NCBI GenBank assembly: GCA_902779765.1
Contig: CACZCQ010000006.1
Location: 1 to 64,000, forward strand
DNA length: 64,000 bases
Origin: an uncultured Bacteroidia bacterium
GTDB lineage: Bacteria; Bacteroidota; Bacteroidia; Bacteroidales; UBA932
Reading direction: 5' to 3'
Shown here in pieces: positions 1 to 64,000 of this stretch (position 1 is its first letter; each line of letters begins with the position of its first letter). The position numbers and the translations under genes are program-made. The notes under the pieces are model-generated. The model saw only the letters and a program-made list of their open reading frames with translations, did no database searches and was not told the DNA's origin.

Positions 1-392
1 ATAAAAATAATCTATATTTTTCTTTAAGAAAAAAAGTTGGCAAATCAAAAAATGTTGAGTTGCCATGGAAGGGACAGGGAATCTATCTCTAAGCAGGAAT
101 GTTGGTAAATCAGGAAATGTTGATTTTCAGGCAAAAAAAGGAGGGTACCGAAGTACCCCTAAAAACAAATGTTTAAAATTATATTATATGCCCTTAATAT
201 ACAGTACAAATATAAGTATATTTTTTGAATTTTCCAAATATAATTCACTTATTTTCAATTGGTTCCGCAAATGACGCGGAGTGATGATTGGAGTGATGGA
301 AGGGGGATTGGGAGAGGAGAAAAAAGCTGGAAAAGCCGAGAATCATTGACCGGTTTCTCAAATAATGGCTATCTTTATTGAAAACCACAGAT
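1..392. other. AT-rich non-coding stretch at left edge
   Basis: No convincing gene is present. The sequence is markedly more AT-rich than the bulk of the window and holds an imperfect direct repeat, listed separately. A short open frame of about 70 codons crosses it, but its low-complexity translation and lack of a start context argue against a gene. It is probably part of the mobile element whose integrase lies at 3.3-4.5 kb. Confidence 0.5.
36..123. repeat. Two copies of a 23-bp imperfect direct repeat
   Basis: Copy 1 is at 36-58 and copy 2 at 101-123. They match at 20 of 23 positions (core GTTGGnAAATCA..AAATGTTGA) and start 65 bp apart. They lie in AT-rich DNA near the left edge. Possible roles are protein-binding iterons, recombinase arm sites or operator repeats. 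The sequence alone does not decide, and I saw no third copy beside the integrase. Confidence 0.6.
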
Positions 393-1205
393 ATGAGCGA
401 TAAGTTTTCGAAATTTGAGTATGCCGCAAAGCTGGCTTGGGAATTCCCGTCTGTAGACTTTGAAGATGACGGAACCCCTTATGAGCAGCCTCATTATACC
501 TTCGATACTTTCTACTCTTTTTCAGAGAAGAAGATTGCGGAGATGGATATCTCGGAAGATGACTTTTACAAGCAGGAAAGTATCATTCCCGTTTTGGAAG
601 CCTATGGATTAGATAAGGAGAAGTTCTGGTATGCCGTGGCATACATTAACTTACTTGTCAGCTGCTGGACAGATCAGAAACATCTGTCAAATGAATTGCC
701 TTCTATTCAGGATCAGCTTACAACTATGCGGGACGAGATACAGAATCGAAATGAATTCAAGATTGTTATTGACAACAAATTAGAAAGTCATTCATTTGTA
801 ATGGCTGGCAAGATTCTCATACGGGAACTCGTTGGAGCGTTGGATGAGCTAATATGCAAGGTAAAGTCATCATCATTGGCGGACGTATTTGAGATACCAA
901 TATGGAGAGAAGAGGATCGGAGAAAAAAGACGGAGCAGACCTGGTATGCGGCTTCATTGTTCTCAATTCTATTGAAAAAATTAAATCTTCCAACCATCAG
1001 GTCCAGGAGTGTCAAGGAAGAGTTTAAAGAAAAGGCAGGGGAGTTGGTTAAAGTAAAGGGGCGTGAGGCCGTTGTCTCTTACGACAAGAATCAACTGATT
1101 GCGGAACTTGTTCATTTCCTAGGACTTACAGATAATGAGTGCCTTGATGGGAACTCCATTAAGGGTATATTAAAGAAGCCTTTGAAGGGTATCGGCTTCT
1201 TCTAG
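393..1205 (+). CDS. Hypothetical protein of mobile element
   Basis: A 270-residue predicted soluble protein of unknown function. I chose ATG 393; a TTG five codons upstream (378) is in frame but has no better context. The protein is acidic at its N-terminus and basic towards its C-terminus. I see no signal peptide, membrane segment or recognisable catalytic motif. It stands alone and is followed by a strong terminator hairpin, so it is probably monocistronic. Its base composition is lower in GC than the chromosomal genes from 4.8 kb on. With the downstream integrase this suggests cargo of an integrated element. I cannot assign a function. Confidence 0.65.
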   Translation: MSDKFSKFEYAAKLAWEFPSVDFEDDGTPYEQPHYTFDTFYSFSEKKIAEMDISEDDFYKQESIIPVLEAYGLDKEKFWYAVAYINLLVSCWTDQKHLSNELPSIQDQLTTMRDEIQNRNEFKIVIDNKLESHSFVMAGKILIRELVGALDELICKVKSSSLADVFEIPIWREEDRRKKTEQTWYAASLFSILLKKLNLPTIRSRSVKEEFKEKAGELVKVKGREAVVSYDKNQLIAELVHFLGLTDNECLDGNSIKGILKKPLKGIGFF

Positions 1206-1235
1206 TTTTTATTCTTATCACTATGCAATCAAACA

Positions 1236-1260
1236 GGGTCGTATCCTAAGGATACGACCC
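1236..1260 (+). terminator. Rho-independent-like terminator after the 270-aa hypothetical gene
   Basis: A perfect 11-bp stem (GGGTCGTATCC / GGATACGACCC) with a three-base TAA loop, followed by TTATTTG. It lies 30 nt past the stop codon. The U-tract is weak, but the stem is strong. Confidence 0.75.
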
Positions 1261-1266
1261 TTATTT

Positions 1267-1651
1267 GTGTCATTAAGGGTAGTAAATCTAATTCTTAAAA
1301 GCTACTGTTCTCGACCTCAAAACTCCCCGACCTTTGCAGACGTAAACAACAGCTCTTTGACAAGTCGGAGGTTTGCGAGGCCACCACAAAAGGCCGAGGG
1401 AGAGATAGGAGCCACAGTGATCGGCTGGACTAAGCCGGGAAAGACAGAAGGGGAGAGAGATTGAGGGGTCAGATCCAAGGGGACGCGGATATGATCAAGT
1501 GAGAACTCTGACGATTACCGGCAGACGTCCGGTTAATGATATGAACACGAAGATTATAAGGTTGCCGGTGACCAATGATACCGGTACGGAATGAGCTGCC
1601 GATGTAAAGTGCCAGAGGAGAGGAAACCTCTGAACCTCCCTATTTAATAAT
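1267..1651 (+). other. Long structured non-coding leader upstream of the 126-aa gene
   Basis: About 385 bp without a convincing gene, GC-rich and purine-rich compared with its surroundings. It contains three tandem hairpins: 1517-1533 (ACCGG/CCGGT), 1565-1584 (CCGGT/ACCGG) and 1613-1632 (CAGAGG/CCTCTG). The ACCGG/CCGGT arms of the first two could also pair with each other, allowing alternative folds. CTTTGC at 1332-1337 loosely resembles a -7 element. It may be a cis-regulatory leader or an RNA gene; I do not recognise a known RNA family. Confidence 0.4.
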
Positions 1652-2032
1652 ATGAAAACAATGGAACATAAATTAAATTCAGTTATGACTCAAGCTCATT
1701 ACAACAAGTACAACAACATTCTTCAGAGCTTTACAACTCTGGTTAACAGGAAAGAGCTCCGCTTGGACATTTCCGAGTGGATCGAAACCGTCAGCAGGGA
1801 CATCTCATCTTCCTGCTTCATTCTGACCGTTGTTCAGAGGCCAGGTTCTTCTGAGCAGCAGGTTCTTCCTCAAGAGTACAAGAACACTTCAGTTGCGTGT
1901 GTTGAGAGCACAAGACTTCTCGCCGAGGTCGTGGAGGAGTATGGTGCGAGGCACATAACCACCGAGATCCGCAACGACCGGTTCTATGTCACCACGGACA
2001 ACAATGTCACGATAACGATGGTTTTTGACTAG
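1652..2032 (+). CDS. Hypothetical protein (126 aa) of mobile element
   Basis: A small predicted cytosolic protein with no signal peptide, transmembrane segment or motif I recognise. It starts at ATG 1652, preceded by an AT-rich stretch (CTATTTAATAAT) and no Shine-Dalgarno sequence, as is usual in Bacteroidota. A long structured leader precedes it and a 153-nt structured spacer follows, so it belongs to the same accessory block as the next three genes. The C-terminal half, with alternating charged and beta-prone residues, suggests a small alpha/beta fold, but this is only a composition impression. Confidence 0.6.
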   Translation: MKTMEHKLNSVMTQAHYNKYNNILQSFTTLVNRKELRLDISEWIETVSRDISSSCFILTVVQRPGSSEQQVLPQEYKNTSVACVESTRLLAEVVEEYGARHITTEIRNDRFYVTTDNNVTITMVFD

Positions 2033-2185
2033 GCCAGCCTGCCATGGTGGACATATCAAAGTCCACTAGTTTTCGGGCCAGCCGGAGCCTTTAATCCGGC
2101 AACACCTTTATTTATTTAACCAAGGAGAGGAGCGAGCCCGGATGCTCAAGACTGAGCGCCTTAACAGCCCACCTTTTATTTAATT
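2033..2185 (+). other. Structured spacer between two element genes
   Basis: The 153-nt non-coding spacer has two hairpins: 2047-2066 (GTGGAC/GTCCAC, loop ATATCAAA) and 2081-2100 (GCCGGA/TCCGGC). It ends in CACCTTTTATTTAATTATG at the next start. A similar CACCTTTATTTATTTAA lies at 2103-2119, so the initiation region looks partly duplicated. Neither hairpin has a U-tract, so these look like leader or processing structures rather than terminators. Confidence 0.4.
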
Positions 2186-2761
2186 ATGCGTTACAATATT
2201 AGACGAAATGGTAAGTCTCGCAAGGCGAAAGCTGCCAACAGGAATCAGAACAATCGCAAGGATTCAGTCAACAATGGTCTCAATCAGAAGGGGAATGACA
2301 CAAAGCAAGAGCAACCGTCAGAGGAGACCCCCGAGGAGAAGATCGTCCGAAAGGCTTATGAGTTGGCCCCGGAGTGGAAGATCAGTCAATCTGCCAAGCG
2401 CAGATTCCTGAATCTCCCCTCTGCGTTCCAGACCAGCAAGGGCAAGGAGGCCTGCATCAAGGAGGCCCTCTCTGCGCATAAGGAATGGATCCCGGATCCA
2501 ACACGTTACTGGATCTGGCTCATCGATGAAACCTCGAAACTTATCCGCGTGTGGGATTTCGAGGATACCTGCAAGGAAGCTGGAGTTAAACCTCTCACGG
2601 TTGCCCAGCACCTTATCCTTGAAGGGAAGATGGTCTGCAACGCCATCAGGATGGAAGGCCTAAAGGCTTACGGGTCAAACATCAGGATGTTCGTCGATCC
2701 TCTCTTCGAGGACGAGTTCAATTTCTTCGGTGGAAATAATCAGGAGGTGTCCAATGAGTAG
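2186..2761 (+). CDS. Hypothetical basic/acidic protein of mobile element (191 aa)
   Basis: The first 55 residues are low-complexity and strongly hydrophilic, rich in Arg, Lys, Asn and Gln, and look disordered and nucleic-acid-binding-like. They are followed by a folded region of about 135 residues with Trp-rich stretches (for example RYWIWLID). I do not recognise the family. The stop codon overlaps the start of the helix-turn-helix gene, so the two are translationally coupled. Position and coupling suggest a role in replication, mobilisation or excision of the element, but no motif shows this. Confidence 0.65.
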   Translation: MRYNIRRNGKSRKAKAANRNQNNRKDSVNNGLNQKGNDTKQEQPSEETPEEKIVRKAYELAPEWKISQSAKRRFLNLPSAFQTSKGKEACIKEALSAHKEWIPDPTRYWIWLIDETSKLIRVWDFEDTCKEAGVKPLTVAQHLILEGKMVCNAIRMEGLKAYGSNIRMFVDPLFEDEFNFFGGNNQEVSNE

Positions 2762-3032
2762 TGACACCCTTATCCTTGGCTTGAAAGAGCTGATTGAAAA
2801 CATTGTCAAGGATGCCGTCAAGGAGGCTTTTCAGCGTCAAGCTGAAGAGTCTCCCCGGTATCCGGAGAGAGTAGCCGTTGAACTGGCATCAGAGATCACC
2901 GGTTACACGAAGAACAGTCTTTATCAGATGCACAGTAGGGGGCAGGTTCCTGGTGCAATAAAAGTTGGTGGCAAGCTGATGTTCGACACAGCTATTCTTC
3001 AACAGTGGGTAGCAGAAGGGGGAAGACGATGA
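2754..3032 (+). CDS. Helix-turn-helix (AlpA/excisionase-like) DNA-binding protein
   Basis: A 92-residue protein. An N-terminal amphipathic helix is followed by a winged helix-turn-helix of the MerR/excisionase type (HTH_17), roughly residues 38-90: 'ASEITGYTKNSLYQMHSRG' and then the 'VPGAIKVGGKLMFD' wing. I chose ATG 2754 over an in-frame start 24 nt upstream because AGGAGGTG lies at 2742-2749, an unusually good Shine-Dalgarno for Bacteroidota. It overlaps the preceding gene by 8 nt and its stop overlaps the next start (ATGA). Such proteins commonly act as recombination directionality factors or element regulators; that role is inferred. Confidence 0.75.
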   Translation: MSSDTLILGLKELIENIVKDAVKEAFQRQAEESPRYPERVAVELASEITGYTKNSLYQMHSRGQVPGAIKVGGKLMFDTAILQQWVAEGGRR

Positions 3033-3289
3033 ATAGGTTGTACACAATCATTGTAGGGTCACATGTGGTTAGAGGACTTATCTCTCCAGGAGAGCTTCCG
3101 GATCTGAAAACCGATTTCATCAGGATGGCAAAGCGGTGTGGGGCGACAGTAGATTTCGGCAAAGGCAGTCTGATAGCAAGAAAGGAGGGACTTGAGCTGA
3201 TTCTCGTTCTTGGCGGCTATCATTGCTCAATGCCAGGATCAACTGCTAGGGATTCGCTGTCGCGAGAGATGAAGGATATATTCACTTAA
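3029..3289 (+). CDS. Small hypothetical protein of mobile element (86 aa)
   Basis: It starts at ATG 3029 inside the stop of the upstream helix-turn-helix gene (ATGA overlap), with GGGGGAAG just upstream acting as a ribosome-binding site. The protein is small and mixed alpha/beta, without signal peptide or membrane helix, and I do not recognise it. It is the last gene of a three-gene coupled unit ending at a strong terminator shared with the converging integrase gene. Confidence 0.6.
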   Translation: MNRLYTIIVGSHVVRGLISPGELPDLKTDFIRMAKRCGATVDFGKGSLIARKEGLELILVLGGYHCSMPGSTARDSLSREMKDIFT

Positions 3290-3296
3290 TTAATTG

Positions 3297-3337
3297 AAAA
3301 ACCCGTATGCCGGATGATAACTGGTGTACGGGTTTTT
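3297..3337. terminator. Bidirectional terminator between element operon and integrase
   Basis: An 11-bp perfect stem, AAAAACCCGTA (3297-3307) with TACGGGTTTTT (3327-3337). A-tract and T-tract flank the GC core, so it can terminate the plus-strand operon and the minus-strand integrase gene, which ends 9 nt to the right. Confidence 0.85.
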
Positions 3338-3345
3338 GTTTGTTT

Positions 3346-4497
3346 TTATTTCTTGAAGCATTGAGAAACCTCATCTATTATTCTGTTTTTTAACAACTTG
3401 GCGTAGTGCTGAGTTTGCCGGATATTAGTATGCCCCAGTAGTTTTGAGACAACCTCTATTCTTACTCCTGCGTTAAGGCATCTTGTTGCATAGGTGTGTC
3501 TGGCAATGTGTGTGTGAAGGGGTTTGTTTATGCCGCTAAGGTCCTGTATTATCTTTAGATAAGCATTGACTTTCTCGATAGATATCAGTGGTAGCCGGAA
3601 GTTGTACTTCTTTAATATCTCCATCCCATCTGGGAGAATTACTGAGATGAAAGGGATCTCAGTCTTTACCCTATTCTTGGCGATGTAGCACTGCCCGTTT
3701 TCATTAAATAGGAAATCCTCCTTTTTCAGTTCTTTCATATCTGCGAACGATAATCCGCAATTTGCTTGGAAGATAAAGAGGTCTCGTATTTTGGCAAGAC
3801 TTTGGTTCGCAAGCGGCAATTCTTTGATTCTGTTTAGTTCACTCTCATTGAGGAACTGAACCTCCCTGTTCCATCTTCTTATTGGTATCCCTTCAAATGG
3901 ATCCTGTGAGAGCATTTTGTTTCTTACGGCGTAGAGCAGCACGCTTTTTAACTTTGAAGCATAGCCCATTACGGTCTGATATTCATATACCTTTTCAAGT
4001 TCGGTCATGAAGTTTCGTATCGTCATTCCATTTATGGAAGAGACTGGATCAGTTGGAGATACCATTTCCAGGAACTTGTCCCTGGAGAGCTCGAATTTCC
4101 TATAGGTCTTGTAAGTAAGATTCACTCCGATTCTTCTTTTTAGCTGGCTCATGTATTCTTCAAAGAGTTCGCTAACAGTGATAGGACGTATGCCTCCATG
4201 GAGTACGAAAGATTTTACCAGTTCGATGTCGAACTTTGTATCATTCTGAAGGGCAAATAACTGGCAGCCCCTGATCTTACTCCTGATCTCTTCGAGATAC
4301 TCTTTGATTGCATTGTTCCGTTTTGACTTTAGAGCATTCTTGAATACTTCAGGATTCTCTTTTTGAGGAAGTGAGAAGATCCATCTCCTGCCATTCATGA
4401 CGATTGATGTTTCAATGGGCGAAAGGCCTTGCCGGTTCTTTTTTGCTTCCCGGCAGTAGAAGCTCACCGAAAAAGTGGTGTAATTGCCTGGTTTCAT
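3346..4497 (-). CDS. Tyrosine-type site-specific integrase
   Basis: A 383-residue integrase. The N-terminal arm-type binding region (about 1-100) is followed by a SAM-like core-binding domain (about 105-200) and a C-terminal catalytic domain. Visible catalytic elements are HTHIARHTYATR (the H-x-x-R box), LLGHTN (second His) and HYAKL with the nucleophilic Tyr near the C-terminus; the first Arg lies near 'SLAKIRDLFIFQANCG'. The length and order match Bacteroidota phage/transposon integrases. Its start is 146 nt from the 3' end of tRNA-Thr, and it is transcribed away from the tRNA. This is the usual layout at one end of a tRNA-targeted integrative element. GC is lower than in the genes right of the tRNA. 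Confidence 0.93.
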   Translation of the reverse strand: MKPGNYTTFSVSFYCREAKKNRQGLSPIETSIVMNGRRWIFSLPQKENPEVFKNALKSKRNNAIKEYLEEIRSKIRGCQLFALQNDTKFDIELVKSFVLHGGIRPITVSELFEEYMSQLKRRIGVNLTYKTYRKFELSRDKFLEMVSPTDPVSSINGMTIRNFMTELEKVYEYQTVMGYASKLKSVLLYAVRNKMLSQDPFEGIPIRRWNREVQFLNESELNRIKELPLANQSLAKIRDLFIFQANCGLSFADMKELKKEDFLFNENGQCYIAKNRVKTEIPFISVILPDGMEILKKYNFRLPLISIEKVNAYLKIIQDLSGINKPLHTHIARHTYATRCLNAGVRIEVVSKLLGHTNIRQTQHYAKLLKNRIIDEVSQCFKK

Positions 4498-4515
4498 TTT
4501 AGTTAACCTTGAATT

Positions 4516-4551
4516 TGTGACTGACTTTTATTACTTGCATGACCAGTCACA
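4516..4551. repeat. Interrupted palindrome between integrase and tRNA-Thr
   Basis: TGTGACTG (4516-4523) and CAGTCACA (4544-4551) form a perfect 8-bp inverted repeat with a 20-nt AT-rich spacer. It sits in the integrase upstream region, between the integrase start and the tRNA. It could be an operator for the integrase, a directionality-factor site or part of the attachment region; nothing decides between these. Confidence 0.55.
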
Positions 4552-4582
4552 GATTCTGACAATAAAACCTGGAAAAATGGCA

Positions 4583-4614
4583 AAACCCACATGACCGGAG
4601 GGCCGTGTGGGTTT
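4583..4614 (-). terminator. Terminator downstream of tRNA-Thr
   Basis: On the minus strand, AAACCCACA (rc of 4606-4614) pairs with TGTGGGTTT (rc of 4583-4591), followed by TTGCCATTTTT. It lies about 30 nt past the tRNA 3' end in the right orientation. Confidence 0.7.
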
Positions 4615-4642
4615 GATTTGCCTATTTAAATCGCTGATTTAG

Positions 4643-4715
4643 AGCCACTTAACAGACTTGAACTGTTGACCTGCGCGTTACGAATGCGCTGCTCTACCGA
4701 CTGAGCTAAAGTGGC
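4643..4715 (-). tRNA. tRNA-Thr (anticodon CGU)
   Basis: The minus strand folds into a standard 73-nt cloverleaf: acceptor GCCACTT/AAGTGGC, D-arm GCTC-AGTCGGTA-GAGC, anticodon loop TTCGTAA, T-arm AACAG-TTCAAGT-CTGTT, discriminator U. The CCA end is not encoded. The bottom pair of the anticodon stem is an A-C mismatch. The 3' half faces the integrase gene, which makes it the likely attachment site. I saw no second copy of the 3' end in the window, so the far attachment site must be to the left. Confidence 0.93.
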
Positions 4716-4743
4716 CTGCTGCATTTCTCGTGGAAATGGACTG

Positions 4744-4751
4744 CAAATATA
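4744..4751 (-). promoter_or_regulatory. -7 box of tRNA-Thr promoter
   Basis: The minus strand reads TATATTTG (plus CAAATATA), matching the Bacteroidota -7 consensus TAnnTTTG, about 28 nt upstream of the tRNA 5' end. No clear TTTG -33 box is visible. Confidence 0.55.
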
Positions 4752-4774
4752 ATGATTTTTTCTGAAGTTAAGAG

Positions 4775-4782
4775 TAAATTTG
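4775..4782 (+). promoter_or_regulatory. -7 box for the HI0933-type flavoprotein gene
   Basis: TAAATTTG matches TAnnTTTG exactly and ends 18 nt before ATG 4801, giving a short leader. It faces away from the tRNA-Thr promoter. A -33 box is not clear. Confidence 0.5.
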
Positions 4783-4800
4783 CAGCATAGGAGAAAAAAG

Positions 4801-6216
4801 ATGAAATCTGACATTATCATAATCGGAGGTGGAGCGGCAGGTCTTCTGGCTGCTTACGGAGCTGTAAAGGCGCTTCCGGCCGGCAGCAGGGCCAGGATTA
4901 CCATCCTTGAGAAGATGCCCAGGCCGGGGAGGAAAATCCTTTTCACCGGCAAGGGACGCTGCAACATCACGAACATGAAGGAGTGGAATGAGTTTTCCAG
5001 GCATATCCGGACGAACCCTAATTTCGTGAAAGCTGCTTTCTACAACTTCACTCCGGAGAATATGCTGGGTTTCCTCGAAAGCAACGGCCTGGAGACGGTG
5101 ATCGAGAGGGGAGACAGGGCGTTCCCATATTCACACAGGGCATCTGACGTTTTGGATACGATAGTGGAAGCTGTCCTGCGTCACGGGGTCATGCTTCTCA
5201 CGGAAAGGGAGGTCGAGTCTTTAAGAGTTTCGGCTACCGGTGCCGGAGGATTCGAGATCCAGTGTACCAACGGAGAATCCTTCGAGTGCTCGAAACTGAT
5301 CATCGCTACCGGAGGCCTCTCATATCCGATGACAGGTTCGACCGGGGACGGCTATCGATGGGCAGGGTTCTTCGGACATCAGGTTACACCCTGCTTCCCG
5401 TCCCTGACCGCACTTGTCCCGAAGGGTTACAAGGTGATAGAGAAGGTGGATGAAGAGCTTAAGGGGCATATCGACCGTGGGACCCCGATGACTGGAAGCG
5501 GAGAGGCCCTGCAGGGAGCCAAACTGAAGAACGTCAACCTTACGGTCACCTATGACGGTTCCGCCACCGAGACCGAGTTCGGGGACATAGATTTCACCGA
5601 TGGTGGTATTGAAGGCCCTATAGGGTTCCAGGTCAGCAGGAAATGCGTAAAGACACTGATGAACGGCGGAAGGGTCGCTTTCTCCCTGGACTTGAAGCCG
5701 GGAGTGCCGCTACCTGAACTGACGGACAGGGTCAAGACTCTGTGGAACGAAATCAAGAACGATCCCAGGACGCGTCAGGCTAAGGATGGACGGGGAATCA
5801 ACGGCAAGGAGATGTACAGGATACTCCTGGGCAAGCTCATGCCGTGGGACCTGATACCCGGATTCCAGACCTGGAACCCCGATATCCTGAAGACCACGGT
5901 CAAGAAAACAGCCAGGTTCCACTCTCCTCAGCGCAGGTTCTATGACGTTGACCTTGAGTTGCTTGCCAGGTCCCTGAAGGACTGGAAGTTCGAGATAATC
6001 GGTTATGTGGGTTATGAGCGCTGCGTCATCACCGCAGGTGGGATATCCACTGACGAGATAACCGCCAAGACCATGGAGTCCAAGCTCCAGTCCGGACTTT
6101 ACTTCTGCGGTGAAGTCCTGGACATGGACTGTGACACAGGTGGCTACAACCTTCAGTGCGCCTTCTCTACCGGCTACCTCGCCGGCCAGTCCGCCGTCAA
6201 GGCGCTTCAGGTATAG
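4801..6216 (+). CDS. HI0933/BaiN-family NAD(P)/FAD-dependent oxidoreductase
   Basis: A 471-residue flavoprotein. It opens with the Rossmann dinucleotide-binding motif (IIIIGGGAAGLLAA) and the family signature KILFTGKGRCNITN near residue 45. It has ATGGLSYP in the middle and a second FAD-contact region at the end (GGISTDEI, FCGEVLDMDCDTGGYNLQ), all typical of the HI0933 family (COG2081). Family members are cytosolic; the physiological substrate of most is unknown, and some gut homologues reduce bile-acid intermediates. I start at ATG 4801 rather than an in-frame TTG 21 nt upstream. It is monocistronic and convergent with the next gene, with a 6-nt gap. Confidence 0.9.
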   Translation: MKSDIIIIGGGAAGLLAAYGAVKALPAGSRARITILEKMPRPGRKILFTGKGRCNITNMKEWNEFSRHIRTNPNFVKAAFYNFTPENMLGFLESNGLETVIERGDRAFPYSHRASDVLDTIVEAVLRHGVMLLTEREVESLRVSATGAGGFEIQCTNGESFECSKLIIATGGLSYPMTGSTGDGYRWAGFFGHQVTPCFPSLTALVPKGYKVIEKVDEELKGHIDRGTPMTGSGEALQGAKLKNVNLTVTYDGSATETEFGDIDFTDGGIEGPIGFQVSRKCVKTLMNGGRVAFSLDLKPGVPLPELTDRVKTLWNEIKNDPRTRQAKDGRGINGKEMYRILLGKLMPWDLIPGFQTWNPDILKTTVKKTARFHSPQRRFYDVDLELLARSLKDWKFEIIGYVGYERCVITAGGISTDEITAKTMESKLQSGLYFCGEVLDMDCDTGGYNLQCAFSTGYLAGQSAVKALQV

Positions 6217-6222
6217 GAATAC

Positions 6223-6735
6223 CTACTTTCCTTCGGAGAAGATATCCAGGAGCTTGTTGGCGAGATTCAGGTTGTCCTTCGAGGGACGGAGCTGGCGCCA
6301 GGCGCCGAATACTCCGACAGCGGCGAAAACCAGCACAATCCAGGCATTGCCTTCAGACAGGAACCAGCCAAGCATGGCCCAGATGATTATAAGGGCCAAG
6401 TGGACATATATTCCTACATTGGTGTTCCGGTTCCCCTCCTTGAGGGAGGCTGCAAAGCGGTGGATCTCCTCACCGTCAGCGGTCTTCCCGACTGTTCCGG
6501 CATCTTCCACCCTGCAGGAGAGATACTTTGACTTGAACCTGGTGGACCTGTCCAGGAACAGGTCGCAGTCCCCTGTTGTCGCGGGAAGCTCTTCCGGGTC
6601 GATCTCGTTCCGTCTCATCAGACGGCCATATCGTCCCATCTCGTTCTTGATTCCTCCCAATACAGTGCCCAGGGGCTTCTCGCTCTCGAAAAGCCTCATT
6701 CCGGCATCCATCATCTGAACATTCCTGTCTATCAT
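6223..6735 (-). CDS. Hypothetical membrane protein, coupled to esterase
   Basis: A 170-residue protein. A soluble N-terminal part of about 100 residues, rich in charged residues, is followed by two closely spaced hydrophobic segments (VGIYVHLALIIIWAMLGWFL and AWIVLVFAAVGVFGAW) and a short basic tail. This predicts a small inner-membrane protein. Its start codon lies in the ATGA overlap with the stop of the upstream esterase gene, so the two are one transcription unit with coupled translation. I recognise no family. Confidence 0.65.
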   Translation of the reverse strand: MIDRNVQMMDAGMRLFESEKPLGTVLGGIKNEMGRYGRLMRRNEIDPEELPATTGDCDLFLDRSTRFKSKYLSCRVEDAGTVGKTADGEEIHRFAASLKEGNRNTNVGIYVHLALIIIWAMLGWFLSEGNAWIVLVFAAVGVFGAWRQLRPSKDNLNLANKLLDIFSEGK

Positions 6736-7640
6736 AGATATCTGCTGAAAAACGACCAGATCGCATCACACGTATCCATATCCTTGTCTGACCAGCTGTG
6801 ATTGCCGCCTATGACCTCATAGAGCAGCACATCGGCAGCGGGACCTCCCTTGAAAGCCGGTTTTCCGCCCTGGAAATGATGCAGTATCACCTGGTTGCGT
6901 CCCTCCCTGAGGGGAAGCCTGGTCGTTGTTTCGGAAATGCAGCCGTTAGCTGCGATTATGTAACTTATGCTCACAGGGACGGCCAGATAGGCTCCCCATC
7001 CGCCCTTGTTTTCCGGATCACCCGTCCATTCGGACGTACGGTCTTCAGTCCCGTGTACCTCCATGAAAGGAACCGGCCTCCGATATCGAAGGGGCATCAT
7101 GTCCGTAAGTGTAAGACCGGCGATCGAGGCTATTGCCTTGAAAGCTTTCGGTTTCTTCTGCGCGGTAAGGTAACACATTTCTCCGCCATTCGACATCCCG
7201 GTGAGGAATATGTTCTCGCGGCTGAGACCGAATTCCCTGGAGATATGCCGGGAGAGTTTCACTATGAAATCCACGTCATCGGTCTTCATCCCTTCCTGGG
7301 ATGGATAGCCTACGTTCCAGCTGGAATTTCCTTTTGGGTCCTTGAGGCCTTGAGGATAGCATACAGCGAAACCGTTACGGTCAGCGACATCCATCAGTCC
7401 GGACTTGCCGTTGGCCGCCGAACCGGTGTAGCCGTGGAGGCAGATCACGACGGGTGAGTCCGGTGCCAGCCCGGCAGGCTTGTAAAGATAGAACTCCCTC
7501 TCCACTCCACCGTGCCTGAATGTGTGGTAGGAACACCTTTGCTGGACGGGGGTCCTGTCCTGCGCCTGAAGTCCAAGGCAGATTGCCAGGACAATCAGGG
7601 TGGCCATGGTTTTGCTGATGGGTACTTTGATAGCTGTCAT
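6732..7640 (-). CDS. Secreted alpha/beta hydrolase, PHB-depolymerase/feruloyl-esterase-like
   Basis: 302 residues from ATG 7640. Longer in-frame starts would cross the divergent promoter and bury the signal peptide, which is clear here (MATLIVLAICLGLQAQ). The mature part is an LpqC/PHB-depolymerase-type esterase (COG3509): oxyanion region VVICLHGYTG, nucleophile elbow GMSNGGE, Asp in the EVHGTEDRTSEW region, and catalytic His in GGNHSWS. Such enzymes cut ester links on polysaccharide side chains or polyesters in the periplasm or outside the cell; the substrate here is unknown. It is divergent from the metallo-hydrolase gene with a 50-nt gap and coupled to the small membrane protein downstream. 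Confidence 0.85.
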   Translation of the reverse strand: MTAIKVPISKTMATLIVLAICLGLQAQDRTPVQQRCSYHTFRHGGVEREFYLYKPAGLAPDSPVVICLHGYTGSAANGKSGLMDVADRNGFAVCYPQGLKDPKGNSSWNVGYPSQEGMKTDDVDFIVKLSRHISREFGLSRENIFLTGMSNGGEMCYLTAQKKPKAFKAIASIAGLTLTDMMPLRYRRPVPFMEVHGTEDRTSEWTGDPENKGGWGAYLAVPVSISYIIAANGCISETTTRLPLREGRNQVILHHFQGGKPAFKGGPAADVLLYEVIGGNHSWSDKDMDTCDAIWSFFSRYL

Positions 7641-7692
7641 GAATACAAGATACGAAGTTTTTTCGTAATATTGGGAAACAACTCTTGTGTTT

Positions 7693-8640
7693 ATGGACAG
7701 AAGATCATTCTTGCAGATAGGCGCCGGGGCGGTTGCCGCCACAGGCCTGGGCGGAATCGCATCCGCCTTGCCGGCCGGCTCGAAAGGTATGGACCAAACC
7801 GGGAGAGAGCCGGTTCATCTTCAATACGGAAGCGTGGGGTCAGGTCCCTTGAAAGTGCGCTTCCTGGGCACCGGTGCAGCGGATTGGAAAGGCCGGGATG
7901 AGAGGGGAGAGTTGAGGCGCCTCAGCAGTATCCTCCTGGAAGACAGGGTACTTATAGATTTCACGCCATCGGATGCCGACATGCTTCAGGACGGCTTCCG
8001 CCCGGAAGCCATTTTCTATACCCACTCCCACGGCGACCATTACAACCCTTCCGCAGCCTTGAAACTCGGTCCCGGACGAGTCTTTCTCGGATCGACCTGG
8101 GTGGACAGGGCCAGGGAGGATTTCAAGGCGGCTTCTGCCCAAACCGGACTTCCTGTCCCTGAGATAGTCCCGCTCGCTCCGGGGGACATGGTGACTGTCG
8201 GAGGAATGACTCTTACGGCACTTCCTGCCAACCATGCGACCGGTGACCGGAATGAATTGACTATGATGTATCTGATAGAGAAGGACACGGCCAGGGTCCT
8301 CTATGCGACTGATACGGGAGGCATCCCAGCGACTGCCGCCCGAATAGTCGGTATAGACCCCCATGAGAAAGGCAGGCCTGTAACGGGTATCATCATGGAA
8401 GCCACGATGGGCTTGGGTGGTGATGAGGATTTCCGGATATTCACCCACTCAAGTGTAGAGACGGTTCTGCGTACCGTCCACATGCTCCTGCGGGAGGGCC
8501 GTTACACACCTGAGGAAGGGCAGCATGTATATCTGACCCATATGGCCCGGACCCTTCATCCGACCCAGGCGGAACTCGACGCCACCCTGCCGGAACCTCT
8601 CAAGGCAGCCTATGACGGTCTGGAGGTCCGTTTCCTGTAA
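7693..8640 (+). CDS. Tat-type secreted MBL-fold metallo-hydrolase
   Basis: 315 residues. The N-terminus MDRRSFLQIGAGAVAATG is a good twin-arginine signal, so the enzyme is probably exported folded. The metallo-beta-lactamase fold shows as FLGTGAADW, the metal motif THSHGDHYNP near residue 115, a later His in LPANHATGD, and YATDTGG. It resembles the phosphodiesterase/RNase Z-like branch of MBL hydrolases; the substrate is unknown. ATG 7693 is the likely start; a GTG two codons upstream is possible. It is followed by a strong bidirectional terminator. Confidence 0.85.
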   Translation: MDRRSFLQIGAGAVAATGLGGIASALPAGSKGMDQTGREPVHLQYGSVGSGPLKVRFLGTGAADWKGRDERGELRRLSSILLEDRVLIDFTPSDADMLQDGFRPEAIFYTHSHGDHYNPSAALKLGPGRVFLGSTWVDRAREDFKAASAQTGLPVPEIVPLAPGDMVTVGGMTLTALPANHATGDRNELTMMYLIEKDTARVLYATDTGGIPATAARIVGIDPHEKGRPVTGIIMEATMGLGGDEDFRIFTHSSVETVLRTVHMLLREGRYTPEEGQHVYLTHMARTLHPTQAELDATLPEPLKAAYDGLEVRFL

Positions 8641-8664
8641 CTCTCTGTAGATTGATATATTAAA

Positions 8665-8699
8665 AGAAAATGCATAGATTGTCAGTCTATGCATTTTCT
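8665..8699. terminator. Bidirectional terminator between MBL gene and nqrF
   Basis: A perfect 14-bp stem, AGAAAATGCATAGA (8665-8678) with TCTATGCATTTTCT (8686-8699), loop of 7 nt. The A/T-rich outer arms provide U-tracts in both directions, serving the converging genes. Confidence 0.85.
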
Positions 8700-8739
8700 G
8701 TAAATAAGTATTACTCAAATAGTTCCGAAAAACGGTCAA

Positions 8740-10008
8740 CTATGAGAAATTGTCGTAAAGGATGCTCTCGGGCTGGACGCCGAGGCTGTCAAGCAGATTG
8801 TTGACAGAGGCGACCATCATAGGCGGACCGCACATGAAGTACTTGATGTCCTCGGGAGCCTCGTGGTTCTTGAGGTAGGTCTCGTACATCACGTTGTGGA
8901 CGAAGCCGGGAGTGTACTTCACACCAGCTGCATCGGCTGCGGGATCCGGACGGTCGAGGGCGAGGTAGAACTTGAAGTTCGGGAACTCCTTCTCGATCTC
9001 GGCGAAGTCCTCCAGGTAGAAAGCCTCGACGAGGGCGCGTGCGCCGTAGAAGAAGCTGACCTTCCTGCCGGTCTTCAGGGTCTTGAACAGATGCATGATG
9101 TGGCTCCTCAGAGGTGCCATACCGGCACCGCCACCGACGAAGATATACTCCTGCTCCTCGGGATCGTCCTTCGGGAGAAGGAACTCTCCGAACGGACCGC
9201 TGATCCAGACCTTGTCACCCGGCTTGCGGGTGAAGACGTAGGATGAAGCGACTCCCGGAGGAACCGGCAGCATCTTGAATACGCCTCTGGGCTGGCTCCT
9301 GTCGAAAGGAGGTGTGGCGATACGGACGTTGAGCTTGATGACATTCTTCTCTGCAGGATACGAGGCCATGGAGTAGGCGCGGATGGTAGGGACGGTGTTC
9401 TTGTGCTTGATGCCGAAGAATCCGTATTTCTCCCAGTCGCCCCTGTACTCGGGTGCCACGTCGATGTCGGCGAAGTCGATATCGTACTCGGGGATGTCGA
9501 TCTGGATGTACTCTCCAGACTTGAATTCGATGTTCTCTCCCTCAGGAAGCTTGACGGTGAATTCCTTGATAAAGGTCGCAACGTTGTCGTTGCTGATGAC
9601 CTCGCACTCAAGCTTCTTCACGCTGAGGGTGGAATCGGGAACCTGGATCTTGATATTGTCCTTGATCTTCACCTGGCAGCCGAGACGGTATCCGTCCTTG
9701 ATCTGCTTGCGGTTGAAGAACCCGGTCTCGGTGGGAAGGATGGTTCCGCCGCCTTCGAGAACCTGGACCTTGCACTGGCCGCAATTGGCCTTGCCGCCGC
9801 AGGCTGAAGGGAGGAAGATCCCCTGGTCGCCGAGGGTGTGCATGAGGTCGCCTCCAAGGGGTACCTCGAGGGTCTTCTTTCCGCCGTTGATGTCGATGCT
9901 GACCGATCCGGACGGAGTGAGTTTTGCCTTGATGACAAGGAGGAGGGCTACCAGTATCAGCGTTACGACTACTATTGTAGCGATTGCTCCGATGATTGTA
10001 TTGAACAT
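8740..10008 (-). CDS. nqrF: Na+-translocating NADH:quinone reductase subunit F
   Basis: The 422-residue NADH-oxidising subunit. It has an N-terminal membrane anchor (about 5-27), then a plant-type 2Fe-2S ferredoxin domain with cysteines in SACGGKANCGQCKVQV and a fourth Cys in RLGCQVKI. A ferredoxin-reductase module follows with the FAD motif RAYSMASYP and NADH-binding GGGAGMAPLRSHI and MCGPPMM. Electrons pass from NADH via FAD and 2Fe-2S to the other subunits, driving Na+ export. It is the last gene of nqrABCDEF. Confidence 0.97.
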   Translation of the reverse strand: MFNTIIGAIATIVVVTLILVALLLVIKAKLTPSGSVSIDINGGKKTLEVPLGGDLMHTLGDQGIFLPSACGGKANCGQCKVQVLEGGGTILPTETGFFNRKQIKDGYRLGCQVKIKDNIKIQVPDSTLSVKKLECEVISNDNVATFIKEFTVKLPEGENIEFKSGEYIQIDIPEYDIDFADIDVAPEYRGDWEKYGFFGIKHKNTVPTIRAYSMASYPAEKNVIKLNVRIATPPFDRSQPRGVFKMLPVPPGVASSYVFTRKPGDKVWISGPFGEFLLPKDDPEEQEYIFVGGGAGMAPLRSHIMHLFKTLKTGRKVSFFYGARALVEAFYLEDFAEIEKEFPNFKFYLALDRPDPAADAAGVKYTPGFVHNVMYETYLKNHEAPEDIKYFMCGPPMMVASVNNLLDSLGVQPESILYDNFS

Positions 10009-10023
10009 AGTCTTGCCTCCTTG

Positions 10024-10620
10024 TTAAATTGAAATACCCATGAAGGTCATCATCGCGATAGCCATAAGGCCGACGGTGATGAAAGTAATGCCCAGACCCT
10101 TGAGAGGTGCGGGAACGTTGCTGTAGGACATCTTCTCACGGATGGCCGCAAGAGAGACGATGGCGAGGAACCAACCGATTCCTGAACCGAGCGCGTACAC
10201 GGCAGACTCTCCGACATTGACGAAATCCTTCTGCTGCATGAAGAGCGATCCGCCAAGGATGGCGCAGTTGACTGCGATCAGCGGGAGGAAGATTCCCAAT
10301 GCGGAATAGAGAGAGGGACTGAACTTTTCGACAACCATCTCGACTATCTGTACGATGGCGGCGATGACGGCGATGAAGATGATGAAACTGAGGAAGCTCA
10401 GGTCGACACCTTTGATCAGAGCGTCAGGGGCCAGGACATATTTGTTGAGGAGATAGTTGATCGGGAGGGTGACCAACAGTACGAAGATAACTGCAACACC
10501 AAGGCCGGCAGCCGTCTTCACGTTCTTTGATACCGCCAGGTATGAGCACATACCGAGGAAGTATGCAAAGATCATGTTGTCAACGAAGATTGACTTTACG
10601 AATAAGCTGAGATATTCCAT
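10024..10620 (-). CDS. nqrE: Na+-translocating NADH:quinone reductase subunit E
   Basis: A 198-residue polytopic membrane protein with about six helices, closely matching the family. The conserved N-terminal stretch is [20 protein letters not shown]. NqrD and NqrE are homologous, oppositely oriented membrane subunits that in NQR structures hold an iron centre between them. A Cys in YFLGMC and another in VNCAILGG fit the expected metal ligands. It lies 15 nt upstream of nqrF. Confidence 0.96.
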
Positions 10621-10636
10621 AACCTTAATGTTTTAA

Positions 10637-11251
10637 TTATTTCTCCTGCAGGTCTTTCTGGATGCTCCTCTGTACCCATACGATGCATCCGAGGAGGATG
10701 AGCGCGAAGGGCGGGAGGATCACCAGGTTGTTAGGAGTGTAACCGAGCCAGTTCAGGACGTCGAAACCGAAAAGGGTTCCGCTTCCGAGAAGCTCGCGGA
10801 AGAATGCCACTATCAGGAGGATCATTCCGTAACCCGCTCCGTTGGCTACTCCGTCAAGGAAGGAGGGCCAGGGCTTGTTGCCGAGGGCGAAAGCCTCGAT
10901 ACGGCCCATGACGATGCAGTTGGTGATGATCAGGCCGATGTAGACGCTGAGCTGCTTGTCGATTGCGTAGGTCGCCTCGAAGGATTTCAGGATCTGGTCC
11001 ACAAGGATAACCATCATGGCTACTACGACAAGCTGGACGATGATACGCACACGGCTGGGAATGGTATTCCTCAGCAGCGAGAGGATCAGGCTGGAGATGC
11101 CGCAGACCACGATGACCGAAAGAGCCATCACGAGTGCGCCCTTCATGGTCACGGTAACGGCCAGTGAAGAGCAGATACCGAGCACAAGGACGGTTATGGG
11201 ATTGCCCTTGAAGATCGGATTCAGTATTGTTTCTTTCAATTTAGCATCCAT
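10637..11251 (-). CDS. nqrD: Na+-translocating NADH:quinone reductase subunit D
   Basis: A 204-residue integral membrane subunit of six helices. Family features are NPITVLVLGICSSLAVT near the N-terminus and LIITNCIVMGRIEAFA in the middle, both containing the cysteines expected at the NqrD/NqrE metal site. It overlaps nothing and sits 2 nt after nqrC, so it is tightly operonic. Confidence 0.96.
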   Translation of the reverse strand: MDAKLKETILNPIFKGNPITVLVLGICSSLAVTVTMKGALVMALSVIVVCGISSLILSLLRNTIPSRVRIIVQLVVVAMMVILVDQILKSFEATYAIDKQLSVYIGLIITNCIVMGRIEAFALGNKPWPSFLDGVANGAGYGMILLIVAFFRELLGSGTLFGFDVLNWLGYTPNNLVILPPFALILLGCIVWVQRSIQKDLQEK

Positions 11252-11253
11252 GA

Positions 11254-12030
11254 TTAGTCCTCCTCGGTTTTAGGTTCGACATTGTTGACACCCTTGAAAT
11301 AGGCGGCATAGGCTCCCAGCCAGGTATCGATGGCGGCGTCAAGGCCGTTGGAAGTCATCGTCGCACCGGTGATCGCATCGATCTTGTTGTCGATGACGGA
11401 AGTACCGTCTGCGTTCCTGGGAGCTCCTCCCTTCACGATGTCAAATACATTGGCGGTGGAGAAATCAGCATTCTCGCCGTTGAACTCAGCCTGGAACTCA
11501 GGATCGTCCTTGATCTTGGCACCGAGTCCCGCGGTCTCGCTCTCATGGTCGAAATATGCGCCCTTGATAGTGTTGGATGAAGGCTCGAAGGCGATATATC
11601 CCCAAACCGGTCCCCAGAGTCCGGCGCCGTAGACAGGAACCACGGTCACGCCGTTCTTGAAGATGAATACGGGGATTTCAGCACCGCTTCCACCCTTGAT
11701 GTTGTAATTCTGAGCCTTGAGTTTCTTGGGGGAGAAGACCTCGTCGAGCTTGATGTCGGAGATTTTCTTCCCGTCGGTTCCGACGGTGAACGCCTCACCG
11801 ATCTCTTCGGCATACTTGGCCAGTACAGCCGTATTCCCCATCTTCTGGAGGTCGGCCTTGGTGGCAAACTGTGCGGCCGTCATCATCTGGGAGATGGTGT
11901 CAGCTTTCTCATTGGCTTCCTGCTTTGCCTTGAGGGACTGTGATACGAAAGCCAGGATCGCCGCGACCAACGTTACTATGATGGTCGTGTAGATTATCGT
12001 ATATGTGTTACTGTTAGTATTCATATCCAT
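11254..12030 (-). CDS. nqrC: Na+-translocating NADH:quinone reductase subunit C
   Basis: 258 residues. One N-terminal membrane helix (TIIYTTIIVTLVAAILAFVS) is followed by a periplasmic FMN-binding domain. The covalent FMN site is visible as DAITGATMTSNG near residue 227, where the last Thr of the S/T-G-A-T motif carries FMN through a phosphoester bond made by ApbE. ApbE is not in this window. A second ATG two codons in is an alternative start. Confidence 0.96.
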   Translation of the reverse strand: MDMNTNSNTYTIIYTTIIVTLVAAILAFVSQSLKAKQEANEKADTISQMMTAAQFATKADLQKMGNTAVLAKYAEEIGEAFTVGTDGKKISDIKLDEVFSPKKLKAQNYNIKGGSGAEIPVFIFKNGVTVVPVYGAGLWGPVWGYIAFEPSSNTIKGAYFDHESETAGLGAKIKDDPEFQAEFNGENADFSTANVFDIVKGGAPRNADGTSVIDNKIDAITGATMTSNGLDAAIDTWLGAYAAYFKGVNNVEPKTEED

Positions 12031-12036
12031 AGATAA

Positions 12037-13185
12037 TTAAGCGACATAGACTTTCTTTGCCCTTCTCTTCGTGGCGCTGGAGGTGACGCAGTGGTCGATC
12101 AGCGGGGCGAAGGTGTTCATGAGCAGGATGGCCAGCATCATACCCTCGGCATATCCGGGGTTGAAGAGCCTTACGGTGATACAGAGAGCTCCGATCAGGA
12201 ATCCGTAGATCCACTTGCCGCACTCGGTCTGGGCCGAGGTAACGGGATCGGTGGCCATGAATACGGTACCGAAGGCGAAGCCACCCATGACGAGCTGGTA
12301 GTAAGCAGGGACATCGGTCACACCGAAAGCGGTTCCGAGCCAACCCACGAAGAGAGCTCCGGCAACCGAAGAGGCCATGACCTTCCAGCTGGCGACTCCG
12401 GTCCAGAGGAGGATGAAGGCGCCGATGAGGATTGCGATCACGGAAGTCTCACCGACTGATCCGGGAACGGTACCTGCGAACATGTTCCAGAAATTGTATC
12501 CTGCTCCGGAGATGGCATCCAGGGCGCCCTGTCCCTCGGACATGTAGGAGAGGGGAGTCGCACCGGTAATGGCATCGGCTCCGCAACGGCGGGCGATCCA
12601 GACCTGTGATCCGGACATCGAGCTCGGATAGGAGAAGAACAGGAATGCACGGCACAGAAGTGCAGGGTTGAGGAAATTCATTCCCGTGCCTCCGAAGACC
12701 TCCTTGCCGAATATGACTGCGAATGCGACTGCAAGCGCAAGCATCCAGAGGGGAACGTCGACAGGAACGATAAGGGGAATGAGCATACCTGATACGAGGT
12801 ATCCCTCATTCACTTCCTCGCCCTTGATCTGGGCACCGGCGAACTCGATGCCGAGACCTACGATGTAAGCTACGAGATAGAGGGGAATCACCTTCCACAG
12901 ACCCCACCAGAACTGGTTCCAGAATCCGGGGAGGTCATGCATGGCAAGGTCGTGCTGGTAACCTACGTTCCACATGCCGAAGAGGGCAGCGGGTACGAGG
13001 GCGAGCACGACGATGATCATGACTCTCTTTATGTCGATGGAATCCCTGACGTGCGAACCCTTGGAGGTCACGGTAGCAGGGACACGGAGGAAGGTGTCAA
13101 AGGCATCCCATGTGGAATGCAGCCATCCCAATTTGCCGCCTTTTTCAAAAAGGCCGGGTTTTACTGTATTTTCTTCCATAGTCAT
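12037..13185 (-). CDS. nqrB: Na+-translocating NADH:quinone reductase subunit B
   Basis: A 382-residue polytopic subunit with about ten helices and the Na+-translocating core. The covalent FMN attachment motif is ADAITGATPLSY near residue 200. KEVFGGTGMNFLNPALLCRAF is a conserved family block. NqrB also carries riboflavin and forms the quinone site in known complexes. It follows nqrA with a 5-nt gap. Confidence 0.96.
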   Translation of the reverse strand: MTMEENTVKPGLFEKGGKLGWLHSTWDAFDTFLRVPATVTSKGSHVRDSIDIKRVMIIVVLALVPAALFGMWNVGYQHDLAMHDLPGFWNQFWWGLWKVIPLYLVAYIVGLGIEFAGAQIKGEEVNEGYLVSGMLIPLIVPVDVPLWMLALAVAFAVIFGKEVFGGTGMNFLNPALLCRAFLFFSYPSSMSGSQVWIARRCGADAITGATPLSYMSEGQGALDAISGAGYNFWNMFAGTVPGSVGETSVIAILIGAFILLWTGVASWKVMASSVAGALFVGWLGTAFGVTDVPAYYQLVMGGFAFGTVFMATDPVTSAQTECGKWIYGFLIGALCITVRLFNPGYAEGMMLAILLMNTFAPLIDHCVTSSATKRRAKKVYVA

Positions 13186-13190
13186 TGCCT

Positions 13191-14534
13191 TTATGCCATT
13201 TCCTTAATCATGAGATCGATTCCGTCGGAGAGGATGGCCTGGATGTCGATCTTGGAAGGATCCACGAATTCGCATAGTGCCAGGTCCTCGGGAAGGACTT
13301 CATAGATACCGAACTGTTCCATCTTGTCGATGTCGCCGGCGAGGCAGGCCTTGATCAGATAGACAGGGAAAATATCCATGGGAAGCACCTTGCCGTAGAC
13401 ATCGGAGCAGACGAATGCCCTGACTCCGCCGTGGGTGTTGGTGTCCATGTCGTACTTCTTCTTGGGCTTGAGCCATGAGAAGTAGGCCATCGAAGAACTG
13501 AACTGGTTGAACCTGAAAGGCTTCGCCCATCCGAACCATTCTCTTTCACGTCCTTCCTTGATGAGTGTCAGCTGGTTGTCGAAGAAACCGAGGTAACCAT
13601 CCTTGCCGATGCTCTCTCCGGAGAGGACGTCTCCGCTGATGAACCTGGTCTCGACTTCTTTGTCGAAGCAGCCTTCAAGGGCGCAGACCGGAGTTCCGGG
13701 AAGTGCGTCCACATAGCCGGTTTTGAGGGCTCCGGGGCCGGTGACAGCCACCTTGCGTTCAAGGACGAGCCTGCCCTGGGTGAAGAATTTGCCGATGGCA
13801 GCCAGGGAAAGGAGGCTGAGTGTCCATACGGTCTCACCCTTCTTGATGGGGGAGATGTGGCTGATCTGGACACCGACGTTACCTGCAGGATGCTTCTTGG
13901 CATCGACGAGGTGGATCGTGGCGTTCTGCAGCTTTGAGAAGATGGAAGATTCGCTGCGCACACAGACATGAACCTTGGCGATCTTGGAGACGGCGGTGAT
14001 TCCGGCCTGGATGGCGTCGACTTCATCCTTGAAAACGAATTCGGCATCAGCGGCTAGCGGAGCCGTGGAGAAAGCCGATACGAAAACAGCCTTCGGAGTC
14101 ACGGCGGGATTGGCGATGATTCCATAAGGCCTCTGAATGATTGATGGCCACAAACCGCTCTTGAGAAGGGCGTTCCTGACTCCGTCGGCATCCATCGCTG
14201 ACGGGTCCTTTACTCCGAAGTCAACTGCCTCGGCAGCGCCGTCAGCCTTGACGAGCACTGCGAGGAGTTTCCTCTTCTCGCCCCTGACGATTTCCTGTAC
14301 CGTACCGCTGACGGGGGAAGCCAGGAGAATGTCCGGGTTCTGTTTGTCTGCCAAAACAGGTGATCCCGCAAGGACCCTGTCGCCTTCCTTGACCAGGAGT
14401 CGGGGGGAGAACCCCTTGAAATCCGTGGGTTTAACGGCGACAACGTCAGGCGCGATCGTTTTCATTGTTTCGAGGGCCGCCTCTCCGTTGATCGGAATGT
14501 TCAGGCCCTTTTTCAATACGATTGTGTTTGACAT
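13191..14534 (-). CDS. nqrA: Na+-translocating NADH:quinone reductase subunit A
   Basis: A 447-residue cytoplasmic subunit and first gene of the nqr operon. I start at ATG 14534 (MSNTIVLKKGLNIPINGEA), which matches the family N-terminus; the in-frame extension to 14576 would run into the promoter. It contains the biotinyl-lipoyl-like fold at the N-terminus (VLAGSPVLADKQNPDILLAS). NQR converts the NADH/quinone redox drop into a Na+ gradient. Confidence 0.96.
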   Translation of the reverse strand: MSNTIVLKKGLNIPINGEAALETMKTIAPDVVAVKPTDFKGFSPRLLVKEGDRVLAGSPVLADKQNPDILLASPVSGTVQEIVRGEKRKLLAVLVKADGAAEAVDFGVKDPSAMDADGVRNALLKSGLWPSIIQRPYGIIANPAVTPKAVFVSAFSTAPLAADAEFVFKDEVDAIQAGITAVSKIAKVHVCVRSESSIFSKLQNATIHLVDAKKHPAGNVGVQISHISPIKKGETVWTLSLLSLAAIGKFFTQGRLVLERKVAVTGPGALKTGYVDALPGTPVCALEGCFDKEVETRFISGDVLSGESIGKDGYLGFFDNQLTLIKEGREREWFGWAKPFRFNQFSSSMAYFSWLKPKKKYDMDTNTHGGVRAFVCSDVYGKVLPMDIFPVYLIKACLAGDIDKMEQFGIYEVLPEDLALCEFVDPSKIDIQAILSDGIDLMIKEMA

Positions 14535-14573
14535 TATGTGTGTGTATTGGTTGCATATCTTCGATATATCATG

Positions 14574-14613
14574 CAAATATACTCATTATTTCGCGAAAAA
14601 ATGAGTATTTTCG
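14574..14613. promoter_or_regulatory. Divergent nqr / helicase promoter region with inverted repeat
   Basis: The minus strand shows a perfect -7 box TATATTTG (plus 14574-14581) for nqrA. The plus strand has TATTTTCG (14606-14613), close to TAnnTTTG, directly before the helicase ATG at 14621. A perfect 9-bp inverted repeat, ATACTCATT (14579-14587) and AATGAGTAT (14600-14608), overlaps the edges of both boxes. One bound protein could therefore affect both directions. The helicase mRNA would have almost no leader. Confidence 0.55.
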
Positions 14614-14620
14614 TGCCACT

Positions 14621-17041
14621 ATGGAATTTAATGAGAAAGCGATTTTCGAGGGGCTGAACGCGGAGCAGGAAAAAGCCGTCAACAGCATCACCGGACCGGT
14701 ACTGATCGTCGCCGGAGCGGGTTCAGGAAAAACCAGGGTGTTGACGAGCAGGATCGCCTGTATCCTGGCCAGGGGAGGGGATCCTTCCCGGATCATGGCA
14801 TTGACTTTCACGAAGAAGGCGGCCAACGAGATGAAGGAGAGGATCGCCCTGATGGTAGGCAGGAGGAATTCCTGGAGACTCCAGATGGGAACGTTCCATT
14901 CGGTCTTCGTGAGATTCCTTCGGGAATATGCCGCCTCGATCGGGTATCCCGCTACTTTCACGATATACGATACAAGCGATTCGACCAGCGCCGTCAAGGC
15001 CTGCATCAAGGAACTCCAGCTGGATGACAAGGTCTACAAGCCCAGGGACGTCCTGTCAAGGATATCCCTTGCCAAGAATAACCTGGTGACGGCTCAGGCG
15101 TACAGGAACAACGTACAGGCCGTCCAGAAAGATACCGCCGCGAGGAAGCCCAGGATCTGCGACATCTATTCCCTGTATGCTGCCAAATGCAGGCAGTCGG
15201 GCGTGATGGATTTCGACGATATCCTCCTGAATATGAACATACTTCTGAGGGACAATGCCGAAGCCCTGCAGGATATCGCCTCCAGGTTCGATTATGTCCT
15301 TGTGGATGAGTACCAGGATACAAATTACGCGCAGTACGTGATCCTCAGGAGGCTGTGTGAAAACCACAGGAATATCTGTGTCGTCGGGGACGACTCGCAG
15401 TCCATCTATGCTTTCCGCGGAGCCAGGATCGAGAATATCCTGAATTTCAAGAAAGACTATCCTGACTGCCAGCTGTTCCGCCTGGAACGGAACTATCGTT
15501 CCACATCCAATATAGTCAATGCCGCCAATTCATTGATATCCAAGAATGAGGATAGGATCCCGAAGACTTGCGTGGCGGTGGCCGGCGAAGGTGAGAAGAT
15601 CAGTCTGGTGAAGAGCTACAATGACCAGGAAGAGGCCATAAGGATCGCTTCCGAGATCATCTCCAGGATGCAGACAGACCACGCAAGGTATCAGGATTTC
15701 GCCGTACTGTACCGGACGAATTCCCAGTCGAGGGCCATTGAAGAGGCCTTGAGGAAGAGGAACCTGCCATACGTCATCTATTCGGGCAACTCCTTCTTTG
15801 AACGTGCCGAGGTCAAGGACATGATGGCATACCTGAAACTGGCCGTGAATGTCAATGACGACGAGTCTTTCAAGAGGGTCGTTAACATGCCCGCAAGAGG
15901 AATCGGCGACACTTCCCTCGGCGCCCTGGCAGCAATGGCGCGTTCCAAGGGCATCTCCCTGTTCAAGGCGGCATACCAGCCGGACTTCGCCGATTTCGGA
16001 CTGAAGGCTCCGGCCGTGGCCAGGATCCGTTCATTCTGCGAGATGATTTCCGACCATGCATCCAGGGCAGCCGTCACGGATGCCCATGAGCTTGCCGTCA
16101 GTCTTTCCGATGCCTGCGGTCTCCTTGCCCATTTCAGGGCGGATACATCGATAGAAGGCCAGTCCAGGGCATCCAACGTCGAGGAATTGTTGAACAGCAT
16201 ATCCCAGTTCGTGGAGGAGCGTAGGGATGAGTATCTTCAGGAGCTTCTGGCGGACAGGATGGTGGAGGATGTGACCGATGTCGAATACCCTGTGGTCACT
16301 GTCGGTGAGTTCCTGGAGAACGTATCCCTGCTGACTAATGTGGACTTTGAGGAAGAGGAGGATTCCAACAACAAGATAGCCCTTATGACCGTCCATTCTG
16401 CGAAGGGTCTCGAATTCCCTTATGTCATAGTCGCCGGATTGGAAGAAAACCTCTTTCCGTCATCGGGGATGCTGGCATCGAAGGCTGAAATTGAGGAGGA
16501 GAGGAGGCTGTTCTATGTGGCGATCACGAGAGCCAAGAAGGCTGTATGCCTGTCCTTCGCCAGCAACAGGATGCGTAACGGGAAATATGAATCGAATTCT
16601 CCGAGCCGTTTCATAAGGGAGATAGACCAGCGTTACATCTCCAACCCTCTCCAGGACGAAGACAAGGACGGACGTGACGATGATGACTTCGGATTCGGCA
16701 GGGGATTCCGGGGCTTCGGATCCGGCCGCGGCACGAAGCCTTCGGGAATCAGGTTCGGGATGTCTACCGGTGGGGTGAAATATTTCCCGGGTCAGAAACC
16801 GAAGGATGCGGTAGAGTCTTTGAAAAACCGTCCCCTCCCTCCGAAGATACCGGATTCAGAATTCATCCCGGTGCCGATGACCGAACTCAGGACCGGACAG
16901 AGGATCGAGCACAACCGTTTCGGTTTCGGCAAGATACTGGAGATAACGGGAAATGTCCCCGACCTGAAGGCGAAGGTGGTTTTCGACGACTATGGAGAGA
17001 AAATATTATTGCTTAAATATGCAAAAATTCGCTTGGAATAA
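14621..17041 (+). CDS. UvrD/PcrA-type superfamily 1 DNA helicase
   Basis: An 806-residue 3'-5' helicase with all SF1A motifs: Walker A VAGAGSGKTRVL, Walker B VDEYQDTNYAQY, motif III VVGDDSQSIYAFRGA, motif IV LERNYRS, motif V MTVHSAKGLEFPYV and motif VI FYVAITRAKKAV. A glycine-rich linker precedes a C-terminal Tudor-like tail (GQRIEHNRFGFGKILEI) of the kind that contacts RNA polymerase in PcrA. It acts in DNA repair and replication. ATG 14621 is the start; upstream in-frame codons would overlap the nqr promoter. The his leader begins 27 nt downstream. Confidence 0.95.
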   Translation: MEFNEKAIFEGLNAEQEKAVNSITGPVLIVAGAGSGKTRVLTSRIACILARGGDPSRIMALTFTKKAANEMKERIALMVGRRNSWRLQMGTFHSVFVRFLREYAASIGYPATFTIYDTSDSTSAVKACIKELQLDDKVYKPRDVLSRISLAKNNLVTAQAYRNNVQAVQKDTAARKPRICDIYSLYAAKCRQSGVMDFDDILLNMNILLRDNAEALQDIASRFDYVLVDEYQDTNYAQYVILRRLCENHRNICVVGDDSQSIYAFRGARIENILNFKKDYPDCQLFRLERNYRSTSNIVNAANSLISKNEDRIPKTCVAVAGEGEKISLVKSYNDQEEAIRIASEIISRMQTDHARYQDFAVLYRTNSQSRAIEEALRKRNLPYVIYSGNSFFERAEVKDMMAYLKLAVNVNDDESFKRVVNMPARGIGDTSLGALAAMARSKGISLFKAAYQPDFADFGLKAPAVARIRSFCEMISDHASRAAVTDAHELAVSLSDACGLLAHFRADTSIEGQSRASNVEELLNSISQFVEERRDEYLQELLADRMVEDVTDVEYPVVTVGEFLENVSLLTNVDFEEEEDSNNKIALMTVHSAKGLEFPYVIVAGLEENLFPSSGMLASKAEIEEERRLFYVAITRAKKAVCLSFASNRMRNGKYESNSPSRFIREIDQRYISNPLQDEDKDGRDDDDFGFGRGFRGFGSGRGTKPSGIRFGMSTGGVKYFPGQKPKDAVESLKNRPLPPKIPDSEFIPVPMTELRTGQRIEHNRFGFGKILEITGNVPDLKAKVVFDDYGEKILLLKYAKIRLE

Positions 17042-17067
17042 ATAAATAATCGTATATTGCGGAAGAA

Positions 17068-17124
17068 ATGTACTTGAACGCATCTCATAAGCATCATCAT
17101 TCCCGGGCTGTACAGGTCTGGTAA
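17068..17124 (+). CDS. hisL: Histidine operon leader peptide
   Basis: An 18-codon open frame, MYLNASHKHHHSRAVQVW, with four His codons within five (17086-17100). It lies directly upstream of a terminator and hisG. A histidine run in a short leader ORF is the hallmark of ribosome-mediated attenuation of his operons. TATATTG at 17053-17059 is a near match to the -7 consensus and would give a leader of only a few nucleotides before the ATG. The stop codon lies inside the 5' arm of the predicted antiterminator. The gene is too short for routine gene callers. Confidence 0.85.
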   Translation: MYLNASHKHHHSRAVQVW

Positions 17125-17191
17125 GTGATGGTGTAATAAATAGTTTAGTTGTATTACATCGGCTTGCCGGACAGGGCAGGCCGATTTTTTT
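17116..17191 (+). promoter_or_regulatory. his attenuator: mutually exclusive antiterminator and terminator
   Basis: Terminator: ATCGGCTTGCC (17158-17168) pairs with GGCAGGCCGAT (17175-17185; one G-U), followed by seven Ts to 17191. Antiterminator: GTCTGGTAAG (17116-17125) can pair over 10 positions, two of them G-U, with CTTGCCGGAC (17163-17172), which overlaps the terminator's 5' arm. A 7-bp hairpin, TGTAATA/TATTACA (17132-17138/17152-17158), fits inside the antiterminator. A ribosome stalled at the His codons would leave 17116-17125 free, so hisG would be read. A ribosome reaching the UAA at 17122 would cover it, so the terminator would form. Confidence 0.82.
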
Positions 17192-17202
17192 ATTTTCAGG
17201 AT

Positions 17203-18054
17203 ATGATAAGATTTGCGGTTCAATCAAAGGGAAGACTTAATGAGGAGAGCCTGAAACTGCTTAAGGATTCCGGTATCGATGTGGATGATACCAAGAGGAA
17301 ATTCATTGGGAAGGCCTCGGATTTCCCTCTGGAACTTCTTTATCTGAGGGATGATGACATACCGGGAGTCGTGGCCGGAGGATCGGCCGATATCGGAATA
17401 GTCGGTTTCAATGAAATCGCCGAATCCGGAGCCGATGTGAATGTGGTCAGGAGGCTTGGGTTCGGCAAGTGCCGGTTGTCCCTGGCCATTCCCAAGAATG
17501 CGGATTATAATGGGCTGGAATGGTTTGAAGGTCGTTCCATCGCCACATCCTATCCATCCATCCTGCGGCGTTTCCTGCAAGGGAAGGGGATATCGTCCTC
17601 TGTACGTGAGATCCGGGGTTCGGTGGAGATCGCTCCGGCGGCCGGGATAGCGGATTCGATTTTCGATATCGTATCGTCGGGAGGGACCCTGGTCTCGAAC
17701 GGCCTGAAGGAGGTCGAGTCAGTCCTGGAAAGCGAGGCCGTACTGATCTGCAGGAAGGATCTTCCGGAGGACCTTAAGCCGGTACTGGATTCCATCCTCT
17801 TCCGTTTCGATGCCGTGCAGGAGAGCCGGGGCAAGAAAAATGTCCTTATGAATATTCCCACAGGAAGGCTTTCCGAGGCCATGTCGTTGCTGCCATCCAT
17901 GCGCAGTCCTACAGTGATGCCCCTTGCCATCGAGGGTTGGAGTTCCATCCATACAGTGGTGGATGACTCCACTCTGTGGGAAACGGTGGAAAGACTCAAA
18001 CGCATCGGAGCCGAAGGCATCCTTATCCTGAACGTTGATAAAGTAATTGATTGA
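17203..18054 (+). CDS. hisG: ATP phosphoribosyltransferase, long form
   Basis: 283 residues; catalyses the first step of histidine synthesis (ATP + PRPP). It has a periplasmic-binding-like catalytic core (IRFAVQSKGRL at the start, GGSADIGIVGFNEIAE near 70, and the PRPP-binding region ending IVSSGGTLVSNGL near 165) and a C-terminal ACT-like regulatory domain of about 75 residues (NIPTGRL to the end), so it is the long, histidine-inhibited form that works without HisZ. I start at ATG 17203, 12 nt past the attenuator U-tract. Confidence 0.96.
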   Translation: MIRFAVQSKGRLNEESLKLLKDSGIDVDDTKRKFIGKASDFPLELLYLRDDDIPGVVAGGSADIGIVGFNEIAESGADVNVVRRLGFGKCRLSLAIPKNADYNGLEWFEGRSIATSYPSILRRFLQGKGISSSVREIRGSVEIAPAAGIADSIFDIVSSGGTLVSNGLKEVESVLESEAVLICRKDLPEDLKPVLDSILFRFDAVQESRGKKNVLMNIPTGRLSEAMSLLPSMRSPTVMPLAIEGWSSIHTVVDDSTLWETVERLKRIGAEGILILNVDKVID

Positions 18055-18056
18055 CC

Positions 18057-19343
18057 ATGAGATTATTCATAGAACCGGACAGGGCCCTTTGGCCCTTTAT
18101 CGCCAGACGGGTGAACCGCGATGACTCGGAGTTGAACTGGCGGGTGGCAGATATCATGAAGCAGGTGGAAGAAGGAGGGGATGCCGCACTCAACAAGCTA
18201 ATAATGGAAATCGAAGGCGCAGTCCCCGGAAAGCTCAAGGTGACTCCGGAGGAATTCGAGGCAGCCGCTGACAACCTTCCGGACGAACTGAAGGAAGCTA
18301 TCCAGGATGCGGCTTCCAGGATCAGGGCGTTCCACGAAAAGCAACTCCCGGGTGAAACCAGTTGGGATGATGGTAACGGAATAGTCTGCCGCAGGAGATT
18401 CCTGCCGATCCGGAGGGTGGGTCTCTACATTCCGGGAGGCACCGCCCCTCTGTTATCGACGGTCCTGATGCTGGGAGTTCCTTCCGGAATCGCCGGCTGT
18501 CCGGAGAGGATAATATGTACTCCTCCATATAAAGATGGCAGCGTGGCTCCGGCAATCCTGTATACTGCCCGGTTGTGCGGGATTACTGATGTTTTCAAGG
18601 TAGGAGGTGCCCAGGCGGTCGCAGCCATGGCCTACGGTACGGGAACGATCGCAAAGGTCGACAAGATATTCGGCCCGGGTAACCGTTATGTGCTGAAGGC
18701 AAAGAAGCTGGCCAGCCGCGAGGGAACTGCCGTGGACATGCCTGCTGGTCCTTCTGAAGTTATGGTCATCGCAGACGATACCGCCGACGCGAGGTTCGTC
18801 GCCTCAGACCTTCTCTCGCAGGCGGAGCATGGGACTGACAGCCAGGTTATCCTGGTATGCCGCAACCTTCGGTTCGCCAATGCGGTCCAGGAGGAGATCA
18901 GGAGGCAGAAGGCGCTCCTGCCTAGGGAGAACACCATCGATGCGGCGTTGAAAGACAGCCGGATAGTAGTCATGGAAAACCCGGATGAGCAGATCGAGCT
19001 CGCTGATTTCTATGCTCCTGAACACCTGATCCTGGCAGTACGGGATCCTGAGCTTGCCGCCAGCAAGGTCACTGCCGCAGGCAGCATATTCCTGGGCAAT
19101 TATGCACCGGAGAGTGCCGGAGATTATGCCAGCGGCACCAACCATATCCTTCCGACGATGGGATCGGCAGGAGTGTGGAGCGGCCTCGGGGTGGAGAATT
19201 TCATGCATGCGATCACATATCAGTCCATATCACCGGAAGGCCTGTCTCGCATCGGAAAGACCGTCATCACGATGGCTGAAGCCGAGGGACTTGAGGCACA
19301 CGCCAATGCCGTACGTCTGAGATTGGAAGAAAAAGCGGAATAG
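18057..19343 (+). CDS. hisD: Histidinol dehydrogenase
   Basis: 428 residues; a Zn-dependent enzyme performing the last two NAD+-dependent oxidations, histidinol to histidine. Family blocks are PGGTAPLLSTVLMLGVPS near 125, VGGAQAVAAMAYGTGT near 185, FGPGNRYVLKAK, DMPAGPSEVMVIAD and LSQAEHGTDSQ (metal-binding Gln and His), and the C-terminal VENFMHAITYQ with SPEGL. It starts at ATG 18057, 2 nt after hisG stops; a TTG two codons upstream is less likely. Confidence 0.96.
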   Translation: MRLFIEPDRALWPFIARRVNRDDSELNWRVADIMKQVEEGGDAALNKLIMEIEGAVPGKLKVTPEEFEAAADNLPDELKEAIQDAASRIRAFHEKQLPGETSWDDGNGIVCRRRFLPIRRVGLYIPGGTAPLLSTVLMLGVPSGIAGCPERIICTPPYKDGSVAPAILYTARLCGITDVFKVGGAQAVAAMAYGTGTIAKVDKIFGPGNRYVLKAKKLASREGTAVDMPAGPSEVMVIADDTADARFVASDLLSQAEHGTDSQVILVCRNLRFANAVQEEIRRQKALLPRENTIDAALKDSRIVVMENPDEQIELADFYAPEHLILAVRDPELAASKVTAAGSIFLGNYAPESAGDYASGTNHILPTMGSAGVWSGLGVENFMHAITYQSISPEGLSRIGKTVITMAEAEGLEAHANAVRLRLEEKAE

Positions 19344-19345
19344 CC

Positions 19346-21028
19346 ATGGTAATCAAAGATATAGTCAGTCTTGTCCGGGAGAACGTCCTGGATATGGAAC
19401 CCTACTCCACCGCCAGGGATGAGTACAGGGGAGAATTGGGGATCCTGCTCGACGCCAACGAAAACCCTTTCGGCGAGGACGGCCTGAACAGGTATCCTTC
19501 CAGGAACCTTAGAAGCGCCCTGGCCGGACGTATAGCCGAAATCAAGAAGATGCCGGAAGAGTGCCTTTTCCTGGGCAACGGCAGCGATGAATCTATCGAC
19601 CTGTGCTACAGGGTGTTCTGCCGTCCCGGAGTGGACAACGCCGTGATGATCTCTCCAAGTTACGGAATGTACGCGGTCTGCGCGGACATGAACGGGGTTC
19701 AAAGGCGGCAGGTACTGCTTGAGGAAGATTTCTCCCTCCCTGTCGAAAGGCTGCTGGGGGCGGCTGACGGGTTCACAAAGCTCATGTTCATCTGCTCGCC
19801 AAACAATCCTACCGGCAACGCCTTCCCCGAGAAGGACATCAGGAGACTGCTGGAAGGATTCCGTGGAATGGTCGTACTGGATGAAGCCTACGTCGATTTC
19901 AACGAGGCGGGATCCCTGTCCGGGCTGATAGGGGAATATCCCAACCTGATCGTGCTCCAGACCTTGTCCAAGGCCTATGGCCTGGCCGGGTTGCGGGTCG
20001 GGATCAGCATTGCCGTTCCCTTTGTCACCGCTCTTTTCGACAAGGTCCGTTACCCGTACAACGTGGGTACCGACACCCTGAGGCTTGCCCTGGATATGCT
20101 CGACCCTGTCCGGAAGGAAACCGAGGTCGCCATGATACTCGGAGAAAGACGCCGGTTGGCTTCGAGGCTTTCAGGCATCCCATGCATAACCAAGGTGTTT
20201 CCGAGCGAAGCCAATTTCCTGTTGGTAAGGACAAATGATCCCAAGGGCCTGTATTCCTACCTTCTCGACGAGGGAATAATCGTCAGGGACAGGACGTCGG
20301 CACCGGGTTGCGGCAACGCGCTCAGGTTGACGGTCGGTACCCCGGAAGAGAATGACAGGCTGATCGATGCGGTCGACAGGTTCAGCAATCTGTCCGGCCA
20401 GCCTTCAGTAGTTTCATTCTCAAGTGGCGGGGATGCTGCCGCCGAAGACGGGAGAACCGCATCGGTGGAAAGGAACACCAGGGAAACGAGGATAAAGGTT
20501 GAGGTCGATCTGGACGGAAGGACCGGATCATACATCAGCACGGGGCTCAAGTTTTTCGACCATATGCTGGACCAGTTGCCCTGCCACGGCGGAATCTCTC
20601 TCAGGATCCAGGCTGAAGGCGACCTTGCTGTCGACGAGCACCATACTATGGAGGATGTGGCCATTTCGCTGGGCGAAGCTCTCCTGTCTGCGCTTGGGGA
20701 CAGGAAAGGAATCAACCGTTATGGATTCGTCCTGCCGATGGACGAATGCGATGCCATGGTACTCATGGACCTTGGAGGCAGGTTCGATTTCAAATGGGAT
20801 GTGCCGTTCACGAGGGAATATGTCGGTGATACGCCGACCGAGATGTTCAAGCATTTCTTCCATTCCCTGTGCTGTGCACTCAAGTGCAACCTGCACATAC
20901 AGGCCAGGGGAGAGAACAACCACCATCTTGCTGAAGCCGTATTCAAGGCATTTGCAAGGACGCTCAGGGCGGCGGTCCGCCGCGATCCTTTCAGTTTCGA
21001 TGTACCCAGCAGCAAGGGAGTCCTATGA
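19346..21028 (+). CDS. hisC-hisB: HisC-HisB fusion: histidinol-phosphate aminotransferase + imidazoleglycerol-phosphate dehydratase
   Basis: A single uninterrupted 560-residue frame. Residues 1 to about 350 are a PLP aminotransferase: LDANENPFG at the start, CSPNNPTGN, VVLDEAYVDF, and the PLP lysine in LSKAYGLAGLRVG near Lys209. A Ser/Ala/Gly-rich linker follows (about 352-374). Residues 375-560 are a full HisB dehydratase with both metal motifs (DEHHTMEDV and ENNHHLAEAVFKA) and the ending PSSKGVL. Many Bacteroidota instead fuse the dehydratase to a HAD histidinol-phosphatase; that domain is absent here. It is coupled to hisH by an ATGA overlap. Confidence 0.93.
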   Translation: MVIKDIVSLVRENVLDMEPYSTARDEYRGELGILLDANENPFGEDGLNRYPSRNLRSALAGRIAEIKKMPEECLFLGNGSDESIDLCYRVFCRPGVDNAVMISPSYGMYAVCADMNGVQRRQVLLEEDFSLPVERLLGAADGFTKLMFICSPNNPTGNAFPEKDIRRLLEGFRGMVVLDEAYVDFNEAGSLSGLIGEYPNLIVLQTLSKAYGLAGLRVGISIAVPFVTALFDKVRYPYNVGTDTLRLALDMLDPVRKETEVAMILGERRRLASRLSGIPCITKVFPSEANFLLVRTNDPKGLYSYLLDEGIIVRDRTSAPGCGNALRLTVGTPEENDRLIDAVDRFSNLSGQPSVVSFSSGGDAAAEDGRTASVERNTRETRIKVEVDLDGRTGSYISTGLKFFDHMLDQLPCHGGISLRIQAEGDLAVDEHHTMEDVAISLGEALLSALGDRKGINRYGFVLPMDECDAMVLMDLGGRFDFKWDVPFTREYVGDTPTEMFKHFFHSLCCALKCNLHIQARGENNHHLAEAVFKAFARTLRAAVRRDPFSFDVPSSKGVL

Positions 21029-21615
21029 TAGCGATAGTAGATTATGACGCCGGCAACGTCCGTTCGGTTATCAACGCCCTGCGGCGTAACGGGGTTACGG
21101 AGTGGAACCTTACTTCTGACGCCGCCGAGCTGATGTCGGCTGACAAGGTCCTCCTGCCGGGAGTCGGGGACGCGTCGGTCGCTGTTGAAAGCCTCAGGTC
21201 TAAAGGGCTTGATTCAGTGATACTTTCCCTGAAATGCCCTGTACTCGGTATCTGTGTCGGGATGCAGCTCATGTGCCGTCACAGCGAGGAAGGCGATGCG
21301 GAAGGCCTGGGCATATTCGATGCGGAAGTCCGCCGGTTCAGGAGAACCGACCCTGAATATAAGATCCCCCACATGGGTTGGAATTCAGTCCGCAACTTGA
21401 AAACCGGGCTCTTTGACGGTATTCAGGAAGGTACGGACCTCTATTTTGTTCATTCTTTCTATGCAGGCCTGTGCAGTTCGACGATCGCAACCACGGACCA
21501 TATGGTGACATTCAGCGCGGCACTTTGCAGGGACAACTTTTTCGGGACGCAGTTCCATCCGGAAAAAAGCGGACCTGACGGAGCGCGCATAATCCGAAAT
21601 TTCCTTTCACTATGA
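21025..21615 (+). CDS. hisH: Imidazole glycerol phosphate synthase, glutaminase subunit
   Basis: A 196-residue class I glutamine amidotransferase that feeds ammonia to HisF. The nucleophile is Cys77 in LGICVGMQLM; the catalytic His-x-Glu is in TQFHPEKSG near the C-terminus; the oxyanion strand is LLPGVGDAS. It overlaps the upstream stop and the downstream hisA start by ATGA junctions, implying coupled translation and balanced production with HisF. Confidence 0.95.
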   Translation: MIAIVDYDAGNVRSVINALRRNGVTEWNLTSDAAELMSADKVLLPGVGDASVAVESLRSKGLDSVILSLKCPVLGICVGMQLMCRHSEEGDAEGLGIFDAEVRRFRRTDPEYKIPHMGWNSVRNLKTGLFDGIQEGTDLYFVHSFYAGLCSSTIATTDHMVTFSAALCRDNFFGTQFHPEKSGPDGARIIRNFLSL

Positions 21616-22325
21616 TACAGGTCATACCAGCCATAGATTTGATCGGCGGCCGTTGCGTACGGCTCTCCCAGGGCGATTTCAACCGGGAGACATGTTATGA
21701 TTCGAGCCCTGAAAGGATGGCTCTGTCATTCCTTGCAAATGGCCTGAAGTCAGTCCACGTCGTGGACCTTGACGGGGCCAGGCTTGGAGCTCCTGCCAAT
21801 CTGGATGTCCTGAAAAGGCTGTCGAGGATCGAAGGGCTTGAAATAGAATGGGGCGGAGGGATCAAAGGACGTGAAGACGTCTGCTCGGTCCTTGAGACCG
21901 GGGCATCCCGGGTGATATGCGGGACGATGGCCGTCCGCGATCCGCTGTTGTTCAAAGGCTTGCTTGAAGAATTCGGACCGGACAGGATAGTCCTGGGAGC
22001 AGATGTAAGGGGCCGGGAAGTAGCCGTGAATGGATGGACGGAAGGTTCCGGGATGGATATCAACGCCCTTATAAGCTCATTCCTCCCTTCCTTGAAAGAA
22101 GTGATAGTCACTGAGATATCCAGGGATGGGATGCTTTGCGGGACGGAGCTCGGCCTGTATATGGACCTCATGTCCGCTTTTCCGGGCATTTCCCTGACTG
22201 CAAGCGGAGGTGTGGGCAGCATGGAGGACATCCGCGCCCTAGCTGCTGCCGGAGTCCCGAAAGTGATAGTGGGGAAGGCCCTGTATGAGGGCAGGATCAA
22301 ACTGGAGGAGATAGCCCTATGGTAA
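21612..22325 (+). CDS. hisA: ProFAR isomerase
   Basis: A 237-residue TIM barrel catalysing the Amadori rearrangement of ProFAR to PRFAR. The general base Asp is in IPAIDLIGGRCVRL (about residue 9) and the second catalytic Asp in LGADVRG; phosphate-binding loops are WGGGIKG and TASGGVGSMED. It overlaps hisF by 7 nt. Confidence 0.95.
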   Translation: MIQVIPAIDLIGGRCVRLSQGDFNRETCYDSSPERMALSFLANGLKSVHVVDLDGARLGAPANLDVLKRLSRIEGLEIEWGGGIKGREDVCSVLETGASRVICGTMAVRDPLLFKGLLEEFGPDRIVLGADVRGREVAVNGWTEGSGMDINALISSFLPSLKEVIVTEISRDGMLCGTELGLYMDLMSAFPGISLTASGGVGSMEDIRALAAAGVPKVIVGKALYEGRIKLEEIALW

Positions 22326-23074
22326 AGAAGAGGATCATTCCGTGCCTGGATGTCAAGGACGGCAGGACGGTAAAGGGAATCAATTTCCTGGGACTCAAGG
22401 ATGTGGGCGATGCCGTCGAACTGGGTGCCAGGTATGCGGCGGAAGGAGCGGACGAACTAGTCTACCTCGATATAAGCGCCACCCAGGAAGGACGCAGTAC
22501 ATTCGTCGGTCTCGTAAGCGCCATCTCTGAAAGGATCGATATCCCGTTCACCGTCGGTGGAGGAATATCGTCCCTGCAGGATGCCGGCCGGCTGCTTGAG
22601 GCCGGAGCTGACAAGATTACCGTCAACAGCGCGGCCCTGCGCAATCCCGGACTTGTGAGCGACATAGCATACCATTTCGGGAGCCAGTTCGTAGTAGTGG
22701 CGATAGATGCGCGTAACGAGGACGGCAGGTGGATGGCGATGGCCGGGGGAGGACGAATAAGCACGGGGAAGGAATTGTTCAGTTGGTCTCAGGAAGTGCA
22801 GGAGCGTGGTGCGGGGGAGATACTCTTCACCTCCATGGATCATGACGGGACCAAGAACGGGTATCCCTGCGACGTGTTCGCTGCCCTTTGCAGCAGTCTC
22901 TCCATCCCTGTGATAGCTTCCGGTGGAGCCGGAAGCGCGGAAGACATTGCTGAGGTACTTACTGCGGGAAAGGCTGACGCCGCCCTGGCCGCCAGTATTT
23001 TCCACTACGGGGAAACCACCATACCAGAGATCAAAAGATACCTCTCTGACAGGGGAATAGAAGTAAGATTATAA
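22319..23074 (+). CDS. hisF: Imidazole glycerol phosphate synthase, cyclase subunit
   Basis: A 251-residue TIM barrel forming imidazole-glycerol phosphate and AICAR from PRFAR and ammonia. The catalytic Asp residues are in IIPCLDVKDGRTVKG (about 11) and VVAIDARNE (about 130); phosphate loops are TVGGGISS and IASGGAGSAED. It ends 11 nt before hisIE. Confidence 0.96.
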   Translation: MVKKRIIPCLDVKDGRTVKGINFLGLKDVGDAVELGARYAAEGADELVYLDISATQEGRSTFVGLVSAISERIDIPFTVGGGISSLQDAGRLLEAGADKITVNSAALRNPGLVSDIAYHFGSQFVVVAIDARNEDGRWMAMAGGGRISTGKELFSWSQEVQERGAGEILFTSMDHDGTKNGYPCDVFAALCSSLSIPVIASGGAGSAEDIAEVLTAGKADAALAASIFHYGETTIPEIKRYLSDRGIEVRL

Positions 23075-23085
23075 TATTCAACGAT

Positions 23086-23688
23086 ATGGAAAAGATTGAA
23101 CTAGATTTCAGGAAGAACACGGACGGGCTGGTTCCGGTGATAATCCAGGACAGCGCTACTAGGAAAGTCCTTATGCTGGGATACATGAATGAAGAGGCAT
23201 TCGGGAAGACCTGTGAAAGCGGACTGGTGACATTCTGGAGCCGTTCCAGGAAGGCACTGTGGACGAAAGGTGAAAGCAGCGGAAATTATCTGCACGTAGA
23301 AAAGATTTACGCGGACTGCGATGCCGATACCTTGCTGATTACCGCGCGCCCTGACGGTCCTACATGCCACCGCGGGACGGTCTCCTGCTTCGATACTCCT
23401 CCGGAAGAAGGTTTCCTGGGACGTCTCGAGAGGGTCATTTCAAGCCGGCACTCCGAGATGCCGCAGGGACATTATACCACCCGCCTGTTCAACGAGGGAA
23501 CCGGAAAGATCGCCCAGAAAGTTGGAGAGGAGGCCGTGGAGACCATCCTTGAGGCGGCTGCCGGAAATGTGGAAAGGTATATATATGAAGCGTCGGACCT
23601 GCTGTATCATCTGCTTGTGCTCAACGAACAGATGGGAGTGAAAATGTCGGACCTTGAGGGAGAATTATTGTCAAGAAGCAGACCTTGA
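23086..23688 (+). CDS. hisIE: Bifunctional phosphoribosyl-AMP cyclohydrolase / phosphoribosyl-ATP pyrophosphatase
   Basis: 200 residues. The N-terminal HisI cyclohydrolase (about 1-110) shows the family block LMLGYMNEEAF, FWSRSRKALWTKGESSGN, and the metal site DCDADTLL with downstream Cys and His (PTCHRG). The C-terminal HisE domain (about 112-200) has the MazG-like signature KVGEEAVETILEA. It is the last gene of the his operon, followed by only a weak AT-rich hairpin. With it every his step has a gene here except histidinol phosphatase. Confidence 0.96.
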   Translation: MEKIELDFRKNTDGLVPVIIQDSATRKVLMLGYMNEEAFGKTCESGLVTFWSRSRKALWTKGESSGNYLHVEKIYADCDADTLLITARPDGPTCHRGTVSCFDTPPEEGFLGRLERVISSRHSEMPQGHYTTRLFNEGTGKIAQKVGEEAVETILEAAAGNVERYIYEASDLLYHLLVLNEQMGVKMSDLEGELLSRSRP

Positions 23689-23690
23689 CG

Positions 23691-23714
23691 AAAAAATACA
23701 TCCTTATGTTTTTT
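23691..23714 (+). terminator. Possible weak his operon terminator
   Basis: AAAAAA-(T)-ACAT pairs with ATGTTTTTT around a CCTT loop right after hisIE stops. The stem is almost entirely A-T with one bulge, so it is weak; the U-tract is good. Confidence 0.35.
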
Positions 23715-23731
23715 ATTATGAAAACTTTTCC

Positions 23732-23739
23732 TATTTTTG
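23732..23739 (+). promoter_or_regulatory. Candidate -7 box in the hisIE/lipoprotein spacer
   Basis: TATTTTTG is an exact match to TAnnTTTG. It points away from hisIE with no gene until 23947, so it drives either a long leader or a small RNA. Confidence 0.4.
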
Positions 23740-23743
23740 TGAC

Positions 23744-23866
23744 GAAGTTTTTCATAGTTTAAGTTTAGGTTAAGTAGCGGGGCGATCGCAGTGAATGCGA
23801 TTGCCTCGTGAAATTTATGGGGGTATGATATAAAAGAGAAATTTTTCTTTCCCCGTCGTTTTTTTT
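23744..23866 (+). ncRNA. Candidate small RNA or long leader
   Basis: It starts just after an exact -7 box. It contains a 12-bp hairpin with two G-U pairs (23779-23790 with 23796-23807) and ends in a GGGG...CCCC stem (23819-23854) enclosing an AAAGAGA/TTTTCTTT stem, followed by eight Ts (23859-23866), a terminator-like end. No Rfam family is recognised. It could equally be a leader of the lipoprotein gene, although a second -7 box lies nearer that gene. Confidence 0.3.
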
Positions 23867-23898
23867 CATTTCTTTCCATTCCCGACCGTTTCTGAAGC

Positions 23899-23929
23899 TA
23901 GCTTTGTATCCGGACGCAACGGTGCGTCC
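23899..23929 (+). promoter_or_regulatory. Promoter and leader hairpin of the surface-protein cluster
   Basis: TAGCTTTG (23899-23906) is an exact TAnnTTTG box. Immediately after the expected start site, GGACGCA-ACGG-TGCGTCC (23912-23929) forms a perfect 7-bp hairpin with a tetraloop. The ATG follows at 23947. The hairpin at the RNA 5' end may stabilise the message. Confidence 0.5.
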
Positions 23930-23946
23930 CGCAAACTGCTTGAACC

Positions 23947-25041
23947 ATGAAAACTTCAACCCGATCATTCTGTCTGGCGGCTGCCGTGTCCGGCCTTCTT
24001 GCTGCCGTCGTATCCTGCAACAAACTTCCTTCCGAAGGAGGACAGGGAACCCTGAGGTGGGCCTTTTCTTCCGGAATCCTTTCCCGCTCTCCCGTGGATA
24101 TGCCTGATACGGATTCCTTCATCCTTACAGTCATGAATTCCGCCAACACCATCCTTTACAAAGGATATTACGGAGATTCACCGGAGTCCATGCTGGTCAA
24201 TCCCGGATCGTATACCGTAAGGGCGGTATCCAGGGAATTCGAAAAGCCTGAATTCGATGCCCCGCAGTTCGGAGACGAGCAGGTGGTCGTAGTGAAGGCG
24301 GGTACCGATACCGACGTCCTGCTGGACTGTGCCCAGATGAATTGCGGGCTCAGGCTGCGCATCGACCCGGATTTCGGCACTGCCTATCCTGAAGGGTCCC
24401 TGACGGTCACCTCGGCGGAAGGAAGCCTTGCCTACGGTCTTTCTGAAACCAGGACCGGTTTCTTCCGGCCGGGCAGTGTTTCGGTAATCCTGAAAGAAGG
24501 GACTTCTTCACAGACTCTCGTAACCAGGAACCTTGAAGCCAGGGAAATCCTTTCACTGGGGATAACATGTCCTTCATCGGCTGGAACATCTGCAGACGGA
24601 GGATCCAGCATATCCATCAGGGTGGATACCCTGCGTACCTGGACGGAGGAAGAATACACCATCGGTTCCGGGCAGGGAGACCCAGGGGTTTCGTCCTCTG
24701 AAGCATACAGTGTCAGCCAGGCGAAGGAACATGCAGGAGAGAAAGGGGTGTGGGTGTGCGGCTACATCGTCGGAGGAGACCTTTCCTCCAGCAAGAACGG
24801 GATCAAGTTCGAGCCTCCTTTCGAGTCCATGACCTGCATAGCCATCGCATCACGTTCCAGCGTCTCAGAGAAGTCTTCATGTATGTCGGTGCAACTCGTC
24901 AAAGGGGATTTCAGGGAAGCCCTGAATCTGGTGGAGCATCCGGAACTGATCGGTCGTAAAGTATATCTCAAAGGGGATATAGAGGCGTCATATTACGGAA
25001 TACCGGGATTGAAGAACCTGACCGGATATTCCTTCAACTGA
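23947..25041 (+). CDS. DUF4493 / DUF6359 surface lipoprotein
   Basis: 364 residues. The signal peptide ends in a lipobox (LLAAVVSC, Cys24), so it is a lipoprotein. Residues about 35-210 match the DUF4493 pattern of Bacteroidota cell-surface lipoproteins (FILTVMNSANTILYKG, NPGSYTVRA). The C-terminal 110 residues match DUF6359 (YSVSQAKEHAGEKGVWVCGYIVGG ... LKGDIEASYYGIPGLKN), an OB-like domain. The function is unknown. It is the first gene of a plus-strand cluster with an OmpA-type barrel and a collagen-like lipoprotein at 29-nt and 10-nt spacings, suggesting one surface assembly. Confidence 0.82.
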   Translation: MKTSTRSFCLAAAVSGLLAAVVSCNKLPSEGGQGTLRWAFSSGILSRSPVDMPDTDSFILTVMNSANTILYKGYYGDSPESMLVNPGSYTVRAVSREFEKPEFDAPQFGDEQVVVVKAGTDTDVLLDCAQMNCGLRLRIDPDFGTAYPEGSLTVTSAEGSLAYGLSETRTGFFRPGSVSVILKEGTSSQTLVTRNLEAREILSLGITCPSSAGTSADGGSSISIRVDTLRTWTEEEYTIGSGQGDPGVSSSEAYSVSQAKEHAGEKGVWVCGYIVGGDLSSSKNGIKFEPPFESMTCIAIASRSSVSEKSSCMSVQLVKGDFREALNLVEHPELIGRKVYLKGDIEASYYGIPGLKNLTGYSFN

Positions 25042-25070
25042 CAACCATTGTTAAACTTATATCTTGACTG

Positions 25071-26246
25071 ATGAAAGACAAATTAATCTGGATGGCCTTG
25101 GCCATCAATCTGATCTGCCCGTTCCGGGCATTATCCCAGGACCGGCCGCGTGCCGTTGAATTAGGTATCGGAGGATCCGCCATCAACCACACAAGGACCA
25201 TGGTCTCTGACTTCCACGTCACGAAAGGTGGGGACTATGTGTTTACCCTTGAGGAAAAACTGCTTTATGGCGGAGTTGACCTTTATTCCGCCCTTGAACT
25301 CAATCCTTGGCTCTACATCGACCTTCAAGGGACCTTGGGACTTGCGAAATACTGTGATTCCGGAGTCATGAAGCAGGGGTATTCCATCCTTGCCGGTCCG
25401 GGAATCCAGTTCCGTCCCTTTATTTCAAGCGAATGGGTGCAGCCGTATCTCCGGCTCGGGATGAACTACTACCATAAGGATTTCCCTACGGCTTATTTCG
25501 GACAATTCGAAGGCGATATCACCAAGGAGGCCTTGTGGAAAGCGGAGGATGCGTGGAACAAGGGCAATACCTTCGATGCGGATTCTTTCTTCCCCCTCTC
25601 GGCCGGAATAGGCATTACAGGCTGGGTCAGTAACCGTGTAGGGGTGCGGATCGAAGGAGATTATCTCCGCTCCCTGGGCTCCAGGGGCGCGAACTTCGCC
25701 CTGGGGAGCGTGGGCGTCGTATTCAGGATAGGAGGGAAAGACAAACGCCAGAGCCTCCGGGGGCTTGAGAGAATCGTGGAACGGGTAGTGGAGAAAGAGA
25801 TTGTAAAGGAAGTTCCCGTGGAAACGGTCCGGGAGGTCGTCAAGGAGATTCCCTGCGAAAGGATTCTTGATAACCTGATGGACAATGTGACCTTCGATTT
25901 CGACAAGTCCGACCTGACACCCGAGAGTGAAGCGGTCCTGGACGAAGTGGCCCGTATCATAGGTTTGTTCCCCGAAGACAGGTTCATGGTTTCCGGATAC
26001 ACGGATGCCAGGGGAGGCCGGTCTTACAATGACAGGCTCTCTCACGACCGTGCCAGGGCTGTATATGAGGCCTTGACCGCAAGGGGAGTTCCGGAATCCA
26101 GGCTGTGTTACCGTGGGTTCGGCGAGAGCGTCGCCATCGTTCCGGAAAATGCCGATGACGAAACCAGGCGAGGTGACAGGAAGGTGGTGATAGAGAGGGT
26201 TACCTGGGATCCGTTATGGGAATATCTGAAAAACAACAACCAATAA
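25071..26246 (+). CDS. Outer-membrane beta-barrel protein with C-terminal OmpA domain
   Basis: 391 residues. Signal peptide at 1-24 (ending FRALSQ), an eight-strand-like barrel at about 25-220 (alternating aromatic strands), a charged heptad-like linker at about 225-262 (VERVVEKEIVKEVPVETVRE) that may be a coiled coil, and an OmpA-like peptidoglycan-binding domain at about 270-380 (VTFDFDKSDLTPES, SGYTDARGG, NDRLSHDRARAV). It would anchor the outer membrane to peptidoglycan. The linker is unusual in regularity. Its position between two lipoproteins suggests it tethers or displays them. Confidence 0.88.
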   Translation: MKDKLIWMALAINLICPFRALSQDRPRAVELGIGGSAINHTRTMVSDFHVTKGGDYVFTLEEKLLYGGVDLYSALELNPWLYIDLQGTLGLAKYCDSGVMKQGYSILAGPGIQFRPFISSEWVQPYLRLGMNYYHKDFPTAYFGQFEGDITKEALWKAEDAWNKGNTFDADSFFPLSAGIGITGWVSNRVGVRIEGDYLRSLGSRGANFALGSVGVVFRIGGKDKRQSLRGLERIVERVVEKEIVKEVPVETVREVVKEIPCERILDNLMDNVTFDFDKSDLTPESEAVLDEVARIIGLFPEDRFMVSGYTDARGGRSYNDRLSHDRARAVYEALTARGVPESRLCYRGFGESVAIVPENADDETRRGDRKVVIERVTWDPLWEYLKNNNQ

Positions 26247-26256
26247 ACTCAAACAA

Positions 26257-28545
26257 ATGAAAAGCAAAATCAATCTGATCGCCGTAATCCTCATCGGAAC
26301 GGCAATGGCGGCAGCCTGCAACACTCTGGAAGTGACCATGCCAAAGGGACCGCAGGGAGAACAGGGCGTCCAGGGAGTATCCGGGAAAGACGGTCTTTCT
26401 GCCTATGAGATCTGGGTGGAGTCCATCAAGGACAAAACCGTATCTGATTGGTCAGGAGGTACTTCCGTAACCGATTTCTTCAAGTATCTGAAAGGGAAGG
26501 ACGGGGCGGACGGCAAGGACGGTGCCGACGGAAAGAACGGCAAGACGGCTTATGAACTCTGGATCGAATATGTGGCCTCCGGAGTGGAGGACCCCAAGAA
26601 TCCCGGATCCCAGTGGGACAGGACCAGGATCACGGAGAAGGACTTCTATGAATTCCTTTCAGGGAATGACGGTGACAACGGAAGCACCCCGTACATCGGA
26701 ACCGACGGTAACTGGTGGATCGTGGTGGACGGAAAGCCAAAGGACCTAGGTGTACCTGCAAGGGGACCGAAAGGAGACAAAGGGGATGAAGGTGTATCCG
26801 GGAAGGATGGTTCGGACGGCCAGTCCGGGGACAGTCCTGTGATCGGTGAGAACGGCAACTGGTGGATAGGCTCGGTGGATACCGGTGTGCCGGCAAAGGG
26901 CGAGAAAGGTGACCAGGGTGATTCGGGAGCCGATGGCCATGACGGATCGGAAGGCCTTTCCGCCTATGAACTCTGGGTCGCTGACGTGACTTCGGAAAAC
27001 GGACTCCCGAACCCGGGAAACGGGGTATATGATCCCGATGAATACCCGACATGGCCCAAGGATGCAACTTCGGTGGAGGACTTTTACCGGTATCTCTCCG
27101 GCAGGGACGGAAAGGATGGCAAGGATGGAGAGAGTGCCGAAGATGACAGCCAGGATAAATCCTATGATGAAAGGGTTGACGGGACGAAGTACAATGTGGC
27201 TCCGGTACTTGCCGTGAGCAGGTCGTCGGAAGGAACCGTTTCGTATGAATATGTGAACCCGTTTTCGGGAGGAGCGGCCTTCATCGTGACAGGTCCGGGC
27301 CCGGTCATAATACCCGGCTGCGAAGTAGTGTTCACGACTATGGACGGGAGCCGGACCTACACCAAAACCTCCGATGCTTCCGGGTATGTATACCTCTCAC
27401 GTTCCGAGCTTCCGGACTGGTATGACGGAGCTCCTTCTGCCTCAGACGATCCGGCGGACATATCTTCGGGGGTGAAACCTTTGTCATTCTCTTTCGGAGG
27501 GAAGACTGTCGATGACGCGGCAAGCATCGCGTCGACATGCAAGGTCCCGTATAAGGTCGGTCTCAAGATGGATCTGATCGGAGGTTCGCTCAAGGCGGGA
27601 AGGTCTCTGGCCAGATATGAAGTGAGGAGGATTGTCGAAGGAGTTTTGGAAGAGGAGTGCTTCATATCCAGCAGCCCTCGCGGCCTGGTGGATGACTACC
27701 GTGGCTGCGGGTACCTTCACAAGGTTTCTTCATCATACGGATATTACCGCAACGAAGGAACTGTCCGGTCCATCCGGGAGATGTATTCTGAAGCCGGGGA
27801 GATCATCAGTACGGCCCCTCCGGTATCGTCAAGTGACGAAGAGCTGCTCGGCTTTTTCAGTACTATCTCCAACCTTACCGACGGAGAAGTGCCCGGATGC
27901 CAGCGGGCAGTAGGCAAGGAATCCTTTTTCTCACCTGCATTCGGAGACGGCGCGGATCCTTCCGGGATCAAGGTCGACGATCCTTTCGTATACATCAACA
28001 AGGGTACGCTTACAGTCCGCAGATACCGTCCGGATTACGGCCTTTCCATATCGGATCCCGGGCGGCGTATACATGTGCCTTACGTGGCACAGCTCCCGGA
28101 CGGGATACTGAATTCCTCCTATGTATGGAAAAGCGGCCATACGACACTTACATTCGAGCTGGACTGGAACGGAATAGGGGAGATGAAGGTAGTAGACGGT
28201 TACAGCGGCGGTTGGAAAGATGATACGTATGGATACTCATACGGAAGGTTCGAGGGCCTATCCAGCAGGCCGGGTTCCGTCTTTTCAGCCTTTTCGGCCA
28301 AGGGGAAGTTCAACGGGTCCGTAATCGACTCGAAGGTTACGGTAAGCTGGAGGAAACCGGTGGTGTTCACGGACATCTATGATGCGTTTTCAGTTGCGAT
28401 AGCCGATGTCGGTGATGACTTCCTCCTGTTCAAGGGATTGAGCGGGAAATTCAGCTACGATGCATCCGGGGATGACGAAGAAGGCAACGGAAAGGCCTAT
28501 ATGTTCGGCAAGGAAATCCCTAAATCGTTGGAAACATCGGACTGA
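26257..28545 (+). CDS. Collagen-like repeat surface lipoprotein
   Basis: 762 residues. The signal peptide ends with lipobox MAAAC (Cys21). Residues 31-297 alternate five Gly-X-Y collagen-like tracts (about 31-46, 80-96, 170-192, 215-234, 282-291) with two kinds of module: three 'SAYELW' modules of about 35-50 residues ending in FYxYLSGxDG, and two 'NWWI' modules (TPYIGTDGNWWIVVDG and SPVIGENGNWWIGSVD). The rest, about 300-762, is probably beta-rich and contains a 'SGYVYLSRSELPDWYDG' stretch; I do not recognise its family. It probably forms a trimeric stalk-like surface protein. It ends the cluster. Confidence 0.8.
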   Translation: MKSKINLIAVILIGTAMAAACNTLEVTMPKGPQGEQGVQGVSGKDGLSAYEIWVESIKDKTVSDWSGGTSVTDFFKYLKGKDGADGKDGADGKNGKTAYELWIEYVASGVEDPKNPGSQWDRTRITEKDFYEFLSGNDGDNGSTPYIGTDGNWWIVVDGKPKDLGVPARGPKGDKGDEGVSGKDGSDGQSGDSPVIGENGNWWIGSVDTGVPAKGEKGDQGDSGADGHDGSEGLSAYELWVADVTSENGLPNPGNGVYDPDEYPTWPKDATSVEDFYRYLSGRDGKDGKDGESAEDDSQDKSYDERVDGTKYNVAPVLAVSRSSEGTVSYEYVNPFSGGAAFIVTGPGPVIIPGCEVVFTTMDGSRTYTKTSDASGYVYLSRSELPDWYDGAPSASDDPADISSGVKPLSFSFGGKTVDDAASIASTCKVPYKVGLKMDLIGGSLKAGRSLARYEVRRIVEGVLEEECFISSSPRGLVDDYRGCGYLHKVSSSYGYYRNEGTVRSIREMYSEAGEIISTAPPVSSSDEELLGFFSTISNLTDGEVPGCQRAVGKESFFSPAFGDGADPSGIKVDDPFVYINKGTLTVRRYRPDYGLSISDPGRRIHVPYVAQLPDGILNSSYVWKSGHTTLTFELDWNGIGEMKVVDGYSGGWKDDTYGYSYGRFEGLSSRPGSVFSAFSAKGKFNGSVIDSKVTVSWRKPVVFTDIYDAFSVAIADVGDDFLLFKGLSGKFSYDASGDDEEGNGKAYMFGKEIPKSLETSD

Positions 28546-28575
28546 TAATTGACCGATAATTGTTATTTTAGCGCC

Positions 28576-29472
28576 ATGAAACGGATCCTATTTCTTTTCG
28601 TGGCGCTTTCTGCCTTCCTGTGTTCTTGCCAGACATCCTTCGGCCAGGGTTGTATCACCACCGATGCCGACAGGAAAATGGCTTTGGATGTGATGAAGAC
28701 GATGTCGGATTCCCAGGCTGATGCAAGGTCTGCCGGAAAGGAACTTTCCACCGCCGAACTGATGGTGCTGGCCGCCAAGTCGATGCTTGGAACCAGGTAT
28801 GTCGCAGGCACATTGGACGAGGACCCCATTAAGGAAGAGCTGAGGGTTTACCTGACCAAAACCGACTGCATCCTGTTCGTGGAGACCTGCCTTAACCTTG
28901 CCAGGACGGTCAAGGATGGCAAGGGAGCTTCCTTCGATGCATTCGCAGCCAATGTCGCAGTTACCCGCTATCGTTGCAAGCCCCCGTATTCATACGGCGA
29001 CAGGATACATTATACTACCGAGTGGATCCGGCGTCAGGAAGGGACCCTGCGTGACATCACCCTGGAATTGGGCGGGGAGGTCAACGACCATCCGATCGAT
29101 TTCATGAGTACGCACACCAAGAGCTACAAGCAGCTTGCGGATGCCAACAACATACCCCGTGCCGCCCTGGACCTTAAAAAGATCGAGGAGACCGAGGCAG
29201 TCCTCAACAAGGAGCCGATGACATATATCCCCAAGTCCAAGGTCGCATCCGCTGCCGCAGGGATAAAGACAGGAGACATAATCTGCTATGTCTCCAATGT
29301 AAAGGGGCTGGATATAGCCCACGTGGCAATCGCCTATGTCGACAACGGCCGGGTCGGCTTCATCCATGCCTCCCAGGCAGACGGAAAGGTGGAAATCGAC
29401 AAGCAGACGATCGCTGAATACGTCGGCTCGCGTTCCCACCTTTCAGGGATAAAGGTCGTAAGACCCTTGTAA
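28576..29472 (+). CDS. DUF1460 (amidase-like) lipoprotein
   Basis: 298 residues from ATG 28576. The N-terminus is a signal peptide with a possible lipobox (LCSC, Cys18). The rest matches DUF1460, an NlpC/P60-like cysteine hydrolase family considered to cut cell-wall peptides or amides: the probable catalytic Cys is in LTKTDCILFVETCLN and the His in LDIAHVAIAYV. It probably acts in the periplasm or outer membrane on peptidoglycan. It lies 30 nt after the collagen-like gene with a TATTTTAG box in between, so it may be a separate unit. It converges with the next gene (5-nt gap). Confidence 0.82.
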   Translation: MKRILFLFVALSAFLCSCQTSFGQGCITTDADRKMALDVMKTMSDSQADARSAGKELSTAELMVLAAKSMLGTRYVAGTLDEDPIKEELRVYLTKTDCILFVETCLNLARTVKDGKGASFDAFAANVAVTRYRCKPPYSYGDRIHYTTEWIRRQEGTLRDITLELGGEVNDHPIDFMSTHTKSYKQLADANNIPRAALDLKKIEETEAVLNKEPMTYIPKSKVASAAAGIKTGDIICYVSNVKGLDIAHVAIAYVDNGRVGFIHASQADGKVEIDKQTIAEYVGSRSHLSGIKVVRPL

Positions 29473-29477
29473 ACCGC

Positions 29478-29933
29478 TTACCTCTTCTTTCCGAAGAGAC
29501 CTCCAAGTACACTGGTAACGATGCTCTTTCCGGCGGAAGCGCCACCGAGAGCGATGATGATGTCGCTGATGTCGACCTTGCCGTCACCATTCTGATCCTT
29601 GAACACCTTGGTCACACCTCCGAGGATCTTGGGGATCAATCCGGTAAGTGCTGCGCCCAGGACGGAGCCGAGGCCGAGTTTCTTCAGGATGTTGTTGCTG
29701 AAGAGGCTTCCTGCGAGGTCAGTGATAGGGCTGCTTGCAGCAGCGGTCTTGCCGCCAAAGAGGTCCTTGATCAGATTGATGCCGCCGGGCTTGGTGGCAG
29801 TTTGGGTAAGGCTGCCGAGGATGGACTCCGACAGGCCGCCGAGAACCTGGTTCTTTACTGCAGCAGGAATCTCGATGCCGCCTACATTGGCGTTAACCTG
29901 CTGAGCGATAATGTCTTTGAGTGAAAATGCCAT
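29478..29933 (-). CDS. Hypothetical glycine-rich protein with one EF-hand-like loop
   Basis: 151 residues without a signal peptide, rich in Gly, Ala, Leu and Ile, with repeated amphipathic-hydrophobic stretches (for example LGSVLGAALTGLIPKILGG). One canonical calcium loop, DQNGDGKVDISD (D1, N3, D5, D9, D12), occurs near residue 115. A single EF-hand or half-dockerin in a hydrophobic small protein is unusual; pairing in a dimer is possible. The -7 box TAAATTTG is on the minus strand (plus 29981-29988), about 48 nt upstream. I do not recognise a family beyond resemblance to DUF937-like composition. Confidence 0.65.
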   Translation of the reverse strand: MAFSLKDIIAQQVNANVGGIEIPAAVKNQVLGGLSESILGSLTQTATKPGGINLIKDLFGGKTAAASSPITDLAGSLFSNNILKKLGLGSVLGAALTGLIPKILGGVTKVFKDQNGDGKVDISDIIIALGGASAGKSIVTSVLGGLFGKKR

Positions 29934-29980
29934 TGCTTTTATGGTTTTGGTTAATGAAAATGCGGTTATATGTCTCTTTA

Positions 29981-29988
29981 CAAATTTA
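29981..29988 (-). promoter_or_regulatory. -7 box for the EF-hand protein gene
   Basis: The minus strand reads TAAATTTG, an exact consensus match; it is divergent from the MFS transporter promoter. Confidence 0.5.
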
Positions 29989-30034
29989 CGATTTTCTTGG
30001 AATTATGTTCAATAATGATTGATTATTTAATTTG

Positions 30035-30042
30035 TATATTTG
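30035..30042 (+). promoter_or_regulatory. -7 box for the MFS transporter gene
   Basis: TATATTTG is an exact TAnnTTTG match 22 nt before ATG 30065. Confidence 0.55.
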
Positions 30043-30064
30043 TAATATCATATTGCCTCCTATT

Positions 30065-31507
30065 ATGAACAAAGAGAAAATGACCAATTACAGGTGGGTG
30101 ATCTGCGCGATGATATTCATCGCCACAACGGTCAACTACCTGGACCGCCAGGTGCTGTCTTTGACCTGGGACGAGTTCATCAAGCCTGAATTCCATTGGA
30201 ACGAAATCAATTACGGTAATATCACCGCGGTTTTCGCCATCGTCTATGCCTTCGCCCAACTGTTTGCCGGAAGGATAGTGGACAAGCTGGGAACGAAGAG
30301 GGGATATACCGTATCGATTGCGGTATGGTCGTTGGGAGCCTGCCTCCATGCAATCTGCGGTGTCGCCACCGAGGCCCACGTGGGCGCTTCTTCCAGGATG
30401 GAGCTGCTGCAGGCTACGGGTGACGCCGCCCTGGCGATTTCCACGTTCAGCGTTTATATGTTCATGATAGCCAGGGCCATCCTGGCTTTGGGAGAAGGTG
30501 GTAACTTCCCTTCGGCGATCAAGGCTACCGCCGAGTATTTCCCGAAGAAGGACAGGGCTTTCGCTACGTCCATATTCAATTCGGGATCCTCCATCGGCGC
30601 CCTGGTTGCACCGCTCTCCATTCCCCTTATCGCTGCAAAATGGGGTTGGGAGATGGCTTTCCTCATCATCGGAGCCCTGGGCTTCATATGGATGGGATTC
30701 TGGATCTTCATATACAGCAAGCCGTCCGAGAACAAGAGGGTGAATGCTGCTGAACTTGCCTACATCGAGCAGGATGCCGCTGCCGATGCCGAGTTCGCCA
30801 AGAAGACTGTCGAAGTGCAGGCGGCGGACAAGGAGGAGAAGATGTCCCTTGGACAGGTGCTGAAGCACAAGGAGGCCTGGGCATTCATCCTGGCCCGTTT
30901 CATAACCGACGGCGTCTGGTGGTTCTTCCTCTTCTGGACACCTTCGTATCTGAATACCCAGTTCGGGATCAAGACATCCGACCCTCTTGGAATCGCCCTG
31001 ATCTTCGTACTCTATCTCATCACGATGCTGTCGATATTCGGTGGAAAGCTTCCTACGATATTCATGAACAGGACCGGCAAGGATCCTTACACCAGCAGGA
31101 CGAGGGCCATGCTCATCTTCGCATTCATCCCGCTCGTGGTCCTTTTCGCCCAGCCGCTCGGTAACATCACCCCCTGGCTGCCGGTCATCTGCATCGGACT
31201 GGCGGGAGCCGCACACCAGAGCTGGTCAGCCAACCTTTATACCGTCGGTACTGACCTCTTCCCCAAGAAGGCTGCAGCCACCATCACCGGAGTTTGCGGA
31301 ATGGCGGCAGGAATAAGCTCCTTCCTGTTCCAGCAGGTTGCCGGACACCTGTTCGTTTTCGCAGGTGAGACGAACATGCGCTTCATGGGATTCGAAGGCA
31401 AGCCGGCAGGGTATTTCATCATGTTCTGCTACTGTGCGGTCGCCTACCTTATCGGTTGGGTAGTAATGAAATCGCTCGCACCGAGGTACGAGCCGATTTC
31501 AGAGTAA
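30065..31507 (+). CDS. MFS transporter, hexuronate (ExuT)-like
   Basis: A 480-residue 12-helix major facilitator with the anion:cation symporter signature NYLDRQVLSLTWDEF in helix 1, typical of ExuT/GudP-like sugar-acid transporters. A second hallmark is ARAILALGEGGNFPSAIKATAEYFP in helix 4-5. It probably imports hexuronates or related sugar acids; specificity cannot be read from the sequence and no uronate catabolic genes are adjacent. ATG 30065 is preferred over a TTG 33 nt upstream. It converges with the S9 peptidase gene (17-nt gap, no clear terminator). Confidence 0.85.
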   Translation: MNKEKMTNYRWVICAMIFIATTVNYLDRQVLSLTWDEFIKPEFHWNEINYGNITAVFAIVYAFAQLFAGRIVDKLGTKRGYTVSIAVWSLGACLHAICGVATEAHVGASSRMELLQATGDAALAISTFSVYMFMIARAILALGEGGNFPSAIKATAEYFPKKDRAFATSIFNSGSSIGALVAPLSIPLIAAKWGWEMAFLIIGALGFIWMGFWIFIYSKPSENKRVNAAELAYIEQDAAADAEFAKKTVEVQAADKEEKMSLGQVLKHKEAWAFILARFITDGVWWFFLFWTPSYLNTQFGIKTSDPLGIALIFVLYLITMLSIFGGKLPTIFMNRTGKDPYTSRTRAMLIFAFIPLVVLFAQPLGNITPWLPVICIGLAGAAHQSWSANLYTVGTDLFPKKAAATITGVCGMAAGISSFLFQQVAGHLFVFAGETNMRFMGFEGKPAGYFIMFCYCAVAYLIGWVVMKSLAPRYEPISE

Positions 31508-31524
31508 GTATTTTGAAAACAACC

Positions 31525-33570
31525 TTATAGATTGGCTTCAAGGTAATCCGTTACCTTGTCCATAAGGTGTATCCTCCATCTTCCGGCGACATTGTGCTCC
31601 GAGAGCGGATAGGGGAAGTAGTCCAGCTGTATTCCAAGTTCGATGCATTTCTGGACGAAACTCAGGCTGTGCTCCCAAACCACCGTATTGTCGATAGCTC
31701 CCTGGCAGATCAGCAGCTTGCCCTTGAGGTTGCCGGCATTTTCAATGAGGCTGGTTTCCTTGAATCCTTCGGGATTGGTCTCGGGGGTGTCCATGTAGCG
31801 TTCGCCATACATTACCTCATACCATTTCCAGTCGATGACAGGTCCTCCCGCCACCCCGGCCTTGAAGGTCTCGGGGAAATGGGTCATAAGGGAGATGGTC
31901 ATGAAGCCACCGTAGCTCCATCCGTGGACTCCTATCCTGTCGGAGTCGACGAAGGGGAGTGATTTCAGCATGTCGATACCGACCATCTGGTCCGCCATCT
32001 CATTCCGGCCGCAGTGGCGGTGGATAGCCTTCTCATACTCCTCGCCCTGGTTCTGGGTGCCCCTGTTGTCCTGGACATAGACGACATAGCCTTTCTGTGC
32101 CATCAGCATCTCCCACATCCTTACGCCTCCCAGCCAGCTGTCATTGACCATCTGGGAGTGCGGTCCGCCGTAGACGTAGAGTATGACAGGATATTTCCTT
32201 GACGGATCGAAATCGGCGGGAAGATACAGCCTGTACCAGTTGTCGAACCGGCCGTCTGCGCTCTTCACCGTTCCCAGCATGACCTTTCCGGTCTTGAATG
32301 CTTTCAGCGGATCTTCGGCCCTGCCGAGTTCACGGACAAGCTTGCCGTCGGTCGTCCTGACCTGTGTGACTGAAGGGACATTGAAACTGCTGAACCTGTC
32401 GATGAAACTCCTGCAGTCCGCGCTCAGGGATACGCTGTGCCATCCTTCCTCGAAGGTGAGCCTGACAGACTTGCCGAATTTCGCCTTGGAGACGGACTCG
32501 ATTCCGCGGCGGTTCTTGAGTCCGGTCACTGAGATGCTGAACAGGTGGTTCTCTACCGGGGAAACCTCGGCTGAAGTGTAGAATACGGTCTTCCCGTCAT
32601 TGCCGACATAATCCACATCCGCATCCACAGAAGTAAGCCTCCTGACGGTCCCCAGTGTATCGCAGAGGTAGAGGTTGCGGAAACCGTCCCTGACGTTTGT
32701 CCTGTAGATGAAGGAATATGTACCCTTCAGGAACCACACGGGATCCAGAGGCTCCACATACCGCTCGTCGTCCTCTGTGAAGAGGGTGCGTACAAAGGAT
32801 CCGTCCGAGGCCCTGTACATGTTGAACTTCATGTGTTTCTGGGTCCTGTCGAGGACCTGGATGAAGACGTATCTCTCGTCCGGGGACCAGCTGATGTTGG
32901 TGAGGTAACGGTCATATCCGAAGTCGGTCACGTCGCACCAGACCGTCTTCTTCGAGGCCAGGTCATATATTCCGAGCCTGATCTCTTCGCTCGCCATCCC
33001 GTTCATCGGGTACTTGATGCTCTTGAGGGTGCCGGTCCTTGTGGATATGTCCAGGAGGGGGAAATCCGTCACCCTGCTTTCGTCCTTGCGGTAGAATGCG
33101 AGTTTCGAGCCTTCAGGTGACCAGAATATGCCACCGTTTATCCCGAATTCGTTGCGGCTTACCGACTGGCCGTATGAGATCTGGTCATTTTCCCCCTGTG
33201 CGACACAGGTCTCGGCAGTGCCATCGCTGATGAAAAGGTCCCTGCCTTTAGTGAAGGCGGTGATTCCATCCTTGTTGGTCACCCCGCCGCGCATCCCACG
33301 CTGCTGGGGACGAGCGGCCGGCTTGTATTCCACGGCCTCTCCCGTACGGACATCATAGGCCTTGACTTCACGTCCTTCCATGCAGAGGTAGGTATTCTCA
33401 TCCACCCACATGGCCTGTACGGCCTGGGGCCTGGTTCCGATACCCATCACCGCTTCTTCCATGGTCATGATCCGGCCTTGCGGATTCTCCGGGTGGACGG
33501 CGACCACACCCGTCTGCGCCGATGCTGCCAGCGGCAGCGCCAGCGCGAGGAAAACAAACACTTTTCTCAT
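31525..33570 (-). CDS. S9 family (DPP IV-type) serine peptidase
   Basis: 681 residues. Signal peptide at 1-18 (LALALPLAASA), an N-terminal beta-propeller (about 50-440) and an alpha/beta hydrolase domain (about 450-681). The nucleophile Ser552 lies in VHGWSYGGFMT, the charge-relay Asp in GAIDNTV, and His in LSEHNVAGRWR. It releases N-terminal dipeptides, typically Xaa-Pro, in the periplasm for peptide scavenging. It is the last gene of a three-gene minus-strand unit (CE2 esterase, small membrane protein, peptidase). Its ATG overlaps the upstream stop (TAATG). Confidence 0.92.
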   Translation of the reverse strand: MRKVFVFLALALPLAASAQTGVVAVHPENPQGRIMTMEEAVMGIGTRPQAVQAMWVDENTYLCMEGREVKAYDVRTGEAVEYKPAARPQQRGMRGGVTNKDGITAFTKGRDLFISDGTAETCVAQGENDQISYGQSVSRNEFGINGGIFWSPEGSKLAFYRKDESRVTDFPLLDISTRTGTLKSIKYPMNGMASEEIRLGIYDLASKKTVWCDVTDFGYDRYLTNISWSPDERYVFIQVLDRTQKHMKFNMYRASDGSFVRTLFTEDDERYVEPLDPVWFLKGTYSFIYRTNVRDGFRNLYLCDTLGTVRRLTSVDADVDYVGNDGKTVFYTSAEVSPVENHLFSISVTGLKNRRGIESVSKAKFGKSVRLTFEEGWHSVSLSADCRSFIDRFSSFNVPSVTQVRTTDGKLVRELGRAEDPLKAFKTGKVMLGTVKSADGRFDNWYRLYLPADFDPSRKYPVILYVYGGPHSQMVNDSWLGGVRMWEMLMAQKGYVVYVQDNRGTQNQGEEYEKAIHRHCGRNEMADQMVGIDMLKSLPFVDSDRIGVHGWSYGGFMTISLMTHFPETFKAGVAGGPVIDWKWYEVMYGERYMDTPETNPEGFKETSLIENAGNLKGKLLICQGAIDNTVVWEHSLSFVQKCIELGIQLDYFPYPLSEHNVAGRWRIHLMDKVTDYLEANL

Positions 33571-33968
33571 TATTCCGTAGATGTTACCGATATTATCTTA
33601 TCGACGACATGTTTCTGCATGCCTCTCCAGGGCAGGGCTCCCAGATACTCCTTGTAATGGAGTTCCACGATCTTGCCGCTGCACCTCATCAATTCGTTCG
33701 CCACCTCTTCGTCATCGACCGAGAAGTCGAATATGTAGGACTGGATCGTGGCTGTTCCGCCGGTCTTGGGAGCGGATCCCTTGAATCCGGCCTGGATGAT
33801 CTTGCCTTCGTATGTCTTCCAGACGTAGCCCTTGTAGGTGAACTGGTTGAGTTCACCGGCCTTCACTCCGTCACCGAAGACAAAGTAGAACCTAAAATAC
33901 ACGAAGATCCCGGCAGCCAGGAGGATGCCGAGGAGGACCCATAATAGGATTTTCTTTCCTGTGCTCAT
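33570..33968 (-). CDS. Conserved single-pass membrane protein (132 aa)
   Basis: One N-terminal transmembrane helix (ILLWVLLGILLAAGIFVYF) is followed by a soluble domain of about 100 residues with 'YKGYVWKTYEGKI', 'FDFSVDDEEVANEL' and 'LHYKEYLGALPWRG'. This pattern is common in Bacteroidota hypothetical proteins, some of which carry a misleading 6-phosphogluconate dehydrogenase label. The function is unknown; it is probably anchored in the inner membrane facing the periplasm. It sits 11 nt after the CE2 esterase gene and overlaps the peptidase start. Confidence 0.75.
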   Translation of the reverse strand: MSTGKKILLWVLLGILLAAGIFVYFRFYFVFGDGVKAGELNQFTYKGYVWKTYEGKIIQAGFKGSAPKTGGTATIQSYIFDFSVDDEEVANELMRCSGKIVELHYKEYLGALPWRGMQKHVVDKIISVTSTE

Positions 33969-33979
33969 ATCTAGTTGGA

Positions 33980-35104
33980 TTATTTGATTCCGTTATCGGT
34001 AATCTCCCATCCCGTGACAGTGGAGATATAGGGGATGAGGGAGTATGCTATCTTGCGATGGCCGCCGTAGGCGGGATGGCCGTCGGCCCCCATGTCCCCG
34101 TCATTGTTGTGGACCGAGGGTCCAAGTCCCAGAAGATGTATGTCGGTAAGTCCGCAGGTCTCGACAGCCTTCCTTATATAACCGAGGATAAGGGGATCGT
34201 GCTTCGGGGCCATGCACAGGACCGGGTGGCCGGGGCCGTAGAAGTCCTTTATCTCCTTCAGAAGTTTGATGTAATTCCTGACGAACACCCTTTCAGCAGG
34301 CTGCATCTGGGTAGAGAAGTCGTTGGTCCCCAGGTAGATGACCGTTATGTCAGGTTTGACTTCCGATGTCTTGGGATCCCAGCTGACATCCGGGTCCGTG
34401 TCGAAGGTACGGAGGTAGTGACTGACCATATTGTCATCCGTATTCTTCCCGTTGTAGTTCCTGGTGATACCCATTCCCGAATGGGCGGTAACCATCTGTT
34501 CCGCCCCGAAATACCTGGCTGTGGCGCAGGCATATGTCAGGTTCTGGTTCTCGGTCTCAGGAGAGAAATGCTCCTTGTTGGAGGCTTCGGTACCGTATCC
34601 GCAGGTGTAGGAATCCCCGATGAATTCAATTGCCCTGTTCTTGGGAGGGTCGGCCTTCAGGAACACTCCGTCCGTCGTGAATGATCCGATCGTCGTCCTT
34701 CCCTGGTTGCCTTCGGTGCGTTTCTGGAGGATGACCTGATGCGGCGACCTGGCGGCCTTGCGGTCCTTCCCGAAGCGTCCGCGCAGTTCTTCGGCACTGA
34801 ATATGACGATGGTCGTATCGCTTCCGTGGACGGCTATCACCTTGTCCGGAGTCCTGTCCATCGAGGAGTCCAGCCATACGTTGTAATAGTCCTTGTTCGT
34901 ATCTGAAACCTTGAAACTGAGAGAAGTTCCCTGGAATCTCACCCTGAGATAGACTCCGGTCCAGTCGAACGACACAGCCCCGTTATCCGCCCTGGTCCTG
35001 CCGATATAGGTGACCCTTCCGTCCGAAGCGGGAATCGTTTCGCAGAGGGCGTCGTGGCAGAAAAGGAAGAGCAGCGGAAGGGCTGCCATGAGTATCTTTT
35101 TCAT
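33980..35104 (-). CDS. CE2-type carbohydrate esterase (SGNH hydrolase)
   Basis: 374 residues. Signal peptide at 1-21, an N-terminal jelly-roll domain (about 25-150, VSFDWTGVYLRVRFQGTSLSF), then an SGNH hydrolase domain. Block I is FIGDSYTCGYGTEA with the catalytic Ser, block III is YLGTNDFS, and the catalytic His is in GADGHPAYGGH. The two-domain order matches CE2 acetylxylan/glucomannan esterases, which remove O-acetyl groups from plant polysaccharides. It fits the hemicellulose theme of the arabinose operon about 1 kb away. It is divergent from the porin gene. Confidence 0.88.
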   Translation of the reverse strand: MKKILMAALPLLFLFCHDALCETIPASDGRVTYIGRTRADNGAVSFDWTGVYLRVRFQGTSLSFKVSDTNKDYYNVWLDSSMDRTPDKVIAVHGSDTTIVIFSAEELRGRFGKDRKAARSPHQVILQKRTEGNQGRTTIGSFTTDGVFLKADPPKNRAIEFIGDSYTCGYGTEASNKEHFSPETENQNLTYACATARYFGAEQMVTAHSGMGITRNYNGKNTDDNMVSHYLRTFDTDPDVSWDPKTSEVKPDITVIYLGTNDFSTQMQPAERVFVRNYIKLLKEIKDFYGPGHPVLCMAPKHDPLILGYIRKAVETCGLTDIHLLGLGPSVHNNDGDMGADGHPAYGGHRKIAYSLIPYISTVTGWEITDNGIK

Positions 35105-35164
35105 ACTGGAAAATACGTTTATCTGTTAAAGTTAAGTAAGTTTTTCGGTTCTGCAAAAAGGTGC

Positions 35165-35172
35165 TATATTTG
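35165..35172 (+). promoter_or_regulatory. -7 box for the porin gene
   Basis: TATATTTG is an exact match, 18 nt before ATG 35191; TTTTTC lies at about -33 (35141-35146). Confidence 0.6.
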
Positions 35173-35190
35173 CGGACCAAAACCTCAGAA

Positions 35191-36285
35191 ATGAGACGAC
35201 TGATAACCATTGTCATAGCAGCCACAATCCTGGGCGTGGGAGCCCGTGCACAGGATGAAGGCCCTTTCAACCTCTACTTCAACTGGCATGCGGATGCCTC
35301 CGTATCCAATACCGGAGGCCGTTTCGAGAACAAAGACCTGCGCCTCGAAATCAAAGGAGACCTTTCTCACAGGCTTTTCTACCGCTTCCGCCAGCAGCTC
35401 ACCCGTCCGATGACTCCCGGGACTCTCGACCATTTCTCGAAGGGCACGGACCTGATGTACCTTGGTTGGAAGGCGGCTGACAACGTATCGGTGATGGTAG
35501 GAAAGCAGTGCCAGTATTTCGGCGGTTTTGAATACGAGCTGAATCCTATATTCGTCTATGAATATTCGGACTTCCTGAACAGGATGTCCATCTTCAAGGC
35601 CGGGGTTACCGTAGCGTGGAAACCGGTCCCGGAGCATGAACTGGTCGCCATGGTCACATCTTCCTCCAACGACAGGTTCAGTGACATGTATTCTTTCGGC
35701 AAGGGACAGTCTTACAAGGACAGCAAGGCGCCGTTCGAATATATCCTCAACTGGAATTCATCACTGATGGACGGCAGGCTCCTGAGCCGGTGGGCCGTAT
35801 CGGCCGCATCGGTGGCGGAGGGGAAGTGGACGAAACTCATCCTGGGAGGAGAGAAGTTCTGCCTGCCCAGATTCCAGGTTTTCGTGGATTACATGGCGGC
35901 CTGGGACGATATCGACCGCCTGCAATATGCGACTGAAGACGGAGCGGCATTCCTTGATCCGGCCTCCGGCTTGTCATATTTCGAGAATGTGGTCCAGCAT
36001 ACTTTCCTGGCCAAGGCGGAATGGCAGTTCGCCCCGCGCTGGAACCTTTGGGTGAAGGGAATGTACGAGACCGTGAGCGTCCGTGATGTCCCGCAGATGA
36101 ACAACTACAGGAAGTCGCTTGGGTATATGTCCGGCATCGAGTACCACCCTTTCGAAGAGCAGGACGTGAGGTTCTATCTGGCATATTTCGGACGCCGTCA
36201 GGCATTCTCACAGGCCTGCGGCCTGACTGACGTATACGGTAACAGGGTGGAGCTTGGACTCATGTGCCGTTTGAAGGCCAGATAA
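35191..36285 (+). CDS. Outer-membrane porin (phosphate-selective porin O/P-like)
   Basis: 364 residues from ATG 35191. Signal peptide MRRLITIVIAATILGVGARAQ. The remainder alternates short aromatic strands typical of a 16-strand porin, with the N-terminal 'FENKDLRLEIKGDLSHRLFYRFRQQL' pattern of Bacteroidota porin O/P proteins and an aromatic strand near the C-terminus. The substrate is unknown. It is followed after 63 nt by the arabinose symporter gene, which seems to have its own promoter, so a shared role in arabinose uptake is possible but unproven. Confidence 0.82.
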   Translation: MRRLITIVIAATILGVGARAQDEGPFNLYFNWHADASVSNTGGRFENKDLRLEIKGDLSHRLFYRFRQQLTRPMTPGTLDHFSKGTDLMYLGWKAADNVSVMVGKQCQYFGGFEYELNPIFVYEYSDFLNRMSIFKAGVTVAWKPVPEHELVAMVTSSSNDRFSDMYSFGKGQSYKDSKAPFEYILNWNSSLMDGRLLSRWAVSAASVAEGKWTKLILGGEKFCLPRFQVFVDYMAAWDDIDRLQYATEDGAAFLDPASGLSYFENVVQHTFLAKAEWQFAPRWNLWVKGMYETVSVRDVPQMNNYRKSLGYMSGIEYHPFEEQDVRFYLAYFGRRQAFSQACGLTDVYGNRVELGLMCRLKAR

Positions 36286-36307
36286 TGCCTTGGATATCTC
36301 TTGGTTT

Positions 36308-36331
36308 TGTACCTAAAAAATGGTACATTTG
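36308..36331 (+). promoter_or_regulatory. Arabinose operon promoter with overlapping palindrome
   Basis: TACATTTG (36324-36331) is an exact -7 box. A perfect inverted repeat TGTACC-TAAAAAAT-GGTACA (36308-36327) overlaps its 5' half, the right place for a repressor to block polymerase. The first in-frame ATG is at 36349. The natural candidate is an arabinose-responsive regulator; none is encoded in the window. Confidence 0.6.
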
Positions 36332-36348
36332 AATCAAAAGAGATATCT

Positions 36349-38052
36349 ATGGGTCCAGCTGATTTGAACCGCATCAGTCTCGCGTCCTGGGACTGGATTG
36401 TCATCGGGTTGTTCTTCCTCGGAATGGTATGGATATGCTTCGATGTCTCCCGCAAGAAGAAGGAGACTTCCGGAGAGTATTTCCTTAACGGCCGTACCGC
36501 CACCTGGCTCGCCATCGGAGCCTCCATCTTCGCTTCGAACATCGGATCCGAGCACCTGATCGGCCTTGCCGGCGCCGGTGCGACCTCCGGTATGGCTCAG
36601 GCGCACTGGGAGATCCAGGGCTGGGTCATCCTCATCCTCGGCTGGGTGTTCGTGCCGTTCTATCAGCGGAGCATGGTCTATACGATGCCTGAATTCCTGG
36701 AAAAGAGGTACAACAAAGAGAGCCGCGGCATCCTCACTTACCTTTCCCTTGCCAGCTACGTACTTACCAAGGTTTCGGTCACAGTGATGGCCGGAGGACT
36801 TGCACTGAACGCGCTGCTGGGCATCGATTTCTGGGTAGCCGCCATAGCCCTTGTAGTAATCACAGCCATTTATACGGTCATAGGTGGAATGGAGTCGGTC
36901 CTGAAGACATCGGTCCTCCAGACACCCATCCTGCTGCTGGGCTCCCTGGTCATACTTATAATCGGCTTGAAGGAACTCGGTGGATGGAATGTCATGATGG
37001 AGACTTGCTCTTCGCAGCCGGTCAACGACCTTGGCGACAACATGACGACCCTGATGAGGGATTCCCACGACAAGGCTTTCCCCTGGTACGGGGCCCTGTT
37101 CGGTTCTGCCATCATCGGTTTCTGGTATTGGTGTACCGACCAGTTCATCGTACAGCGCGTCCTTTCCGGAAAGAGCCAGAAGGAATCGCGCCGCGGTTCC
37201 ATATTCGGAGCCTACCTGAAGCTGCTCCCGGTCTTCCTGTTCCTCATTCCCGGAATGATTGCATTCGCACTTACCAGGCAGCCTGACTCCATGGTCGGTC
37301 GCCAGCTTTCCGCGGCGCTCCTGCCGGATGCCACCGGGGCCTTGCAGAATCCCGACCTGGCTTTCCCGATGCTGGTCAATACCCTTCTGCCGGTAGGTCT
37401 CAAGGGCGTCGTGATCTGCGGTATCCTGGCCGCCCTCATGAGTTCCCTGGCGTCCTTGTACAACTCCTCGTCGATGCTCTACACCATCGACATCTACAAG
37501 CGCCGCAATCCGGACGTAGGGGAGAGGAAACTGGTCACCATCGGCCGTATCGCCACCGTCGTGGTCGTAGTCTTCGGAGTCCTTTGGATATTCGTCATCC
37601 AGGCCATCGGCAAGACCCTCTATGACTATATTCAGAGTATCCAGAGCCTGCTGGCTCCTGCCATCGCCGCTGTATTCCTCCTGGGAATCACGTGGAAGAA
37701 GACTTCGCCGAAGGCCGGAATGTGGACCTTGATAGCAGGACTGGTGCTCGGAGGCATCAGGCTTGTCATGATGATCCTCCACCCCGAATCGCACAACGCC
37801 TTCACATATGTATTCAACGAATTGAATGTATATGCCTTCTGCGTATGGATGTTCCTGTTCTGCCTGCTGCTGGCTTTCGTCGTCACCCTGTTCACTAAGG
37901 GGCCTTCGGAAGAACAGGTACGTGGCCTTTGCTTCGGCACCGCAACCCCTGAGCAGAAAGCGGAGACCCGTGCAAGCTGGAACAAGTGGGATGTCATCCA
38001 CACATGCATCATACTCGCCGTGACAGTTGCGTTCTACATTTATTTCTGGTAG
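36349..38052 (+). CDS. Sodium:solute symporter (SGLT type), probably for L-arabinose
   Basis: 567 residues, about 14 helices. SGLT-type features are GEYFLNGRTATWLAIGASIFASNIGSEH near the N-terminus (conserved substrate/Na+ region), YWCTDQFIVQRVLSGKSQ, and LMSSLASLYNSSSMLYTIDIYK in helix 8 (Na+-binding Ser residues). I chose ATG 36349; an in-frame TTG at 36301 would lie upstream of the predicted promoter. It is first in an operon with araA, araB, GH127 and araD, so Na+-driven arabinose import is the best guess. Glucose-family transporters look similar. Confidence 0.88.
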   Translation: MGPADLNRISLASWDWIVIGLFFLGMVWICFDVSRKKKETSGEYFLNGRTATWLAIGASIFASNIGSEHLIGLAGAGATSGMAQAHWEIQGWVILILGWVFVPFYQRSMVYTMPEFLEKRYNKESRGILTYLSLASYVLTKVSVTVMAGGLALNALLGIDFWVAAIALVVITAIYTVIGGMESVLKTSVLQTPILLLGSLVILIIGLKELGGWNVMMETCSSQPVNDLGDNMTTLMRDSHDKAFPWYGALFGSAIIGFWYWCTDQFIVQRVLSGKSQKESRRGSIFGAYLKLLPVFLFLIPGMIAFALTRQPDSMVGRQLSAALLPDATGALQNPDLAFPMLVNTLLPVGLKGVVICGILAALMSSLASLYNSSSMLYTIDIYKRRNPDVGERKLVTIGRIATVVVVVFGVLWIFVIQAIGKTLYDYIQSIQSLLAPAIAAVFLLGITWKKTSPKAGMWTLIAGLVLGGIRLVMMILHPESHNAFTYVFNELNVYAFCVWMFLFCLLLAFVVTLFTKGPSEEQVRGLCFGTATPEQKAETRASWNKWDVIHTCIILAVTVAFYIYFW

Positions 38053-38072
38053 CAAGATAACACTGAAACAAT

Positions 38073-39611
38073 ATGAAAGTTTTTGAAAATCAAGAAGTCT
38101 GGTTCGTCACCGGAGCCCAGCTCCTCTATGGTGGCGACGCTGTGGTCCAGGTAGACGGCCATTCCCAGAAGATGGTTGACGGCATGAATTCCTCCGGAAT
38201 CCTGCCTGTAAAGCTGGTTTACAAGGGTACCGCCAATTCCTCAGCCGAGGTTACCGCTGTGATGAGGGCCGCCCAGGGTGATCCCAAATGTATCGGCGTG
38301 ATTGCCTGGATGCATACCTTCTCTCCCGCCAAGATGTGGATACACGGCCTGCAGGAACTCCGTAAGCCCCTGCTTCATTTCCACACCCAGTTCAACAAGG
38401 AGATTCCCTGGTCCGCAATCGACATGGATTTCATGAATCTCAACCAGAGCGCCCACGGTGACCGTGAGTTCGGGCACATCCTGGCCCGTATGCGCAAGGG
38501 ACACAAGACTGTGGTCGGCCACTGGGAGGATCCAAAGGTCCTCGGACACATCGCCGTTTGGGAGAGGGTTGCAGCCGCATGGGCGGATGCCCAGGACTGC
38601 CTTATCCTGCGCTTCGGCGACCAGATGAACAACGTGGCCGTCACTGACGGCGACAAGGTGGAGGCCGAGATGAGGCTCGGTTACCACGTGGACTATATGC
38701 CATTCAGCGAGGTTATGACGTATTTCGATGCCGTGGAGGATTCCGAAGTCGACAGCCTCACGGCCCGTTATTTCGAAGAATATGACCATTCTCCCGAACT
38801 GGAGGACAAGGGGTCCGTCGGATACCGCAAGGTATGGAATTCCGCCAAGGCGGAGCTGACCCTCCGTGCTGTCCTGAAGGCAAAGGGAGCGAAGGGATTC
38901 ACGACCAATTTCGATGACCTCGGGGATGTCAACGTGGAGGAGACGGGCCGTGGTTTCGACCAGATCCCCGGGCTTGCCAGCCAGAGGCTGATGGCAGAGG
39001 GATATGGATTCGGTGCAGAGGGTGACTGGAAGACAGCTGCCCTTTACAGGACGGTATGGTATATGTCCCAGGGGCTGCCGGGAGGATGTTCCTTCCTCGA
39101 GGATTATACCCTCAATTTCGACGGTGACCGCAGTTCCATCCTGCAGGCCCATATGCTGGAGGTATGTCCGTCCATCGCAGCCTCTAAACCACGGCTGGAG
39201 GTTCATGACCTCGGAATAGGCGTACGCAAGACCCCCACCGCCAGGCTGGTATTCACTTCCAAGGAAGGAATGGGGTTGACTGCTACAGTGGTCGACATGG
39301 GAGGCCGTTTCCGTCTCATCGCCGCTGATGTGGAGTGTATCAAGCCTCAGCCGCTGCCCAAACTTCCGGTGGCTTCCGCCCTTTGGATTCCCCAGCCTGA
39401 TTTCGAGACCGGAGCTGCCGCCTGGATCATGGCCGGCGGAACGCATCACAGCTGCTTCAGCTATGACCTCACTCCGGAATACTGGGAGGATTATGCCGAG
39501 ATCGCGGACATCGAAATGCTTCATATCAATTCCGGAACAACTCTTTCCGAGTTTAAGAAAGAGTTGAAAATCAATGAAGTATACTATCTGCTCAACAAAG
39601 CTCTCAAGTAA
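38073..39611 (+). CDS. araA: L-arabinose isomerase
   Basis: 512 residues; converts L-arabinose to L-ribulose in the cytosol, needing Mn2+. Family blocks visible: EVWFVTGAQLLYG at the N-terminus, CIGVIAWMHTFSPAKMWI, LHFHTQFN, and active-site Glu/His in GFTTNFDDLG and the MAEGYGFGAEGDWKTAAL block; the C-terminal TGAAAWIMAGGTHHSCFS carries metal-binding His residues. Its stop overlaps the araB start by one base. Confidence 0.97.
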   Translation: MKVFENQEVWFVTGAQLLYGGDAVVQVDGHSQKMVDGMNSSGILPVKLVYKGTANSSAEVTAVMRAAQGDPKCIGVIAWMHTFSPAKMWIHGLQELRKPLLHFHTQFNKEIPWSAIDMDFMNLNQSAHGDREFGHILARMRKGHKTVVGHWEDPKVLGHIAVWERVAAAWADAQDCLILRFGDQMNNVAVTDGDKVEAEMRLGYHVDYMPFSEVMTYFDAVEDSEVDSLTARYFEEYDHSPELEDKGSVGYRKVWNSAKAELTLRAVLKAKGAKGFTTNFDDLGDVNVEETGRGFDQIPGLASQRLMAEGYGFGAEGDWKTAALYRTVWYMSQGLPGGCSFLEDYTLNFDGDRSSILQAHMLEVCPSIAASKPRLEVHDLGIGVRKTPTARLVFTSKEGMGLTATVVDMGGRFRLIAADVECIKPQPLPKLPVASALWIPQPDFETGAAAWIMAGGTHHSCFSYDLTPEYWEDYAEIADIEMLHINSGTTLSEFKKELKINEVYYLLNKALK

Positions 39612-41260
39612 TGGCTCAATATGTGATCGGAGTTGACTACGGCACTGATTCCGCCAGGGCCGTGGTAGTGGATTCAGCCGACGGCAGGATCCTCGGGAAA
39701 AGCGTAAGCCTCTATCCCCGTTGGAAAAAGGGCCTGTATTGTGACGCCAGGCTCAACCAGTGGAGGCAGCATCCGCTGGATTATCTGGAAGTCCTGGAAT
39801 CTTCGGTGAAGGATGCATTGTCCCAATGCCCTTCCGATGTACCTTCCCAGGTTGTCGGAATCGCATTCGACACGACGGGCTCGACCCCTTGTTTCATCGA
39901 CAGGGACGGAACCCCGCTGGCCATGCTCCCGGAGTTCGCTGACAATCCGGATGCGATGTTCATCCTTTGGAAGGATCATACGGCCATACTGGAGGCCGAA
40001 GAGATCAACGAGGCCTGCAAGCGCTCGAAGGTGGATTATTCCAAATATGAAGGAGGTATCTACAGTTCCGAATGGTTCTGGGCCAAGGCTCTCCACATCC
40101 TGCGTTCCTCTCCGGAAGTCGCTGCAAAGGCTTACAGCATCGTCGAACACTGCGAATGGATGCCCGCCATATTGACCGGTACCACCAAGCCGCACGAAAT
40201 CGTGCGCAGCCGCTGCGCCCAAGGCCACAAGTCCATGTGGAACGAGGAATGGGGCGGGCTGCCTCCGGAGGATTTCCTGGCTGGTATCGATCCGCTCCTG
40301 GCCGGATACCGGGAGCGTCTTTTCGACAGAACGGAGACGGCTGACAAGCCGGTAGGTATGCTATGCCCTGAATGGGCTGAAAGACTGGGACTTCCAACAT
40401 CGGTCGTGGTGGCCGGAGGAGCTTTCGACTGCCATATGGGGGCCGTTGGGGCGGGTGTCGCTCCGCATACCCTCGTGAGGGTCATCGGAACTTCTACTTG
40501 TGACGTGATGGTCGCTTCCTACGAGGAGATAGGGAACAAATGCATCCGTGGTATATGCGGACAGGTGGATGGAAGCGTGATTCCCGGAATGGTCGGTCTG
40601 GAAGCCGGCCAGAGCAGTTTCGGGGATGTGTACGCCATGTGGCGCAGGATGCTGGAATGGCCTATAAGGCAGTTTGCAGGACTGGACGACAACGCCCTTG
40701 AAGAGATCCATTCGAAGATATTCCCTGTCCTGAACGAAGCGGCTGCGGCCATGCCTATAAGCGAGAGCACCATGGTGGCCACGGACTGGATAAACGGAAG
40801 GCGTACTCCTGATGCGAATCCCTTGCTTCAGGGGACCATCGCCGGCTTTACGCTCGGTACCAATCCCGTCCGGGTATACCGTGCCCTGGTTGAATCAACG
40901 GCGTTCGGTACGAAGGCGATTTCGGACCGTTTCGCGGAGGAAGGCATCCGGATAGATTCAGTTATAGGTGTAGGTGGCATCGCCCAGAAGAGTCCTTTCG
41001 TGATGCAGACCATGGCTGATGTCCTGGGAAAGCCGATCAAGGTGAGCAAGTCCGACCAGGTGTGCGCACTTGGCGCCGCGATGTTTGCGGCTACTGCCGC
41101 CGGAGTATACGGCAAGGTAGAGGATGCCAGCGCTGCCATGAACAGTGGATTCCTCTGCGAGTATATTCCCGTGCCCGAAAATACCGAGGCGTACTGGGAG
41201 TTATACGGGAAGTACCTGAAACTTGGAGATTTCACTGAAAAACAGATATTCGTAAAGTGA
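39611..41260 (+). CDS. araB: L-ribulokinase
   Basis: A 549-residue FGGY-family kinase that phosphorylates L-ribulose to L-ribulose-5-phosphate. The N-terminal phosphate-binding motif is VIGVDYGTDSARAVVVD, followed by GIAFDTTGSTPCFID, and the C-terminal FGGY adenosine-binding motifs are GVGGIAQKSPFVMQTMADVLG and CALGAAMFAATAAG. The length matches the AraB subgroup. It ends 2 nt before the GH127 ATG. Confidence 0.96.
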   Translation: MAQYVIGVDYGTDSARAVVVDSADGRILGKSVSLYPRWKKGLYCDARLNQWRQHPLDYLEVLESSVKDALSQCPSDVPSQVVGIAFDTTGSTPCFIDRDGTPLAMLPEFADNPDAMFILWKDHTAILEAEEINEACKRSKVDYSKYEGGIYSSEWFWAKALHILRSSPEVAAKAYSIVEHCEWMPAILTGTTKPHEIVRSRCAQGHKSMWNEEWGGLPPEDFLAGIDPLLAGYRERLFDRTETADKPVGMLCPEWAERLGLPTSVVVAGGAFDCHMGAVGAGVAPHTLVRVIGTSTCDVMVASYEEIGNKCIRGICGQVDGSVIPGMVGLEAGQSSFGDVYAMWRRMLEWPIRQFAGLDDNALEEIHSKIFPVLNEAAAAMPISESTMVATDWINGRRTPDANPLLQGTIAGFTLGTNPVRVYRALVESTAFGTKAISDRFAEEGIRIDSVIGVGGIAQKSPFVMQTMADVLGKPIKVSKSDQVCALGAAMFAATAAGVYGKVEDASAAMNSGFLCEYIPVPENTEAYWELYGKYLKLGDFTEKQIFVK

Positions 41261-41262
41261 CC

Positions 41263-43179
41263 ATGAGAAGGATTTGTATTCTTGCATCGCTCCTTTCGGT
41301 CCTGGCCGCATGTTCCGGGGAGAAACCTCAGTCGGGATACCCGATAGACCCGATACCTTTTACCGCCGTAAAGGTTACTGATTCGTTCTGGGGGCAAAGG
41401 CTTGAGGCAAGCCGGAAGGTGACCGTCCCCCTTGCATTCAGCAAGTGTGAGGAAACCGGCCGGTATGACAATTTCGTCCGTGCAGTCCATCCTGATTCTA
41501 CATACAGGATCGGAGGCTTCCCGTTCGATGACACCGACGTTTACAAGACCATCGAGGGTGCGAGCTATCTTCTGCAGACAAGCCCTAATCCGGCCCTGGA
41601 GGCATATATAGACAGCGTATTGACCATCGTGGCGGCCGCCCAGGAGCCTGACGGTTATCTGAATACCGCCCGTCAGATGAATCCCTGGCATCCGCACAGC
41701 TGGGTGGGTGACAAGCGTTGGTCCGTGGAGGAGGTCAACAGCCACGAACTGTACAACCTCGGTCATATGATCGAGGGAGCGGTAGCCCACTATCAGGCTA
41801 CGGGGAAGCGCAATTTCCTCGATATAGCCATCAAGTATGCAGACTGTGTATGCAGGGAAGTAGGTCTGGGTGAAGGGCAGGCTGACGTAATCCCCGGCCA
41901 TGAGATAGCCGAAATGGCCCTTGCTAAGCTCTATCTGGCCACGGGCGACAGGAAGTATCTGGACCAGGCGGTTTATTTCGTAGAAAGACGCGGAAAGACC
42001 GGGACCAGGAACACATATATCCAGTCACACAAGCCGATACTTGAGCAGGATGAGGCCGTAGGCCATGCCGTACGTGCCGAATACCTCTATTCCGGAGTGG
42101 CAGACGTAGCTGCCCTGACCGGTATGACGGATTATATCGAAGCGATCGACCGGATATGGGAGAATATCGCCACGCGCAAGCTCTATATCACGGGAGGCGT
42201 CGGCGCCCGCCACGCAGGTGAAGCTTTCGGGGATGATTATGAACTCCCCAACGAGAGTGCATATTGCGAGACCTGCGCTGCAATAGGCAACGTTTATTTC
42301 AACTACAGGATGTTCCTCCTGCACGGAGAATCGAAGTATTTCGATGTACTCGAACGTACCCTCTACAATGCCCTTTTAAGCGGAGTCTCGCTGGACGGTG
42401 GATCGTTCTTCTATCCCAACCCGCTGGAGTGCCGCGGTGCCTATGAGCGGCAGCCGTGGTTCGGCTGCGCCTGCTGTCCGTCGAATATCTGCCGGTTCAT
42501 TCCGTCTCTGCCCGGGTATGTCTATGCAGTGAAGGATGACAGGCTTTATGTCAACCTTTATGTATCCGATACCGCAACGCTTGAGGTCGGAGGCAAGAGG
42601 GTGGATATTTCCCAGGAGACCGGATATCCCTGGTCTGGGGATATAGACATATCCATCGGCAAGGCTCCTGGGAAGGAGTTTGCGATGATGCTCAGGATTC
42701 CTGGTTGGGTCAGGGGAGAAGTGACTCCGGGGGACCTCTACCGATATGCTGACGGAAAGGATCTCGGGTATGGGGTCGAAGTGAACGGAGAGACGGTATC
42801 CGCAGAACTCCAGGATGGCTATTTCGTAATCCGCCGCAGATGGAAGGCAGGCGACAAGGTATCCCTCCATCTCGATATGGAACCGCGCAGGGTTGTTGCC
42901 GATGATGCCATAGAGGCCGACCGTGGTCGTATCTCGTTCGAGCGGGGACCTGTCGTATACTGTGCGGAATGGCCTGACAACGAGGGTGTCGATGTACTTG
43001 ACGTAAAGGTTCCTTCCAACGGACCGCTCGAAGTTGAGGAATGCCCCGGTCTGCTGGGCGGGGTGAACCGTCTGGTGGCTGGACTTGAAGGGGAAGGAAA
43101 GCTTACCCTGATCCCTTATTATGCCTGGGCCCACAGGGGACCCGGAGCTATGTCCGTATGGATTAAAACCGCTGAATGA
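41263..43179 (+). CDS. GH127 beta-L-arabinofuranosidase lipoprotein
   Basis: 638 residues from ATG 41263 (a GTG two codons upstream is possible). Signal peptide with lipobox (LSVLAAC, Cys17), so membrane-anchored. An (alpha/alpha)6 barrel with the family signatures [19 protein letters not shown], the acid/base region [16 protein letters not shown], and the cysteine cluster [20 protein letters not shown], which supplies the Zn ligands and the Cys nucleophile in characterised GH127 enzymes. It releases L-arabinose from arabinofuranosides outside the cytosol. Placing it inside the ara catabolic operon ties release to use. It overlaps araD by ATGA. Confidence 0.92.
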
Positions 43180-43868
43180 TGCTTGAAGGATTGAAAGAAC
43201 AGGTTTGCAAGGCCAACCTGGCCCTGGTAGACCATGGACTGGTGCTTTTCACCTGGGGGAATGTCTCGGCGATCGACCGGGCCTCAGGCCTTGTGGTCAT
43301 AAAACCTTCCGGGGTCCCGTACGACCGGATGATACCGGCAGACATGGTAGTAGTCAATCTTGACGGCAGGGTAGTTGAGGGTGACCTGAAACCATCTTCA
43401 GATACCCCCACCCACCTTGTATTATACCGGGCCTTCCCTGAAACAGGGGGGATTGTCCATACCCATTCAACATTCGCGACCGCCTGGGCGCAGGCGGGAA
43501 TGGACATACCGAATATCGGAACCACCCATTCGGATTATTTCCACAACGACATCCCTTGCACCGCTGACATGACCGCCGGTCAGGTGAGGGGAGACTATGA
43601 ACTTGAGACGGGAAATGTTATAGTTGAGCGTTTCAGGGACATCGATCCGGTTCATACCCCGGGTGTCCTCGTGAAGAATCACGGCCCCTTCAGCTGGGGC
43701 AGGGACGCAGACGAAGCCGTCCACAATGCCGTCGTGCTGGAGCAGGTAGCCAAGATGGCGTTCATCTCGATGACCCTGAACCCGGACTCTAAGATGAATC
43801 CGCTCCTGATCGAGAAGCATTTCTCAAGGAAACACGGTCCCGACGCCTATTACGGCCAGCCGTTGTAA
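43176..43868 (+). CDS. araD: L-ribulose-5-phosphate 4-epimerase
   Basis: A 230-residue class II aldolase-type metalloenzyme that converts L-ribulose-5-phosphate to D-xylulose-5-phosphate for the pentose phosphate pathway. Substrate and metal motifs: [17 protein letters not shown], the Zn ligands in [11 protein letters not shown], and HGPFSWG. It completes the ara pathway. Its stop is 3 nt from the end of the converging C10 peptidase gene, with no room for a terminator. Confidence 0.96.
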
Positions 43869-43871
43869 CTG

Positions 43872-45707
43872 TTACAGTTCCAAATTGACAGTCATCTTCT
43901 CCCCGGTGGCGGGATTGTAGCACCGGAAGACATAATTGCCGGTATCAAGCAGGTGATTGAATGATACAAAACGGTCTCCATTTACGATTTCATCCCCGGA
44001 ATAGGTCTGCTGCATCGTAGATGAAGGCCAAATATTCCTTTGATTATAACTCCCGAATATGGGGGTATTCTCACCTTCTTTGCTCAAGCTCCAGTAAAGG
44101 CTGTCAAAGATTGAAAAAGAGGTTTTCCCCCATAGCCGATGCTCGTAACGGGCATTCAAATCAATCATACCAAATTGCAGCAGAGATGCAATCGGTCTGG
44201 TTGTGAAAACAATTATACTGCTCCTCCCTTGTGGTAAGGGAACCCACTTCCCGGATGATGGATCCTTCCTGGAAAGTGCAATCATGTCTCCTTCTTCAAG
44301 GGATTTCGTAACATGACACTCAAGACTGACAGGATAGCTCCTGCCTGAAATGTCCACCATGGCTGCTTTATCGTTTGATATATCTTCGAACGATATCCTT
44401 CCGCTGGGGGAGATGACTTCCTTTACATTCTCTCTCCGGTCGTATAGGACGTACCGTACCTCTATCTCGCCTCCAAGATAGCTATCATTATTGACAGACT
44501 GTTTAAGTAATACCCTTTTAGTTTTTTCGAAGTCCTCTGAAATGGAGTTATTCCCACTGACAAAGGGAACGAAGTCTCCCTTACCACCATCATATGGTTT
44601 AATATTTAATGCCACCTCCTGGCTCTGATAAAACTCGACAATTCCGTCAAGATCCCCATCAATGGGTGACAAGGTGTAATAACCGTTATCAGTTCCTCCC
44701 CATCCGAAATTAATGCTGAAATAGCGGCCGTTGTAACCGTCAATGACCATAGCATGTCCCCCCCTGTGGCCGCCGCTGCCACTATAAAAAACCGGGCGTC
44801 CTGAGTCAATCTCCTCTGAAATCAATGTCTCCCACTTCTCATCGGAGTAATGACGGCCTATCCTGATTATACCAGGATCGTAACCGAAATATACAGGAAG
44901 TAACCTAATATTGCTAAAGAAGGCTGCAGAACCAGATAACCCGAAACTCATTTTACACATTACTGCTACATCATAAAGCAGGCGTGCAAGTTGTGCTTTA
45001 CCTTCTGCGTCACATTCCTTGTAATCATCCAGCATCTTGTCCCATTTGTATGCATGCCCAAGGTCGCAACTATCAATAATAAGCAGTCCCGTTTTGTAAG
45101 AGGGCAAGGTCCCCGTCCCTCTTATGGGCCATTTGTGATACTTCATTATGATGGAGATAGCCGTGGCAACACATCCAGTATAAGGTTTCTTACCGTCGAT
45201 TTCTGGTAGAAGATCATTAAATGGGGACACCTGGTCCCATCTTGCGGTTTTTAGCTCGACACTTTTTGACGGATCGAACTTAGTGGAAGGCGTATCACCT
45301 CTTGTTCCCCAATCCTTGCTTCTGGCGTATTCAATGACATCGGAATACCATTCGAGCCAATAACGCAAGTTATCAGGCATGCCCTCTTCCACGAAAGGCT
45401 GTTCCAATGAAAATGCAAGTACCGGTCTGGCGGCATCATCTCCGGCAATTATGGCAAAGCCTCCGGATTTGACAGAAAAAACGTACATCGTAGGTTCTGT
45501 ATCCAGCCCCCTTGTCTCAGTTTTAGGGAATGTGGCAGTTAATTCAAGTTCATTCAATGATGCCCTTGTCCTGACCCCATTTGAGGCAAAAAAGGCGGCA
45601 GCTTGTTCTTTCGCTTTCTCCAGTGATACCGGCCGTGCGAAAGAAACTGTCTGCAGGCTGACCAGAATGCAGATGGACAGAGTATATAAGTGTCTATTGG
45701 TTGCCAT
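43872..45707 (-). CDS. C10 family (streptopain-like) cysteine peptidase
   Basis: 611 residues. Signal peptide at 1-25, a Spi-type inhibitory propeptide (about 26-150, LEKAKEQAAAFFA and SGGFAIIAGDD), then the catalytic domain: Cys179 in YTGCVATAISIIMKY, His318 in GGHAMVIDGY, and the GWGG block. A beta-rich C-terminal extension of about 240 residues follows, not part of the peptidase core. The enzyme is secreted as a self-inhibited zymogen; relatives are SpeB and the Bacteroides Bfp proteases. GC is visibly lower than in the ara operon. It overlaps the BACON gene by 14 nt. Confidence 0.9.
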   Translation of the reverse strand: MATNRHLYTLSICILVSLQTVSFARPVSLEKAKEQAAAFFASNGVRTRASLNELELTATFPKTETRGLDTEPTMYVFSVKSGGFAIIAGDDAARPVLAFSLEQPFVEEGMPDNLRYWLEWYSDVIEYARSKDWGTRGDTPSTKFDPSKSVELKTARWDQVSPFNDLLPEIDGKKPYTGCVATAISIIMKYHKWPIRGTGTLPSYKTGLLIIDSCDLGHAYKWDKMLDDYKECDAEGKAQLARLLYDVAVMCKMSFGLSGSAAFFSNIRLLPVYFGYDPGIIRIGRHYSDEKWETLISEEIDSGRPVFYSGSGGHRGGHAMVIDGYNGRYFSINFGWGGTDNGYYTLSPIDGDLDGIVEFYQSQEVALNIKPYDGGKGDFVPFVSGNNSISEDFEKTKRVLLKQSVNNDSYLGGEIEVRYVLYDRRENVKEVISPSGRISFEDISNDKAAMVDISGRSYPVSLECHVTKSLEEGDMIALSRKDPSSGKWVPLPQGRSSIIVFTTRPIASLLQFGMIDLNARYEHRLWGKTSFSIFDSLYWSLSKEGENTPIFGSYNQRNIWPSSTMQQTYSGDEIVNGDRFVSFNHLLDTGNYVFRCYNPATGEKMTVNLEL

Positions 45708-47178
45708 AGGTTCCTAATGTTCTGATTTCCCTGAAACTGACGGTCATGCCGTTCTCAATTGCCGGCAAGGTTAGGTTGTAGAAGTACTTGGCTATCTCGA
45801 CTGTGATAATATGGGGCCCCGGAGAGCTGTAGAGGTGTTTGGCAGATGGAGAATACTCATCGCATGTACCGTCTCCCCATAGGATGAACCCGGGTGCTGT
45901 CGGGTCGGGGCCGATGACGGGAGCAAGTGCGACAGGAGAGGTTGTGGAATAGGAAAAAGAGGGACATATTTCATGCTGGTGCACAACGACCGTGTCGGGG
46001 ACATCGGAAGATTTGTGGTACACGAGGATGAAACCCGATCTGGCTTCACCATTTTCTCCCAAGGCCTGGATTTCTACAGGAATCATCCCATCATCTTGCA
46101 TTGGACTGGGAGAAAGCCAGGTATCTTCTGTTTTGGTTGTGAATGAGGATTTGTCAGGTTTGGAGGTCGCAATCCATAAAGTACATCCGCGCCCTGAGAC
46201 TTTAACCGTCTTTGGAGAAACTACTATGGGATGCCTGTCCTGGGTCACGGAAAGGAATTCTTCCCGTCCCCATTCTTCTGAAGAGAATGTCAGGAGGCAG
46301 CTCCGGGTATTGAAATCATCATTATCGCTCGTGATAAACTCATATGTACTTGAAGACAAAGACCTGGTTTTGAATTCATGGATCCAATCCACATCGGATG
46401 GGATCTCTACTTTGACATCTATGTTGCTGCGAACCTCCACAGAGAATTTACTTGAAGAAGGTGAAACATGGATATCATCAGGGCTTAGTATAATGGTCGG
46501 CATCTCCCCATCTTGGTAGACCTTTACCGTTTCACTGACTTGTCCGCTGGAAAAGACGATATCCCCTTCTCTTTTACCGATTGCATCATTTGCGGAGAAT
46601 CTGAGGATGACCTTTGATTCGGACAGTCCGCTCCTTGTATCAAGCAAGGTAATCCATGATTTGGCAGATTCGGAGACGTGACAGTCGAACTTTATGTTTG
46701 AAGAGACATCGATCGTAAATTGTCCTCCTTCCTTAGGCACATCAAGTCTGTTGCCGCTGACCAATATGGCATCTTTCTGCTTTTGGGCCACAGAGATAGT
46801 CAGCTTCGATTTTCCGGATGTAAAAATAATGGAGGCTGACCGTGTGTCGTACTCATTATTATCCTTTACCGATATATTGATAGTCGCGGTCCCGCGCTTC
46901 CCGCTTTCTGTAGAGATGGAACACCAGTCCCGGGTCCTGTCGTTGACAAATCTGGCATTCCAGTCATCGGTCGCCTTGATGTCGACAGAAGCACTTCCGG
47001 CCGCTGATGAGAAATTGACAGTCATGTCTCTGTTTGAGAACGCAGCATCAGCCGACCCGGGTCGCAGGCTCTCTTCAATAAAGTCAAATTCGGATTTGCA
47101 GCTTTGCAGGAAGGTGCAGAACAACATTCCGGTCAGACACCACAAAGCGACGTTGATAAGATCGATTTTCCGTCCCAT
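45694..47178 (-). CDS. BACON-domain surface lipoprotein
   Basis: 494 residues from ATG 47178 (MGRKIDLINVALW); longer in-frame starts would enter the tRNA-Glu terminator. The lipobox is FLQSC (Cys27). Three or so BACON domains follow in tandem (about 55-330), each with the W-[CI]-x motif and RxxxIxFxSG strand (DWCSISTESG, SWITLLDTRSG, DWIHEFKTRS). The C-terminal 160 residues include a possible PKD-like strand set. BACON domains bind glycans or mucin or act as spacers. It overlaps the C10 peptidase gene downstream, so the pair are made together. No TAnnTTTG promoter is visible. Confidence 0.85.
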   Translation of the reverse strand: MGRKIDLINVALWCLTGMLFCTFLQSCKSEFDFIEESLRPGSADAAFSNRDMTVNFSSAAGSASVDIKATDDWNARFVNDRTRDWCSISTESGKRGTATINISVKDNNEYDTRSASIIFTSGKSKLTISVAQKQKDAILVSGNRLDVPKEGGQFTIDVSSNIKFDCHVSESAKSWITLLDTRSGLSESKVILRFSANDAIGKREGDIVFSSGQVSETVKVYQDGEMPTIILSPDDIHVSPSSSKFSVEVRSNIDVKVEIPSDVDWIHEFKTRSLSSSTYEFITSDNDDFNTRSCLLTFSSEEWGREEFLSVTQDRHPIVVSPKTVKVSGRGCTLWIATSKPDKSSFTTKTEDTWLSPSPMQDDGMIPVEIQALGENGEARSGFILVYHKSSDVPDTVVVHQHEICPSFSYSTTSPVALAPVIGPDPTAPGFILWGDGTCDEYSPSAKHLYSSPGPHIITVEIAKYFYNLTLPAIENGMTVSFREIRTLGTYGNQ

Positions 47179-47181
47179 AGT

Positions 47182-47203
47182 TACTTCGTAAGTATATGAA
47201 GTA
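47182..47203. repeat. Short inverted repeat before the BACON lipoprotein
   Basis: TACTTC (47182-47187) and GAAGTA (47198-47203) form an interrupted palindrome immediately upstream of the start codon, in AT-rich DNA lacking a standard -7 box. It may be an operator or just chance. Confidence 0.3.
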
Positions 47204-47234
47204 CTATTATAATAATAATTTATAATAAAAGAAA

Positions 47235-47262
47235 ATGACGGCAACAAAAATGCTGCCGTCAT
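47235..47262 (-). terminator. Terminator downstream of tRNA-Glu
   Basis: A perfect 9-bp stem, ATGACGGCA / TGCCGTCAT, with a 10-nt loop. On the minus strand it is followed by TTTTCTTTT. It lies 30 nt past the tRNA 3' end. Confidence 0.8.
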
Positions 47263-47292
47263 CAAGTCACTGGCGCCTTGCGGCACCTTTTG

Positions 47293-47364
47293 TACTGGGT
47301 AGGAGAATCGAACTCCTATTGCAAGATTGAGAATCTTGAGTACTAACCGTTATACGAACCCAGC
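47293..47364 (-). tRNA. tRNA-Glu (anticodon CUC)
   Basis: A 72-nt cloverleaf on the minus strand: acceptor GCTGGGT/ACCCAGT (first pair G-U), D-arm GTAT-AACGGTTA-GTAC, anticodon arm CAAGA-TTCTCAA-TCTTG, T-arm AGGAG-TTCGATT-CTCCT, discriminator A. The CUC anticodon is the second Glu isoacceptor besides UUC. Confidence 0.92.
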
Positions 47365-47378
47365 ATTGTTCGGGATTG

Positions 47379-47409
47379 CAAAGATAGATAAAAAACTGAA
47401 TCCCACAAA
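47379..47409 (-). promoter_or_regulatory. tRNA-Glu promoter
   Basis: The minus strand has TTTG (plus 47406-47409), 19 nt, then TATCTTTG (plus 47379-47386): a full Bacteroidota -33/-7 pair, 15 nt upstream of the tRNA. Its -33 box abuts the rpmE2 terminator. Confidence 0.8.
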
Positions 47410-47438
47410 AAAAAGTCGCACTCTCGTACGACTTTTTT
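47409..47438 (-). terminator. Terminator after rpmE2
   Basis: A 10-bp stem, AAAAAAGTCG / CGACTTTTTT, with a 10-nt loop and good T-tracts on both strands, 22 nt past the L31 stop. Confidence 0.85.
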
Positions 47439-47460
47439 GTTTTCCTTTGTCCGCAAAAGA

Positions 47461-47712
47461 CTATTTCTTGCGGTCCTTGTATCTCTGGTAGAATTTGTCA
47501 ACGCGGCCGGCGGTGTCAACGAGCTTGACCTTGCCAGTGTAGAAGGGGTGAGAGGTGTTGGAGATCTCAACCTTCACGACCGGGTACTCGACTCCGTCCA
47601 CCATCAGAGTCTCTTTGGTCTCTGCGCAGGAACGGGTGACGAACACGGTTTCGTTAGACATATCCTTGAAAGCTACAAGGCGGTAGGTTTCGGGATGAAG
47701 TCCTTTTTTCAT
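47461..47712 (-). CDS. rpmE2: 50S ribosomal protein L31, type B
   Basis: 83 residues, starting MKKGLHPETYRLVAFKDMSN. It lacks the CxxC zinc motif, so it is the zinc-free type B (C-minus) form, with the type B insert region and C-terminal VDKFYQRYKDRKK. Start at ATG 47712; the in-frame extension to 47787 would cover its own promoter. It has its own promoter and terminator. Confidence 0.95.
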   Translation of the reverse strand: MKKGLHPETYRLVAFKDMSNETVFVTRSCAETKETLMVDGVEYPVVKVEISNTSHPFYTGKVKLVDTAGRVDKFYQRYKDRKK

Positions 47713-47757
47713 TGCTTTACGATTTAATTGTACAATTCTTTTCTGTAAAAAAGCCTG

Positions 47758-47788
47758 CAAAGATAACTCTTTTCCTTGAATATCCAAA
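47758..47788 (-). promoter_or_regulatory. rpmE2 promoter
   Basis: The minus strand shows TTTG (plus 47785-47788), 19 nt, then TATCTTTG (plus 47758-47765). It has the same architecture and the same -7 sequence as the tRNA-Glu promoter. Confidence 0.8.
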
Positions 47789-47805
47789 CGTATTCCTTTG
47801 AAAAT

Positions 47806-48870
47806 CTATTTAATCCTGTACGGTTGGTCATCGTAAAGGGTGTATCGTTTGGCCTTCCGGATCCATTTCTGCTCTTCGAGCTTTACGTGCTCCCGCACTT
47901 CATGATAGGTAATCTCTCCGTGCAGGTATCCCATTATCGCCGGATCGGACAGTTTCTCCTCGAATCCTTCGGAGAGTTCGAACTGGGAATATCTTTCGAG
48001 GAAGTACCTGACCAGCTGGATGGTATGAAGTAGCGAATGGTACTCGCTTCCCGGCTGGAGCATTATCTGGTATCCCTGGCATCTCTGGTCTGCATATCGG
48101 CCGGCTGACGGAGTGAAGGAGCATGGCCTCATCAGCACACCTGCCGGGGCAGGGATGACATCCAGCGGGCTGTGGCTGATGAAAGGTGCTCCGAAATACT
48201 CATACGGCCTGGCAGTACCGATTCCCGGGGTGATGGTCGTGTTGTTCCATAGTCCGCCTCCGGAATACATCTGGCAGGTGAACATCCCGGGTATGTCGGA
48301 AGCCGGTGCGATCGTCCAGGGCAGTAGCTGCCGCGTGGAGTCATTGGCCAAGGCTGAGATGACGTGCAGGGCGAAGCCGGCACCGATCTCAGTATAGTAG
48401 ATGGTGCAGAGCTCTCCAAGGGTCATTCCGTGCCTGTGGGCGACCTTTGGCGTATGCGGCTCGACTTTTCCCGAGGGCATGGATCCTTCCACTATCCTTC
48501 CGGCCGGATTGATATGGTCCACTATGTACAGCGACGGGGCATTCTCCATCGCCGCCATGGCCTCCATAAGCATGAATACGTCCTTGGAATAATTGAAGTA
48601 CCTTGCTCCGGCATCCTGGATCTCTACCACCACGGCATCCAGTTCCTTCAGGGCTTCAGGATCGAAGGAGATGTGGTTGGTGCCCGGGGTGAGTTCAGCT
48701 CCCTTGGGGCTGAAGACGACCTGGAGGTTTCCTCTTTCCCTGAACAGGTCGTACATATAACGCCCGCGGGCGGTGTCCCAGCAGTTCTGAGTGCAGAAAC
48801 AACCGACCCTGCCGCTCAGCAGAGCCTTGTCCAGCTGGTCCTCCAGCGCCGTTGTCCTGAACGAGAACAT
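47806..48870 (-). CDS. DUF1343 / NamZ-type protein
   Basis: 354 residues matching DUF1343, whose characterised members are exo-beta-N-acetylmuramidases (NamZ, GH171). Family-like segments: VVVEIQDAGARYFNYSKD, YIVDHINPAGRIVEGSM, HRHGMTLGELCTIY and the C-terminal GYQIMLQP. Unlike many homologues it has no signal peptide, suggesting a cytosolic role in cell-wall recycling. It ends a long minus-strand run behind the phosphohexomutase (7-nt gap). Confidence 0.85.
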   Translation of the reverse strand: MFSFRTTALEDQLDKALLSGRVGCFCTQNCWDTARGRYMYDLFRERGNLQVVFSPKGAELTPGTNHISFDPEALKELDAVVVEIQDAGARYFNYSKDVFMLMEAMAAMENAPSLYIVDHINPAGRIVEGSMPSGKVEPHTPKVAHRHGMTLGELCTIYYTEIGAGFALHVISALANDSTRQLLPWTIAPASDIPGMFTCQMYSGGGLWNNTTITPGIGTARPYEYFGAPFISHSPLDVIPAPAGVLMRPCSFTPSAGRYADQRCQGYQIMLQPGSEYHSLLHTIQLVRYFLERYSQFELSEGFEEKLSDPAIMGYLHGEITYHEVREHVKLEEQKWIRKAKRYTLYDDQPYRIK

Positions 48871-48877
48871 TTTCCCG

Positions 48878-50332
48878 CTAACCTTTAATTATGGTGTCCG
48901 CTACGCCTACCACTTCAGCGGCAAGCGCCTCAGCTTCTTCCATTGTGGGAGCTTCTGAATAGATGCGTATGATGGGCTCGGTGTTGGAACGGCGCAGGTG
49001 GACCCACTTGCGCTCGGCTTCAAAACTGATCTTCACTCCGTCGATGCAGTTGATGTCTTCGGATGCATAGACTTCCTTCAGCCTGTCCATTATCCTGTCG
49101 ATCAGGCCGGAGTCGGAAAGTTCGATCCTGTTCTTGGCGATATGGTATTCAGGATAGGTTTTCTTGAGTTCGCTGACCGTCATCCTCTTCCTTGCCAGGT
49201 TGGAAAGGAAGAGCGCCACTCCGACCATCGCGTCACGTCCGTAATGTACGGCAGGGTAGATCACTCCGCCATTGCCCTCGCCTCCGATTAGCGCATTGGT
49301 CTCACGCATCTTGGTAGTAACGTTGACCTCTCCCACGGCGGCTGCCTCATAGGTACCTCCGAATTTCTCGGTGACATCCCGGAGGGCACGGCTGCTCGAG
49401 AGGTTGGAACAGGAGACTGGTGCATAAGGGTATGCTACCTCTTCCAGCGAGATGCTCTCGGCTTCGGCTATCTTTGCAGCCCTTTCGAAGAGGTAAGAGG
49501 CAACGCTCACCAGGGTATATTCCTCACCGAACGGCTCGCCGTCTTCGCAGATGAAGGCGAGACGGTCCACATCCGGATCGACGGATATTCCCATGTCGGC
49601 ATGCTCCTGGACCACTGCTGCTGATAGGGTCTCCAGATTCTCCGGAAGGGGTTCCGGGTTGTGGGCGAAATCACCGGTGGGCTCGCAGTTGAGGCGTATG
49701 CATTCGACACCAAGCCTTTCGAGAAGACGCGGCATGATGATACCTCCCACGGAGTTGACCGCGTCAAGGACCACTTTGAACTGGGCTTCCTGGATGGATT
49801 CCACATCAACGTCCGGACACGCAATGACGGCGTCCAGGTGCTCCTCGGTGTAGTCATGTTCCGTCACCTCTCCCAGTTCGTCCACTCCGGCGAAATCGAA
49901 TTCACCCTTGGCGGCCAGGTCGAGTATCGCCCGTCCTTCGGCGGCGGTCAGGAATTCTCCATTGCCATTGAGCAATTTAAGGGCATTCCACTGGCGGGGG
50001 TTATGGGAAGCAGTGATGATGATCCCTCCGTCAGCCTCCGCGAAAGTCACCGCCATTTCGGTTGTGGGCGTCGAGGCCAGTCCGATACGGACCACATCGA
50101 CTCCGCAGGCGACTAGTGTGCCAACCACGAGGTTCTCGACCATCCGTCCGGAGAGCCTCGCATCCCGTCCGACCACGACCTTGTATCTTCTGTCATCGGG
50201 TCGTGGTTTCCTCTGTGGCATCGTGGCGCAGTACGCGGATGTGAAACTGACTATGTCAACGGGAGAAAGCCCTTCACCGGGCTTTCCTCCAATAGTTCCC
50301 CGGATGCCGGAGATAGATTTTATCAGACTCAT
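48878..50332 (-). CDS. glmM: Phosphoglucosamine mutase / phosphohexomutase
   Basis: 484 residues of the alpha-D-phosphohexomutase family. The phosphoserine loop is TASHNPRQWNALKL (Ser109), the Mg2+ loop DPDVDRLAF, the sugar-binding loop GGEGNGGVIY, and the phosphate-binding RRSNTEPIIRIY near the C-terminus. It most likely converts glucosamine-6-P to glucosamine-1-P for peptidoglycan; phosphomannomutase activity cannot be excluded. It lies 17 nt after ntpK. Confidence 0.85.
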   Translation of the reverse strand: MSLIKSISGIRGTIGGKPGEGLSPVDIVSFTSAYCATMPQRKPRPDDRRYKVVVGRDARLSGRMVENLVVGTLVACGVDVVRIGLASTPTTEMAVTFAEADGGIIITASHNPRQWNALKLLNGNGEFLTAAEGRAILDLAAKGEFDFAGVDELGEVTEHDYTEEHLDAVIACPDVDVESIQEAQFKVVLDAVNSVGGIIMPRLLERLGVECIRLNCEPTGDFAHNPEPLPENLETLSAAVVQEHADMGISVDPDVDRLAFICEDGEPFGEEYTLVSVASYLFERAAKIAEAESISLEEVAYPYAPVSCSNLSSSRALRDVTEKFGGTYEAAAVGEVNVTTKMRETNALIGGEGNGGVIYPAVHYGRDAMVGVALFLSNLARKRMTVSELKKTYPEYHIAKNRIELSDSGLIDRIMDRLKEVYASEDINCIDGVKISFEAERKWVHLRRSNTEPIIRIYSEAPTMEEAEALAAEVVGVADTIIKG

Positions 50333-50349
50333 TTAAAATGACTTGGATA

Positions 50350-52619
<2,270 letters not shown>

Positions 52620-52627
<8 letters not shown>

Positions 52628-53234
52628 GGCTCTCTTCCTCCGATTCTTCTGCGGCATGGCGCTCCTTGACGATCTTCGAGGAAGCCTTGCTGAGGTTCTC
52701 CTCGTCTTCCATATACCGCTTTATCTTGCGTATGGCCTCCTGATAGCCCGGGATCTGGACTTTTTCGTACAGGTTGACCTTCTGGGTCGTCTTCTTCCTC
52801 TGGTAGTCCAGTATCCTGCGCTTCTCCTTGTATACCTCGGATTCGATTCCGAGTCTTGAAAGCTCCTTGAGAATGGCCACGCCATCCTTGTACCATGCAG
52901 GCTTGGCAAAGGTGTTGAAAGGACGGATCTCATAATCAATCCCGTCGAGCTCAGGACACTTGACTCCGGCCACCTTGACCGTCTTGAGCACGATGTCCTT
53001 GATGGACACGAGACCGGACTCGAACTCGTTCCACAGCGGGGCGAGATACTCGTACTTCTTCTCCGCTTCGTCGAGTTCGGCGATCAGGCTCTCGCTCTTG
53101 TCCTTGGCCTTGCGCACCTCCAGACGCAGGGCGCTCTCCTTGTTCTGCAACGTCGGGAGGGCGTTCTGACGCATCTTGAGCTGCTTCTGCAGGTTGTTGA
53201 GCGCAGTCTTGTTATATTGAAACTTTATCGCCAT
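52620..53234 (-). CDS. ntpD: V/A-type ATPase subunit D (central stalk)
   Basis: A 204-residue, mostly helical coiled-coil protein (KFQYNKTALNNLQKQLKMRQNALPTL at the start), matching the central rotor shaft subunit. No separate F subunit gene is seen. It is 6 nt after ntpB and overlaps ntpI. Confidence 0.92.
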
Positions 53235-53240
53235 TTCAGG

Positions 53241-54563
53241 TTAACGGCCTTTCCAGTATTTGTCGATCAATGATTGCTTGATTCCGGTCTCCGCCTTCGT
53301 GAAATACTTCCCGAAGAGTTCCCAGGCGGTGTCGAGCATCTCGGTGATGCTGATGTTGACGTCGATGGAAAGCAGCCTGGTAGCATATTCCTTGGCGTAG
53401 TCGAGACAGCGGTGGTCATAGTCCGAGAGGTCGAAACCGTTCTCCATCTTCGTCTTCGCGTTCTGTGCATCGGCATAGAGGCGGACTCCGGCGTTCATGA
53501 CCTGGCTGTGGTCCTCACGGGTCTTGATGTTCTGCACCCTCTGCTTGAGTCGTGAAAGGGAGCGGAACGGGTCGATGATGACCTTGCCCGAATCCGAGTC
53601 GGCCCTCAGGAAGAGCTGGCCTTCGGTGATGTAACCGGTGTTGTCCGGAATGGCGTGGGTGATGTCCCCGTCATTTAGGGTGGTGACGGCTATGATGGTG
53701 ATGGATCCCTCCGTAGGGAGCTGTACGGCTTTCTCGTAGATCTTTGCCAGGTCTGAATAGAGCGAACCGGGCATGGAGTCCTTCGAAGGTATCTGGTCCA
53801 TTCGGTTGGAAACTATCGAGAGGGCGTCCGCATACAGCGTCATGTCGGTTAGAAGGACCAGGACCTTTTCGTTCTTGTCGACTGCGAAATACTCGGCGGC
53901 GGTAAGGGCCATGTCCGGTACGAGGAGGCGCTCCACCGGCGGATCCTCGGTCGTATTGACGAAGCAGATGATCCTCTCCAGGGCTCCGGCATCTTCGAAA
54001 GCGTGGCGGAAGAAGAGGTAATCGTCGTTCGAAAGGCCCATTCCGCCCAGGATGATCTTGTCGACGTCAGCCCTGAGGGCCACGTCGGCCATTACCTGGT
54101 TGTACGGCTGGTCAGGATCGGCGAAGAAAGGGATCTTCTGGCCTGAGACTATCGTATTGTTGAGGTCGATTCCGGCGATTCCGGTGGGAATCAGCTCGGA
54201 AGGCTGGCGTCTCTTGTACGGGTTGACGGACGGACCGCCGATCTCGCGTTCCTCTCCTTCAACCTCGGGACCTCCGTCGATAGGATGTCCGTAGGCATTG
54301 AAGAAACGGCCGGACAGCTGGTCGGAGACCCTCAGGACCGGCGGTTCTCCGAGGAAGGTGACCTCGGCGTCAGTAGGGATGCCCTCGGTGCCCGAGAATA
54401 CCTGAAGGGTCACCAGGTCACCCTTGGTCTTCACAACCTGGGCGAGCTTGCCGTGTACTACCGCAAGTTCGTCATTGGTTATTCCCTTGGCCTTGAGGGC
54501 TACCGTAGCCTTGGTGATCGCTTCAAGGCGGGTGTATATTCTTTGATATGCCTTAGTTGCCAT
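53241..54563 (-). CDS. ntpB: V/A-type ATPase subunit B (regulatory)
   Basis: 440 residues. The non-catalytic nucleotide-binding homologue without a proper P-loop, with conserved stretches GIDLNNTIVSGQKIPFF, VLVLLTDMTLYADALS and GSITIIAVTTLNDGD. It alternates with A in the catalytic hexamer. It overlaps ntpA by 11 nt. Confidence 0.95.
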   Translation of the reverse strand: MATKAYQRIYTRLEAITKATVALKAKGITNDELAVVHGKLAQVVKTKGDLVTLQVFSGTEGIPTDAEVTFLGEPPVLRVSDQLSGRFFNAYGHPIDGGPEVEGEEREIGGPSVNPYKRRQPSELIPTGIAGIDLNNTIVSGQKIPFFADPDQPYNQVMADVALRADVDKIILGGMGLSNDDYLFFRHAFEDAGALERIICFVNTTEDPPVERLLVPDMALTAAEYFAVDKNEKVLVLLTDMTLYADALSIVSNRMDQIPSKDSMPGSLYSDLAKIYEKAVQLPTEGSITIIAVTTLNDGDITHAIPDNTGYITEGQLFLRADSDSGKVIIDPFRSLSRLKQRVQNIKTREDHSQVMNAGVRLYADAQNAKTKMENGFDLSDYDHRCLDYAKEYATRLLSIDVNISITEMLDTAWELFGKYFTKAETGIKQSLIDKYWKGR

Positions 54564-56307
54564 TTTCTTCTACGAGTTTTTGGGTCTTCGCTGCGTAATT
54601 CTCGAATGCTTCGCTGTGGAACTCAGTGTAGTTCATCTGGCGGAGGTCGTTGATCAGTTCCTTGAAGAAGTCGCGGCACTGCTCGAAGTCATCGAACTGG
54701 AATTCGATGTTGCAGAGGTCAAGCACCAGGTCGAGCATATACTTCTGGCGTTCAATGGGGCAGAGGGCGTCTATGCTGTCGAAGGCGTCCTGCTGCAGGA
54801 AAACGAAGTCGATGAGTTCGGATTTCCAGAAGCTGATATGGTATCCGATGGGCACGCCGTCATCACCAAGGATATTGATCTGCTCGTAGGCTTCGCGGCC
54901 TCGTCTGAGAAGGTTCTTGGCTTCCAGTACCTTGCTTACCCATCCGTGCTCGACGTTCTGGTCCAGGTAGGAAATGATTTCGGGATATTCAAGGTACTTC
55001 GAATAGGACTCGATAGGGTTGACGGCAGGATATCTCTTCTGGTCCGCCCTGTTCTGTTCCAGGCCGTAGAAGCATCTGGCCGCCTTCTTCGTGGATTCCG
55101 TGACAGGTTCCTTGAGGTTTCCACCGGCAGGGGAGACCGTACCGATGAAGGTTACCGCTCCGGTGCCGCCGTTGTTCAGTATCACCATTCCTGCCCTGGA
55201 GTAGAAGTTGGAAATGATGGAGCTCAGGTCGACAGGGAAGGCGTCGGCTCCCGGGAGCTCTTCCATTCGGTTGGACATCTCCCTCAGGGCCTGGGCCCAG
55301 CGGGAAGTGGAATCCGCCAGGAGGAGGCATTTGAGCCCCATTGCCCTGTAATACTCGCAGATTGTCATCGCAGTGTAGACTGATGCCTCACGGGCAGCGA
55401 CCGGCATGTTGGAAGTGTTGCAGATGATCGTCGTACGCTCCATGAGGTGGCGTCCAGTATGGGGATCGATCAGTTCAGGGAACTCAGTGAATATCTCCAC
55501 GACCTCGTTGGCTCGCTCACCGCAGGCTGCCATGACTATGACATCCGCCTCTCCCTGCTTTGCGATCGCATGCTGGAGAACGGTCTTTCCGCAACCGAAA
55601 GGACCGGGGATGAAACCTGTGCCACCTTCAGCGATAGGATTGAAGGTGTCTATGCACCTGACTCCGGTCTCCATGATCCTCTGCGGCCTCGGTTTCTCCT
55701 TGTATGCCTTCACGGCCACCTTCACGGGCCATTTCTGGGTCATGTTCACGGATATGTCCTCACCGTCCTCACCGGTCAGAACCGCGATTTCCGAATCCAC
55801 GTTGTAGGATCCTGCCGGAACGATCTTCTTGACGGTGTATTCACCCTTGAAAGAGAAAGGCACCATGATCTTGTGGGGCAGCCAGCCTTCCTTGACATCA
55901 CCGAGCCAGTCAGCTGCGACCACCTTGTCGCCGGGCTTTGCCTCGGGGGTGAAATCCCACAGCTTAGCGTGGTCGAGCGGATCGGTATATTCACCTCTCT
56001 TCAGGAACACTCCGTCCATCGTGGCCAGGTTGTTCTGCAGGCCGTCGTAAACGCTGGACAGCAGTCCGGGACCCAGGGTGACCTCCAGCATCCTGCCTTC
56101 GAATTCGACGGGGTCTCCGTTCTTCAGGCCCCTGGTGCTCTCGAATACCTGGACGGAAGCCTTGTCCCCCGACACCTTTATGACCTCGGCGAGGAGGGGA
56201 GTGCCGTCCAAGGTGATGTAGCAGAGTTCATTCTCCGCCACAGGCCCGTCGACCTGAACTGTCACCAGGTTGGAGACAATCCCGATTACTTTTCCTTTAG
56301 TCTTCAT
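54553..56307 (-). CDS. ntpA: V/A-type ATPase subunit A (catalytic)
   Basis: 584 residues. Walker A GPFGCGKTVLQHAIAK, the preceding non-homologous insert of V-type A subunits, catalytic Glu in ACGERANEVVEIFTEFPEL, and LADSTSRWAQALREMSNRMEELPG. It hydrolyses or makes ATP at the A/B interface. It overlaps the genes on both sides by 11 nt, indicating coupled translation. Confidence 0.96.
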   Translation of the reverse strand: MKTKGKVIGIVSNLVTVQVDGPVAENELCYITLDGTPLLAEVIKVSGDKASVQVFESTRGLKNGDPVEFEGRMLEVTLGPGLLSSVYDGLQNNLATMDGVFLKRGEYTDPLDHAKLWDFTPEAKPGDKVVAADWLGDVKEGWLPHKIMVPFSFKGEYTVKKIVPAGSYNVDSEIAVLTGEDGEDISVNMTQKWPVKVAVKAYKEKPRPQRIMETGVRCIDTFNPIAEGGTGFIPGPFGCGKTVLQHAIAKQGEADVIVMAACGERANEVVEIFTEFPELIDPHTGRHLMERTTIICNTSNMPVAAREASVYTAMTICEYYRAMGLKCLLLADSTSRWAQALREMSNRMEELPGADAFPVDLSSIISNFYSRAGMVILNNGGTGAVTFIGTVSPAGGNLKEPVTESTKKAARCFYGLEQNRADQKRYPAVNPIESYSKYLEYPEIISYLDQNVEHGWVSKVLEAKNLLRRGREAYEQINILGDDGVPIGYHISFWKSELIDFVFLQQDAFDSIDALCPIERQKYMLDLVLDLCNIEFQFDDFEQCRDFFKELINDLRQMNYTEFHSEAFENYAAKTQKLVEENGN

Positions 56308-56902
56308 ATATGATGTTGTCTTTTACTCCTTTGAAGGTTCCCCGGACCTCGTCGATGAGATTGAAGAACATCTCGCGTCCGGTTTCCACATCCAACGATG
56401 TCCATCTGTCGATTATGTGCAGCTTTGCGATGTAACCCAGGACGGAATCCAGGTCGAAATAGCTGAAGAGGGTAAGTTCGCCGATCTTGTCCCAGACGAG
56501 GCTGTCCAGGCTGCGCTCCCTCTTCAGGAGGTCCGTCATTGCCAGCACTGCATCCATTTTTGGCGCCTCTTCGAATTCCCCGGTACCGGCATCGATCGTG
56601 TCCTTGTTCTCCGGCATGCCGAAGGCCTTGTTCAGGAAACGGGCCTTCGCGTTGCGGAAGTTAAGGTCGAATCCGAAATACTCCCGTATGAAGCGGTTGC
56701 CGTCGCTGAGGGCGGATACATAGAAATCCCTGTCCAGATTCTCTTCCTTGAATCCGGAAAGCAACCTGTCGACCGTCTTTTTGTCGGAAGGGCCGAGTTG
56801 TGACTTGATCCATTCCACGGTCTGGCCGAAAGAGGATTCCCCCGGCTTCCAATCGGGAGCCAGGGCGGGCAGGCTGGAGATTATGTATTCGTAGTTGGCC
56901 AT
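56297..56902 (-). CDS. DUF2764 protein of the V-ATPase operon
   Basis: A 201-residue soluble protein of DUF2764, found in Bacteroidota V-ATPase operons in this position between E and A. No catalytic motif; it starts YEYIISSLPALAPDW. The operon has no recognisable subunit C, and size, helical composition and place suggest it fills the C-subunit role. That assignment is inference. ATG 56902 overlaps the ntpE stop by one base (TGATG); a GTG one codon upstream is possible. Confidence 0.85.
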   Translation of the reverse strand: MANYEYIISSLPALAPDWKPGESSFGQTVEWIKSQLGPSDKKTVDRLLSGFKEENLDRDFYVSALSDGNRFIREYFGFDLNFRNAKARFLNKAFGMPENKDTIDAGTGEFEEAPKMDAVLAMTDLLKRERSLDSLVWDKIGELTLFSYFDLDSVLGYIAKLHIIDRWTSLDVETGREMFFNLIDEVRGTFKGVKDNIIYED

Positions 56903-57510
56903 CACTCTCCGAAGAGCAGCTTGCGGGTTGCAGGTCTGAGATATTCGCAGATCAGGTTCTTGAAGGACTCGTCGGTCATGCTGATGAAGTATGATCCGTC
57001 CTTGGGACCGATATTGAAGCCTCCGGCGATCTTCTTGGAGAACTTGGCCTCGATGCCGCCTTTAAGGGCTTTCGACAACTCGCTCCCGATGAATGGTTCG
57101 AGTTCTCCCTTCAGGCTTTCCGGAAGAACCACTTCCAGGTCGACGGCCTCTTCTGCATTGAACTTACTGGCTACGGCCAGAATCACTTCCTTGACAAAGT
57201 CGGCCGAGGTAAGCGCCGAGCTGACCGGCTTGGCAGTCATCCCGTCCATAAGGAGGTTCTCGATGTCCTTCCTCGTAGCCTGGACGCTCTGGACTGCAGC
57301 CATCCTGACGTCGCCCTCGACTTTCGTACGGAAGTCTTCGGCCTCTTTCCCGGCATTCCTTATTATCTCGTCAGCCTTTTTCTGGGCAGCCTCGATAATC
57401 TCGGAGGCCTTTTCATTAGCCTTTGCAAGAATGGCTTCGCCTTCTTCCTTTCCCTTGGACAGACCTTCCTTGTAGAGCCTGTCAGTCAGTTCCTGGAGCT
57501 TGTTATCCAT
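56902..57510 (-). CDS. ntpE: V/A-type ATPase subunit E (peripheral stalk)
   Basis: 202 residues. The N-terminal 90 residues form a long charged Ala/Glu/Lys helix (KANEKASEIIEAAQKKADEI) for the peripheral stalk; the C-terminal globular domain binds the A/B head. It is the first gene of the ATPase operon. Only 50 AT-rich nt separate it from the decarboxylase beta-subunit gene, with neither terminator nor TAnnTTTG box, so read-through from the mmd operon is likely. Confidence 0.9.
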   Translation of the reverse strand: MDNKLQELTDRLYKEGLSKGKEEGEAILAKANEKASEIIEAAQKKADEIIRNAGKEAEDFRTKVEGDVRMAAVQSVQATRKDIENLLMDGMTAKPVSSALTSADFVKEVILAVASKFNAEEAVDLEVVLPESLKGELEPFIGSELSKALKGGIEAKFSKKIAGGFNIGPKDGSYFISMTDESFKNLICEYLRPATRKLLFGE

Positions 57511-57560
57511 ATTTTGTAAATAATAAAGTAATAACCTTTTAAAAGTAATTATAATAACCG

Positions 57561-58703
57561 TTATCCCAAGAAACCTAGGAGGATACCGGCCGCTACGGCG
57601 GATCCGATGACACCGGCGACGTTGGGACCCATGGCATGCATGAGAAGGTGGTTGTCAGGATCGAACTCGCGTCCGACTATCTCGGACACGCGGGCGCTGT
57701 CGGGTACGGCGGATACTCCGGCATTGCCGATGAGTGGATTGATCTTCCTGTCACCCTTCAGGAACAGGTTCCAGAACTTGACGAACAGGACGCCTACCGT
57801 GGTGGCTATGACGAAGGAGAGGAGTCCGAGAAGGAAAATCTTGAGAGATTTTCCTGTCAGGAACTTGTCCGCCTGGGTGGAAGCACCGACGGTGAGTCCG
57901 ATCAGGGTGGTCACCACATCGATCAGCGGTCCCCTGGCGGTTTCCGCGAGACGGCGGGTCACACCGCTCTCCTTGAGCAGGTTGCCGAAGAAGAGCATGC
58001 CGAGGAGGGGAAGTCCTGAAGGGACGATGAAAGCGGTGAGAAGGAAACCGACGATTGGGAAGACGATCTTTTCCCTCTGGCTGACCTGGCGCGGTGCAGG
58101 CATCCTCATCAGACGCTCCTTCTTGGTGGTGAGCGCCAGCATGATGGGCCTTTGGATTACCGGGACGAGGGCCATGTATGAATATGCGCTCACGGCGATC
58201 GCTCCCATGAGGTCCGGGGCCAGCTTGGACGAGAGGAATATGGCGGTCGGACCGTCCGCTCCTCCGATAATACCTATGGCTCCGGCCTGGTTGGGATCGA
58301 ATCCCAGGAGAAGTGCCAGGAGATAGGCCCCGAATATTCCTGTCTGTGCGGCGGCACCGATAAGCAGCAGCCTGGGCTGGGATATGAGGGCCGAGAAGTC
58401 AGTCATTGCGCCGATGCCAAGGAAGATGAGCGGAGGGTACCATCCCTGCTTGACTCCCTGGTAGAGTGTGTTCAGCACCGAACCGTCCTCGTAGACACCT
58501 ATGTTCAATCCCGGGAACATGGGGATGTTCCCTATGATCATTCCGAAACCGATGGGGATGAGGAGCAGGGGCTCCCATCCTTTCTTGATGGCTATCGTAA
58601 TGAACAGGATGCCGATCAGGATCATGGCGATGTTCTGCCATGTCGCGTTGGCGAACCCGGTGAAATACCAGAACTGCTGGAGATTTTCGACGATGGTGTT
58701 CAT
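57561..58703 (-). CDS. mmdB: Na+-pumping decarboxylase beta subunit
   Basis: A 380-residue polytopic protein of the OadB/MmdB/GcdB family. Conserved blocks are GIGAMTDFSALISQPRLLLIGAAAQ and GIIGGADGPTAIFLSSKLAP (with the Asp essential for Na+ movement in characterised homologues), and GNAGVSAVPDSARV and HALLHAMGPNVAGVIGS-like ends. It couples decarboxylation of carboxybiotin to export of Na+. It starts 1 nt after the biotin carrier gene stops. Confidence 0.93.
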   Translation of the reverse strand: MNTIVENLQQFWYFTGFANATWQNIAMILIGILFITIAIKKGWEPLLLIPIGFGMIIGNIPMFPGLNIGVYEDGSVLNTLYQGVKQGWYPPLIFLGIGAMTDFSALISQPRLLLIGAAAQTGIFGAYLLALLLGFDPNQAGAIGIIGGADGPTAIFLSSKLAPDLMGAIAVSAYSYMALVPVIQRPIMLALTTKKERLMRMPAPRQVSQREKIVFPIVGFLLTAFIVPSGLPLLGMLFFGNLLKESGVTRRLAETARGPLIDVVTTLIGLTVGASTQADKFLTGKSLKIFLLGLLSFVIATTVGVLFVKFWNLFLKGDRKINPLIGNAGVSAVPDSARVSEIVGREFDPDNHLLMHAMGPNVAGVIGSAVAAGILLGFLG

Positions 58704-58704
58704 C

Positions 58705-59133
58705 CTAGGCTATCTTGACGATTTCGGCTCCTTCAAGTACTGAGTCTCCCTTGTGGACGAGTATTGCGGTCACGGTTCCGTCTGAGGAAGCCTGGATCTC
58801 GTTCTCCATCTTCATCGCCTCGATGACGGCAACCTTCTGTCCGGCCTTGACAGCCTGTCCTTCCTTGACGGAGACTTCGATGATAACTCCGGGGAGGGGA
58901 GATGTGACTGCCTTGCCGGTCCCTGCCGGAGCGGCCGGTGCAGGTGCTGCCGCCGCAGCTGCCGCAGGTTCAGGTGCAGCTGGTGCTGGAACCGGAGCCG
59001 CAGGGGCGACGGGAGTATCCATCTCGACTTTGTAGGAAGCTCCGTTCACGGTTACATCTGCGATATTACCTTCAACTGAGTTGATGTCAACGTTGTATTC
59101 GTTTCCGTTGATCTTGAATTTGTAGGTCTTCAT
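58705..59133 (-). CDS. mmdC: Biotin carrier protein of the decarboxylase
   Basis: 142 residues. N-terminal strand region, a Pro/Ala-rich flexible linker (about 40-70) and a C-terminal biotinyl domain with the biotinylated Lys in VIEAMKMENEI. It shuttles CO2 between the transferase (MmdA) and the membrane pump (MmdB). Confidence 0.93.
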   Translation of the reverse strand: MKTYKFKINGNEYNVDINSVEGNIADVTVNGASYKVEMDTPVAPAAPVPAPAAPEPAAAAAAAPAPAAPAGTGKAVTSPLPGVIIEVSVKEGQAVKAGQKVAVIEAMKMENEIQASSDGTVTAILVHKGDSVLEGAEIVKIA

Positions 59134-59148
59134 ATGAGTTATTTTGTA

Positions 59149-60084
59149 TTATCGTGGTAATTGCCTGAAATTCTGTGCCTTGTCCGCCCAGGTGCTGCCC
59201 GGTGTCGGTTTGATCGTCAGGATGAAACTCTCCTGGTCGTGGATGCCTCCACCGAGATAGTCGTCAAGGGCCAGCGCTATGGCTGCATAGACTTCGCCTC
59301 CGAACTCCTGTGAGAGGGCCATGGATATCGCCGCGGCGATTTCAGGAGAGACCTCTCCTGCCTTCAACTTCTTTACCTTCCTGGGCTTTGAAGCCTTGAT
59401 CCCCTTGGCGGAGGGTTTCTTGTTGTAATTCCCGATCCAACCGAAGATGAAGGACAGAATCATGAGGGCGGTGAAAACCACCATTACGGCTATCAGGGTA
59501 AGCACCCAGCCGTGGGGATCCTTTTCCTTCATTACCTCGCTCTTGGTCTTGGCGTCCACGTCTCCGTTGTAGGACCCAGGTGTGGGCCTGTCGGAGATCC
59601 TGGTCACGAAATCCATCGCCTTGACGCCCGTAGGGACTCTTACCACGGAATTGTCCGCAGGAAGGTTCGCTGGGATTTCAAGCTCATCTATGATGGTCTT
59701 CCCGTCGTTGCTGACGAGATACAGGGTCGATCCCTTGCGAATCTTGAAGTTCGTGTAGAAGGTTCCCTGGGAAGAGTCTCCGCTCGTATAGAAGACGATG
59801 CTCTGCCTGGGACCCAGCTGTGCGGAACGGTCCGAAGTGGGAATATGGTACTTCTTGAGGTCGGCCTTGTCGTCGGACAGGTAGCATCCCCCGAACTTGA
59901 CCGTTCCGTTGGAAGTGTTGAACAATTCGATCCATCCGTTCCTCTGGCCGGAGCCGTCAAGGATACCGCAGGTATTGTCGACGAGCACCTCGCCTATCAG
60001 CAAGTCCGACATGTTCTGGGAACGTAGCTGGACCGCCGCTGACAGGAGCAGGATGGAAAGTATGAATATCCTTGAATGTCTCAT
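59149..60084 (-). CDS. Decarboxylase delta (OadG-like) subunit fused to a lamin-tail domain
   Basis: 311 residues from ATG 60084. Signal peptide (about 1-23, LSILLLSAAVQLRSQ), then a periplasmic lamin-tail (LTD) domain at about 25-145 (LLIGEVLVDNTCG, NGWIELFNTSNGTVKFGGCYLSD). One membrane helix follows near 185 (VLTLIAVMVVFTALMILSFIF), then an OadG-like cytosolic tail with basic linker and C-terminal 70 residues typical of MmdD. It replaces the usual short OadG anchor with an exported extension. It lies 4 nt after mmdA. Confidence 0.82.
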   Translation of the reverse strand: MRHSRIFILSILLLSAAVQLRSQNMSDLLIGEVLVDNTCGILDGSGQRNGWIELFNTSNGTVKFGGCYLSDDKADLKKYHIPTSDRSAQLGPRQSIVFYTSGDSSQGTFYTNFKIRKGSTLYLVSNDGKTIIDELEIPANLPADNSVVRVPTGVKAMDFVTRISDRPTPGSYNGDVDAKTKSEVMKEKDPHGWVLTLIAVMVVFTALMILSFIFGWIGNYNKKPSAKGIKASKPRKVKKLKAGEVSPEIAAAISMALSQEFGGEVYAAIALALDDYLGGGIHDQESFILTIKPTPGSTWADKAQNFRQLPR

Positions 60085-60088
60085 CGCG

Positions 60089-61651
60089 TTACAGGGGGAG
60101 GTTGTCATGTTTCTTGGAAGGCATCTGCTGCTTCTTTCCGGCGAGCTGCTCGAGGGCCCTGATCACACGGAAACGGGTGTTCCTGGGCTCGATCACATCG
60201 TCGATGTAACCTTTCTGCGCGGCCTGGTAGGGATTGTTGAAGAGTTCCTCGTATTCAGCCTTCTTATCGTTCCTGATCCTGGCCTGCTCATCGGGGTCTT
60301 CCACGGATTTGATGTCTTTGGCATAGAGTACGTTGACGGCTCCGTCAGCTCCCATGACCGCGATCTGGGCGGAAGGCCAGGCATACACCAGGTCCGCGCG
60401 CAGATGCTTGCTGCTCATCACTATGTATGAACCGCCGTAGCTCTTGCGGAGTTCGACCGTCACCTTGGGTACGGTAGCCTCTCCGTAGGCGTAGAGCAGC
60501 TTGGCACCGTTGGTAATCACGGCTCCATATTCCTGCTGGGTTCCGGGGAGGAAACCGGGAACATCCACGAGGGAGACGAGGGGGATGTTGAAGGCGTCGC
60601 AGAAGCGTACGAAACGGGCTCCCTTGCGCGATGCGTTGATGTCGAGCACTCCGGCCAGCACTTTCGGCTGGTTGGCGACTATGCCCACGCTCCTTCCGTT
60701 CATGTGGGCGAATCCCACGATTATGTTCTTGGCGAAGTTCTTGTGGACTTCGAAGAACTTGCCGTCATCGACAATGCTGCCGATCACCTTGTACATGTCG
60801 TAGGGTGTGTTCGGATTGTCGGGTATGATTTCGTTGAGGCTGTCGTCCACGCGGCTCACGGGATCGTTGGTGGGTACCCTGGGAGCTTCCTCCATGTTGT
60901 TCTGGGGAATATAGGAAAGCAGTTCCTTGATGGTATTGATACCGTCCTCCTCGTTCTCGGCTGCGAAGTGGGCGACACCGCTCTTCGAAGCGTGGACGCT
61001 GGCACCTCCGAGTTCCTCCTGGGAGACGTCCTCGCCGAGTACGCTCTTTACCACTGCGGGTCCGGTCAGGAACATGTAAGAGGTGTTCTTAACCATCACG
61101 GTGAAGTCCGTCAGGGCCGGTGAATAGACTGCTCCGCCGGCGCAGGGACCGAATATTCCCGAAATCTGGGGTACCACTCCGGAAGCGAGGATGTTCCTTT
61201 CGAATATCTCCCCGTAGCCGGCCAGGGAGTCGACGCCTTCCTGGATCCTGGCGCCTCCCGAGTCGTTGAGGCAGATAAACGGCGCACCGTTTCGCGAGGC
61301 AAGGTCAAGTACCTTGCAGATCTTCTCGGACATCGTTTTGGACAGGGAACCACCCGATACGGTGAAGTCCTGTGCCGCCACATATACCAGACGGCCGCCT
61401 ATGGTCCCCATTCCGGTCACCACTCCGTCGCCGTCAAAATGCTGCTTATCCATTCCGAAGTTGGTGCAGCGATGCTGGACGAACATGTCGAATTCCTCGA
61501 AACTGCCTTCGTCCAGCAGCATCGAAAGCCTTTCCCTTGCGGTCTGCTTGCCTTTCTGGTGCTGCGCGTCAATCCTCTTCTGTCCTCCGCCAAGCCTGGC
61601 GGCAGCCCTGCGTTCTACCAGTTTGGCGATATTTTCCTGTTGGATGCTCAT
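60089..61651 (-). CDS. mmdA: Methylmalonyl-CoA decarboxylase / acyl-CoA carboxylase carboxyltransferase subunit
   Basis: 520 residues. A crotonase-fold carboxyltransferase of the PccB/MmdA family, with acyl-CoA-site [19 protein letters not shown] and the carboxybiotin-site block [17 protein letters not shown]. With mmdB, a biotin carrier and an OadG-like gene following, a Na+-exporting methylmalonyl-CoA decarboxylase is the best call; it forms propionyl-CoA in the succinate-propionate pathway. First gene of the operon, with a full promoter upstream. Confidence 0.92.
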
Positions 61652-61689
61652 ATTGTAGTTATTGATCTATTCCAGAATTACTATATCTA

Positions 61690-61721
61690 CAAATTTACCA
61701 AGAATCCAGTTTATCGCCAAA
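61690..61721 (-). promoter_or_regulatory. mmd operon promoter
   Basis: On the minus strand, TTTG (plus 61718-61721), 20 nt, TAAATTTG (plus 61690-61697): a complete Bacteroidota -33/-7 pair about 38 nt upstream of the mmdA ATG. Confidence 0.82.
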
Positions 61722-61736
61722 TTTCCGGAGTATTTT

Positions 61737-62969
61737 TCACAGCCTTATTCCGATGGTCAGATCCAGGTAATCAGCCTTGAATTTGTGGGCCTTTATACAG
61801 ACGCTCAGGAAGAACGGATCGAGCGCCGGTGGATAGTACCTTATGCCGGCCCTTTCATACAGCGGGCCGTGATATCCTCGTATGCCCATATGACGGTATA
61901 GATAAAGTCCTTCCTGTATGTACAGGGCGGCATTTCTGTAGAATATCTCCTGTACGATGCCTACCCCTGCGGAAAATGGTGCGTAACCTTTGGATGCGTT
62001 GACCTCTTCTTCCGTGTAAAGTATGCTGTCTGCCCATCTGAGCCTCTCTGTATTCGAGCACCAGAATCCATCCACGGTCACCCCGGCCCCGAAACGCCCG
62101 GACAGCCTGTAGATGGCATCCGCGCTCAGGGATGCCATGGGCCATTTCTTAAGCAGGGAATTGGATAATTCTTCTTTGGGTACGGTCTTGACGAGTGCCC
62201 TCCATTCTCCTGCGCAGGCATGAACTCCACCACCGGCGTACAGTTCGAAGGTCCATTTCTTCGCAAAACTTTCTTCTGAAATCCTTGGAGTCTTGAAAAC
62301 ATGTCCTGCCGGAGGTCTTGCAGACTGGAAACGGTATCTTGCGGCCAGTCCGCCTCCCCAGTAGTTGAGTCCGCCGTTGGGGTAGGACAGGCGTGCGCTG
62401 GAATTATGCCTCACATTGATCCGCGCTTCGATGTCGAGCTTCGGGGCGGCCATCCAGGTGAGATGGCCGCCTCCAGCGACGTAAAGGAGGACCGGTGAGC
62501 TGAAGAACCAGTTGCCGCTATTGGTCTGTGTATCATAATAACCTGAGGAATAGGACAATCCCAGGTGTACGTCATAGCCGAATCCCAGATGCCTCGTCCT
62601 CAAAAGGTCCCTCGACATCTTCCCGTACAGGGAGAACATGTCGGAATAATGCCCCTGGGAGCTCTTGAAAATGACATCGGAGAGGGTGCTGTAAGAGAGG
62701 CCGATACCGAAAACCGGGAAATTGTATCCGGCGGCATAGCTTCCGTCGTTTATCTTTCCGAGGGTGGAGTAATCAAATTCGACGGTATAAGAATTGAAAC
62801 CCAGGGAGGTATAGGTATCCCTGAAAGAGCCGACAGTCATCCTCTCGGCGCCTGCCTTGACGCCCCAAATCCCGTTCCTCTCCTGTGAATAAGCCGTCCA
62901 CAGACAAGATACACCCTGGCATGCGAGGCAAGCCAGGGTGATGATGGTCTTGATACGGTTATTCGCCAT
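61737..62969 (-). CDS. PagL-like (acyloxyacyl hydrolase) outer-membrane protein
   Basis: 410 residues. Signal peptide at about 1-28. The middle portion carries a PagL-type pattern (RHNSSARLSYPNGGLNYWGG) in which the His-x-Ser pair resembles the catalytic His/Ser of lipid A 3-O-deacylase; the surrounding alternating aromatic strands suggest a beta-barrel. It would trim acyl chains from lipid A in the outer membrane. The second half (about 225-410) is another strand-rich region beyond PagL length, so the assignment is moderate. It follows yebC at 12 nt. Confidence 0.62.
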   Translation of the reverse strand: MANNRIKTIITLACLACQGVSCLWTAYSQERNGIWGVKAGAERMTVGSFRDTYTSLGFNSYTVEFDYSTLGKINDGSYAAGYNFPVFGIGLSYSTLSDVIFKSSQGHYSDMFSLYGKMSRDLLRTRHLGFGYDVHLGLSYSSGYYDTQTNSGNWFFSSPVLLYVAGGGHLTWMAAPKLDIEARINVRHNSSARLSYPNGGLNYWGGGLAARYRFQSARPPAGHVFKTPRISEESFAKKWTFELYAGGGVHACAGEWRALVKTVPKEELSNSLLKKWPMASLSADAIYRLSGRFGAGVTVDGFWCSNTERLRWADSILYTEEEVNASKGYAPFSAGVGIVQEIFYRNAALYIQEGLYLYRHMGIRGYHGPLYERAGIRYYPPALDPFFLSVCIKAHKFKADYLDLTIGIRL

Positions 62970-62981
62970 TGCCGGGAGGAA

Positions 62982-63737
62982 CTATTCCTCGGCGGGCTTC
63001 ATCGTGTTGTAGACGGAGGTAACGTCGTCATCGTCCTCGAGAAGGCCGGTGAGCTTGTCCAGGGTCTCCCTCTGCTCGGGGGTGACGTCCTTGAGCTCTA
63101 CGTTCGGAATCCTTTCGAAACCTCCGGACACGAGTTCATAGCCGTTGTCCTCGATGAATTTCTGGATGGCACCATAGGAACTGTATGCTCCGTAGATCAC
63201 GATGTTCCTGGTCACGTTGCCGTCCTGATCCTCCTGTTCCTCGGTGAATACCTCGGGATCGTCGTCACAGTCGCAGAGTTCGAGCTGGAGTTCTTCGATG
63301 TCGAGCCCTTCCTTGTCCTTGATACGGAATACGCACTTGTGGTCGAACATGAAGCTCACGCTTCCGCTGGTTCCGAGGGTGCCTCCGCACTTGGTGAAAT
63401 AACTGCGGACATTGGCCACGGTCCTGGTGTTGTTGTCGGTAGCAGTCTCGACGAGGAATGCGATTCCGTGAGGGCCGTATCCTTCGTATACGATCTCCTT
63501 GAAATCGCCCTGGTCCTTTTCGAGAGCCTTCTTGATAGCCCTTTCGACATTGTCCTTGGGCATGTTCTCGCTCCTGGCCTCTGCCATGAGGGCCCTGAGC
63601 CTGGGGTTGCCGGTCACGTCAGGTCCGCCCTGCTTGACAGCGATGGTTATCTCCTTCCCGATCTTCGTGAAGGTCTTGGCCATATGGCCCCATCTCTTGA
63701 ACTTCCTTTCCTTACGGAACTCAAATGCTCTTCCCAT
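62982..63737 (-). CDS. YebC/PmpR family protein
   Basis: A 251-residue cytosolic protein of the YebC/TACO1 family: MAKTFTKIGKEITIAVKQGG, NPRLRALMAEARSENMPKDNVERAIKKAL, EIVYEGYGPHGIAFLVE and CGGTLGTSGSVSFMFD. Members act as DNA-binding regulators or, as shown for some, help ribosomes through difficult proline stretches. The N-terminus (GRAFEFRKERKFKRWGHMAK) is slightly longer than in many homologues, the usual Bacteroidota form. Confidence 0.92.
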   Translation of the reverse strand: MGRAFEFRKERKFKRWGHMAKTFTKIGKEITIAVKQGGPDVTGNPRLRALMAEARSENMPKDNVERAIKKALEKDQGDFKEIVYEGYGPHGIAFLVETATDNNTRTVANVRSYFTKCGGTLGTSGSVSFMFDHKCVFRIKDKEGLDIEELQLELCDCDDDPEVFTEEQEDQDGNVTRNIVIYGAYSSYGAIQKFIEDNGYELVSGGFERIPNVELKDVTPEQRETLDKLTGLLEDDDDVTSVYNTMKPAEE

Positions 63738-63739
63738 GA

Positions 63740-64000
63740 CTACTTGCTGCTTTCGATTCGGGAAATGTACTTGTCGATGTCGTAGCCTTCAATGGACTGG
63801 GGATACTGGTCCTTGATCTTATTGTAATAGGTCAGGGCCTTGTCGGTGTTGCCGAGTTCCTCGCAGACCACACCGGCCTTGAGGAGATAGGTGGCAGCGA
63901 AAATATTGTCGGCGGCGGCTGCAGCCTTGTCGAAGCAACCGAGGGCGTCGTCGTACTTCTCGAGTCCTACATAGGCGTCACCCATGGCGGCGATAGCGCG
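63740..64000 (-). CDS. TPR protein, C-terminal part (truncated by window edge)
   Basis: The last 86 residues of a larger protein. The frame stays open to the right edge, so the 5' end is outside. Visible: about two tetratricopeptide repeats (AYVGLEKYDDALGCFDKAAA and AGVVCEELGNTDKALTYYNKI), ending YPQSIEGYDIDKYISRIESSK. It is 2 nt upstream of yebC, probably in its operon. Bacteroidota often place a TPR protein next to yebC; its job is a scaffold or unknown. Confidence 0.75.
   Translation of the reverse strand, partial: RAIAAMGDAYVGLEKYDDALGCFDKAAAAADNIFAATYLLKAGVVCEELGNTDKALTYYNKIKDQYPQSIEGYDIDKYISRIESSK

Follow-up and report, generated by a model that had tools for sequence, protein, structure and literature searches.

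The window, that is, the whole stretch of 64,000 nucleotides that was analysed, comes from a rumen bacterium of the order Bacteroidales, and it contains a complete his operon directly 3' of a short histidine-rich leader, as identified from NCBIfam matches. The upstream neighbour of the leader is an ORF for a PcrA/UvrD-type helicase, which ends at 17041 and whose best match, TIGR01073, is under the cut-off. Within the operon, hisC is fused to the imidazoleglycerol-phosphate dehydratase part of hisB in a single 560-codon ORF (window 19346-21028). The features of the locus are the following:

17053-17059, + strand: promoter -7-like box TATATTG, one base short of TAnnTTTG and 8 nt 5' of the leader ATG
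17068-17124, + strand: His leader ORF of 18 codons plus TAA, with 4 His codons (sequence read, leader scan)
17091-17109, + strand: segment 1, the His-codon arm of the 1:2 hairpin (RNAfold)
17115-17134, + strand: 3' partner of the 1:2 hairpin, overlapping segment 2 (RNAfold)
17116-17126, + strand: segment 2, the antiterminator 5' arm, including the leader stop codon (sequence, arm tests, covariation)
17130-17138, + strand: inner hairpin of the antiterminator, 5' arm (4 of 9 pairs changed on both sides in 13 sequences)
17152-17160, + strand: inner hairpin of the antiterminator, 3' arm (same 13-sequence covariation test)
17158-17168, + strand: terminator 5' arm (RNAfold, terminator covariation test)
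17162-17172, + strand: segment 3, the antiterminator 3' arm, shared in part with the terminator 5' arm and loop (arm tests, covariation)
17175-17191, + strand: segment 4, the terminator 3' arm (to 17185) and the T-run (17185-17191) (sequence)
17203-18054, + strand: hisG, the first operon gene (TIGR00070, E 5.8e-56; TIGR03455, E 1.5e-25)
18057-23688, + strand: hisD, fused hisC-hisB, hisH, hisA, hisF and hisIE (NCBIfam matches, ORFs)

The leader ORF at 17068-17124, MYLNASHKHHHSRAVQVW, starts with the ATG at 17068-17070 and stops with the TAA at 17122-17124. Its His codons are found at 17086-17088, 17092-17094, 17095-17097 and 17098-17100. A previous reading of this DNA, made from the sequence only, had described a His run at 17086-17100; the four His codons are indeed present there, but a Lys codon at 17089-17091 interrupts them. 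The antiterminator arms that it proposed, GTCTGGTAAG (17116-17125) and CTTGCCGGAC (17163-17172), match exactly with 10 pairs, and the helix is longer by one further pair, 17126-17162. The placement of the leader UAA (17122-17124) inside the antiterminator 5' arm is likewise real, as read from the sequence. The hairpin enclosed by these arms, given as 7 bp at 17132-17158, does exist, but nine bases can pair (17130-17138 with 17152-17160). Similarly, the arms of the terminator, 17158-17168 and 17175-17185, are exact, but only six of the seven Ts assigned to it are free, because the stem ends with the first T of the run 17185-17191. RNAfold gives in addition a third helix that was not listed in the sequence-only reading, namely 17091-17109 with 17115-17134, in which the His codons pair with the region around and after the stop codon.

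The 156-nt leader region has a folding z-score of -4.58, and none of 200 shuffles is as stable. Three states were calculated. In the free window RNA, with no ribosome, the 1:2 hairpin and the terminator are formed, with a calculated energy of -46.5. Masking the leader as far as 17110, corresponding to a ribosome stalled at His, gives a calculated energy of -26.9 for the antiterminator, as compared to -25.1 for the forced terminator. With the RNA masked to 17134, corresponding to a ribosome at the stop codon, the terminator forms at a calculated energy of -21.2. It should be noted that the gap in the stalled state is only 1.8 kcal/mol, and the preference for the antiterminator relies on the order of synthesis. 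As far as such calculations go, the energies and the geometry fit ribosome control in all three states.

Next, we consider the relatives. The hisG loci were taken from near relatives (a match in 54 of 101 genomes), from contigs of named genomes, from the phylum and from the family, and up to 450 nt upstream of hisG were scanned for reading frames of 8-45 codons that start with ATG and in which some stretch of eight codons holds three or more His. The 221 upstream regions are a fetched subset (for example, 88 of the 137 phylum-set relatives with a match), and four of them are shorter than 450 nt. A His-rich leader is found in 153 of the 221 regions, as compared to 3 of 221 when the reverse strand is scanned. 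A variant of the scan, with an ATG or GTG start and a limit of 265 nt, finds a leader in 166 of 221. For other residues, the same scan yields 82 forward and 67 reverse hits for Leu, 64 and 57 for Ile, and 9 and 95 for Met; the reverse-strand excess of Met is expected, since a run of CAT codons gives ATG when read from the opposite strand.

With identical rows merged, there are 152 distinct leaders at a distance of at most 265 nt from hisG, and 117 of these mix CAT and CAC codons, which shows that the His run is not a simple repeat. Four loci, at contig ends or leaderless, were re-anchored (L102, L108, L111, L121), and for L093 and L176 the script picked a second short ORF rather than the obvious leader. 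Near-identical rows were kept, such as L039/L040 and L011/L012, and some genomes are present in two collections (L008/L042, L010/L045). Since rows are related and some are near-identical, the permutation counts given below are not independent probabilities.

Conservation of the His codons in close relatives had been proposed as a check of the device, and it is borne out, with a leader in 22 of the 26 hisG loci fetched from the same genus (L007-L032) and none in the remaining four (L013, L021, L023, L024). The leader scan found no leader at the named Bacteroidaceae, Prevotellaceae and Muribaculaceae loci L048, L050, L051, L054 and L058, and there are lineages with a distant HisG that are without leader, e.g. 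family f56 (0 of 7). The absence from such loci and lineages may be the reason why the leader has been unnoticed in Bacteroides. At L132, L136, L140 and L070, two consecutive His-rich short ORFs are located upstream of one hisG and are possibly tandem attenuators.

The terminator, defined as a hairpin with a T-run at -8 kcal/mol or better, is present at 135 of the 152 distinct leaders, as compared to 19 of 456 shuffled spacers, and at 135 of 140 when families f62 and f42 are set aside. The shuffled-spacer control was used here instead of a swap test of the terminator arms (25.6 vs 13.3), which is circular, the arms having been chosen as paired, and which is given zero weight. The arm tests on the antiterminator were made with n=131. 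The 21 of 152 leaders without a separate strong terminator were excluded from them, including L008, L041 and L043, for which the script mistook the antiterminator for the terminator. For each leader, the antiterminator helix was taken as the best pairing of the terminator 5' arm with the sequence surrounding the leader stop. The arms score 18.0 with their own partners and 14.0 with swapped ones (0 of 5000 permutations), and the corresponding values within the same genus (n=34) are 20.0 and 17.3 (again 0 of 5000). Arms that differ from each other and yet pair include GGTAAG/CTTGCC, GATAAGGC/GCCTTATC, GGACAGG/CCTGTCC, GCATTGA/TCAATGC and CTCAAGCG/CGTTTGAG.

Covariation had been anticipated in both stems, and this turned out to hold for one of them. 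Among 13 close sequences, 5 pairs of the antiterminator and its inner hairpin have both partners changed, and 0 of 500 shuffles reach the covariation score, but the terminator has zero two-sided changes in 13 close sequences, window included. For the 1:2 helix, 85.9% of the cells are paired in 13 sequences including the window, with covariation not above that of shuffles; its swap test gives 16.2 vs 14.5 (0 of 5000 permutations, 131 rows), but the result within the genus, 429 of 5000, is not clear. Taken together, these comparisons indicate that the leader, its terminator and its antiterminator are not due to chance, and that the device is common across the phylum, being carried by many Bacteroidota relatives.

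The distance from the start of the last His codon to the antiterminator arm has a median of 16 nt, with quartiles at 14-18 (n=108, as 23 of the 131 with a helix score below 15 were dropped). The footprint of a ribosome stalled at a His codon reaches about this far. The spacing is within 10-22 nt in 87% of the cases, while for shuffled partners this figure is 36%, with quartiles at 9-26; the full range is -3 to 43 nt, and 7 of 108 are outside 9-40. The narrow spacing suggests that leading ribosomes track the polymerase closely, in a phylum that is described as being without Shine-Dalgarno sequences. The same 108 confident helices (of 131) fall into three classes: 38 have the stop codon inside the arm, 46 have an arm confined to the coding end of the leader, and in 24 the entire arm follows the stop. 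The stop-in-arm arrangement of the window is thus, judging from the alignments, one form of a broader rule, namely that a ribosome at the stop codon would cover the arm. In family f45 (L082, L085, L088, L089, L094, L096, L097, L169, L175, L177), the C-terminus of the leader peptide is a recurring Gln-Ala stretch. The DNA of this stretch (CTCAAGCG or similar) is the antiterminator arm, with CGTTTGAG as its partner, and the peptide motif therefore looks like an RNA constraint.

The ORF, the arms, the conservation, the covariation of the antiterminator, the codon-to-arm spacing and the operon can all be read from the DNA itself. The leader conservation, the antiterminator covariation, the geometry and the calculated energies lend support to the classical attenuation scheme that had been suggested for this locus. 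We consider it very probable (roughly 93%) that the leader of the his operon is a ribosome-mediated transcription attenuator, set by the supply of charged histidyl-tRNA. For the events in the cell, we infer a promoter and start site, translation of the leader, termination and a response to histidine, as follows. The promoter would be located directly 5' of the leader ORF. When histidine is plentiful, the ribosome would get to the UAA and mask segment 2, allowing segments 3 and 4 to pair, and this pairing would make RNA polymerase halt at the T-run, upstream of hisG. When histidine is scarce, the ribosome would stall on the His codons and mask segment 1, leaving segment 2 free to capture segment 3 before segment 4 is synthesized; no terminator would then form, and hisG would be transcribed. 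In an untranslated leader, finally, the 1:2 hairpin would hide segment 2, leading to termination by default.

It is also conceivable that the hairpin does no more than terminate the pcrA-like helicase gene on its 5' side, the ORF of which stops at 17041, some 116 nt short of the hairpin, and that the His ORF and the antiterminator are coincidental. However, the leader and the terminator precede hisG in many families, the antiterminator pairing covaries, and chance His runs are rare (3 of 221), and the probability of such a coincidence is accordingly only a few percent. Even less probable is that a T-box (a tRNA-binding element) or some other riboswitch senses histidine without translation. A T-box-like element has been proposed for the his genes of C. 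glutamicum, with doubts expressed in the review that reports it (PMC3896937). Against this option, a scan of the window with all 4227 Rfam families returned at the gathering score only two tRNAs, both elsewhere, with no leader family and no match to the T-box models, and an Rfam scan of 18 stretches from relatives returned no match; 0 T-boxes are given for 7 Bacteroidetes/Chlorobi genomes in the relevant passage of PMC2494555. A ribosome is instead indicated by the conservation of His codons within a reading frame and by the narrow range of distances from codon to arm.

Another option is that the leader acts mainly via translation or Rho access and not via an intrinsic terminator. Family f62, in which leaders are found in 15 of 15 fetched loci and the terminator is mostly absent, speaks in its favour. 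A strong terminator is, however, present in the window and at 135 of 152 leaders (135 of 140 outside f62 and f42), and the terminator 5' arm of the window is the very partner of the antiterminator. We regard this option too as very unlikely, if slightly less so than the helicase terminator, and retain the ribosome-mediated attenuator as the preferred interpretation.

The f62 loci (L182, L183, L185, L186, L188-L192, L194-L198, L204) belong to the same phylum but not to the same class, and their leaders have an ATG or GTG start. Among the 7 loci scored, there is no hairpin with a T-run between the leader and hisG, and in the last 150 nt 12 of the 15 are without one, while the other 3 score -12.3, -5.9 and -3.7. 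The stretch to the hisG match (first hisG codons included) has a G fraction of 0.06-0.12 and a C fraction of 0.21-0.29, to be compared with medians of 0.16 for G and 0.12 for C outside the terminator at the other leaders. A hairpin is found within the His run in about half of the family. As a lead only, f62 apparently keeps His leaders without terminators, and its attenuation may be of the Rho type or translational.

We now come to the start of the transcript. The -7 consensus in Bacteroides and Flavobacterium is TAnnTTTG (PMC7366714, PMC9723704). The window has zero exact -7 boxes, and in the close relatives a similar box, one base shorter, is found 6-9 nt before the ATG. An exact TAnnTTTG ending at most 25 nt from the leader ATG is present at 72 of the 152 leaders, compared to about 1.9 expected. 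The exact boxes form mainly two groups, one of 20 located 4-10 nt before the ATG and one of 53 located 16-27 nt before it, and 8 of the 15 f62 loci have an exact box 3-6 nt upstream of a start codon. Transcription usually starts a few bases after the -7 box, and with such a start the leader RNA would be nearly without an untranslated start. For the window, a near-leaderless start is plausible, the evidence for it being the one promoter-like box that is one base short. In B. thetaiotaomicron about 3.7% of the 5' UTRs are reported to be shorter than 10 nt (PMC7366714), and in F. psychrophilum 5.5% of the messages are reported as leaderless (PMC9723704); from these figures, near-leaderless messages are rare in the phylum.

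There is also a more far-reaching reading, which we hold tentatively and at somewhat less than even odds. According to it, His attenuation would be ancestral in Bacteroidota and have a design of its own. The transcript would start at the leader start codon, or a few bases from it, in many lineages, giving immediate ribosome loading without a Shine-Dalgarno sequence, and the antiterminator arm would lie within the last codons and the stop, so that RNA pairing dictates the end of the peptide. In f62 the terminator would have been lost, the G-poor and C-richer stretch suggesting a Rho-type or translational output.

A covariance model (R1) was built from 13 sequences including the window; its RNAalifold structure mixes conformers, and it was used for site finding only. 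A search with a new model of this kind had been proposed in the sequence-only reading, and it does retrieve further sites. In the window's own genome it gives one site (150 of 754 first-look candidates scored), and in the genus 26 places in 25 of 151 genomes at E <=0.001, with stricter filters that lose weak matches. Among the 14 of these 26 places that were examined, 11 are directly before genes reading as hisG (the family model having been applied to that of L236 only), and the other three are a place before a short hisG-like remnant, a Thr leader and L241, the last being without a leader and probably a chance match. The Thr-rich leader (L242, G012:C75:4800-6600) has eight consecutive Thr codons and a hairpin with a T-run directly before homoserine kinase, in the layout of the His leader. 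The codon run changes here with the pathway, as attenuation predicts. Two copies of the His leader are present within 1.6 kb at L236 (G407:C1:110100-113500), one before a full-length hisG and the other before the 35-codon hisG-like remnant; the gene after this remnant has PDZ/protease-type matches that are weak and do not reach the cut-off.

Sister attenuators were also searched for in the window's own genome with thrB, leuA and trpE models; none is over the cut-off, thrB and leuA being weak below it. A scan of the window for a leader plus terminator gave the weak candidates 19863-19928, 28125-28223 and 4626-4724, none of them convincing; the first of these is within hisC-hisB, and the last overlaps a tRNA gene.

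The kind of device is already known, and there is precedent for it in the phylum. Amino-acid attenuators, with Bacteroidetes/Chlorobi included, are said to have been predicted by Vitreschak (2004) and Lopatovskaya (2010). A search with the Rfam His_leader family (RF00514), suggested as a further check, came out negative, with no match at the gathering score in the window and none for the leader region at E values of up to 10; over the whole genome there are six sub-threshold matches (best E 0.36), all away from the leader. The Bacteroid-trp motif (RF01692) is a Trp leader, and a search for it found nothing in the window's own genome at E values of up to 1 and nothing in the window at the gathering score. 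This motif is described as a putative cis-regulatory RNA of Bacteroidetes (PMC2864571). Small ORFs of B. thetaiotaomicron have been noted as reminiscent of leader peptides (PMC7366714).

Closer to the present case, PMC9723704 (2021) presents strong indications of attenuation by leader peptides in front of amino-acid operons in Flavobacterium psychrophilum, and a structured hisG 5' element that is conserved in Flavobacteriaceae and has no Rfam hit. This element shares the gene and the phylum with ours and belongs to another order. His attenuators had been thought to be little described in Bacteroidales; this stands in so far as the precedent is from another order, but the same phylum has already been covered (PMC9723704). 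The comparison is made by description, and what is added here is a rumen member of the Bacteroidales and the anatomy at the level of the arms.

The enteric hisL attenuator (RF00514) shares with the present leader the His-rich ORF, the terminator, the competing antiterminator and the logic (PMC3896937). It has seven consecutive His codons, whereas here there are four with one interruption, and in contrast to hisL the antiterminator arm sits here at the end of the leader, with the stop codon included. The locus thus offers a fully drawn histidine attenuator in Bacteroidales, of a type that appears to be widespread in the phylum and for which no Rfam family covering the leader was found; a covariance model built from the present alignments could improve annotation. 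What is new relative to the descriptions found is the broad spread over the phylum, as indicated by the upstream regions, together with the location of the antiterminator arm at the end of the leader.
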